36,271 bases of DNA from an uncultured Clostridia bacterium (GTDB lineage: Bacteria > Bacillota > Clostridia > Christensenellales > Borkfalkiaceae), in contig CALVWN010000070.1 of NCBI GenBank assembly GCA_944367415.1, positions 1 to 36,271 on the forward strand. The letters run 5' to 3'. Made by a program: the position numbers and the translations under genes. Within the stretch, counting starts at the first letter, position 1, and the number at the start of each line of letters is the position of its first letter. Shown here in pieces: positions 1 through 36,271 of the stretch. The notes under the pieces are model-generated. The model had not been told where the DNA came from. It did not search any database and saw nothing but the letters and a program-made list of their open reading frames with translations.

Positions 1-252
1 TACGACGTCGCGGTCATACCAGAGCGTGGCACGGCAGTTCTGCGTCATTTCACACCCCTCCAGCCGCACGCCGTCCGCATGCCAGAGCGGGTACCGCAAG
101 TCGAAAAAACAATCGCGCGCGACGATCTGCGCACTCTCTTTGAGCGCAGATTCGCCGTCCTCCTCTCCCGCAAAGCGGCAGCGGTCAAGCTCCAGCCCGC
201 GGGAGGCATAGAGCGCGCGCTCCGCAGAAAATTGTTGTTCCCGGATCGTCAT
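1..252 (-). CDS. DUF3737 family protein (5' part, runs off the window)
   Basis: This is the first 84 codons of a minus-strand gene; the frame is open to base 1, so the 3' part lies outside the window. The start is the ATG at 252, with a modest AGGA just upstream. The N-terminal pattern fits the DUF3737 family: EQxF at the start, then ERALY, a CRFAGEEDGESALKE segment, a CFFDLRYPLWH segment and CEMTxxCRAxLWYD. The family is expected to form a right-handed beta-helix of short repeats and has no established enzymatic role. No signal peptide is visible, so it is probably cytoplasmic. It has its own promoter and is separated from the dehydrogenase upstream by a terminator, so it looks monocistronic at its 5' side. 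The family call rests on recognition of these motifs, not on a database search. Confidence 0.82.
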   Translation of the reverse strand, partial: MTIREQQFSAERALYASRGLELDRCRFAGEEDGESALKESAQIVARDCFFDLRYPLWHADGVRLEGCEMTQNCRATLWYDRDVV

Positions 253-281
253 ACATTCCTCAATGGCAGATTTCGGGCGTT

Positions 282-310
282 ATTATAGCATGGATCGCGC
301 GGAATGTCCA
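282..310 (-). promoter_or_regulatory. promoter of the DUF3737 gene
   Basis: On the minus strand, TGGACA (305-310) and TATAAT (282-287) are separated by 17 bp. Transcription should start near 275, giving a short leader before the ATG at 252. Confidence 0.75.
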
Positions 311-347
311 ATACTTTTTTCTCATCGTTCTCCATTCGCAAAAGGCA

Positions 348-376
348 TAAAAAAGAACCTCCCGCAGGAGGTTCTT
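348..376 (-). terminator. intrinsic terminator after the alcohol dehydrogenase
   Basis: The arms AAGAACCTCC and GGAGGTTCTT pair around a CGCA loop (353-376). On the minus strand they are followed by a run of six T (348-353). It lies 10 bp beyond the dehydrogenase stop codon. Confidence 0.88.
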
Positions 377-386
377 TCTTTGCCGA

Positions 387-1610
387 TCAGAAATCGACTT
401 CGGTGTCGTAGTAGCAGCACTTGAGCAGCTTTTCCATCTCCTCGACGGAAGGCTGACGGGGGTTGGAACCCGTGCAGGCGTCGCCGATCGCGTTGACGGC
501 GATGTCGTGCAGTCTCTCAAGGAAGACGTTCTCGGGAACGAAGCCCTGTTCGCAGGGATAGCTGTCTGCGCCGTAGTTCTTGATGCAGTGAGGGATGTTG
601 AGCTCGTCGTTCATCTTGCGCAGGTAAGCAATGAGCGCCTTCACCTTCTCCTCGTCGCTTGCCGTCTTGTCGCAGATCTCCATGTAGTCGACGATCTGGC
701 CGTAGCGCTTGAGCGCCGTGGGATCCTTTGCGTTGAAGGCGATGACCTTGGGAAGGTACATTGCGTTTGCAGCGCCGTGGATGATGTGTGCGCCGTAGTC
801 GGCGAACGCAGCGCCCGTCTTGTGCGCCATCGAGTGGACGATACCGAGCAGCGCGTTGGAGAACGCCATGCCGGCAAGGCACTGTGCGTCGTGCATCGCG
901 TCGCGCTTCTCCATGTCGCCGTTGTAGGATGCAACGAGGTCGTTCTCGATCATCTTGATCGCGAAGATGGCGAGCGGATCGGTGTAGTTGCAGTTCGCGG
1001 TGGAGACGTAAGCCTCGATCGCGTGCGTCATCGCGTCCATACCGGTGTGCGCGACGAGCTTCTTGGGCATGGTCTCCGCAAGATCGGGATCGACGATCGC
1101 GACGTCGGGCGTGATCTCGAAGTCGGCGATCGGGTACTTGATGCCCTTTTGATAATCGGTGATGATGGAGAATGCGGTGACTTCGGTCGCCGTGCCGCTC
1201 GTCGAGGAGATGGCGCAGAACTTCGCCTTCTTTCTCAGCTGAGGGATGCCGAACACCTTGCACATCTCTTCGAAGGTGATGTCGGGATACTCATACTTGA
1301 TCCACATCGCCTTTGCCGCGTCGATGGGCGAACCGCCGCCCATGGCAATGATCCAGTCAGGCTCGAACTCGAGCATCGCCTGCGCGCCCTTCATGACCGT
1401 CTCGACGGAGGGATCGGGTTCGATGCCCTCGAACAGCCTGACCTCCATCCCTGCTTCCTTGAGGTATGCGACCGCCTTGTCCAGGAAGCCGAATCTCTTC
1501 ATCGAGCCGCCGCCGACGCAGATCATCGCCTTCTTGCCCTGGAAGGTCTTGAGCGCCTCCATAGCGCCCTTTCCGTGATACAAATCTCTGGGTAACGTAA
1601 ACCTTGCCAT
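387..1610 (-). CDS. iron-containing (group III) alcohol dehydrogenase
   Basis: This 407-residue protein belongs to the Fe-dependent alcohol dehydrogenases, which interconvert aldehydes and alcohols with NAD(P)H in the cytoplasm. It carries the nucleotide-site motif GGGSPIDAAKAMW and the metal region GMDAMTHAIEAY, followed by GIVHSMAHKTGA and HGAANAM, which supply the Asp and His ligands. The sequence resembles the C-terminal dehydrogenase half of bifunctional AdhE (YEYPD followed by FEEMCKVFG), but no aldehyde dehydrogenase half is present, so it is a free-standing enzyme. The start is the ATG at 1610, preceded by AAAGGAG. An upstream in-frame extension to 1676 overlaps the -10 box and is excluded. 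The gene is monocistronic, with its own promoter and terminator. Its likely role is disposal of fermentation reductant as alcohol; the substrate cannot be read from sequence. Confidence 0.93.
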   Translation of the reverse strand: MARFTLPRDLYHGKGAMEALKTFQGKKAMICVGGGSMKRFGFLDKAVAYLKEAGMEVRLFEGIEPDPSVETVMKGAQAMLEFEPDWIIAMGGGSPIDAAKAMWIKYEYPDITFEEMCKVFGIPQLRKKAKFCAISSTSGTATEVTAFSIITDYQKGIKYPIADFEITPDVAIVDPDLAETMPKKLVAHTGMDAMTHAIEAYVSTANCNYTDPLAIFAIKMIENDLVASYNGDMEKRDAMHDAQCLAGMAFSNALLGIVHSMAHKTGAAFADYGAHIIHGAANAMYLPKVIAFNAKDPTALKRYGQIVDYMEICDKTASDEEKVKALIAYLRKMNDELNIPHCIKNYGADSYPCEQGFVPENVFLERLHDIAVNAIGDACTGSNPRQPSVEEMEKLLKCCYYDTEVDF

Positions 1611-1665
1611 ATAACTTTTCTCCTTTGGTTGTTGTGCATCTTCGTTCACATTTTGTCCATTAGAT

Positions 1666-1694
1666 ATTATACACACTCAAGGCGCGTTCGTCAA
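1666..1694 (-). promoter_or_regulatory. promoter of the alcohol dehydrogenase gene
   Basis: TTGACG (1689-1694) and TATAAT (1666-1671) lie 17 bp apart on the minus strand. This predicts a start near 1659 and a leader of about 50 nt. Confidence 0.85.
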
Positions 1695-1726
1695 GACCCA
1701 ATTTGAAAATTTTCTCTGATTTTTTC

Positions 1727-1756
1727 ATAAAAACAATCCCCGCGCAGCGCGCGGGG
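1727..1756 (-). terminator. terminator of the glutamate synthase operon
   Basis: CCCCGCGC (1738-1745) pairs with GCGCGGGG (1749-1756) around AGC. On the minus strand it is followed by ATTGTTTTTATG. It lies 5 bp after the stop codon of the last gene of the operon. Confidence 0.82.
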
Positions 1757-1761
1757 AACGT

Positions 1762-2475
1762 TCAGTTGGCGACATACATCCGCCGGTAGGGATTGTGATC
1801 GTCGGGCGTGAGCCGCAGATAGGGTGCGTCCAGCAGCTCCCGCGCATCATGCCCGAAGCGCTCGCACCAGTCCGTGACGAGCGCCGCCGCCTCGTCGGAG
1901 AGCGTTGTGCGCTCGGCGCGCACCTGGGCGGGCAGACGGGGCGGAAGGCTGGTACCGCGCAGGTAGATCTCGCCGCCGTGCATGCCCGTTCCGCAGAAGT
2001 TCCCCACGATCGGGCCGTCTCCCGCGCCCAACCCCAGGACGATGATGATGCCGCCCGCATGGTATTCGCCGAGAAAGCTCCCCGCCCTGCCGCCGATGAC
2101 GATGGCGGGCTTGTTGTCCTGATACGCCTTGATATGGATGCCGCAGCGGTAGCCCGCATCCCCTTCGATGAAGATCCTGCCGCCGCGCATCGCGTACCCC
2201 GTCGCGTCGCCCGCACTGCCCGCGACGCAGATCTCGCCCGCGTTCATCGTATCCCCCGTCGCCTCCTGCACGTTGCCGTTGACGCGGATGACGCCGCCGT
2301 TGAGATAGGCGCCGAGCGCATTGCCGGGCGTGCCGTTGACGGTGAGCCGCCGCCCCTCCAGCGCCGTGCCGAGATAGCGCTGCCCGATGCAGCCCTCGAT
2401 GACGACGTCCCCGCCGCACCTGCGCACGGCGTCGTTGAGTGCCTTATAGTGCATTCCCGCAGCATGGATGACCAT
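1762..2475 (-). CDS. glutamate synthase GXGXG-domain subunit (gltB C-terminal domain homolog)
   Basis: This 237-residue protein corresponds to the C-terminal GXGXG beta-helix domain of the large glutamate synthase subunit, here a separate polypeptide. It shows the typical repeated turns with GxxxG spacing: TVNGTPGNALGAYLNGG, NVQEATGDTMNAGEI, SAGDATGYAMRGG, DAGYRCGIHIKAY and GRAGSFLGEYHAGG. In the fused enzyme this domain is structural, packing the glutaminase against the FMN barrel. The ATG at 2475 is used because it lies 2 bp after the preceding stop and the family begins here; the longer frame overlaps the FAD gene. It is the last gene of a five-gene operon and is followed directly by a terminator. 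The related FwdC/FmdC domain is an alternative by fold, but the neighbours make glutamate synthase much more likely. Confidence 0.88.
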   Translation of the reverse strand: MVIHAAGMHYKALNDAVRRCGGDVVIEGCIGQRYLGTALEGRRLTVNGTPGNALGAYLNGGVIRVNGNVQEATGDTMNAGEICVAGSAGDATGYAMRGGRIFIEGDAGYRCGIHIKAYQDNKPAIVIGGRAGSFLGEYHAGGIIIVLGLGAGDGPIVGNFCGTGMHGGEIYLRGTSLPPRLPAQVRAERTTLSDEAAALVTDWCERFGHDARELLDAPYLRLTPDDHNPYRRMYVAN

Positions 2476-2477
2476 AT

Positions 2478-3707
2478 TCAGACCTCCCGCGCGAGCATCT
2501 CCGCCCGCGCCTTTTCGGAAAACGCCGCAAGGCAGGGCGCCTTGCAAAGGAGCGCTTCATCCAATTCCGCAAGCGGCGTGCCGCGGCGGATGAGCGCGGT
2601 ATAGATCCCCGCCCGCTCCGGCTCGTTGACGAGAATGAATCCCTTTAATTTCCCGTCCTTGACAAAGAGACGGCGGCAGCGGTCGGGGTATGTTTCGGCA
2701 ATGCACTCACCCTCATAGCTGCCCGCGGTGAGGATGTGTGAGCCGAAGAAGCCGACGGCGTTGAGCGGGATGGCGGGTTCGGGCGCGCGCTCCCCGCCCG
2801 CCATGACGACGCCCGCGCAAAATCCCTGCGCGCAGGCGTTGGGCAGGAGAGCGAGGATCCTGCGCGTTCCGGAGGAGACGTCCATGCTCTCCGTGCAGTC
2901 CCCCGCCGCAAAGACGTCGGGAAGGTCGGTGCGCTGACACTCGTCCGTCACGATGCCGCGCGCGACGGTGCCGCCCGCCTCGCGGACGAGTTCGACGTTG
3001 GGACGCACGCCGACGGCGACGACGAGGATGTCGAACGCGCATGTCCTCCCGCTCTGCAGATGCGCGGTCTTCCCGTCAAAGCGGGCGACGCTGTCCGAGA
3101 GGAGAAATTGCACGCCGCGCGCCTCCAGCTCCCGCTGCACGATGGCGGCAGCCTCCGCGTCGAGGACGCTGGGCAGGATGCGGGGCGCGAGATCGACGAC
3201 GGCCACCCCCTTCACGCGGGCGAGGATGCCCTCCATGCACTTCAGCCCGATCAGCCCCGCGCCGATGATGAGCACCTCTTTTTCAGGGGAGAGCGCCTCT
3301 TCGAGATCGAGCGCGTCCTGCATGGTCATGAAGGTGAAGCGCTCCGGCACGCTCTCTATCCCGGACATGGGCGGCACGAACGCTCTCGAACCCGTTGCAA
3401 AGAGCAGTTTGTCGTACTCTGTTGTGTTTCCGCCCCCGAAGCATACCGTGTGCGCGTCCGGGTCGATGCGCTCCGCGCGCACCCCGAACATGGTCTGCAC
3501 CTTGTTCTTCTCATAGAAGTCGGCGGGGCGGTAATTCATGCGGGAGCGGTCGGTCGCCCCCAGAAGATAGTAGGAGATGAGCGGGCGGCCGTAGGCGGCG
3601 AAGGGTTCGTCGGAGATGAGCACGATCTCCCCCTCTTTGTCCACGCTGCGGATGCCCTCGACGGCGGAGACGCCCGCCGCGGAATTTCCGATGATGACGT
3701 ATTTCAT
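2478..3707 (-). CDS. FAD-dependent NAD(P) oxidoreductase of the glutamate synthase operon
   Basis: This 409-residue flavoprotein is of the pyridine nucleotide-disulfide oxidoreductase class (NirB/rubredoxin reductase-like). It has an N-terminal FAD-binding Rossmann motif (VIIGNSAAGVSAVEGIR), a central NAD(P)-binding motif (IIGAGLIGLKCMEGI), the C-terminal FAD motif ending VFAAGDC, and a small C-terminal domain. No redox CxxC or CxxxxC pair is seen beside the first Rossmann motif, so it is not a thioredoxin-reductase-type enzyme. The ATG at 3707 overlaps the stop of the ferredoxin gene (ATGA), implying translational coupling. By position it replaces the GltD subunit, passing electrons between NAD(P)H and the Fe-S subunits. 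The partner is inferred from the operon, and NADH versus NADPH use is not decided. Confidence 0.88.
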   Translation of the reverse strand: MKYVIIGNSAAGVSAVEGIRSVDKEGEIVLISDEPFAAYGRPLISYYLLGATDRSRMNYRPADFYEKNKVQTMFGVRAERIDPDAHTVCFGGGNTTEYDKLLFATGSRAFVPPMSGIESVPERFTFMTMQDALDLEEALSPEKEVLIIGAGLIGLKCMEGILARVKGVAVVDLAPRILPSVLDAEAAAIVQRELEARGVQFLLSDSVARFDGKTAHLQSGRTCAFDILVVAVGVRPNVELVREAGGTVARGIVTDECQRTDLPDVFAAGDCTESMDVSSGTRRILALLPNACAQGFCAGVVMAGGERAPEPAIPLNAVGFFGSHILTAGSYEGECIAETYPDRCRRLFVKDGKLKGFILVNEPERAGIYTALIRRGTPLAELDEALLCKAPCLAAFSEKARAEMLAREV

Positions 3708-4141
3708 GCGCGTTCCTCGAAGACGATGGCTTGATTGGGACAGTGGCGGACGCAGTTGGGTTCGCCGCACACGTTGTCCGTGCAGAGCTGGCACTTCATC
3801 GCGGCATGCCCGTCGGGGGCGGGCATGACCGCACCATAGGGACACACGAGCACGCAGGTGAGACACCCGACGCACTTCTCGCGGTCGATGCGGACGACGC
3901 CGTCCTCTCCCTTCGTGAGCGCGCCCGAGATACAGCGGCGCACGCAGACGGGATCCTTGCACTGGCGGCAGTTGACCGCGAAGTGTACCTCCCCCGCGTC
4001 CTCCACGCGGATCTTGGGGTGGATGGGGCGCCCCTTGAGCGCCTTGACCATGTCGTCAAGCCCCGTCGCGGCAAAGGCACATTCATATTCGCAAAGATGG
4101 CACCCGAGGCACCATTTCTCGTTGACGTAGATGCGTTTCAC
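3704..4141 (-). CDS. 4Fe-4S ferredoxin-type electron-transfer subunit
   Basis: This 145-residue, cysteine-rich protein has four groups of cysteines of the kind that bind [4Fe-4S] clusters: C11-C14-C17-C21, then CRQCKDPVCVRRC, CVGCLTCVLVCP, and CQLCTDNVCGEPNCVRHCP. It resembles the HycB/DmsB-type iron-sulfur subunits. The start is taken as the GTG at 4141, which has AGGTG at good spacing and gives the usual MKRIYVNE N-terminus. A GTG at 4153 overlapping the upstream stop is possible but has no clear ribosome site. It sits between the FMN core and the FAD reductase, so its inferred role is to relay electrons from the flavoprotein to the FMN/3Fe-4S core of glutamate synthase. Confidence 0.87.
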   Translation of the reverse strand: MKRIYVNEKWCLGCHLCEYECAFAATGLDDMVKALKGRPIHPKIRVEDAGEVHFAVNCRQCKDPVCVRRCISGALTKGEDGVVRIDREKCVGCLTCVLVCPYGAVMPAPDGHAAMKCQLCTDNVCGEPNCVRHCPNQAIVFEERA

Positions 4142-4149
4142 GGTACACC

Positions 4150-5655
4150 TCACATATTTTCGCCCGCATAGCGCACGCCGAGCAGACCGAGTTCGCGGTC
4201 GTTCAGCCCGATGCCGCGCAGCATGAGGCGGTTGCCCCGCAGCGCCTCGATGGAGTTGATGCCCATGCCGCCCATCATCTCCTCGATCTCATGTTTCCAC
4301 GCCGTGACGAGGTTGACGAGGCGCTTGTAGCCGATGTCGGGATTGAGGCGTTTGACGAGGTCGGGGCGCTGGGTGGCGATGCCCCAGTTACACAGCCCCG
4401 ACTGGCAGCTCCTGCACAGATGACAGCCGAGGGCAAGGAGCGCCGCCGTGCCGATATAGCAGGCGTCCGCGCCGAGGGCGATCGCCTTGACGACGTCCGC
4501 CGACGAGCGGATGGAACCGCCCGCAATGATGGAGACCTCGTCGCGGATGCCCTCCTCCCGCAGCCGCTGATCGACCTGCGCGAGGGCAAGTTCGATGGGG
4601 ATGCCCACGTTGTCGCGGATGCGGGTGGGTGCCGCCCCCGTTCCGCCGCGGAAGCCGTCGATGGCGATGATGTCCGCGCCGCTCCTTGCGATGCCGCTCG
4701 CGATCGCCGCCGCGTTGTGGACGGCGGCGACCTTGACGATGACGGGCTTTTTGTAATCGGTCGCCTCCTTTAGGGAGCAGACGAGCTGTCTGAGATCCTC
4801 GATGGAATAGATGTCATGATGGGGCGCGGGCGAGATGGCATCCGAACCCTGCGGGATCATGCGCGTCTCGGCGACGTCCTCGGTGATCTTGGCGCCGGGG
4901 AGATGCCCGCCGATGCCCGGCTTTGCCCCCTGCCCCATCTTGATCTCGATCGCCGCCGCGTGCTCGAGGTAGTCCTTGAAGACGCCGAACCTGCCGCTCG
5001 CCACCTGCACGATGGTGTTGGGGAAGCGGTAAAAGTCCCTGTGCAATCCCCCTTCGCCCGTGTTGTAGTAGGTACCCAGCTCCTCCGCCGCACGCGCGAG
5101 CGACTCGTGCGCGTTATAGCTGATGGAACCGTAGCTCATCGCCGAAAAGAGGATGGGCACCTCCAGCCGAAGCTGAGGCGCGAGGGTGTTTTTGAGTTTT
5201 CCGCGCGCGTCGCGCTCCACCTTCGCGCTGCGCTTGCCCAGCCAGAGGCGGGTCTCCATGGGTTCGCGCAGCGGATCGATGGAGGGATTGGTGACCTGCG
5301 ACGCGTTGATAAGCAGTTTGTCCCAGAAGATGGGATAGGGATTGGGATTGCCCATCGACGAGAGCAGCACGCCGCCCGAGTTCGCCTGCTTGTAGATCTC
5401 GTTGATGGTGCGGTTGTCCCAGTTGGCGTTGTGCTTGTAGGTGTCCTCCGACTTGACGATCTTGAGGGCGTGCGTCGGGCAGAGACAGACGCAGCGATGA
5501 CAGTTGACGCACTTCGCGCTGTCTGCGACCATCCTGCCGCTGTCCGCATCGAAGGTATGAACGCCGTTGGCGCACTGTCGCTCGCAGACGCGGCAGGCGA
5601 TGCAGCGGTCATGATCGCGCACCACTTCGTATTCCGGACTGATGTACATCTCCAT
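4150..5655 (-). CDS. glutamate synthase core subunit (FMN domain with N-terminal ferredoxin domain)
   Basis: This 501-residue protein is the synthase core of an archaeal-type GltB. It reduces 2-iminoglutarate, formed from 2-oxoglutarate and ammonia, to glutamate. An N-terminal 2[4Fe-4S] domain (C18-C21-C24-C28 and C49-C52-C55-C59) precedes the FMN-binding barrel, recognised by MSYGSISYNAHESLA, the GEGG turn, GQGAKPGIGGHLPG, the DIIAIDGFRGGTGAAPT loop and a GGSIRSSADVVKAIALGAD phosphate site. The cysteines in CHLCRSCQSGLC match the [3Fe-4S] site. The start is the ATG at 5655, which shares one base with the preceding stop (TGATG) and has GGAGGG upstream. Together with the glutaminase, GXGXG, ferredoxin and FAD subunits it rebuilds a complete glutamate synthase from separate chains. 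Confidence 0.93.
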   Translation of the reverse strand: MEMYISPEYEVVRDHDRCIACRVCERQCANGVHTFDADSGRMVADSAKCVNCHRCVCLCPTHALKIVKSEDTYKHNANWDNRTINEIYKQANSGGVLLSSMGNPNPYPIFWDKLLINASQVTNPSIDPLREPMETRLWLGKRSAKVERDARGKLKNTLAPQLRLEVPILFSAMSYGSISYNAHESLARAAEELGTYYNTGEGGLHRDFYRFPNTIVQVASGRFGVFKDYLEHAAAIEIKMGQGAKPGIGGHLPGAKITEDVAETRMIPQGSDAISPAPHHDIYSIEDLRQLVCSLKEATDYKKPVIVKVAAVHNAAAIASGIARSGADIIAIDGFRGGTGAAPTRIRDNVGIPIELALAQVDQRLREEGIRDEVSIIAGGSIRSSADVVKAIALGADACYIGTAALLALGCHLCRSCQSGLCNWGIATQRPDLVKRLNPDIGYKRLVNLVTAWKHEIEEMMGGMGINSIEALRGNRLMLRGIGLNDRELGLLGVRYAGENM

Positions 5656-6752
5656 CACGCAAGCCCTCCCTTGTCGTACAGTTCATAGATGACCGGTTCC
5701 CCGCCCGCGGGGGCAAAGACGCGGTCGAGCGAGGGCTGGATGCGCCGGATGGCGCTCTCCTCGCTCGAAATATAGGCGAGATCGCCCTTCTCCGCACAGA
5801 CGGTGGAGCGCAGCTTGAGGCGGTCGCCGAGCGCCATCAGCCCGCCCGTATAGCCGAGGATGATGGAGAACGGCCCCGTGACGAGCAGGGAGGGAAACAT
5901 CCTCCGAAGCAGCGTCTCCTGTTCGCGGGCGCTCTCCTCCTTCCCTGCGATGGTGCTCCAGAAGGACGCCGCGATGACGTGCGCCGTCTCCTCGAGCGTC
6001 AGCCCCCTGCGGCGGACGAGGTAATCGATGATATAGGTGATGACCTCGGTATCGGTGTGCAAGGTGCATTTGTAGCCGAACATCTCGATATAGCGGCGGT
6101 TGGCGTCGTACGAGGAGATCTCGCCGTTGTGGACGACGGAAAAATCGAGCAGCCCGAAGGGATGGGAACCGCCCCACCAGCCCGGCGTGTTGGTCGGATA
6201 GCGCCCATGGCACGTCCACGCGTAGCCCGCATACTCCTCGAGGCGGTAGAACCTGCCCACGTCCTCGGGATAGCCGACGCCCTTGAAGATGCCCATGTTC
6301 TTCCCGCTCGAAAAGACGTACGCGCCGTCGATCTGCGCGTTGATGCGGTTGACGCAGCGAGCGACGTACTCGCGCTCGTCGAGGTGGCTGCGCGAGAGCT
6401 TCTGCGGCAGCGGCGCAAGAAAATAGCGAAAAATGAGCGGCTCGTCGGTGACCCCGGCGACCTTGCGCGTCTGGATCTCCGAGGAATAGACGATCTCAAA
6501 GTGACGGCAGATAAATTCCTCCGTCTCCGTCTGCGCCTTCTTCCCGTCATAAAAGAGATGAAAGGCGTAAAAGTCCTTGTAGTGCGGGTAGATCCCGTAC
6601 CCCGCAAAGCCGCCGCCCAGTCCGTTGGAACGGTCGTGCATGACTTCGATCGCCTCGATCATGCCCTCTCCGCTCATGAGGCCGCCGCTGCGGTCGATGA
6701 CGCCGACGACGGCGCAGCCCGACGGATTTCTGAATGTTCCCTCTTTCAACAT
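5655..6752 (-). CDS. glutamate synthase glutaminase subunit (class II amidotransferase domain)
   Basis: This 365-residue protein is the glutamine amidotransferase part of glutamate synthase. It hydrolyses glutamine and supplies ammonia to the FMN core. The putative nucleophile is Cys13 in the NPSGCAVVGVID motif; the residues before it would need processing, as in other class II enzymes. Further class II features are RYPTNTPGWWGGSHPFG, the VVHNGEISSYDANRRY loop and the HTDTEVITY motif. The start is the ATG at 6752, preceded by GAGGAG at good spacing. An in-frame ATG further upstream lies inside the -10 box and cannot be transcribed. It is the first gene of the operon, directly behind a near-perfect promoter, and its stop overlaps the next start. 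Confidence 0.92.
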   Translation of the reverse strand: MLKEGTFRNPSGCAVVGVIDRSGGLMSGEGMIEAIEVMHDRSNGLGGGFAGYGIYPHYKDFYAFHLFYDGKKAQTETEEFICRHFEIVYSSEIQTRKVAGVTDEPLIFRYFLAPLPQKLSRSHLDEREYVARCVNRINAQIDGAYVFSSGKNMGIFKGVGYPEDVGRFYRLEEYAGYAWTCHGRYPTNTPGWWGGSHPFGLLDFSVVHNGEISSYDANRRYIEMFGYKCTLHTDTEVITYIIDYLVRRRGLTLEETAHVIAASFWSTIAGKEESAREQETLLRRMFPSLLVTGPFSIILGYTGGLMALGDRLKLRSTVCAEKGDLAYISSEESAIRRIQPSLDRVFAPAGGEPVIYELYDKGGLA

Positions 6753-6795
6753 TGCTTGCTCCTCTTCGTTCCCCTCCGACGGGGGTGTATTTTTC

Positions 6796-6824
6796 ATTAT
6801 ACTTTTCCCGCCTTTTTTCGTCAA
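6796..6824 (-). promoter_or_regulatory. promoter of the glutamate synthase operon
   Basis: TTGACG (6819-6824) and TATAAT (6796-6801) lie 17 bp apart on the minus strand. The predicted start near 6789 leaves a leader of about 37 nt before the ATG at 6752. Confidence 0.9.
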
Positions 6825-6853
6825 ATAAATGAAAACCCCCTGCGGGCTTACTT

Positions 6854-6889
6854 TTTTTGATATAAAATATAAGTCTGACTTATAATAAA
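6854..6889 (-). promoter_or_regulatory. putative regulator-binding element upstream of the glt promoter
   Basis: On the minus strand this block contains CTTATAnTTnATATCAAAAA, which recurs upstream of amt at 8828-8863. From the ATATC motif to the first base of the -10 box is 57 nt in both cases. Here the block also includes a perfect 8-bp inverted repeat with one central base (6868-6884). The position, roughly -70 to -100 from the predicted start, suits an activator. The regulator is unknown; no GlnR/TnrA-type TGTnA-n7-TnACA box is visible. Confidence 0.6.
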
Positions 6890-6891
6890 GC

Positions 6892-6923
6892 GGCGCCCTT
6901 CGCCGCAAACGGCAAAGGGCGCC
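6892..6923 (-). terminator. terminator hairpin after amt
   Basis: GGCGCCCTT (6892-6900) pairs with AAGGGCGCC (6915-6923), with an inner GCCG/CGGC helix. On the minus strand it is followed by GCTTTATTAT, so the stem is strong but the T tract is interrupted. It lies 26 bp beyond the amt stop. Confidence 0.72.
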
Positions 6924-6949
6924 TCCCGAAAATGACAATGTGCGACCGA

Positions 6950-8710
6950 TCAGACGGGCTCCTCGTCCTGCAGGGCGTCGTAGCCGCGCTCGCCCGTGCG
7001 GACGCGCACCGCGTCCTCGACGTCATAGACGAAGATCTTGCCGTCGCCGATGTGCCCCGTATAGAGCGCCTTGCGCGCCGCCGCGACCACGTCCGCGACG
7101 GGAACTTTGCTGACGACGACCTCCGCCTTGACCTTCTGCAGAAGATCCATGTCCACCTTGACGCCGCGGTAGTATTCGCTCGCGCCCTTCTGCACGCCGC
7201 AGCCGAGCACCTGCGTGACCGTGATGCCTGTGACGCCGATCTCGTTGAGCGCCTTTTTGAGATCGTCGAACTTGGACTGGCGGGTGATGATGACCACCTT
7301 GGAGAGCTTTACGTCTGCAGAGGATGCCTGCAATACGGGAACCTCCCCCTCCTCTTCCGCAGCGACGGGGGCGACGCCCTCGGGATCGAGCATCTCCGCC
7401 GCAAGAGGCGCGGCGAGGAAGTCCGCATAGGCGCTGGGAAGCCCGTGCTCGTGCTTATCGAGGCCCTCGATCTCCTCGAGCCTGCCCGCGCGGATGCCGC
7501 AGGTGTGCTTGAGCAGCCGGAACAGCCCCGTCATGCAGACGATCGTCCACGCGGCAATGCAGACAAGTCCCAGAAGCTGCACGCCGAGCATATTCAACCC
7601 GCCGCCGTAAAAGAGCCCGAGCTGCTCGGAGAGCACCTCTCCCGTCTCGGCATCCACCACGGGGTTGATGCCGCAGGAGAAGAGCGCGACGGCGATGGTG
7701 CCCCAAAGTCCGTTCACGCCGTGTACGGCGATGGCGCCGACGGGGTCGTCAATGTGCAGCTTCTTGTCGATGACTTCGACCGCGACGTCGACGAGGATGC
7801 CCGCGACGAGACCGATGAAGAAGGCGCCGACAACGTCGATATTGGCGCAGCCCGCCGTGACGGCGACCAGCCCCGCGAGCGAGCCGTTGAGCGTCATAGA
7901 GACGTCCGGCTTCTTGTTCTTGATCCAGGTGAAGATCATCGTCGAACAGGTCGCGGTCGCCGTGGCGACGGTGGTCGTCACGAGGATCTGCGCAAGCTGC
8001 GCCATATCGGTCGCCGCCGCACCGTTAAACCCGTACCAGCAGAACCAGAGAATGAACACGCCGAGCGCGCCGACCGTGAGGTTATGCCCCGGAATGGCGC
8101 GAACGTGCTTGACATTTTTGCGCACGAGCGTGGGTTTTCCGTCCTTGTCGAGGTACTTCCCCCACCGCGGCCCCAGAATGAGCGCGCCGATGAAGGAGGA
8201 GATACCACCCACGAAGTGGATGAGGGAGGAACCCGCAAAATCCACATAATAGACGCCCGCAAACGCATTGGTCAGCCAGCCGCCGCCCCACACCCAGTGC
8301 GCCTCGATGGGATAGACGACCGCGCTGATGACGAGGGAATAGATGCAATAGGAGAGAAACTTGGTGCGTTCCGCCATCGCACCCGAGACGATGGTCGCCG
8401 CCGTTGCACAGAAGACGAGATTGAAGAAGAAGGAACTCCAGTCGTACGTCTCAAAGTTGGTGATAAAATCCAGATTGGGGATGCCGACAAGGCCGAAGAG
8501 AGCGTCCTCGCCCATCAGAAGTCCCGCGCCGAGCAGCACGAACACTACCGTTCCCAGACAGAAGTCCATGAGGTTCTTCATGATGATGTTGCCTGCGTTC
8601 TTCGCCCGCGTAAAGCCCGTCTCCACCATCGCAAATCCCGCCTGCATGAACCAGACGAGGATGGCGCCGATGAGGAACCATACGCCCGTAGAACCGAAAA
8701 TACCGTCCAT
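6950..8710 (-). CDS. amt: ammonium transporter fused to a PII (GlnK-like) regulatory domain
   Basis: This 586-residue fusion has an Amt/Rh ammonium channel at residues 1 to about 410 and a PII domain at about 467-579, joined by an acidic linker. Amt features include the N-terminal helix ending MVETGF, the SLIHFVGG segment around the first pore His, and VHGVNGLWGTIAV with the second pore His. The PII part aligns with GlnB/GlnK: KLSKVVIITR, GITVTQVLGCGVQKG, then a T-loop SEYYRG whose second Tyr (residue 514) corresponds to the uridylylated Tyr51, and GHIGDGKIFVYDV, which forms the nucleotide site. Free PII proteins block Amt channels by inserting the T-loop into the pore; here the inhibitor would be tethered. 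The ATG at 8710 has GGAGG upstream. It is transcribed alone, just upstream of the glutamate synthase operon. Confidence 0.95.
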   Translation of the reverse strand: MDGIFGSTGVWFLIGAILVWFMQAGFAMVETGFTRAKNAGNIIMKNLMDFCLGTVVFVLLGAGLLMGEDALFGLVGIPNLDFITNFETYDWSSFFFNLVFCATAATIVSGAMAERTKFLSYCIYSLVISAVVYPIEAHWVWGGGWLTNAFAGVYYVDFAGSSLIHFVGGISSFIGALILGPRWGKYLDKDGKPTLVRKNVKHVRAIPGHNLTVGALGVFILWFCWYGFNGAAATDMAQLAQILVTTTVATATATCSTMIFTWIKNKKPDVSMTLNGSLAGLVAVTAGCANIDVVGAFFIGLVAGILVDVAVEVIDKKLHIDDPVGAIAVHGVNGLWGTIAVALFSCGINPVVDAETGEVLSEQLGLFYGGGLNMLGVQLLGLVCIAAWTIVCMTGLFRLLKHTCGIRAGRLEEIEGLDKHEHGLPSAYADFLAAPLAAEMLDPEGVAPVAAEEEGEVPVLQASSADVKLSKVVIITRQSKFDDLKKALNEIGVTGITVTQVLGCGVQKGASEYYRGVKVDMDLLQKVKAEVVVSKVPVADVVAAARKALYTGHIGDGKIFVYDVEDAVRVRTGERGYDALQDEEPV

Positions 8711-8769
8711 ACCTGCCTCCGAATGTTTCCGTATGCGTGCCGCGGCGCCCGTTCGGGAAATTTGACTTG

Positions 8770-8799
8770 ATTATAGCGCGGCAAAATCAAAAATGTCAA
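8770..8799 (-). promoter_or_regulatory. promoter of amt
   Basis: TTGACA (8794-8799) and TATAAT (8770-8775) lie 18 bp apart on the minus strand. The predicted start near 8763 gives a leader of about 53 nt. Confidence 0.87.
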
Positions 8800-8827
8800 A
8801 TATTCCACGCCCCTTTCACAATCGCAA

Positions 8828-8863
8828 TTTTTGATATGAACTATAAGCAAAACAAATAATAAA
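8828..8863 (-). promoter_or_regulatory. putative regulator-binding element upstream of the amt promoter
   Basis: This is the counterpart of the block at 6854-6889, with about 28 of 36 positions identical by eye and without gaps. The core CTTATAnTTnATATCAAAAA lies the same 57 nt from the -10 hexamer. The distal TTTATTAT part overlaps a terminator T tract, so only the 20-nt core should be weighted. Confidence 0.58.
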
Positions 8864-8889
8864 AAAATTCCGCACCTTTTTTTGCGGAA
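8861..8889 (-). terminator. intrinsic terminator in the amt-guaA gap
   Basis: TTCCGC (8868-8873) and GCGGAA (8884-8889) flank an A-rich loop. On the minus strand they are followed by seven T. guaA already has its own terminator 140 bp upstream, so this one implies a further minus-strand transcript or acts as insulation before the amt promoter. Confidence 0.6.
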
Positions 8890-8913
8890 AAAAGCGCGGT
8901 TTTTGACTGTTTT

Positions 8914-9059
8914 TTGAATAAGATAGAATTATTTCTTATAGATCGATTGAGGCAGGTTCCCTGGCGCGCGGCGACCCTTCGGAGCATCGGCAAGCGCGGA
9001 ACATTACACTGCGCCGCCCGTCTTCCGCAAAAAAAAAGCTGCTCTGCGCAGCTTGTTTT
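8914..9059 (+). ncRNA. candidate small RNA with promoter and terminator (unidentified)
   Basis: The 350-bp gap between amt and guaA holds no convincing protein gene. On the plus strand, TTGAAT (8914-8919) and TATAGA (8937-8942) lie 17 bp apart, and a terminator hairpin with a T-rich tail ends near 9059, giving a transcript of about 110 nt. Its GC-rich middle can fold: GTTCC near 8957 pairs with GGAAC near 9000, enclosing CGCG/CGCG and a CTTCGG loop. I checked it by eye against SRP RNA, 6S RNA, tmRNA and common riboswitch cores and recognised none. A minus-strand transcript ending at the terminator at 8861-8889 is equally possible, so the strand is uncertain. Confidence 0.25.
9029..9054. terminator. 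terminator of guaA, possibly bidirectional
   Basis: AAGCTGC (9036-9042) pairs with GCAGCTT (9048-9054) around TCTGC. On the minus strand it is followed by a long T run, ending guaA. On the plus strand it is followed by GTTTTC, so it could also end a plus-strand RNA. Confidence 0.85.
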
Positions 9060-9060
9060 C

Positions 9061-10596
9061 TCACTCCCACTCGATGGTTGCCGGGGGTTTGGAGGTGATG
9101 TCGTAGACGATGCGATTGGCGTGCGGCACCTCATTGGTGATGCGGTTGGAGACCTTCTCCAGAACGTCATAGGGAATGCGCGCCCAGTCTGCGGTCATGG
9201 CGTCCACGCTCGTGACGGCGCGGAGAGCTATGACGTTCTCATAGGTGCGGAAATCCCCCTGCACGCCCACCGTCTTGCTGTTGGTGATGACGGCGAAATA
9301 CTGCCAGATCTTGCCGACAAGCCCCGCTTTGGCGATCTCTTCGCGGAAGATGTAGTCCGCGTCGCGCAGCGTCTCCAGCTTTTCGCGCGTGACCTCGCCC
9401 ATGATGCGGATGGCAAGCCCCGGCCCCGGGAAGGGCTGGCGCTGCACCACCCTTTCGGGCAGTCCCAGCTCGGTGCCGACGCGGCGCACTTCATCCTTGA
9501 AGAGGTCGCGCAGCGGCTCGACGATCTCCTTGAAATCGACGACGGAGGGAAGCCCGCCCACGTTGTGATGGGATTTGATGACGGCGGATTTGTCCTTTCC
9601 GCTCTCGATGACGTCGGGATAGATGGTACCCTGTACGAGAAAGTCGACGGCGCCGATCTTCTTCGCCTCCGCCTCGAACACCTTGATGAACTCGGCGCCG
9701 ATGATCTTGCGCTTCTGCTCGGGATCGGAGACGCCCGCGAGCTTGGAAAGGAAGCGCTCGCCCGCGTCGGCGCGGATGAGGTTCATGCCGAGCTTGTCCT
9801 TGAACACCGACATGACTTCCTCGGACTCCCCCTTGCGCAGCAGCCCGTGATCGACGAACACGCAGATGAGGTCATCCCCCACCGCGCGGTGGACGAGCGT
9901 CGCCGCGACGGCGGAATCGACGCCGCCCGACATGGCGCACAGCACCTTTTTGCCGCCGAGCTTTTCCTTGAGCCGCGTCACCTGTTCGGCGACGAAGTTG
10001 CCCATCGTCCAATCGCCCTGCGCGCCGCAGACGCCGTAAAGGAAGTTTTCGAGCAGCTTGTTGCCGTACTCCGAATGGACGACCTCGGGATGGAACTGCA
10101 CGCCGTAAATGCGCTTCCGGGCGCTCCCGTACACCGTAACGGGGCAGGTGGGCGTGGAAGCGAGCACGTCAAAGCCGTCCGGAACGGCGGTGACGTGGTC
10201 GGTGTGGCTCATCCAGCAGATGCTCGTCTGCGGGATGCCCGCCGACAAGGGGCTGTCTTTGACGAAGGAGAACTCCCGCTTTCCGTATTCGCTCATGGCG
10301 GCGTGTTCCACTTTTCCCCCGAGCGTATATGCGATAAGCTGACATCCGTAGCAGATACCCAGCACGGGGATGCCGAGGGAGAGTACGGCGGGATCGATGT
10401 GGGGAGAGCGTTCGTCATAGACGCTGTTCGGCCCTCCCGTGAAGATGATGCCGATGGGATCGTACGCTTTGATCTCCTCGACGGACATATCGCAGGGCTT
10501 TAAGTCGCAATAGACTTTGAGATCGCGCACGCGGCGCGCAATGAGCTGGTTGTATTGCCCGCCGAAGTCGAGGACGAGCACGCGTTGATGCTGCAT
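9061..10596 (-). CDS. guaA: GMP synthase (glutamine-hydrolysing)
   Basis: This 511-residue protein catalyses XMP + ATP + glutamine to GMP in the cytoplasm and is of normal family length. The N-terminal class I amidotransferase has [15 protein letters not shown] with the nucleophilic Cys and VQFHPEV with the catalytic His. The ATP-pyrophosphatase domain carries the P-loop [12 protein letters not shown]. The C-terminal dimerisation domain ends in KPPATIEWE, the usual GuaA terminus. The ATG at 10596 has GGAGAAA upstream. It follows guaB on the same strand, 72 bp downstream of the guaB stop, with a strong terminator hairpin in between. The two steps from IMP to GMP are therefore adjacent but may be transcribed separately or by partial read-through. 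Confidence 0.98.
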
Positions 10597-10637
10597 AGAT
10601 ATTTCTCCGTGGTAAAATGTTGCATTGAAAAAGTCGG

Positions 10638-10661
10638 AAAAACGCCCGGCCGGGCGTTTTT
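10638..10661 (-). terminator. terminator hairpin between guaB and guaA
   Basis: This is a perfect 24-bp palindrome, AAAAACGCCCGG followed by its complement. On the minus strand it gives a GC stem followed by five T, starting 7 bp after the guaB stop. No clear promoter lies between it and guaA, so read-through probably feeds guaA. Confidence 0.82.
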
Positions 10662-10668
10662 CTGCAAT

Positions 10669-12751
<2,083 letters not shown>

Positions 12752-12811
12752 AAATCGAAAGACCGAACGGTACCTCTCTTTTCACGATTCGTCACATGAA
12801 TAATTTTATCC

Positions 12812-12840
12812 ATTTTAGCATACGCGCGCGAAAAAAGCAA
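12812..12840 (-). promoter_or_regulatory. promoter of the guaB operon
   Basis: TTGCTT (12835-12840) and TAAAAT (12812-12817) lie 17 bp apart on the minus strand. This gives a leader of about 54 nt to the ATG at 12751. Confidence 0.65.
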
Positions 12841-12901
12841 CAGAATATCCGAAAAAAATGGGAAAAGTCATATCGCGAAAGCGCGGCGCATAGGGTATCG
12901 T

Positions 12902-13558
12902 ATGAAAAAGCGACATTTTTTGGTGCTCGGCGCGATCGCCGGCGCCCTGCTCATGCCCCTCCTGACCGCCTGCGCGTCCTATGACTACACGCAGCGGGTG
13001 AGCGAAGTGCGCTCCGATCTCTTCCTCGCCGAGACGGAGGACTTCTCGCTCACGCTCGCGTGCATCTCGCGCGAATATCCCTATGCCGACGACGGCATCC
13101 CCTGCCCGATGACGGACAGCGTGGAAGTCACGCTCGCGCCCAAGGGCGACGTGCCGGACGGCGCGGAGGTATACTTTGAGACCTGCGGCGGGGAGGCGTC
13201 CTTTTCCGCCGCGTTTGGCGACTTCCGCTTCTCGCAGGGGGTGACAGAATTCCCGCAGGACAGCGTCCTCGTGCGCGTCGTCTGGGGCGGAGAGAGCGTC
13301 GAACTTGCGGCGACGAGCGTGAAAACGGAGACAACGCTGTCGGTAAAAGATGCCCTTGCCGCCTTTGTCGCGGCGGAGGAGGAGACGCTGCAGGCGATGC
13401 GGCGGGACGGCGCGTTCTGCGGCGAGATCTGCATCCGGCTCTTAAGGCGGGATAAAAACTACTACTATGCCGCCGTGACGGACGGCACGCAGCGCACGGC
13501 GCTCCTTCTGGACGCAGACACGGGAGAAGTGCTGGCGCGCCGCACGGATACGCTGTAA
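12902..13558 (+). CDS. lipoprotein of unknown function
   Basis: This 218-residue protein has a lipoprotein signal peptide: KKR, a hydrophobic stretch, and the lipobox LTAC with Cys24 as the lipidation site. The mature part would be tethered to the outer face of the membrane. The middle (residues 30-125) looks all-beta with alternating hydrophobics. The C-terminal 60 residues (KDALAAFVAAEEETLQAMRR, then YYYAAVTDG and ALLLDADTGEVLARRTDTL) resemble the PepSY-like pattern of a helix followed by strands ending in a D-x-xTGEVL turn. I give that only as a possibility. The ATG at 12902 has AGGG upstream. The gene is followed by its own terminator. Confidence 0.72.
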   Translation: MKKRHFLVLGAIAGALLMPLLTACASYDYTQRVSEVRSDLFLAETEDFSLTLACISREYPYADDGIPCPMTDSVEVTLAPKGDVPDGAEVYFETCGGEASFSAAFGDFRFSQGVTEFPQDSVLVRVVWGGESVELAATSVKTETTLSVKDALAAFVAAEEETLQAMRRDGAFCGEICIRLLRRDKNYYYAAVTDGTQRTALLLDADTGEVLARRTDTL

Positions 13559-13561
13559 CGG

Positions 13562-13585
13562 AAGGGGCCGCGCCGCCCCTTTTTT
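13562..13585 (+). terminator. terminator of the lipoprotein gene
   Basis: AAGGGGC (13562-13568) pairs with GCCCCTT (13575-13581) around CGCGCC, followed by a run of T to 13585. Confidence 0.85.
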
Positions 13586-13609
13586 CATGCAATTCCCCCC
13601 TTCGGCAGG

Positions 13610-13638
13610 TTGACAGTGCGCGCCAAACGCGCTATACT
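13610..13638 (+). promoter_or_regulatory. promoter of the papain-fold hydrolase gene
   Basis: TTGACA (13610-13615), 17 bp, TATACT (13633-13638). The spacer holds the inverted repeat GCGCG/CGCGC around CCAAA, which could be an operator but may be chance in GC-rich DNA. Confidence 0.88.
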
Positions 13639-13666
13639 TGTACGAGGATGAACAAGGAGGAGCTGC

Positions 13667-14518
13667 ATGAAGGGAAAACGCGTTTTATGTGTTGCGGCGT
13701 GCGTCTTATACGCCGTCGTCCTGTTCGTTGCGCTGCTCTGTTCGGCGCTGCTCATCGCCGACGCCGCCGTCGACGCGAGCGCGCGCACGCTGCCCTCCTA
13801 CCCCCGCGAGGACATCTCGGCGCTGCTTACGAAGCAGACGTGGACGGAGGACGACTACGAGACGCTCTATTTGCAGACGGGATTGGGGCGGTCGGCGCTC
13901 GATGAGATGAAGGGCGACGATGAGCGCATCCTCTCCTTTCAGGACGCCCTCTTTTACGAGGGCGAACTCGCCCACGAAATCGTCGCCGTCACGACCAAGC
14001 GCGATGTCTTTGCGGACGCGTCCTACCGCGCCCCCCTCGTCGATCTGCAGGACGGAGACGTCCTCGTCACCTCCACCTGTCATACGCTCGGCTGGCGGAA
14101 CGGACATTCCGCGCTCGTCGTCGACGGCGCGCGCGGGTCGCTGCTCGAGTCGGTCTCGCTCGGCATCCCCAGCACCGTCAATACCTTCGGGAGCAACTGG
14201 TTCCGCTACGGCACCAATTTCCTCGTGCTGCGGCTGAAGGGCGCGAGCGCGGAGGAACGCGCGGAGATCGCGCGTACGGCGCGCGAGCGGCTGTACGACA
14301 TCCCCTATTCTCTGACGGTCGGCTTCCTCTCCCCCAAAGATCAGGGCGAGACGCCGCAGGGAACGCACTGCTCCCATCTCGTCTGGCAGGCGTTCCATTA
14401 CTTCGGCTATGACATCGACTCGGACGGCGGCGCGCTGTGCAGCACGCACGACATTGCAAACAGCGATCTGTTTGAAGTGGTGCAGGTGTTCGGCTTCGAC
14501 CCCGTCAAACTCTGGTAA
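13667..14518 (+). CDS. YiiX/NlpC-P60-like permuted papain-fold hydrolase, membrane-anchored
   Basis: This 283-residue protein has an N-terminal hydrophobic helix (about residues 6-31) acting as a signal anchor, a linker region, then a permuted papain-like domain. The order is His first (H147 in RNGHSALVV, after LQDGDVLVTS), Cys last (C235 in GTHCSHLVWQAF). This is the arrangement of the YiiX/YaeF (DUF830) and LRAT-like families, the reverse of classical NlpC/P60. Such enzymes cleave amide or ester bonds in cell-wall peptides or lipids. The substrate here is unknown, but the membrane anchor suggests action at the cell envelope. The ATG at 13667 has GGAGGAG upstream and a strong promoter. The gene is monocistronic and shares a hairpin with the convergent hemW operon. 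Confidence 0.8.
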   Translation: MKGKRVLCVAACVLYAVVLFVALLCSALLIADAAVDASARTLPSYPREDISALLTKQTWTEDDYETLYLQTGLGRSALDEMKGDDERILSFQDALFYEGELAHEIVAVTTKRDVFADASYRAPLVDLQDGDVLVTSTCHTLGWRNGHSALVVDGARGSLLESVSLGIPSTVNTFGSNWFRYGTNFLVLRLKGASAEERAEIARTARERLYDIPYSLTVGFLSPKDQGETPQGTHCSHLVWQAFHYFGYDIDSDGGALCSTHDIANSDLFEVVQVFGFDPVKLW

Positions 14519-14525
14519 AAATTGC

Positions 14526-14555
14526 GCGGCGGCGCTCCCGAGGGAGCGCCGCCGC
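14526..14555. terminator. shared terminator hairpin between convergent units
   Basis: A 14-bp perfect stem (GCGGCGGCGCTCCC and its complement) has a GA turn. On the minus strand it is followed by GCAATTTTTACC, which ends the hemW operon well. On the plus strand the T tract is weak (ATTGTTAT). Confidence 0.82.
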
Positions 14556-14559
14556 ATTG

Positions 14560-15669
14560 TTATCCCGCATATTCGGACAAGATCTGATTTTGCACGAAGA
14601 GATAGTCGTCCTTGATGCGCGTCACGTCGCCGTCCTCCTCGAGATAGCGCTGTGTGCGGCGGTATGCCGCGGCGAAGTCCTCCTTCCAGTCGGTGCCGAA
14701 CGCCTCCCTGTACGCCTTCGACGAAACGCCGTAGACGGTGCGCAATCCGAGCATGACGAACTCGAAGCGCGCCTCCTGCGGCGTCACTTCCTCGCTGTCG
14801 ATGACGGGAAGAAAGCCGGAGAGAATACACTTCATGTACTCGTCGAGGTCGGTCGTGTTGAGGAGCCGTCTGCCCGAGAAGAAGGAGCTTGCCGAGACGC
14901 CCATGCCGACGTACTCGCCGCGCTTCCAGTAGTTGAGATTGTGGCGGCTCTCGAACCCCTTCTTGCAGAAGTTGCTCACTTCATACCTGTGATACCCCTT
15001 TTCGGCGAGCAGGGCGCGCCCGAAGTCGTAGAGCGCCGCCACTTCGTCGCCGTCGGGAAGTTCGCCGTTGAGGTAGTCGGTGTAGATGGGCGTGCCGTCC
15101 TCGGGCTGGAGGGCGTACATGGAGATATGCTTCGCGCCGCTCGCCGAGGCGATCTCGATGGTCTTTCTTACGTCCTCCTGCGTCTGTCCCCTGATGCCGA
15201 GCATGACGTCGGCGGAGAAGTTCTCCCCCTTCAGAAGGGAGGTACAGTAGAGATAGTCGCGCACCGTATGCACCCGCCCGAGTTCCTCGAGCTGGGCGTC
15301 GATGGCGGTCTGCAGGCCGATGGAGAAGCGGTTGATGCCCGCGCGCTTGTACATGGCGATCTTCTGTTCGCTGACCGTGCCGGGGTTCATCTCGATGGTG
15401 ATCTCCGGACGCGCGGCGAGCGTGAAGCATTTTTTGATCTGCCGCATGGCGGCATAGATATACTTGGGATCGACGACGGAAGGTGTTCCGCCGCCGAAAT
15501 AGACGGTGTCGAACGTCCTGCCCGCAAGCTCCTTGCCGCGCAGTTCGATCTCCTTGAGAAGGCAAGCCATGTATGCCTCCGCGACGTCCGAACGCCCCGC
15601 AAAGGACACGAAATCGCAATAACGGCACTTCTGTTTGCAGAACGGGATGTGAAGATAGATGCCTGCCAT
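14560..15669 (-). CDS. hemW: heme chaperone HemW (radical SAM, HemN-like)
   Basis: This 369-residue radical SAM protein starts with YLHIPFCKQKCRYCDF, the CxxxCxxC motif for the SAM-bound [4Fe-4S] cluster. FGGGTPSVV follows, then a GxNRFSIGLQ segment and a C-terminal HemN-like domain with HNLNYWKRGEYVGMGVSASSF. The length and the single N-terminal cluster motif fit HemW, formerly called oxygen-independent coproporphyrinogen oxidase-like protein, rather than the longer HemN. The family binds heme and delivers it to apoproteins; coproporphyrinogen oxidase activity is not expected. The ATG at 15669 shares one base with the stop of the MGMT-like gene and has GGGAGGA upstream. It is the last gene of the operon lepA, MGMT-like, hemW; lepA-hemW linkage is common in Bacillota. 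Confidence 0.93.
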   Translation of the reverse strand: MAGIYLHIPFCKQKCRYCDFVSFAGRSDVAEAYMACLLKEIELRGKELAGRTFDTVYFGGGTPSVVDPKYIYAAMRQIKKCFTLAARPEITIEMNPGTVSEQKIAMYKRAGINRFSIGLQTAIDAQLEELGRVHTVRDYLYCTSLLKGENFSADVMLGIRGQTQEDVRKTIEIASASGAKHISMYALQPEDGTPIYTDYLNGELPDGDEVAALYDFGRALLAEKGYHRYEVSNFCKKGFESRHNLNYWKRGEYVGMGVSASSFFSGRRLLNTTDLDEYMKCILSGFLPVIDSEEVTPQEARFEFVMLGLRTVYGVSSKAYREAFGTDWKEDFAAAYRRTQRYLEEDGDVTRIKDDYLFVQNQILSEYAG

Positions 15670-16031
15670 TATTCCTCCCTCCAACGATATGTTTCCAGAT
15701 CGACGTACCCGTCCGTGACGGGCACGCCCTCCTCTTCGAGAAGGTGCGCCTGCGCCTCCGTGCCGCCGAAGGCGAACGCGGGCGCGAGCCTGCCCTCCCG
15801 GTTGACGACGCGATGGCACGGGATGACCCCGGGCATGGGGTTGACGTGCAATGCCCAGCCCACCTGCCTTGCGCAGCGGGGGGCGCCGATCGCCGCCGCG
15901 ACCTGCCCGTAGGTGACCACTCTGCCCGCCGGGACGCGCCCGACGTAGGCATAGACGCGTTGAAAAAATCCCGCCTTCTCCCCGGACATGGGCGCGTCCT
16001 TTTTTTGATCTTGCTTGCGAAGTTCCGACAT
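15669..16031 (-). CDS. MGMT-family DNA methyltransferase-like protein (single DNA-binding domain)
   Basis: This 120-residue protein equals the C-terminal DNA-binding/active-site domain of O6-alkylguanine-DNA alkyltransferase. It has FFQRVYAYVGRVPAGRVVTYGQVA (helix-turn-helix region), ARQVGWAL and the active-site motif PCHRVV with Cys72. The N-terminal domain of full-length Ogt/Ada-type enzymes is missing. Unlike the alkyltransferase-like ATL proteins, which have Trp in place of the Cys, this one keeps the nucleophile, so direct alkyl transfer remains possible. The ATG at 16031 lies 7 bp after the lepA stop with AGGG upstream. Another ATG at 15989 (residue 15) also has a ribosome site (AAGGA) and matches the usual family N-terminus. 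The stop overlaps the hemW start. Confidence 0.85.
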   Translation of the reverse strand: MSELRKQDQKKDAPMSGEKAGFFQRVYAYVGRVPAGRVVTYGQVAAAIGAPRCARQVGWALHVNPMPGVIPCHRVVNREGRLAPAFAFGGTEAQAHLLEEEGVPVTDGYVDLETYRWREE

Positions 16032-16038
16032 GGCTGCC

Positions 16039-17853
16039 CTATTTTCTGTCCTTGTTGGTCTTTAAGATCTCCATGAACACTTCGGAGGGAACCTCCACCG
16101 TTCCGACCTGGCGCATCCGCTTCTTGCCCTCTTTCTGCTTTTCGAGGAGCTTTTTCTTGCGGGTGATGTCGCCGCCGTAGCACTTGGCGAGGACGTCCTT
16201 CCTCACCGCCTTGACCGTCTCGCGGGCGATGATCTTGCCGCCCACCGCCGCCTGGATGGGGATCTCGAAGAGCTGGCGCGGGATGGCGTCCTTCAAGTTC
16301 TCGGCGAGCATTCTCCCCCGCTTGTAGGCATGATCCTCATGCACGATGGTGGAGAGCGCGTCACACGCCTCGCCGTTCAGGAGAATGTCGAGCTTGACGA
16401 GCTTGCTGCGCTGATAGCCGTCCAGCTCGTAGTCGAAGCTCGCGTACCCCTTGGTGCGGCTCTTGAGTTCGTCGAAGAAGTCATAGACGATCTCGTTGAG
16501 CGGAAGCAGATAGTCGAGACGCACGCGGCGGGCGTCGAGGTAGGTCATGTTCTTGTACACCCCCCGCTTGTCCTGGCAGAGTTCCATGATGGAGCCGACG
16601 TATTCGGGCGGCGTGTAAATTTCCGCCTTGACGATAGGCTCCTCCATGTATTCGATGTCGGTGGGCGGAGGAAGGTGAGACGGGTTGTCGACGGAGAGCG
16701 TCTCGCCGTTGGTCTTGTGGACGAGGTAAGAGACGGAAGGCGCCGTCGTGATGATGTCGAGATTGAACTCGCGCTCGATGCGCTCCTGCACGATCTCCAT
16801 GTGCAGAAGCCCCAAAAAGCCGCAGCGGAAGCCGAAGCCGAGCGCGACGGAGTTATCCGGCTCGAAGGTCAATGCCGCGTCGTTGAGTTTGCGCTTTAAG
16901 ATCGCCTCTTTGAGGTCGCCGAACTTGCTCCCGTCGAGGGGATAGATGCCGCAGAAGACGACGGGCTGCACCTTCTTGTACCCGGGCAGCGGCTCCTTTG
17001 CGGGGCGGTCGGCGAAGGTGACCGTGTCGCCCACTTCGACGTCCTCGATGGACTTGATGCTCGCGGCGATATAGCCGACCTCGCCCGCAAGCAGCACGCT
17101 TTTGGGCTGCAGGTGAGGCGCGAACGCCCCCACTTCGGTGACGTCGTAGGTGCGCTCGGAGAGGAAGGTACGGATCTTGTCCCCCACCTTCACCTGTCCG
17201 TCGCGGATGCGCACGAAGAGAATGACCCCCTTGTAGTTGTCATAATAGCTGTCGAAGATGAGCGCGCGCAGCGCGTCCTTCGTATCCCCCTCGGGCGGGG
17301 GGATGAACTTGACGACCGCCTCCAGGATGTCGCGGATGTTCGTCCCCTCCTTGGCGGAGACGCAGGGCGCCTCGGAGGCGTCCAGCCCGATGACCTCCTC
17401 GATCTCCTCCTTGGTCTCATCGATGCGGGCGGAGGGCAGGTCGATCTTGTTGATGACGGGAACCAGCTCGAGATTGTTCTCGAGGGCGAGATAGACGTTG
17501 GCGAGCGTCTGCGCCTCCACCCCCTGCGTCGCGTCCACGACGACGAGCGCGCCCTCGCACGCGGCGAGCGAGCGGCTGACTTCATAGGTGAAGTCGACGT
17601 GCCCGGGCGTGTCGATGAGGTTGAACTCATACTCGTTCCCGTCGAGGGCATTGTAGTACATTCTCACGGGCGTGAGCTTGATGGTGATGCCGCGCTCGCG
17701 CTCGATGTCCATCGAGTCGAGGAGCTGCTCCTCCATGTCGCGCTTGCTCACCTGCCCCGTCAGCTCCATGATGCGGTCGGCGATGGTGCTCTTGCCGTGG
17801 TCGATATGCGCGATGATACAGAAATTGCGTAAAAATTTACTTGCCTTTGCCAT
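16039..17853 (-). CDS. lepA: elongation factor 4 (LepA), translational GTPase
   Basis: This 604-residue protein has the EF-G-like layout of LepA without domain IV. The GTPase domain contains AHIDHGKST (P-loop), RGITIK (switch I), DTPGHVDF and NKIDLPSA. It is followed by a beta-barrel domain and the LepA-specific C-terminal domain with [44 protein letters not shown], a very conserved basic signature. It acts on ribosomes, probably in initiation or in rescue under stress. The ATG at 17853 was chosen because the family starts at [23 protein letters not shown] and the promoter's -35 box lies where the longer frame would begin. It is the first gene of an operon with the MGMT-like gene and hemW. 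Confidence 0.98.
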
Positions 17854-17890
17854 GCTCTTCGGGCGTTCTCCGTGCCGTTGTTTTTTCCCT

Positions 17891-17919
17891 ATTATACCGA
17901 ATTTGAAAAAAATTTGCAA
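17891..17919 (-). promoter_or_regulatory. promoter of the lepA operon
   Basis: TTGCAA (17914-17919) and TATAAT (17891-17896) lie 17 bp apart on the minus strand. Its -35 box is only 6 bp from the -35 box of the divergent plus-strand promoter. Confidence 0.87.
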
Positions 17920-17925
17920 CCGCTA

Positions 17926-17954
17926 TTGCATTCGTTGCGCGCATTTGCTATAAT
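17926..17954 (+). promoter_or_regulatory. promoter of the glycerophosphodiesterase gene
   Basis: TTGCAT (17926-17931), 17 bp, TATAAT (17949-17954). The expected start, six to seven bases downstream, falls on or next to the ATG at 17961, so the mRNA may be leaderless. Confidence 0.83.
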
Positions 17955-17960
17955 ACGGGC

Positions 17961-18704
17961 ATGAAAGTTCCCGAAAAATTGCTCACGACCCCCATCGCAC
18001 ACCGCGGTCTGCACACGGACGGCATTCCCGAAAACAGCCTCGCCGCATTCGAGGAGGCGGCAAAATGCGGCTATCCCGTGGAGACGGATGTGCGCTTTAC
18101 CCGCGACAGGACGCTCGTCACCTTCCACGACGACACCGTCGACCGCATGACGGACGCATCGGGAAACGTGTCCGCCTTCCCCCTTGCCCAACTGCGCGAA
18201 CTGCGCCTTGCGGGAACGCAGGAGCGCATCCCTCTGTTTGAAGAGTGTCTGGAGACGATCGCAGGCCGGGTGCCGCTTTTGTTGGAGATCAAGGATATGC
18301 CCGGCGTCTCGGGAAAGGAAGTCGCCGAGGCAGTCTATGCCGTCATCCGCAAATTTCCCGCGCTCGAATACGCCGTGCAGTCCTTTCAGCCCGCCTATCC
18401 CGCCGCATACAAAAAGCTCTGCCCCGACGTCATGTGCGGGATGCTCGGCATCGATAAAACATACACGAAGGAGGACTTTCACGGCTCCCCCTTCTGGCGC
18501 GTCAAGGCAAAACTTTTGCCCGACGTGTGCATGCGCACCGCGAAGAAGCTCGATTTCATCAGTTATTTTACGGAAAACTACCCCTCGGCAAAACTCGCCG
18601 CCTTCCGCGGCGCAAAGTTCGCGTGGACGGTACGCACGCCGGAGGAGATGGCGCGCGTGAAGCAGTACGCCGACAACGTCATCTTCGAGGGCTTCCGCCC
18701 GTGA
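17961..18704 (+). CDS. glycerophosphodiester phosphodiesterase
   Basis: This 247-residue GDPD-family enzyme hydrolyses glycerophosphodiesters to glycerol-3-phosphate and an alcohol. The catalytic pattern is complete: HRG at His14, PENSLAAF, then E41-x-D43 in ETDVRFTRD and H56 in TFHDDTVDRM, and LLLEIKD further on. There is no signal peptide, so it is a cytoplasmic enzyme similar to the short YqiK/UgpQ type. The start is fixed by the closeness of the HRG motif to the N-terminus. No ribosome site precedes the ATG, and the -10 box ends 6 bp upstream, so translation is probably from a leaderless mRNA. It stands alone and is divergent from lepA. Confidence 0.92.
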   Translation: MKVPEKLLTTPIAHRGLHTDGIPENSLAAFEEAAKCGYPVETDVRFTRDRTLVTFHDDTVDRMTDASGNVSAFPLAQLRELRLAGTQERIPLFEECLETIAGRVPLLLEIKDMPGVSGKEVAEAVYAVIRKFPALEYAVQSFQPAYPAAYKKLCPDVMCGMLGIDKTYTKEDFHGSPFWRVKAKLLPDVCMRTAKKLDFISYFTENYPSAKLAAFRGAKFAWTVRTPEEMARVKQYADNVIFEGFRP

Positions 18705-18717
18705 CACCGCCAAAGCG

Positions 18718-18746
18718 TTGACAAATGCACGCGGATGGTGTATACT
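18718..18746 (+). promoter_or_regulatory. promoter of the ilvA-ridA operon
   Basis: TTGACA (18718-18723), 17 bp, TATACT (18741-18746). It gives a short leader before the ATG at 18774. Confidence 0.88.
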
Positions 18747-18773
18747 TTTCTTTAACAGTTACGGGAGGCGGCC

Positions 18774-19970
18774 ATGCTCACCATCGAAAAGATCCACGAC
18801 GCCCGCGACGTGCTGCGCGAAGCGCTGTACCGAACGGATGTCATCCACACCAACAAACTCACCGACCGCTGCGACCTCAGCCTCAAGACGGAGAACCTGC
18901 AAAAGACGGGCTCCTTCAAGATCCGCGGCGCATACTACAAGATCGCCAGGCTCTCCCCCGAGGAAAAGGCGCGCGGCGTCATCGCCTGTTCGGCAGGCAA
19001 CCACGCGCAGGGCGTCGCGCTGGCGGCGCAGAAGAACGGCATCCCCGCCCTCATCTGCCTGCCCGACGGCGCGCCCATCTCCAAAGTGGAGGCGACGCGC
19101 AGCTACGGGGCGGAACTCTGCCTCGTTCCAGGCGTCTATGACGACGCCTATCAGCGCGCGCTCGAGCTGCAGAAAGAGCGTTCGCTCACCTTCATCCACC
19201 CCTTCGACGACGAGGACGTCATCGCGGGGCAGGGCACCATCGGTCTCGAGATCCTCGAACAGTGCAAAGACGTCGAGGCGATCGTCGTGCCCGTCGGGGG
19301 CGGAGGACTCATTTCGGGCGTCGCGTTCGCAGTCAAACAGGTCGCGCCGCACGTCAAAGTCTACGGCGTGCAGGCGGCGGGCGCGGCGAGCATGCTCAAT
19401 TCCCTCCACGACGGAAAGATCGAATGTCTCCCCTCCGTCTCCACCATCGCCGACGGCATCGCGGTCAAGCAGCCGGGCGTCGCGACGTTCGACTATTGCA
19501 GCAAATATGTGGACGGCATGATCGCCGTCACCGACGAGGAGATCTGCGCCGCCATTCTCGCGCTCATCGAAAAACAGAAGATGATCGCCGAGGGCGCGGG
19601 CGCGGCGGGCGTCGCCGCAGTGCTTGCGGGCAAGCTCCCCGAGCTTGACGGCAAAAAGGTGTGCTGTCTCGTCTCGGGCGGCAACATCGACGTCACCATT
19701 TTGAGCCGCGTCATCACGCGCGGTCTTGTGATGAGCGGCAGGCAATGCACGCTCAACATCGAACTTCTGGACAAGCCCGGGCAGCTCGTCGCCGTCTCGC
19801 AGATCATAGCAAAGTGCGGCGCGAACGTCGTGGGCGTCCACCACGAACACGCCAACGCGGGCAGCGAAGTCATCGGCTGCTATCTGCGCATCGACCTCGA
19901 GACGCGCGACTTTGCGCAGATCGCCGAGATCGAGAACGCGCTGCGGAACGCAGGATTCAAACTCTGCTGA
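18774..19970 (+). CDS. ilvA: threonine ammonia-lyase with C-terminal ACT domain
   Basis: This 398-residue PLP enzyme deaminates threonine (and serine) to 2-oxobutyrate through an enamine intermediate. The PLP lysine is K49 in GSFKIRGA. Also visible are the SAGNHAQGVA loop, the glycine-rich phosphate cup VPVGGGGLISG and a C-terminal SGGNID segment. Residues 325-398 (LNIELLDKPGQLVAVSQIIAKCGANVVGVHHE) form one ACT domain, typical of the medium-length form of threonine ammonia-lyase. It could serve isoleucine synthesis (ilvA) or threonine catabolism (tdcB-like); no other ilv gene is in the window, so the symbol is provisional. The ATG has GGGAGG upstream. The next gene, ridA, starts 12 bp after the stop. 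Confidence 0.92.
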   Translation: MLTIEKIHDARDVLREALYRTDVIHTNKLTDRCDLSLKTENLQKTGSFKIRGAYYKIARLSPEEKARGVIACSAGNHAQGVALAAQKNGIPALICLPDGAPISKVEATRSYGAELCLVPGVYDDAYQRALELQKERSLTFIHPFDDEDVIAGQGTIGLEILEQCKDVEAIVVPVGGGGLISGVAFAVKQVAPHVKVYGVQAAGAASMLNSLHDGKIECLPSVSTIADGIAVKQPGVATFDYCSKYVDGMIAVTDEEICAAILALIEKQKMIAEGAGAAGVAAVLAGKLPELDGKKVCCLVSGGNIDVTILSRVITRGLVMSGRQCTLNIELLDKPGQLVAVSQIIAKCGANVVGVHHEHANAGSEVIGCYLRIDLETRDFAQIAEIENALRNAGFKLC

Positions 19971-19982
19971 AAGGAGGATCAT

Positions 19983-20354
19983 ATGGTACGCATTCACACG
20001 CAGGACGCCCCCGCGGCGATCGGCCCCTATTCGCAGGCGATCAAGACGGGCGGCATGGTCTTTACTTCGGGGCAGATCGCCCTCGACCCCGCGACGGGAG
20101 ATCTCGTTGCGGGCGGCATCGCCGAACAGACGGAGCGCATCTGCGAAAATCTCAAAGCCGTCCTGACGGCGGCGGGCAGTTCGCTCGAAAAGACGGTCAA
20201 GACGACCTGCTTTCTGGCGGATATGGCGGATTTTTCCGCATTCAACGAGGTGTACGGACGGTATTTCTCCGAAAAACCCGCGCGCAGCTGCGTCGCGGTC
20301 AAGGCGCTCCCCAAGGGCGCCCTCGCCGAGATCGAAGTCATCGCGCTCGCCTGA
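19983..20354 (+). CDS. ridA: RidA family enamine/imine deaminase
   Basis: This 123-residue protein of the YjgF/YER057c/UK114 family hydrolyses 2-aminoacrylate and 2-aminocrotonate, the reactive products of PLP dehydratases. The signature residues are present: GPYSQA, FTSGQI, Arg101 in PARSCVAV and Glu118 in AEIEVIAL. The Arg binds the substrate carboxylate. The family forms trimers in the cytoplasm. It starts 12 bp after ilvA with a strong AAGGAGG site and is clearly in the same operon, so product and scavenger are made together. This is one of the better-supported functional links in the window. Confidence 0.95.
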
Positions 20355-20360
20355 CAACAG

Positions 20361-20399
20361 AAAAACGGGGCGCCGCCGCAAAATCTGCGGCGGCGCCCC
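20361..20399 (-). terminator. terminator of the glgP-lipoprotein operon
   Basis: A 14-bp GC stem (20367-20380 with 20386-20399) is followed on the minus strand by GTTTTTC. Confidence 0.83.
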
Positions 20400-20408
20400 T
20401 CCTTCCGA

Positions 20409-20443
20409 CGCCGCTCCCCGCCTTCGGGGAGCGGCGCTTTTTT
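20409..20443 (+). terminator. terminator of the ilvA-ridA operon
   Basis: CGCCGCTCCCCG (20409-20420) pairs with CGGGGAGCGGCG (20425-20436) around CCTT, followed by six T. The two convergent units thus have separate hairpins placed in tandem. Confidence 0.88.
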
Positions 20444-21452
20444 ATTCGTTGTCGTTGGTGCCGTTGCTGAGTTCTTCGAGGATATCGATCTCCGTTCTGC
20501 CGACGTTGTAGCAAAAGAGCGTTCCCTCAAAGGAGGTGACGTCGACGATGACGTTGGTCACCGACCATGCGGACGCGTCGGTGTAGGTGAACGAGAGCGA
20601 ACCGCTCACGCTGTAATGCAGCCAGCACACCATGCCGCCGCTGAATTTGAGCGCGACCTCGTCAAAGGAAAGCCCGTCGCTCTCCACGACGAGGGAGCCG
20701 CCCGCCGTCTGATAAGCGGTCTCGACGCGGTCGAGAAGATCGGCCTCGAAGGCGGAGCGCATGGCGTTCGTGAGCGTGCGGAGTCCCGTCTCATTGGCGG
20801 CGTACCGCTTTCCGGAGCGCTCGTAGGAAAACGCGGAGCCGTAGTCCTCCAGCCCGAACAGCGGAAAGCGCGCGTTCTTTTGCAGGGAGAGCGTGCTTTT
20901 GAGCGCCTGCTCGTCATACACGGAGGCGCTCCACCGCGTCCACCCGGCATTGTCCGGGTTGTTGCGCCCGTACACCGCTTCGCCGAACTGCCCGTTGTGC
21001 TGCGTCACATAGTACGCCTGCGTGCGGTTGCGCTCGGCGCTCTCCGTCGTCTGCCCGTCCGACAGCACGCTCCGGACGGGACGGTCGGTCTCCGAGAAAT
21101 AGAGGATGCCGCCCGACGCGCGCTCGAGGATGGTGTTCGTATCGGAGACGGTCATGTTCTCGCTGAACGAAGCGCCGCCGCGCTCCGTCTGCGTGCGGAC
21201 GGCGGCGGCATACGACGTCTCCACGCGCATGGAGAAGCTCTTGTCGAAGAGCGAACGGATATTGCGGTTGACGGCGGGCATGGCGCCGAACGCCTGCAGC
21301 CATTCCTCCGAAGAGAGCTGCTGACTGGAAATGGTCGCGGGATCCGTCTCCGCCGTGATCTCCGTCGCGGGCGTTCCCGCCTTGCAGGCGGAAAACGCGC
21401 CCATGCAGAACACGAGGGCTCCGAGAAGCGCGGCCGCTTTGATGGTTCTCAT
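20442..21452 (-). CDS. lipoprotein of unknown function downstream of glgP
   Basis: This 336-residue protein has a lipoprotein signal peptide with lipobox FSAC (Cys23), a Thr/Glu-rich linker, and a long beta-rich extracellular part. Visible features are repeated Tyr/Ser-rich strands (for example SGGILYFSET and WLHYSVSGSLSFTYTD) and a central WTRWSASVYDEQALKSTLSLQ segment. The general look is that of LppX/LolA-like or other lipid-binding beta-sheet lipoproteins, but I cannot assign a family. The ATG at 21452 lies 16 bp after the glgP stop with AGGT-type sites nearby. The longer open frame reads back through glgP and is not credible. It shares the glgP promoter; a functional tie to glycogen is not evident. 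Confidence 0.72.
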   Translation of the reverse strand: MRTIKAAALLGALVFCMGAFSACKAGTPATEITAETDPATISSQQLSSEEWLQAFGAMPAVNRNIRSLFDKSFSMRVETSYAAAVRTQTERGGASFSENMTVSDTNTILERASGGILYFSETDRPVRSVLSDGQTTESAERNRTQAYYVTQHNGQFGEAVYGRNNPDNAGWTRWSASVYDEQALKSTLSLQKNARFPLFGLEDYGSAFSYERSGKRYAANETGLRTLTNAMRSAFEADLLDRVETAYQTAGGSLVVESDGLSFDEVALKFSGGMVCWLHYSVSGSLSFTYTDASAWSVTNVIVDVTSFEGTLFCYNVGRTEIDILEELSNGTNDNE

Positions 21453-21468
21453 TCGCCTACCTGCCTTT

Positions 21469-23772
21469 TCAGAGTTTCCAGATGAGTTTTGCGTAATCGG
21501 TGACCGAGCGATCCGCCGAGAACTTGCCGACGGAAGCCATGTTGATGAGACACTTCCTGTTGAAGCCGTCGGTGCCGAAATCGTATAAAAGCTGCGTTTT
21601 GACGCGAACGTAGTCGGCAAAATCGTACAAAACGAGATAGCGGTCAGGCTCGTAGCCGCCCGTCATGCTCTCGTAGAGCTTGCGCAGCATCCCCGAATCG
21701 TCATGCAGCGTTCCGTCCACGAGCGTCTCCAGGGCGCGCTTCAAGCGCGGGTTCTGCTCGAGGATCTCGCGCGGGCAGTAATACTGCTTGATCGCCGCGA
21801 CCTCTTCCACCGTCGCACCGAAGATATAGTTGTTCTCCGCGCCCGCTTCCTCGCAGATCTCCACGTTCGCGCCGTCCAGCGTGCCGAGCGTCACGGTGCC
21901 GTTGAGCATGAACTTCATGTTGCTCGTACCCGACGCCTCCATGCCCGCGAGCGAGATCTGCTCGGAGATGTCCGCCGCGCAGACGATCTTCTCGGCATAG
22001 GAGACGTTGTAGTTCTGCACGAACACCACCTTCATCTTGTCGGCGACCTCGGGATCGCCGTTGACGAGCGCGGCGATCTCGTTGATGAACTTGATGATCG
22101 CTTTCGCAATATAGTAGCCGGGAGAAGCCTTCGCGCCGAAGATGAACGCCGTGGGCGGGAAGTCGGTGATGTCGCCGTCCTTGATGCCGAAGTAGTACCA
22201 CAGTACGGAGAGCGCGTTGAGCATCTGGCGCTTGTACTCATGCAGACGCTTGACCTGAACGTCGAAGATGAAGTCGGGGGAAATGGCGACGCCCTCGTGT
22301 TCGAAGATGTAGTCGGCGAGCTTTTGCTTGTTCTCCTTCTTGATGCGCACGAACTCGGGCAGCATCTCGTCGAGATAGGGCTTGATCTTTTTGAGTTCGG
22401 GAAGACGGGTGTGCCAGACGGTGCCGATCTTGCCGTCGATGAGGCGCGCCATCGCGGGGTTGTTGAGGAGCAGCCATCTTCTCGGCGTGATGCCGTTGGT
22501 GATGTTGACGAACTTGTCGGGATAGCGCTCGTACCAGTTCTTGAACGTCTGCGTCTTTAAGATATTGGTGTGGATCTCCGCGACGCCGTTGACGTGCGAG
22601 GAGACATAGATGGCGAGATTTGCCATATGCACCACGTTGTCGCGCACGATGTAGAACGCGTTGGGATCGACCCCCTCGCTCTGCAGGCGCTGCTGGCAGG
22701 TGACGATCTGCTCGTACACGTCGGGCAGAAGATCGGAGAGCGCGAGCGCGTCCCACTTCTCAAGCGCCTCCGCCATGATGGTGTGGTTGGTGAAATTGAA
22801 GCACTTGTGGCAGACGTCAAACGCCTCCTCGAAGGAAAGCCCCTCCAACTGCAGAAGGCGCAGGAGTTCGGGGATGGCGATGACGGGATGGGTGTCGTTG
22901 AGCTGGAAGCACCACTTCTCGGGCAGCGTGCGAAGATCCTTGCCCGCCGCCTTGTACTTTCCGACGATGTCCTGCAGCGACGCGCTGACCATGAAGTATT
23001 GCTGCCGCAGGCGCAGGATCTTGCCCACCATCGTGTTGTCGTTGGGATAGAGCACGTCGGTGATCTTGGTCGCGTTGAAATTCTCGTTCGCCTTGACCTC
23101 GCCGCGCATCTCGTTGAAGGAAGCGAAGTCGAACGCCTGCACCGGCTCGCTCTGCCACAGGCGCAGCGTGTTGACGACCCCGTTTTTATAGCCGAAGATG
23201 GGCATATCGTAGGGAACGGCGCGCACCGTCTGATCGGCGAAGCGCACGAGCACCGCGTCGCGCTCCACTCTCACGCTCCACGGATCCCCCCACTTGAGCC
23301 AGTCGTCGCCCTCCTCGTGCTGGAAACCGTTCTCGAAGGTCTGGCGGAACAGCCCGTAGCGGTAGCGGATGCCGTAGCCGTCGAGGGCGATGTCCTTGCT
23401 CGCCGCCGATTCGAGATAGCAGGCGGCAAGTCTGCCCAATCCCCCGTTGCCGAGCGCGGCGTCCTCCACCTCTTCAAACTGGTTGAGGTCTTCGCCCACG
23501 CTCTTCAGGGCGTCGCCCACCTCCTCGAGGATGCCGAGATTGAGAAGATTGGAATAGATGGCTCTGCCCATCAGAAATTCCGCCGAAAAATATCCGCAGC
23601 GGCGGCGGCGGGATTTCTTCTCCTTGCTCCAGTCGTCGTACGCCTCTTCCATGACCGCCTTGGAGACGGCGTTATACAGCTCGCGTCTGCCCGCAGACTT
23701 CAGATCGCAGGCATAATCCGCATGGAGGACGCGTTCCACGTCCGCAAGAAATGTTGCCCTGTCAAATTTCAT
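21469..23772 (-). CDS. glgP: glycogen/alpha-glucan phosphorylase
   Basis: This 767-residue enzyme releases glucose-1-phosphate from alpha-1,4-glucans with phosphate and PLP. The PLP lysine is K620 in EASGTSNMKFMLNG. Other family blocks are ALGNGGLGRLAACYLES, GYGIRYRYGLFRQ, FQLNDTHPVIAIPELLRLL and TNGITPRRW. It is shorter than typical GlgP (about 800 residues or more), mainly through a trimmed N-terminus. That part carries the allosteric sites in the muscle enzyme, so regulation may be simpler. The ATG at 23772 has GGGAG upstream. A short GC hairpin lies in the leader just before the ribosome site. No glgA, glgB or glgC gene is in the window; the only co-transcribed gene is a lipoprotein. Confidence 0.96.
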   Translation of the reverse strand: MKFDRATFLADVERVLHADYACDLKSAGRRELYNAVSKAVMEEAYDDWSKEKKSRRRRCGYFSAEFLMGRAIYSNLLNLGILEEVGDALKSVGEDLNQFEEVEDAALGNGGLGRLAACYLESAASKDIALDGYGIRYRYGLFRQTFENGFQHEEGDDWLKWGDPWSVRVERDAVLVRFADQTVRAVPYDMPIFGYKNGVVNTLRLWQSEPVQAFDFASFNEMRGEVKANENFNATKITDVLYPNDNTMVGKILRLRQQYFMVSASLQDIVGKYKAAGKDLRTLPEKWCFQLNDTHPVIAIPELLRLLQLEGLSFEEAFDVCHKCFNFTNHTIMAEALEKWDALALSDLLPDVYEQIVTCQQRLQSEGVDPNAFYIVRDNVVHMANLAIYVSSHVNGVAEIHTNILKTQTFKNWYERYPDKFVNITNGITPRRWLLLNNPAMARLIDGKIGTVWHTRLPELKKIKPYLDEMLPEFVRIKKENKQKLADYIFEHEGVAISPDFIFDVQVKRLHEYKRQMLNALSVLWYYFGIKDGDITDFPPTAFIFGAKASPGYYIAKAIIKFINEIAALVNGDPEVADKMKVVFVQNYNVSYAEKIVCAADISEQISLAGMEASGTSNMKFMLNGTVTLGTLDGANVEICEEAGAENNYIFGATVEEVAAIKQYYCPREILEQNPRLKRALETLVDGTLHDDSGMLRKLYESMTGGYEPDRYLVLYDFADYVRVKTQLLYDFGTDGFNRKCLINMASVGKFSADRSVTDYAKLIWKL

Positions 23773-23789
23773 GATATTTCACTCCCGAT

Positions 23790-23805
23790 CCCCCGCTTTC
23801 GGGGG
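23790..23805 (-). promoter_or_regulatory. leader hairpin before glgP
   Basis: CCCCCG and CGGGGG pair around CTTT, ending a few bases before the glgP ribosome site. There is no T tract, so it is not a terminator. It could influence translation or mRNA stability. Confidence 0.4.
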
Positions 23806-23848
23806 CTGCTGTCTCTTCGTACTGCGTCGTCCGTCCGACACGGGCTAA

Positions 23849-23877
23849 ATTGTACCACACGCGCGCGGCTGTGTCAA
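23849..23877 (-). promoter_or_regulatory. promoter of glgP
   Basis: TTGACA (23872-23877) and TACAAT (23849-23854) lie 17 bp apart on the minus strand. The leader is about 70 nt. Confidence 0.87.
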
Positions 23878-23964
23878 ACGCTTTCCTCCATAAAAAAAGC
23901 GGGCGCGGGCGGAATGATCGCAAGAAAATTTTTCCGACAAATTTTTACATTTCCTAAAATAGTA

Positions 23965-23993
23965 TTGAAAAATTCCCGCGGATATGATATAAT
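23965..23993 (+). promoter_or_regulatory. promoter of the hydrogenase operon
   Basis: TTGAAA (23965-23970), 17 bp, TATAAT (23988-23993). The predicted start is at 24000 or 24001, exactly where a short open frame begins. Confidence 0.85.
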
Positions 23994-24000
23994 AGTCCTA

Positions 24001-24081
24001 ATGTCATCGCATTGTCCGCCCTCCGAAGATTGGGGAAGGACGTCATCGTGCAGAACATATATGATCAGGAGGTTGTTATGA
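24001..24081 (+). CDS. possible 26-residue leader peptide before hydC
   Basis: An ATG at 24001 opens a 26-codon frame (beginning MSSHCPPSEDW) with two Cys, ending at a TGA that overlaps the hydC start as ATGA. The predicted transcription start falls at or one base before this ATG, so it would be translated from a leaderless end. Translation through the hydC ribosome site could couple or control hydC expression. No run of a single regulatory codon is present, so classical attenuation by amino acid supply is not suggested. It could be a chance frame. Confidence 0.35.
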   Translation: MSSHCPPSEDWGRTSSCRTYMIRRLL

Positions 24082-24578
24082 AAGAGTGTGAAGCATCGTG
24101 CGGAACGCCCGAGCAGCTGGAAAAACTCAAAGCTGTCATCGAGGAATCCCGCTCGACGCCGGGTTGCCTCATGCACATCTTGCAGGAGGCGCAGGGAATT
24201 TACGGATATCTCCCCATGCCCGTGCAGAAGGTGATCGCGGAGGGACTGAATATCTCCCTCGCCGAGGTGTACGGGGTGGTGACGTTCTACTCCCAGTTCT
24301 CCTTGAAGCCCAAGGGAAAGTACCGCATCAGCGTATGCCTGGGCACTGCGTGCTACGTCAAAGGCTCGGACAAGATCCTCGAAGAGGTGGAAAAAGAGCT
24401 GGGCATCAAGTGCGGCGAATGTACGCCGGACGGACTGTTCTCCATCGACAGCTGCCGCTGCGTGGGCGCGTGCGGACTTGCCCCCGTCATGACGATCAAC
24501 GAGGACGTGCACGGCAAGCTCAAACCCGAGATGGTCAAGGGCATCCTTGACAAGTACAGAGAGGAGGCAAAGGCATGA
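24078..24578 (+). CDS. hydC: [FeFe] hydrogenase NuoE-like subunit HydC
   Basis: This 166-residue subunit has the thioredoxin-like [2Fe-2S] fold of NuoE. The four cluster cysteines are in CLGTACYVKG and CRCVGACGLAPVM. The N-terminal helical part contains GYLPMPVQKVIAEGLNISLAEVYGVVTFYSQF, the usual NuoE signature. In HydABC-type hydrogenases it passes electrons between the flavoprotein HydB and the catalytic HydA. The start is the ATG at 24078 with AGGAGG six bases upstream; the longer TTG-started frame has no ribosome site. It is the first gene of the operon, and its stop overlaps the hydB start by four bases. The symbol follows Thermotoga/Moorella naming. Confidence 0.93.
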   Translation: MKECEASCGTPEQLEKLKAVIEESRSTPGCLMHILQEAQGIYGYLPMPVQKVIAEGLNISLAEVYGVVTFYSQFSLKPKGKYRISVCLGTACYVKGSDKILEEVEKELGIKCGECTPDGLFSIDSCRCVGACGLAPVMTINEDVHGKLKPEMVKGILDKYREEAKA

Positions 24579-26467
24579 CCATTCAGGAATTGGACGCCAT
24601 CCGCAAGAAGAAAAAACCGCTCATCGACGTCAGACGCGTCGTGCGCGAACAGGGCGAAAAGCTCGCCAAGCAGACAGGCTACAGAAAGCAGGTGCTCGTC
24701 TGCGGCGGAACGGGCTGCACCTCCTCCCACTCGATGAAGGTCATCGAGCAGCTGGAGACCTCCCTCAAGGAACTCAACATAAAGGACGTGCTCGTCGTCA
24801 AGACGGGGTGCTTCGGGCTTTGTGCGCTCGGCCCCATCATGATCGTCTATCCCGAGGGCGCGTTCTATGCGCAGATGACCCCCGAGCACGCCAAGACGGT
24901 CGTCGAGCAGCACCTTGTAAAGGGCGGCTCCATCGTCAAGGAGCTCTTATACCAGGGCACGGTCGCCGAGGACGGCACCATCATCCCCTTCGCGGAGACG
25001 CCCTTCTATAAAAAGCAGATGCGCATCGCGCTGAGGAACTGCGGCGTCATCGCCCCCGAGGACATCGAGGAGGCGATCGCGGCGGGCGACTATGCGGCGC
25101 TCGAAAAGGTGCTCACCTCCATGACGCCCGACGACGTCATCAACGAGATGCTCGCCTCGGGGCTGCGCGGCAGAGGCGGCGCGGGCTTCCCGACGGGCAG
25201 AAAGTGGTCGTTCGCAAAGGCGTCGCAGGGCGACATCAAGTACGTCTGCTGCAACGCCGACGAGGGCGACCCCGGCGCGTTCATGGATCGTTCCGTGCTC
25301 GAGGGCGACCCCCACTGCGTGCTCGAGGCAATGACCATCGCGGGCTATGCGATCGGCGCCCATCAGGGCTACATCTATGTGCGTGCGGAGTACCCCGTCG
25401 CCGTCGAGCGCCTCAGGATCGCCATCAAGCAGGCGCGCGAATACGGGCTGCTCGGAAAGGACATTTTAGGGCTCGGGTTTGATTTCGACATCGAGATCCG
25501 TCTCGGCGCGGGCGCGTTCGTCTGCGGCGAGGAGACGGCGCTCATGACCTCCATCGAGGGGCACCGCGGCGAACCCCGTCCCCGTCCCCCCTTCCCCGCC
25601 GTCAAGGGCCTGTTCGGCAAACCCACCATCCTCAACAACGTCGAGACGTGGGCAAACGTCAACCCCATCATCGTCAACGGCGCGGCGTGGTTCGCCAAGA
25701 TCGGCACGCCGACGTCGACGGGCACCAAAGTGTTCGCGCTGGGCGGCAAGATCACCAACGTCGGTCTTGTCGAAGTGCCGATGGGCACGACGCTGCGCAC
25801 CATCGTCGAGGAGATCGGCGGCGGCATCCCGGGCGGCAAGAAGTTCAAAGCGGCGCAGACGGGCGGCCCTTCGGGCGGCTGCATTCCCGCCGAGTGCATC
25901 GATACCCCCATCGACTACGACAGTCTCATCGCCATCGGCTCCATGATGGGTTCGGGCGGCATGATCATCCTCGACGAGGACACCTGCATGGTGGATATCT
26001 CCAAGTTCTATCTCGAATTCACCGCCGACGAGAGCTGCGGGAAGTGCACCCCCTGCCGTATCGGCACCAAGCGCCTTTTGCAGCTCCTCACCAAGATCAC
26101 CGAGGGAAAGGGCGAGCCCGAAGACCTCGTCAAGATCGAGGAGCTTGCCTCGCACATGAAGCAGTCCTCGCTGTGCGCGCTCGGACAGTCCGCGCCCAAC
26201 CCCATCCTCTCGACGCTGCGCTATTTCCGCCAGGAATACGTCGACCACATCGAGAAGAAGCACTGCGAGGCGGGCGTGTGCAAGGCGCTCCTGACCTATT
26301 CCATCGATCCCACCAAGTGCCGCGGCTGTACGCTGTGCGCGCGCAACTGCCCCACCCACGCCATCTCCGGCAAGGTACGGGAGGCGCACGTCATCGACAA
26401 GGATATCTGCATCAAGTGCGGCGTGTGTATGCAAAACTGCAAGTTCGGTGCAGTTGTGAGAAGCTGA
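24575..26467 (+). CDS. hydB: [FeFe] hydrogenase NuoF-like flavoprotein subunit HydB
   Basis: This 630-residue protein has four parts. The first is an N-terminal thioredoxin-like [2Fe-2S] domain (CGGTGCTSS and KTGCFGLCALGP). The second is the NuoF core, with GLRGRGGAGFPTGRKW and NADEGDPGAFMDRS for FMN and NADH and LGAGAFVCGEETALM, then an SLBB region. The third is the ESCGKCTPCRIGTKRLL motif for one [4Fe-4S] cluster. The last is a C-terminal 2[4Fe-4S] ferredoxin domain (CRGCTLCARNCP and CIKCGVCMQNCKFG). This architecture is that of the diaphorase of HydABC, where NADH and, in several species, ferredoxin are used together by electron bifurcation. Bifurcation itself cannot be proved from sequence. 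The start overlaps the hydC stop (ATGA), with GAGGAGG upstream. Confidence 0.95.
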   Translation: MTIQELDAIRKKKKPLIDVRRVVREQGEKLAKQTGYRKQVLVCGGTGCTSSHSMKVIEQLETSLKELNIKDVLVVKTGCFGLCALGPIMIVYPEGAFYAQMTPEHAKTVVEQHLVKGGSIVKELLYQGTVAEDGTIIPFAETPFYKKQMRIALRNCGVIAPEDIEEAIAAGDYAALEKVLTSMTPDDVINEMLASGLRGRGGAGFPTGRKWSFAKASQGDIKYVCCNADEGDPGAFMDRSVLEGDPHCVLEAMTIAGYAIGAHQGYIYVRAEYPVAVERLRIAIKQAREYGLLGKDILGLGFDFDIEIRLGAGAFVCGEETALMTSIEGHRGEPRPRPPFPAVKGLFGKPTILNNVETWANVNPIIVNGAAWFAKIGTPTSTGTKVFALGGKITNVGLVEVPMGTTLRTIVEEIGGGIPGGKKFKAAQTGGPSGGCIPAECIDTPIDYDSLIAIGSMMGSGGMIILDEDTCMVDISKFYLEFTADESCGKCTPCRIGTKRLLQLLTKITEGKGEPEDLVKIEELASHMKQSSLCALGQSAPNPILSTLRYFRQEYVDHIEKKHCEAGVCKALLTYSIDPTKCRGCTLCARNCPTHAISGKVREAHVIDKDICIKCGVCMQNCKFGAVVRS

Positions 26468-26477
26468 GGTGATTAAC

Positions 26478-28202
26478 ATGGCGAAAGACGTAACTTTGAC
26501 CATCAACGGAATTTCCGTCACCGTTCCCGAAGGAACGACCATCCTGCAGGCGGCGCGGAAGGCGCACATCGAGATCCCGACGCTCTGCTATCTCAAAGAC
26601 GTGTCCTGCGTCGGCTCCTGCCGTATGTGCGTCGTGGAAGCGACGGGCGCGAGAGGGCTCGTCGCCGCGTGCGTGTACCCCGTCGCCGAGGGCATGGAGG
26701 TGCGCACCAATACCGCAAAGTGCCGCGAGAGCAGAAAAATGACGCTCGAGCTGCTCCTCTCCAAGCACAAGAAAAAGTGCCTCTCCTGCGAGCGCAACCA
26801 CAACTGCGAGCTGCAGAAGCTCTCTCTCGGCTACGGCGTGGATGAGGATCGCTTCAAGGGCGAGGACTTCGTGCTCCCCATCGACACCTCCGCGCCCTAC
26901 GTCGTGCGCGACAACGACAAGTGCATCAACTGTATGCGCTGCGTGGCGGCGTGCAGAAAACAGCACGTCAACGCGATCGGGCCCATCGGCAGAGGGTTCA
27001 ACGTCCATATCGGCAGCGCGTTCGATATGCCGCTCTACGAGTCGGTGTGCGTCGGCTGCGGACAGTGCATCGTCGCCTGCCCCGTCGGCGCGCTCTCCGA
27101 GCGCTCCACCATCGACGAGGTGTGGAAGGCGTTCGCCGATCCCACCAAGAAGGTGGTGTTCTTCACGGCGCCCTCCATCCGCGCGACGCTGGGCGAGGCG
27201 TTCGATATGCCCATCGGTACCAACGTCGAGGGCAAGATGGTCGCGGCGATCCGCCGCCTCGGCCCCTGCGAAGTGTTCAACATGGACGTGACCGCAGACC
27301 TCACCATCATGGAGGAGGCGAGCGAGCTCATCAACCGCATCAAGACGGGCAAGCCCATGCCCATGTTCACGAGCTGCTGCCCCGCGTGGATCAAGTTCGT
27401 GGAGCAGAAGTACCCCGAGATGATCCCCCACCTCTCCTCGTGCAAGTCGCCCCAGCAGATGTTCGGCGCCCTTCTCAAGACCTATTGGTGCGAAAAACAT
27501 CATATAAGGCCCGAAGATCTCTTCACCGTCTCCGTCATTCCGTGCACGGCAAAGAAGTACGAGTGCCATCGCCCCGAGATGGAGGGCGAGGTCAACGCGG
27601 CGATCACGACGCGCGAGCTGGCGCGCATGATCAAGACGGCGGGCATCAAGTTCACCGAGCTTCCCGACGAGGAATTCGACAACCCGTTCGCGACGGCGAC
27701 GGGCGGCGGCACCATCTTCGGTGCGACGGGCGGCGTCATGGAAGCGGCGCTCAGAACGGCGGCGCATATGCTGGACGGCAGCTTTGAAGTGCTTGATTTC
27801 TTTGCGGTGCGCGGCACCAGCCCCATCAAGGAGGCGACCTACCTCGTCGCGGGACATACCCTGCGCGTCGCCGTCGCGTCCGGACTGGAGAACGCCGTCA
27901 CCCTGCTCGAGGAGATCAAGTCGGGCGAGAAGCAGTACGACTTCATCGAGATCATGGCTTGCCCGGGCGGCTGCGTCAACGGCGGCGGTCAACCCACCCT
28001 CTCGGACAGCGTGAGAAACTCCACCGAGCTGAAGGAGACGCGCGCGAAAGCGCTCTACATGAGCGATTCGCACAACGAACAGCGCCGCTCTTCCGACTCC
28101 CCCGTCATCGATATGCTCTATGACGACTACTTCATCTTCCCCAACAGCCCCAAGGCGCACGAGGTGCTCCACACCAAGTACAAGGAAGACAAACGTATCT
28201 GA
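26478..28202 (+). CDS. hydA: [FeFe] hydrogenase catalytic subunit HydA
   Basis: This 574-residue catalytic subunit makes or consumes H2 at the H-cluster. From the N-terminus it has a plant-type [2Fe-2S] domain (CVGSCRMC), the His-ligated cluster motif HKKKCLSCERNHNC, a 2[4Fe-4S] domain (CINCMRCVAAC and CVGCGQCIVACP), then the H-domain. H-cluster motifs are L1 TSCCPAW (Cys300 as likely proton relay, Cys301 as ligand), L2 IPCTAKK (Cys356) and L3 MACPGGCVNGGGQP (Cys495, Cys499). It ends with the small-subunit-like tail. There is no C-terminal [2Fe-2S] extension as in Thermotoga HydA. Ile354 stands where many enzymes have Met before the L2 Pro-Cys. The ATG at 26478 has GAGGTG upstream. The maturases HydE, HydF and HydG are not in the window. 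Confidence 0.96.
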   Translation: MAKDVTLTINGISVTVPEGTTILQAARKAHIEIPTLCYLKDVSCVGSCRMCVVEATGARGLVAACVYPVAEGMEVRTNTAKCRESRKMTLELLLSKHKKKCLSCERNHNCELQKLSLGYGVDEDRFKGEDFVLPIDTSAPYVVRDNDKCINCMRCVAACRKQHVNAIGPIGRGFNVHIGSAFDMPLYESVCVGCGQCIVACPVGALSERSTIDEVWKAFADPTKKVVFFTAPSIRATLGEAFDMPIGTNVEGKMVAAIRRLGPCEVFNMDVTADLTIMEEASELINRIKTGKPMPMFTSCCPAWIKFVEQKYPEMIPHLSSCKSPQQMFGALLKTYWCEKHHIRPEDLFTVSVIPCTAKKYECHRPEMEGEVNAAITTRELARMIKTAGIKFTELPDEEFDNPFATATGGGTIFGATGGVMEAALRTAAHMLDGSFEVLDFFAVRGTSPIKEATYLVAGHTLRVAVASGLENAVTLLEEIKSGEKQYDFIEIMACPGGCVNGGGQPTLSDSVRNSTELKETRAKALYMSDSHNEQRRSSDSPVIDMLYDDYFIFPNSPKAHEVLHTKYKEDKRI

Positions 28203-28207
28203 CGATC

Positions 28208-28238
28208 AAAAAAGCTGTGCATCCCGCACAGCTTTTTT
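28208..28238. terminator. bidirectional terminator between hydA and the P-type ATPase
   Basis: AAAAAAGCTGTGC (28208-28220) pairs with its complement (28226-28238) around ATCCC. T runs on both strands serve the two convergent units. Confidence 0.92.
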
Positions 28239-28241
28239 CTT

Positions 28242-30797
28242 TCAGATCGCGCAGAATTTTCCGAGCGCCTTGACGCACTCCACGTAGACAAGCGGCAATA
28301 CGGAGAACGCAAAGACGAGCAGCCAGTGCCAGACGGTGAGCGGCACAAGTCCGAAGAGCGCGGCGACGGGCGGTACCGCCGCGATGAGGACGATGACCGC
28401 CGCGCCGAACGCCGTCGTGCCGATGACGAGCTTGTTGACGCCGAGCGCCCTGCTGAACGCCGAAAAACGGCTGCGGCAGTTATAGACGTGAACGATGGTC
28501 GTCAGTCCCATCACGACGAACGTCATGGTCTGCGCGACGGCGAAGGAGGGTGCGACGCCGCCGATCGTGCAGGTCATCCCGATCACGAGGGGTGCGACGG
28601 TCGCCGCCGTAAAGACGATCGTGATCTGCACGATCGCGGAGATCAGTCCGCCCGCAAAGATGCTCTCCCCGCGCCGTACGGGCGGACGGCGCATGATGTC
28701 GGGATCGGCGCGCTCGACGCAGAGCGCGAAGCCGGGAATGCCGTCCGCCGCCACCTTGATGATGAGGATCTGCAGCGCGGTGACGGGAGAGCCCCATCCG
28801 AACATCAGCGCCAAAAGCACGATGGTGAGCGCCGAGAAGTTGCAGCCCAGCATGGAATAGAGCGACTTGCGGATGTTGGAATATACCCGCCTGCCCTCCT
28901 CGACCGCCGCGACGATGGTGGAGAAGTTGTCGTCGAGCAGGATGATATCCGCCGCCTCTTTCGCGACGTCCGTGCCCGAGCCCATCGCAACGCCGACGTC
29001 CGCCGCCTTCAGGGCGGGCGCGTCGTTGACGCCGTACCCCGTCATGGCGACCACCTCCCCCGCCCGCTGAAACGCCTTGACGATGCGGATCTTGTCCTCC
29101 GGCGTCGTTCTGGCGAACACGCGGTATTCGCCGATCACGGCGGCGAGCGCCTCGTCGGAGAGCGCGCGCAGCTCGGTACCGTTCATGATCTTGCCCCCGC
29201 CGTCGAGGATGCCGATGCGCTCCGCGATCGCCCTTGCCGTCGCGAGATGGTCTCCCGTGATCATGACCGTCCGGATGCCCGCCTCCCGCGCGACGCGCAC
29301 CGCCTCCGCGCTCTCCGCGCGGGGCGGATCGCCGATCCCGATCAACCCCGCAAAGGTAAGATCATGCTCCAGCGTCTCTTCGTCGAGCGCGGGGAGGGCG
29401 CAGAATGTCTTATACGCTACCCCCAAAACGCGCAACGCATCGCCGGCAAAGGCATTGTGTACGGACAGGATCTCCCCCTGCAGCGCGTCGTCGGGCGCGA
29501 GCAGAATACGGTCGACGGCGCCCTTCGTCACGGACAGCCACCCCGTCGGCGTGCGATATAAGACGGTCATGAGCTTGCGGACGGAGTCGAAGGGCAGCTC
29601 CCCGATGCGCACCACCCCTTCGGGCGGCACGACCCCTTTTTCTCTCGCAAGACGCACGACGGCGAGCTCGGTGGGATTGCCCGCCTCGGCATCCGCCGAT
29701 GCACTTCCCGCCATGAGAAAGAGGCGCACCAGCTCAGCCTCCCGCGTGCCGAGCGGCGCATCCGCGCCGACCGGCGCGCCGCCCGCCGCCCAGATGCGTT
29801 CGACGCGCATCCTGTTCTGCGTGAGCGTTCCCGTCTTGTCCGAACAGATGACGGAGACGCTGCCGACCGTCTCGACGGAAGCGGACGTGCGGACGACGGC
29901 GCTGCGCTTCGCCATGCCCGCGACGCCGTAGGAGAGCGCGATGGTCACGACGACGGGCATGACTTCGGGGATCGCCGCGACCGCGACGGAGACGGCGACC
30001 ATGATCATGTCGGAGAGCGGCGCCCCCGTCAGCCAGCCGATGAGCAGCGCAAGCAGCGCCCCGCCAAAGGCGACGAGGGAGAGCAGTTTCCCCAGCTTCT
30101 GCATCCGCAGCTGCAGCGGCGAAGGGCGCCCCCGTTCCGCCGCGAGCAGTCCGGCGATGCGCCCGATCTCCGTGCGCTTGCCCGTCTGCGTGACGACGGC
30201 GCGGCACTTGCCCGCGACGATGAGCGTGCCGGAAAACACCATATCCCTGCGATCTGCGGCGCCCGCTCCCTCTTTGGGGCGGAACGCCGCATCCTTTTGC
30301 GCGGGTTCGCTCTCCCCGGTGAGGATGGATTCGTCGGCGGCGAGCGCGTGCGCCTCGGCAAGACGCGCGTCGGCGGGAACGCCGTCCCCCGCCCCGAGCA
30401 GAATGACGTCTCCCGGCACGAGCAGCGCGGCGTCCATCCGCTTCTCCGCGCCCTCCCGCACGACGGTGCAGGTGCGTACGGCATACTTCTTCAGTGACGC
30501 CACCGCCTTCTCCGCCTTCATGGTCTCGCGCACGGACAGCACGATGTTCAGCACGATGATGAAGGCGATGACGACGGGTTCCGTGAGATCGTCCGGGTGC
30601 GCCGTCAGCGCAAGATAGAGGGATAGCCCCATCGCGGCGAGCAGAATGAGAACGGTGACATCCTTGAAACACGCGAGAATGTGAAAGAGGATGCCCCTGC
30701 GTTTTCCGCGTTCCGCCTCGTTGCGGCCGAACGCCGCAAGGCGGCGCGCCGCCTCTTCCTCCGAGAGCCCCGTGCACTGCGCGATCTGTTCGTCCAT
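28242..30797 (-). CDS. P2-like cation-transporting P-type ATPase with altered catalytic and ion-site motifs
   Basis: This 851-residue membrane protein has the P-type ATPase layout: an actuator loop with DESILTGES, phosphorylation motif CSDKTGTLTQN (Asp320), the nucleotide-binding KGA motif, MITGDH, and about ten membrane helices. It resembles Ca2+-type P2A pumps. Several key residues differ. The hinge motif usually TGDGVND reads TGYGVND (Tyr588 replaces the Mg2+-binding Asp). The M4 motif is PEVMP rather than PEGLP (Glu278 kept). The M5 position equivalent to SERCA Glu771 is Ala. In M6 the Asn796 equivalent is Lys681, while Asp685 is kept. It may move another ion or be impaired, so the substrate is left open. 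The ATG at 30797 has AAGGAGG upstream. It has its own promoter and a leader terminator, downstream of a two-component operon. Confidence 0.88.
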   Translation of the reverse strand: MDEQIAQCTGLSEEEAARRLAAFGRNEAERGKRRGILFHILACFKDVTVLILLAAMGLSLYLALTAHPDDLTEPVVIAFIIVLNIVLSVRETMKAEKAVASLKKYAVRTCTVVREGAEKRMDAALLVPGDVILLGAGDGVPADARLAEAHALAADESILTGESEPAQKDAAFRPKEGAGAADRRDMVFSGTLIVAGKCRAVVTQTGKRTEIGRIAGLLAAERGRPSPLQLRMQKLGKLLSLVAFGGALLALLIGWLTGAPLSDMIMVAVSVAVAAIPEVMPVVVTIALSYGVAGMAKRSAVVRTSASVETVGSVSVICSDKTGTLTQNRMRVERIWAAGGAPVGADAPLGTREAELVRLFLMAGSASADAEAGNPTELAVVRLAREKGVVPPEGVVRIGELPFDSVRKLMTVLYRTPTGWLSVTKGAVDRILLAPDDALQGEILSVHNAFAGDALRVLGVAYKTFCALPALDEETLEHDLTFAGLIGIGDPPRAESAEAVRVAREAGIRTVMITGDHLATARAIAERIGILDGGGKIMNGTELRALSDEALAAVIGEYRVFARTTPEDKIRIVKAFQRAGEVVAMTGYGVNDAPALKAADVGVAMGSGTDVAKEAADIILLDDNFSTIVAAVEEGRRVYSNIRKSLYSMLGCNFSALTIVLLALMFGWGSPVTALQILIIKVAADGIPGFALCVERADPDIMRRPPVRRGESIFAGGLISAIVQITIVFTAATVAPLVIGMTCTIGGVAPSFAVAQTMTFVVMGLTTIVHVYNCRSRFSAFSRALGVNKLVIGTTAFGAAVIVLIAAVPPVAALFGLVPLTVWHWLLVFAFSVLPLVYVECVKALGKFCAI

Positions 30798-30812
30798 ACT
30801 TCCTCCTTGAAC

Positions 30813-30866
30813 AAAAAAGGAGCCAACAAACCAACCACGAAAGCCTACGGCTGGTCTATTGACTCC
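30813..30866 (-). terminator. leader terminator (possible attenuator) of the P-type ATPase gene
   Basis: Two 18-nt arms (30819-30836 and 30849-30866) pair fully, with four G-U wobbles, around a 12-nt loop. On the minus strand they are followed by six T, ending 15 bp before the ATPase start codon. It lies inside the transcribed leader, so full-length ATPase mRNA requires read-through. Confidence 0.75.
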
Positions 30867-30868
30867 GG

Positions 30869-30897
30869 GCATCCCCGCTCCGGCGAGCGGGCAATGC
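30869..30897 (-). promoter_or_regulatory. upstream leader hairpin of the P-type ATPase gene
   Basis: GCAT plus CCCGCTC pair with GAGCGGG plus ATGC around a GCCG loop. The hairpin is 5' of and nearly adjacent to the leader terminator. The pair of helices could form a riboswitch or attenuator; I do not recognise the Mg2+, Mn2+ (yybP-ykoY), NiCo or fluoride aptamer cores. Confidence 0.5.
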
Positions 30898-30920
30898 AAG
30901 TTTTTTATTTTATTTTCTCT

Positions 30921-30949
30921 ACCTTATCATACCATGCGTGCTCTGTCAA
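30921..30949 (-). promoter_or_regulatory. promoter of the P-type ATPase gene
   Basis: TTGACA (30944-30949) and TAAGGT (30921-30926) lie 17 bp apart on the minus strand. The start near 30914 gives a leader of about 117 nt. It follows the TIGR04076 stop closely. Confidence 0.78.
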
Positions 30950-30965
30950 GCGTTTTGAACAAATT

Positions 30966-31310
30966 TTAATCCGAATGGGGCGTGTAGTCGATCTCCGACG
31001 GGATGTCCGTCGCCTCGAGCTTGAAGATGACGGGGCGCAGTCCGTCGTTGCAGGAGCAGATCGCAACGCCCGGCTCCCTGATCCAGTCGCCGAAATAGAA
31101 CAGCTCCTTCCCGCCGTGCGCGAGCGCAAAGACATACTGATAGATCGCCTTCCACGCCTCGTCGCACAGCCCGTCGGGCTTGGCGTAGTCGGCATAGAAC
31201 ACCTGCCCTTCCCGCAGCATGGGGCATTTCCCAAGCCCCTCGACGCCGTACTGCGCCGCAAGCTGCGCCTGGAAGGTGCGTGAAAGCACCGTGATCCTGA
31301 CCTTATTCAT
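30966..31310 (-). CDS. TIGR04076 family protein
   Basis: This 114-residue cytoplasmic protein matches the small family TIGR04076 by its pattern: KVRITVLSRTF at the start, GKCPMLREGQVF, DGLCDEAWKAIYQYVFALAHGG, and a C-terminal CNDGLRPVIFKLEA. It has four or five Cys but no CxxC pair, and no known catalytic motif. The family has no established function and is common in anaerobes. The ATG at 31310 shares one base with the response regulator stop (TGATG), so it is translationally coupled to the two-component genes. That makes a role as accessory or target of that system plausible, but this is inference. Confidence 0.8.
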   Translation of the reverse strand: MNKVRITVLSRTFQAQLAAQYGVEGLGKCPMLREGQVFYADYAKPDGLCDEAWKAIYQYVFALAHGGKELFYFGDWIREPGVAICSCNDGLRPVIFKLEATDIPSEIDYTPHSD

Positions 31311-31963
31311 CAGCCGGAAATGACCTCCTTCATCTTGTCCGCCGCCTCCGAACGGGAGGACGCGCCCATCTTTTCATAGATGGAGGAGATATAGTTGCGC
31401 GCCGTGCCGTCCGTGAGCTTGAGCGCCGAGGCGATCTGCTTGTTGGTGAACCCCTCGCAGATCATGACGGCGATCTCCACCTCGCGGTCGGACAGTCCGA
31501 ACGCACGCTTTAACTTGATCTCGCGGTCGGAAGAGACCATGCGCGCCGCGTCGGCGATGCGCTTTGCGATCTTGGCGGGGAGGATGGTATCGCCCTCGTA
31601 GGCATTCTTGATGGCGTCGATGAGCGCGGCGGAGGAAGTATCCTTGAGCAGATACCCGCTCGCACCGTTGTTGATGGCGTTGAGGATATAGTCGCTGTCG
31701 TCAAAGGTGGTGAGAATGAGCACCTTGACGTCGGGATTGCGCCGTTTGATCTCCTGCGTCGCGATGACGCCGTTCATGTTGGGCATCCGGATATCCATGA
31801 GCACGACGTCGGGCGAACAGGTGTCCGTCATGGTGAGCGCCTCGAACCCGTCGGAGGCAATGCCGACCACCTCCAGGTCGGGGCAGGAGGACAGCACGCT
31901 CTTGATGCCGTCCGCCAGAATGGACTGATCGTCCGCAAGAAGTACCCGAATTTTTCTTTCCAT
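31310..31963 (-). CDS. NarL/LuxR-family response regulator
   Basis: This 217-residue protein has a receiver domain with the acidic pocket D11-D12, phosphoacceptor Asp57 in VVLMDIRMPNMNG, a TTFDD switch Thr and LLKDTS Lys. The C-terminal helix-turn-helix (about residues 150-215, with FGLSDREVEIAVMICEGFTNKQIASALKLTDGTARNYISSIYEKM) is of the LuxR type. The start is the ATG at 31963 with GAGG upstream. A GTG at 31975 directly after the kinase stop is less likely. The partner is the histidine kinase encoded just upstream, and the TIGR04076 gene is coupled downstream. Possible targets include the P-type ATPase promoter about 400 bp below the end of this gene, but no binding site was identified. Confidence 0.95.
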   Translation of the reverse strand: MERKIRVLLADDQSILADGIKSVLSSCPDLEVVGIASDGFEALTMTDTCSPDVVLMDIRMPNMNGVIATQEIKRRNPDVKVLILTTFDDSDYILNAINNGASGYLLKDTSSAALIDAIKNAYEGDTILPAKIAKRIADAARMVSSDREIKLKRAFGLSDREVEIAVMICEGFTNKQIASALKLTDGTARNYISSIYEKMGASSRSEAADKMKEVISG

Positions 31964-31975
31964 TTGGTTCCTCAC

Positions 31976-33244
31976 TTAATTGGTCACGTTGTCATCGGGG
32001 ATCTCGATATGCAGTTCAAACCCCTCGTCCGGCTCGGTCTCGCAGTGAACGCTCCCGCCGAGCGCTTCGGCGCGGGCGCACATCCCCTTGAGTCCGAATC
32101 CCTTTTTGAGTTTGCTCTTCTCCATGCCCGAACCGTTGTCGGAGAGAAGAAATGCGATCTTGTTCCCCTTTCGCTTGAGTTCAAAATAGAATGCCGTCGC
32201 GTTGCCGTGCCGCAGCCCGTTGGAAATGCCCTCCTTGAGCGTATTGCACAGAAAGCGGTATTTCGCCTTGCAGAGCGTGATATCCTCGATGTCGGCGCGG
32301 ATGACGATGCCCGTCCCGTCCGTCGATTCGTGGATGATGGCGAGCAGTGCATCACGGAGCGAGAGCTGCTCGGTATCCCCCGAGAGCAGATGCACGCTCT
32401 CGCGCAGCTCCTCGAGCGCGTTGCGCGCCTGAAGATTTGCCGCCGCGATCTTGCGCTTGGCGTCGGCGGGATCGCTGTCGATGACGAGCTTCGCCGCCTC
32501 CGTCTGCATGATGATGGTCGTGATGGAGTGCCCCGCCGTATCGTGGATATCCTTTGCGATGCGCTGACGCTCCTCGAGCGCCGTCACCTCGTGCAGTTCG
32601 CGGTATGCCGCCTGCAGCTTCTTGTTGCTCTCCTCCAGCTCCTCGTAGGCGCTGCGCACCTTGCGGTTGCTCTCCTCCAGCTCCTCGAGCGTGTCGGCAA
32701 GCTCCCGGTTCTTGCGCCAGATCTGAATGGCAAAGTTGATGCCGAGGAAGTGCAGCACGAGCAAAAGCAGATCGTTGAACGCCCCCGCAATGAGCGAAGT
32801 CACGTGGACGCTCTCTCCCTTGAGCGCGCCCGACACGGCGAGCGCCGCCAAAAACAGCACGATGCTCGCGGCGCCCATCGCAATGCTGCTTGCGATATTG
32901 CTCTGCCAGAGGTAAAACTCGGAGAGGATGATGATATAGAGCGTGGAGATGAGCGAGCCGTCCGTGAATACGGTGAGCGTCGTGAGAAGCAAAATGTCGA
33001 GGACGTAGCAGGGGATCTTCTGCCGGAAGGTATGCAATCCCCAGATCTTGACGGCGTTTTCCGCCGCAAGCGCAACGCACACGGGAAGCACCACGCACCA
33101 TGCGCGGACGGTGGTGAAGTACACCGAATGCAGGCTTCCGAACACGAGCAGAATACACACGAACAGCAGCAGGCAGTAGATGAGGACATTCCCCCATTTC
33201 TGCAAAAAGGAGAACTCGAGGCGGAATTTTTTGCGGTTAGCCAC
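31976..33244 (-). CDS. membrane sensor histidine kinase (DesK/LiaS-like, HisKA_3)
   Basis: This 422-residue kinase has about five or six membrane helices in residues 18-175 and no large extracellular domain, as in intramembrane-sensing kinases. A coiled-coil linker (about 180-220) contains a doubled heptad block with EELEESN twice. The HisKA_3 domain follows, with ERQRIAKDIHDTAGHS and the phosphorylated His234. The ATPase domain has EGISNGLRHGNA (N box), DNGSGM and GFGLKGMCARAEALGG. The start is a GTG at 33244 with GGAGGGG nine bases upstream; the next Met lies inside the membrane part. It overlaps the end of radC by 8 bp and is followed directly by its response regulator. The signal is probably membrane state or an envelope stress. 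Confidence 0.93.
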   Translation of the reverse strand: MANRKKFRLEFSFLQKWGNVLIYCLLLFVCILLVFGSLHSVYFTTVRAWCVVLPVCVALAAENAVKIWGLHTFRQKIPCYVLDILLLTTLTVFTDGSLISTLYIIILSEFYLWQSNIASSIAMGAASIVLFLAALAVSGALKGESVHVTSLIAGAFNDLLLLVLHFLGINFAIQIWRKNRELADTLEELEESNRKVRSAYEELEESNKKLQAAYRELHEVTALEERQRIAKDIHDTAGHSITTIIMQTEAAKLVIDSDPADAKRKIAAANLQARNALEELRESVHLLSGDTEQLSLRDALLAIIHESTDGTGIVIRADIEDITLCKAKYRFLCNTLKEGISNGLRHGNATAFYFELKRKGNKIAFLLSDNGSGMEKSKLKKGFGLKGMCARAEALGGSVHCETEPDEGFELHIEIPDDNVTN

Positions 33245-33953
33245 GATACAGCCCCTCCCCGACGATCGCCGACAGATTGAACTTGCGGCGGATCTCCTCC
33301 ATGCGCCCGACGAGGAAGTAACTGTACGTCCCCTCCCGTCCGACGATGATGTGATCGTAGAGACGGATCTTGTTCATCGAACAGATGACCTGCATCTGCG
33401 CCGTGAATTTATCGTCCTCCGCCGACGGAAGCGCCGGCCCCGTGGGATGATTGTGCGCCAGGACGATCCCGGCGGGTTTGCGCGACGTCAGAAAGGCGTT
33501 GATCTCTTCCGGTTCCACCGCCGCCCTGTCCGAGAGCGAGAGCGTGAAGCGCTTGCTCGAATGGACGCGCTGCTGCGCATCGATGGAGAAGATCTCGATG
33601 ACCTCCTCCCGCAAAGAGGCAAACCTGCCGCGCAGGTATTCGGAAAATTTTCCCGCGCTGAACACGGTGGGAACGCGGTCGCGGTCACTGCGGATGCGCT
33701 CGCGCAGAATGCCGATACAGCGCAGGTACGCCGCCGTCTCCGGCCCGACGCCCTCCACGTTGAGCAGCTCGGAATAGTCCGCCTGAAAGACTTCGTCGAG
33801 GGAGGGAAAGGCGGTGAGCAGCGCGTGCGCGATGGGATTAGTGTTTTTGCGCGGAATGGCGTTAAAAAGCAGGATCTCCAAGAGTTCGTGATCCTGAAGA
33901 CCCTCCGCGTGCTCCAACCGCTGCAGCATCCGTTGTCTATGCCCTTCGTGCAT
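33237..33953 (-). CDS. radC: RadC family JAB-domain protein
   Basis: This 238-residue protein has an N-terminal helix-hairpin-helix-like region (LLNVEGVGPETAAYLRCIGI) and a C-terminal JAB1/MPN-type metal-binding domain with HNHPTGPALPSAEDDKFT, in which two His and one Asp bind zinc. Despite its name, the family's role in DNA repair is not established. It could act as a metallopeptidase or in DNA processing. The ATG at 33953 has GAGG upstream. It heads a minus-strand operon with the histidine kinase, response regulator and TIGR04076 gene, and its 3' end overlaps the kinase start by 8 bp. The N-terminus is close to the minimal family form (usual length about 225-230). Confidence 0.93.
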   Translation of the reverse strand: MHEGHRQRMLQRLEHAEGLQDHELLEILLFNAIPRKNTNPIAHALLTAFPSLDEVFQADYSELLNVEGVGPETAAYLRCIGILRERIRSDRDRVPTVFSAGKFSEYLRGRFASLREEVIEIFSIDAQQRVHSSKRFTLSLSDRAAVEPEEINAFLTSRKPAGIVLAHNHPTGPALPSAEDDKFTAQMQVICSMNKIRLYDHIIVGREGTYSYFLVGRMEEIRRKFNLSAIVGEGLYRG

Positions 33954-33972
33954 ATGCGCCTCGCTTTTTTCT

Positions 33973-33978
33973 ATTGTA
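33973..33978 (-). promoter_or_regulatory. -10 element of the radC-kinase operon
   Basis: TACAAT on the minus strand, 19 bp before the radC ATG. No good -35 hexamer is found (GTGCAA at 17 bp), so the promoter may be weak or activator-dependent. Confidence 0.5.
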
Positions 33979-34209
33979 ACATATTTTTATGAGTTTTGCA
34001 CCAAAATCGCATTGCATTTTGCCGTATTTTTGCATAAATTTTTAATACGCGGGAATAAATCCCTTCCGGAAATGCCGCGCAAACGACGTTTTCGGAAGGC
34101 GTCCTCCGCACTCTGTGCATGGCGGAGAACATCTTTCCGGAATTTGTCATGTTCCCGGACACCGCCCGCTCGGTTTGTCGCGAACGAAGGAAGAATGCTT
34201 CGGAAATCC
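33979..34209. other. divergent intergenic region between radC and pepV
   Basis: About 230 bp hold no credible gene; a minus-strand frame of about 106 codons has no supporting features. The palindrome TTCCGGAA occurs at 34064-34071 and 34135-34142. A hairpin, CTCCGC with GCGGAG enclosing GCAC/GTGC, lies at 34104-34127 between them. I see no terminator-like T tract. Confidence 0.4.
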
Positions 34210-34238
34210 TTGACAAACCCTCCGATCGTGTGTATAAT
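34210..34238 (+). promoter_or_regulatory. promoter of pepV
   Basis: TTGACA (34210-34215), 17 bp, TATAAT (34233-34238), a full consensus promoter with a short leader. Confidence 0.93.
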
Positions 34239-34270
34239 AACGGGTATATTCCACATTTTGGAGAAGCTGT

Positions 34271-35542
34271 ATGACTGATATTTTGACGCAAACCGTAAAA
34301 AGTATCTCCGAGAGCATCCGTTTCGACTCATCACTGTCGAAAGCCACGTCCGCCACGCCGTTCGGCAAGGGCGCCGCAGATTGTCTCAAGCATTTTCTGA
34401 GCCTCGCATCTTCGTTTGGCTTTGAAACCCATAATTATGACAACTATGTCGGCGAAGTGATCTTCGGGGAAGGAGAAGAATTTGCCATTCTCGCCCACCT
34501 GGACGTCGTACCCGCAGGGAACGGCTGGACGAAGGATCCGTTCGGCGGAGAGGTCTCCGACGGCAGGATCTGGGGCAGAGGCGCGATCGACGACAAGGGC
34601 CCCGTCATGTGCGTCTTGTATGCTCTCAAATCTCTCAAAGACGAAGGCTTTGTTCCCAAACGCAAGATCAAGCTCATCGTCGGCTGCAATGAAGAAAACG
34701 GTTGGGCGTGCATCGAGCACTACAACGAAGTCGCCTCCATGCCGGAGGAAGGATTTTCGCCGGACGGCAACTTCCCCGTCATCTACGCAGAAAAGGGCAT
34801 CCTGCACATCCGCCTGCATTTCCCGATGGGCGAAAAGCCCCCCTTCTTCTTTTTGGAAGGCGGCTCGAGCGCTAACATGGTGTGCGACGAATGTTCGGCA
34901 ACGCCGAGAACGCTCACCGTCACCCGCGCCCGCGAACTTGGTCTGGAGATCCGCAACAAAAAGATCATTGCACACGGCAAGTCTGCACACGGTTCCACTC
35001 CCGAGCTTGGCAACAATGCCATCCTCCCCATCCTCGAGTTCTTCTCGGGCAAGAGCGGACAGATCGCCTATATCATCGACTGTCTCTTCCGCGACTGCTA
35101 CCATCTGACCGACTTCGAGGACGAGACGGGCAAGCTCACGCTCTCGCCCGACATGATCAAGTACCGCAAGGGCGAAGTACAGGTGATCTGCGACATCCGC
35201 TATCCCGCAAGCATCCCCTATTCCGACATCATCGAACGCATCAACAAGATCGGCGTCAAGTATGAGACCATCCGCCACCAGCGCCCCCTCATGCAGGACA
35301 AGAACGGCGCGCTCGTGCAGACGCTGCTGCACGCCTATGAACAGGTGACGGGCAGGCATGAGGAGCCGATCGCGATCGGCGGCGGCACTTACGCGCGGGC
35401 GCTCAAAAACGGCGTTGCGTTCGGCCCCGAGATGGCGGGCGACGAGCCGGTCATGCATCAGGCAGACGAGTACATCACGCTGGATCGCGTGGAGCTGCTG
35501 CTCAACGTCTACCGCGAAGCGATCCGGGAACTGACAAAGTAA
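34271..35542 (+). CDS. pepV: M20-family dipeptidase (PepV/Sapep-like)
   Basis: This 423-residue cytoplasmic metallopeptidase of the M20 family cleaves dipeptides. The two-zinc site is visible: His76 in AILAHLDVVP, Asp107 or Asp108 in WGRGAIDDKGP, Glu141-Glu142 in GCNEENGW, Asp in FSPDGNFPV and the C-terminal His in MHQADEYI. Asp78 and one of the two Glu are the usual catalytic residues. The motif PDGNFPVIYAEKG and the long lid insertion are typical of PepV/Sapep rather than of aminoacylases. It is shorter than PepV of lactic acid bacteria (about 470 residues). The ATG at 34271 has GGAG upstream. The gene is monocistronic with its own promoter and terminator. Confidence 0.92.
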   Translation: MTDILTQTVKSISESIRFDSSLSKATSATPFGKGAADCLKHFLSLASSFGFETHNYDNYVGEVIFGEGEEFAILAHLDVVPAGNGWTKDPFGGEVSDGRIWGRGAIDDKGPVMCVLYALKSLKDEGFVPKRKIKLIVGCNEENGWACIEHYNEVASMPEEGFSPDGNFPVIYAEKGILHIRLHFPMGEKPPFFFLEGGSSANMVCDECSATPRTLTVTRARELGLEIRNKKIIAHGKSAHGSTPELGNNAILPILEFFSGKSGQIAYIIDCLFRDCYHLTDFEDETGKLTLSPDMIKYRKGEVQVICDIRYPASIPYSDIIERINKIGVKYETIRHQRPLMQDKNGALVQTLLHAYEQVTGRHEEPIAIGGGTYARALKNGVAFGPEMAGDEPVMHQADEYITLDRVELLLNVYREAIRELTK

Positions 35543-35552
35543 ATCTACCCTG

Positions 35553-35583
35553 CGGCACGCAATACGGCGTGCCGTATTTTTTT
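35553..35583 (+). terminator. terminator of pepV
   Basis: CGGCACGC (35553-35560) pairs with GCGTGCCG (35567-35574) around AATACG, followed by TA and seven T. Confidence 0.9.
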
Positions 35584-35624
35584 GGAAAAAAGAAAAAAAG
35601 TTCCCGATTGCGCGCAAAAAACGG

Positions 35625-35653
35625 TTGCAAAGATCGGGATTGTATGCTATAAT
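35625..35653 (+). promoter_or_regulatory. promoter of tRNA-Glu
   Basis: TTGCAA (35625-35630), 17 bp, TATAAT (35648-35653), ending 20 bp before the mature tRNA. Confidence 0.88.
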
Positions 35654-35673
35654 CATATAGCTTTTGACGACAA

Positions 35674-35748
35674 GGCCTTGTGGTCAAGCGGTTAAGACGG
35701 CGCCCTCTCACGGCGCAATCCCGGGTTCGATTCCCGGCAAGGTCACCA
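35674..35748 (+). tRNA. tRNA-Glu (anticodon CUC)
   Basis: A full cloverleaf can be drawn. The acceptor GGCCTTG pairs with CAAGGTC (one G-U). The D arm is GTC/GAC. The anticodon stem GCGCC/GGCGC has loop CTCTCAC, placing CTC at 34-36. The T arm is CCGGG TTCGATT CCCGG, with discriminator A and an encoded CCA. It has its own promoter and terminator. Confidence 0.95.
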
Positions 35749-35753
35749 GCGAC

Positions 35754-35783
35754 AAAAAACACAGCTTTCCGGCTGTGTTTTTT
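35754..35783 (+). terminator. terminator of tRNA-Glu
   Basis: AAAAAACACAGC (35754-35765) pairs with GCTGTGTTTTTT (35772-35783) around TTTCCG. Confidence 0.9.
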
Positions 35784-36012
35784 CATTTTTGGATGAATGA
35801 TACGATCCCGCGCGACATCAGCGTTGCACTTGGTTTGGCATTTCATCCGTACAACAAAAAAGGCGGCAGAGAAGAGGATTCGCGCCTTTAGCGGCGCGCC
35901 CCGGTGCACAGCCCACCGGGCTGTGCAGTTTGCTCCATTGCCCTCTGTCACCTTGCAGCGCTTCGCAAACCGCTCGCTCCCGCTCGCGCCTCCCCCCTCG
36001 AATTCTCTTCAA
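35784..36012. other. non-coding spacer between the two tRNA terminators
   Basis: No gene is supported here. It includes the truncated tRNA-Ser copy (35845-35882) and a perfect 10-bp hairpin (TGCACAGCCC, ACC, GGGCTGTGCA) at 35905-35927, with GCGCC/GGCGC just before it. The C-rich remainder (35930-36000) has no stable long helix that I can see. The open frames crossing it read through tRNA and terminator sequence. Confidence 0.5.
35845..35882 (-). repeat. truncated copy of the tRNA-Ser 3' end and its terminator
   Basis: These 38 bases equal the segment 36013-36083 with 33 bp removed between two GCAG repeats (36034-36037 and 36067-36070). They contain 17 bp identical to the 3' end of the tRNA-Ser gene (acceptor, T stem and part of the T loop; 36067-36083) joined to the outer flank of its terminator. 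This is a degraded duplication or an attachment-site-like remnant. Confidence 0.75.
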
Positions 36013-36037
36013 ATCCGTACAACAAAAAAGGCGGCAG
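36013..36037 (+). repeat. 25-bp direct repeat, second copy
   Basis: Identical to 35845-35869. This copy contains the outer arm of the tRNA-Ser terminator and its flank. Confidence 0.85.
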
Positions 36038-36063
36038 GTCAAATTTGACCTGCCGCCTTTTTT
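36024..36063 (-). terminator. terminator of tRNA-Ser
   Basis: A perfect 40-bp palindrome centred on AAATTT, with GC-rich arms and T runs on both strands, begins directly at the CCA end of tRNA-Ser. Confidence 0.9.
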
Positions 36064-36153
36064 GGCGCAGAGAAGAGGATTCGAACCTCCGGACGAGTCA
36101 CCCCCGTCACACGATTTCCAATCGTGCTCCTTAATCCACTCAGACATCTCTGC
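36063..36153 (-). tRNA. tRNA-Ser (anticodon GGA)
   Basis: On the minus strand, GCAGAGA pairs with TCTCTGC. The anticodon stem CACGA/TCGTG has loop TTGGAAA (GGA at 34-36). A long variable arm with GACG/CGTC marks a class II tRNA. The T arm contains GGTTCGAATC, the discriminator is G, and CCA is encoded. At 91 nt the length suits Ser. Confidence 0.96.
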
Positions 36154-36167
36154 ATCGGACGAAAGCT

Positions 36168-36196
36168 ATTTTACAACAAATGCAGCAAAAAAGCAA
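36168..36196 (-). promoter_or_regulatory. promoter of tRNA-Ser
   Basis: TTGCTT (36191-36196) and TAAAAT (36168-36173) lie 17 bp apart on the minus strand, 14 bp before the mature tRNA. Confidence 0.8.
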
Positions 36197-36271
36197 CTGC
36201 TTTTCGGGTGCTTTCGTCACTTTTCCGTTCGTGGCAATAAAAAAATTTTTTAACAGTCGATCTTGCGCTCC

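Follow-up and report, generated by a model that had tools for sequence, protein, structure and literature searches.

In Firmicutes, glnA and the genes for ammonium uptake are controlled by GlnR/TnrA through the box TGTNAN7TNACA. We analyzed a stretch of 36,271 nucleotides from an uncultured Clostridia bacterium (the window), in which the promoters of a glutamate synthase operon (glt) and of an ammonium transporter gene (amt) are each preceded by a copy of the same A+T-rich element. The dyad of this element shares the 17-bp dyad geometry of the GlnR/TnrA box, but the box itself is matched at 5-6 of its 8 letters at best in four promoters of the organism's own genome. This agrees with the original prediction, in which no GlnR/TnrA box was seen.

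LysR-type proteins provide two further comparisons. GltC of Bacillus subtilis is described as the LysR activator of the gltAB glutamate synthase genes (PMC6794564). The proposal made here for glt is of the same kind, a LysR-type activator of glutamate synthase, but the LysR candidate scored 102.9 bits against a GltC model whose cut-off is 350, and the box found here also serves amt, glnA, gdhA, and purA. For CcpC of Bacillus, ATAA and TTAT boxes arranged in a dyad are reported (PMC8514465), an arrangement that resembles the ATAAG-N5-CTTAT of the present element. CcpC represses citB through a dyad located at -66 together with a half-site near position -27, whereas the dyad here lies near -87 with the second block adjoining it; the LysR candidate scored 80.9 against the CcpC model, whose cut-off is 400.

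A third known system acts on RNA. ANTAR antitermination has been reported upstream of P-II, ammonium transporter, and glutamate and glutamine synthase genes (PMC3369931), and these targets are of the same kind as those of the element. ANTAR antitermination acts on the transcript downstream of the promoter, whereas the element lies upstream of the -35; because it is thus placed upstream of the transcript, the element was rejected as an antiterminator. No description of it was found in the open-licence library searched.

Judging from the sequence comparisons described below, the element is probably the operator of a DNA-binding activator that would switch on the genes of ammonium assimilation. 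The putative protein would bind from about -95 to -62, would contact RNA polymerase from a single side of the helix, like class I activators, and would respond to nitrogen status. How uncultured Clostridia control nitrogen genes that have no proper GlnR box is little known. With an operator defined, targets predicted (glnA, amt, glt, gdhA, and purA), and one candidate for the regulator, the question can be put to a direct test in a heterologous host.

The two copies in the window

The features of the glt and amt region are given in Table 1.

Table 1. Features of the glt and amt region of the window, in window coordinates
Feature	Position	Strand	Basis or remark
Glutamate synthase small subunit-like oxidoreductase	2478..3962	-	Pfam PF07992; role inferred from operon
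Glutamate synthase, FMN/FeS synthase part	4150..5658	-	Pfam PF01645
Glutamate synthase, glutamine amidotransferase part; first gene of controlled operon	5655..6752	-	Pfam PF00310
glt promoter TTGACG-17-TATAAT	6824-6796	-	11/12 consensus matches
glt copy of element	6854..6889	-	28/36 identical to amt copy; model R1 38.7 bits (training-set site)
Second conserved block ATATCAAAAA, glt copy	6854..6863	-	A27, T28, A31, and A32 invariant in 19-site alignment
Dyad ATAAG-TCAGA-CTTAT, glt copy (T-N11-A form)	6869..6883	-	Sequence; ATAA-N7-TTAT found
Intrinsic terminator of amt gene, just upstream of glt copy	6892..6923	-	Fold of 6878-6924 = -31.6 kcal/mol, z -6.0
Ammonium transporter fused to P-II domain (controlled gene)	6950..8710	-	Pfam PF00909 and PF00543
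amt promoter TTGACA-18-TATAAT	8799-8770	-	12/12 consensus matches
amt copy of element	8828..8863	-	Model R1 44.3 bits (training-set site)
Second conserved block ATATCAAAAA, amt copy	8828..8837	-	Family alignment
Dyad ATTTG-TTTTG-CTTAT, amt copy; left half degenerate, AT-N11-AT kept	8843..8857	-	Sequence
Terminator-like hairpin upstream of amt copy	8868..8889	-	Fold of 8864-8890 = -9.6 kcal/mol, z -3.3

The minus-strand blocks 6889-6854 and 8863-8828 align without gaps at 28 of 36 positions (78%), as originally read. In a control with 25 pairs of dinucleotide-shuffled intergenic regions, the best 36-mer match never exceeded 22 identities (mean 20.3). The core of the blocks, CTTATAnTTnATATCAAAAA, was searched for in the organism's own assembly (1.73 Mb, about 74% complete), and zero-mismatch matches were found only at the two window sites. 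Three other matches with up to 3 mismatches were present, each with 3, and the reversed control pattern gave one.

From the end of the core to the -10, the gap is 52 nt for glt and amt alike, so the equality claimed for the two copies holds, with 52 nt in place of the 57 nt given at that time. Counted from the start of the core, the -10 is 72 nt away in both promoters and the -35 is 49 nt (glt) or 48 nt (amt) away; the -35/-10 spacers of 17 and 18 bp were reproduced. With an assumed start site, the core falls at about -84 to -65, a position that supports the activator-like placement proposed earlier. The claim that the two units share a regulatory element and are functionally linked is likewise supported.

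Two rival explanations concern this pair of copies. The two operons adjoin and their blocks are 78% identical, as they might be after recent copying of one promoter region onto the other, without regulatory significance. This is extremely unlikely, as the element, with a spacing that matches, also stands before unrelated operons of other genera. The element could also be a promoter of the opposite strand: the plus strand reads TTGATA-18-TATAAT at 6857-6886 and TTGATA-18-AATAAT at 8831-8860, which are 11/12 and 10/12 matches lying at the same place in both window copies. Among the 19 aligned family sites, however, only two reach at least 9/12 on that strand, namely the window copies themselves, whereas the operon promoter is present in all 19 (sites that were chosen with TTGAC at 48-49 nt). 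A promoter directed the other way would not, moreover, need a fixed distance to the forward -35, and we consider this reading very unlikely.

Other candidates for the region were tried and discarded. The consensus of a sigma-54 promoter is TGGCAC-N5-TTGCA; this pattern reached only 7-8 of 11 positions, and sigma-70 promoters matching at 11/12 and 12/12 are found instead. The NtcA pattern had no good match in the promoters scanned. A plus-strand small RNA between guaA and amt was dropped, as the folding of this DNA is no better than that of shuffles (z 1.0). Rfam gave two tRNAs at the gathering score, and a permissive Rfam scan of 6700-9100 returned four matches, all far under their own gathering scores.

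Form, phase, and distribution of the element in relatives

Of 121 family genomes searched with strict filters, 25 gave the ammonium transporter and 35 gave the first glt gene. Thirty glt loci were read by eye, and the box was seen upstream of glt in 15 of them, supporting the conservation that had been predicted for orthologous glt genes. The sequence in these 15 loci is CTTATA or CTTATG; in most of them AT-N2-AAAA comes 12 nt later, and the box keeps a set place upstream of a TTGAC/TATAAT-like promoter. Six further loci have ANTAR-like leaders, described below; in the remaining glt loci, neither type was clear.

The family alignment comprises the 19 sites, out of 23 listed, that have 48-49 nt to the -35. 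The family element reads ATAAG-N5-CTTATA-N6-AT-N2-AAAA, with a left half that is often degenerate; in the left-flanked alignment, the inverted repeat ATAAG-N5-CTTAT is perfect in many sites and degenerate in others. The original prediction took an exact 20-nt core as the conserved unit, whereas the family form is shorter and gapped. As a literal family motif, the 20-mer was rejected: of 201 genomes, 96 contain it when up to 2 mismatches are allowed, and since the reversed control also matches in many genomes, this count is uninformative.

Two models were used to search for the element. The first, a matrix of 26 nt built from 16 sites, covers the box alone, without the -35. In 26 fetched loci, it gave ten matches of at least 14 beyond its own sites, of which six are upstream of type III glnA, one is upstream of glt (G116), and three are on other strands with no evident role. 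The second, model R1, is a sequence-only model of 68 positions including the -35, made from the 19 aligned sites and run over 44 chosen genomes and 151 family genomes (its E-values are rough). In 80 named clostridial amt loci, matches at E<=0.001 were confined to L094-L097, with a weak match (E 0.023) at L093, and these five loci are the ones with a 77-88% identical transporter. The best match in the other 75, with up to 4 kb of flank each, had an E-value of 0.32. As the element was found only in the five closest of the 80 named loci, it appears to be limited to the family of the window, as far as the fetched flanks show.

The distance from the box to the -35 is mostly 47-49 nt. Of the 23 listed family sites, 19 have 48 or 49 nt from the box to the -35, and the other four have 36-37 nt (G076, G112) or 59 nt (G037, G050). 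In the relatives, it is thus the distance to the -35 that is the tighter one, and not that to the -10, which had originally served as the reference point. R1 contains the -35, so the mode at 48-49 nt among its matches is partly built in. The six glnA sites found with the matrix, which has no -35, are all 48 nt from the -35, and these sites and the displaced ones give spacings that are free of the preference of R1. In a set of 52 annotated sites with a readable box, weak ones included, the -35 is 47-49 nt away in 38 and 36, 37, 57-59, or 69 nt away in 14 (for the own gdhA and for G112, the offset differs by one base according to the spacer chosen); the glt site of G116, which is outside this set, has 70 nt. 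The 14 displaced sites are shifted by about one or two turns of the helix and cluster in phase (Rayleigh p 4e-7 for a turn of 10.5 bp and 3e-7 for 11, kinship uncorrected), and 9 of them are no more than 1.6 bp from exact phase. We infer that this phase dependence is as expected for an activator touching the polymerase from one face of the DNA.

Helical phasing of an A+T-rich element in a window of 61% G+C could also point to DNA of the A-tract or UP-element kind, which would strengthen the promoter with no specific protein involved. The UP element usually lies at about -40 to -60, but the present element, at about -84 to -65, is beyond this region. The C and G of CTTAT/ATAAG are conserved and most of the strong matches precede few gene families, which also speaks against such an effect of base composition, and we regard it as unlikely.

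Predicted target genes

At E<=1, R1 gave five matches in the organism's own genome, the best four being amt (44.3 bits), glt (38.7 bits), gdhA (16.3 bits), and glnA (14.5 bits). The own gdhA and glnA copies are weak (E 0.02 and 0.06) and were accepted because their orthologues carry stronger copies. The fifth match (C8:12221, 13.9 bits) is followed by a short ORF without a known role in nitrogen metabolism.

Outside the training set, 55 matches reached at least 22.5 bits in the genomes searched, and 39 of them precede glnA (18), glt (11), gdhA (6), or purA (4). The others comprise two at dapF/ddh, seven before genes for secreted-looking proteins, and seven unassigned. In this tally, labels were assigned by hand, a second copy at G161 was left out, and one glt site (G050) had already been part of the earlier 26-nt matrix. 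The secreted-looking class was judged by eye and contains one Pfam subtilase; among the seven unassigned matches, two are at contig ends and three are without a fetched locus (G065, G072, G202). Two of the unassigned matches (G072, G202) belong to g7, a genus with ANTAR-like leaders. Pfam confirmed representative proteins for gdhA, purA, dapF, diaminopimelate dehydrogenase, and type III glutamine synthetase.

The box before purA was seen in four genomes (L299, L300, L314, L316), that before dapF in L331, and that before the diaminopimelate dehydrogenase gene in L356. With purA and two diaminopimelate genes among the boxed genes, the regulon would be wider than the entry of ammonium. A weaker match, in G029 (20.4 bits), adjoins an aromatic amino acid lyase gene (Pfam). 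In the genus of the window, boxes before secreted-looking proteins were noted at L302, L303, L304, L312 (G042), L310 (G009), L313 (G084), L337 (G117), and L365 (G185), and several of these boxes are accompanied, 22 nt downstream, by a third half-site resembling CTTATACC or CTAATACC.

The arrangement of amt varies within the family. At 6753-8863 of the window, amt stands alone with its own box, and glnA is on another contig; in several relatives, amt is downstream of glnA and no box of its own was seen by the matrix. Given that amt is standalone and boxed here and is glnA-linked and boxless in those relatives, the amt promoter of the window may be a former glnA promoter.

Leaders that resemble ANTAR targets were recognized by eye upstream of glt in G038, G109, G020, G005, G103, and G006 (L086-L091, in that order). 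They have a short hairpin with the hexaloop AAAGGC, or a variant of it, before a terminator. R1 had no match better than E 0.03 in these six genomes. For two ANTAR-like leaders, the folding is much stronger than that of shuffles, the structure being mainly that of a terminator. If the same genes are served by a DNA operator in some genera and by ANTAR-like leaders in others, this would be a clear case of regulatory replacement.

ANTAR-like leaders were also seen by eye at glnA (L174, L176, L177, L179, L180, L441), so that some genera have leaders of this type at glt and others have them at glnA. The g10 genomes (L174, L176, L175, L184, L185) have a different conserved motif in their glnA promoter, roughly TATAAAATTTCGTGATAA, at the place of the box.

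A LysR-type candidate for the regulator

The guess that the regulator might be of the LysR type was made because the T-N11-A form of the dyad is typical of LysR proteins and because the adjoining second block would allow a tetramer to occupy two sites. The dyads ATAAGTCAGACTTAT (glt) and ATAAGTAATACTTAT (gdhA) do have the T-N11-A form, a weak test with few letters, which other dyads share. Forty LysR proteins from 15 genomes were grouped, and one group (group 1) spans 14 of these genomes; the other LysR groups of the own genome are present in fewer, and group 1 alone was therefore followed. Its gene lies directly after mnmE, as seen in the upstream DNA of 14 loci, which was translated for the own genome, and is located away from glt, amt, and glnA.

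A group-1 LysR is present in 122 of the 151 family genomes. It occurs in 45 of the 48 genomes having a box at E<=1e-4 and in 77 of the 103 others (Fisher p 0.007, kinship uncorrected), and it is the sole LysR found in G050, G055, G075, G042, G007, and G027. From the 29 of 151 genomes without a group-1 LysR, 10 were chosen and mnmE was sought in them. Three, G066, G092, and G123 (L375, L373, and L374), have kept mnmE, with no group-1 LysR found; in these three genomes, R1 likewise had no match at E<=0.01, and reading by eye showed no box at glnA. In the other seven, neither a group-1 LysR nor a convincing mnmE was found, and we read the weak matches of the mnmE search there as another GTPase.

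The same operator might instead be bound by a regulator that is not LysR-type, for example a response regulator or a protein of the GlnR/MerR type whose specificity has changed, and we rate this at about an even chance. The dyad fits the geometry of TGTNAN7TNACA, with 4-6 of 8 letters in the 19 sites. In the glt promoter, it is the dyad that gives the best GlnR match. Of the 19 sites, however, only 2 keep the G of the GlnR box and none keeps its C. G213, where no LysR gene was found, has weaker boxes at glnA, gdhA, and glt (21.7, 17.7, and 17.1 bits), and the candidate is present in boxless genomes, among them G005, G006, G103, and G109, which have ANTAR-like glt leaders and keep the group-1 LysR. 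In G213, mnmE was likewise not found, so the missing LysR may reflect a gap. Against a regulator of another type, the box is absent in all three genomes in which the LysR is missing and mnmE is kept.

A LysR-type regulator, with the gene directly after mnmE as the best candidate, is thus a possibility to be taken seriously, though one that stops short of being probable. The undescribed nitrogen regulator suggested originally is plausible, and the evidence for this one LysR candidate is mixed. More tentatively still, we propose an undescribed global nitrogen-assimilation regulon that would extend over the family, in which an mnmE-linked LysR activator would act on glnA, amt, glt, and gdhA, as well as on purA in some genera, alternating with ANTAR antitermination at the same operons.

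Two further observations count against the candidate. No box was found near the group-1 LysR genes in any of 14 loci, from 300 nt before to 400 nt after the gene, where the best matrix score was 9.2. In genus g1, a glnA box was seen by eye in 8 of 20 LysR-bearing genomes. In G129 (L360; G129:C25 around 71705-71798), a weakly boxed gdhA (19.3 bits) starts directly after the mnmE-linked LysR gene.
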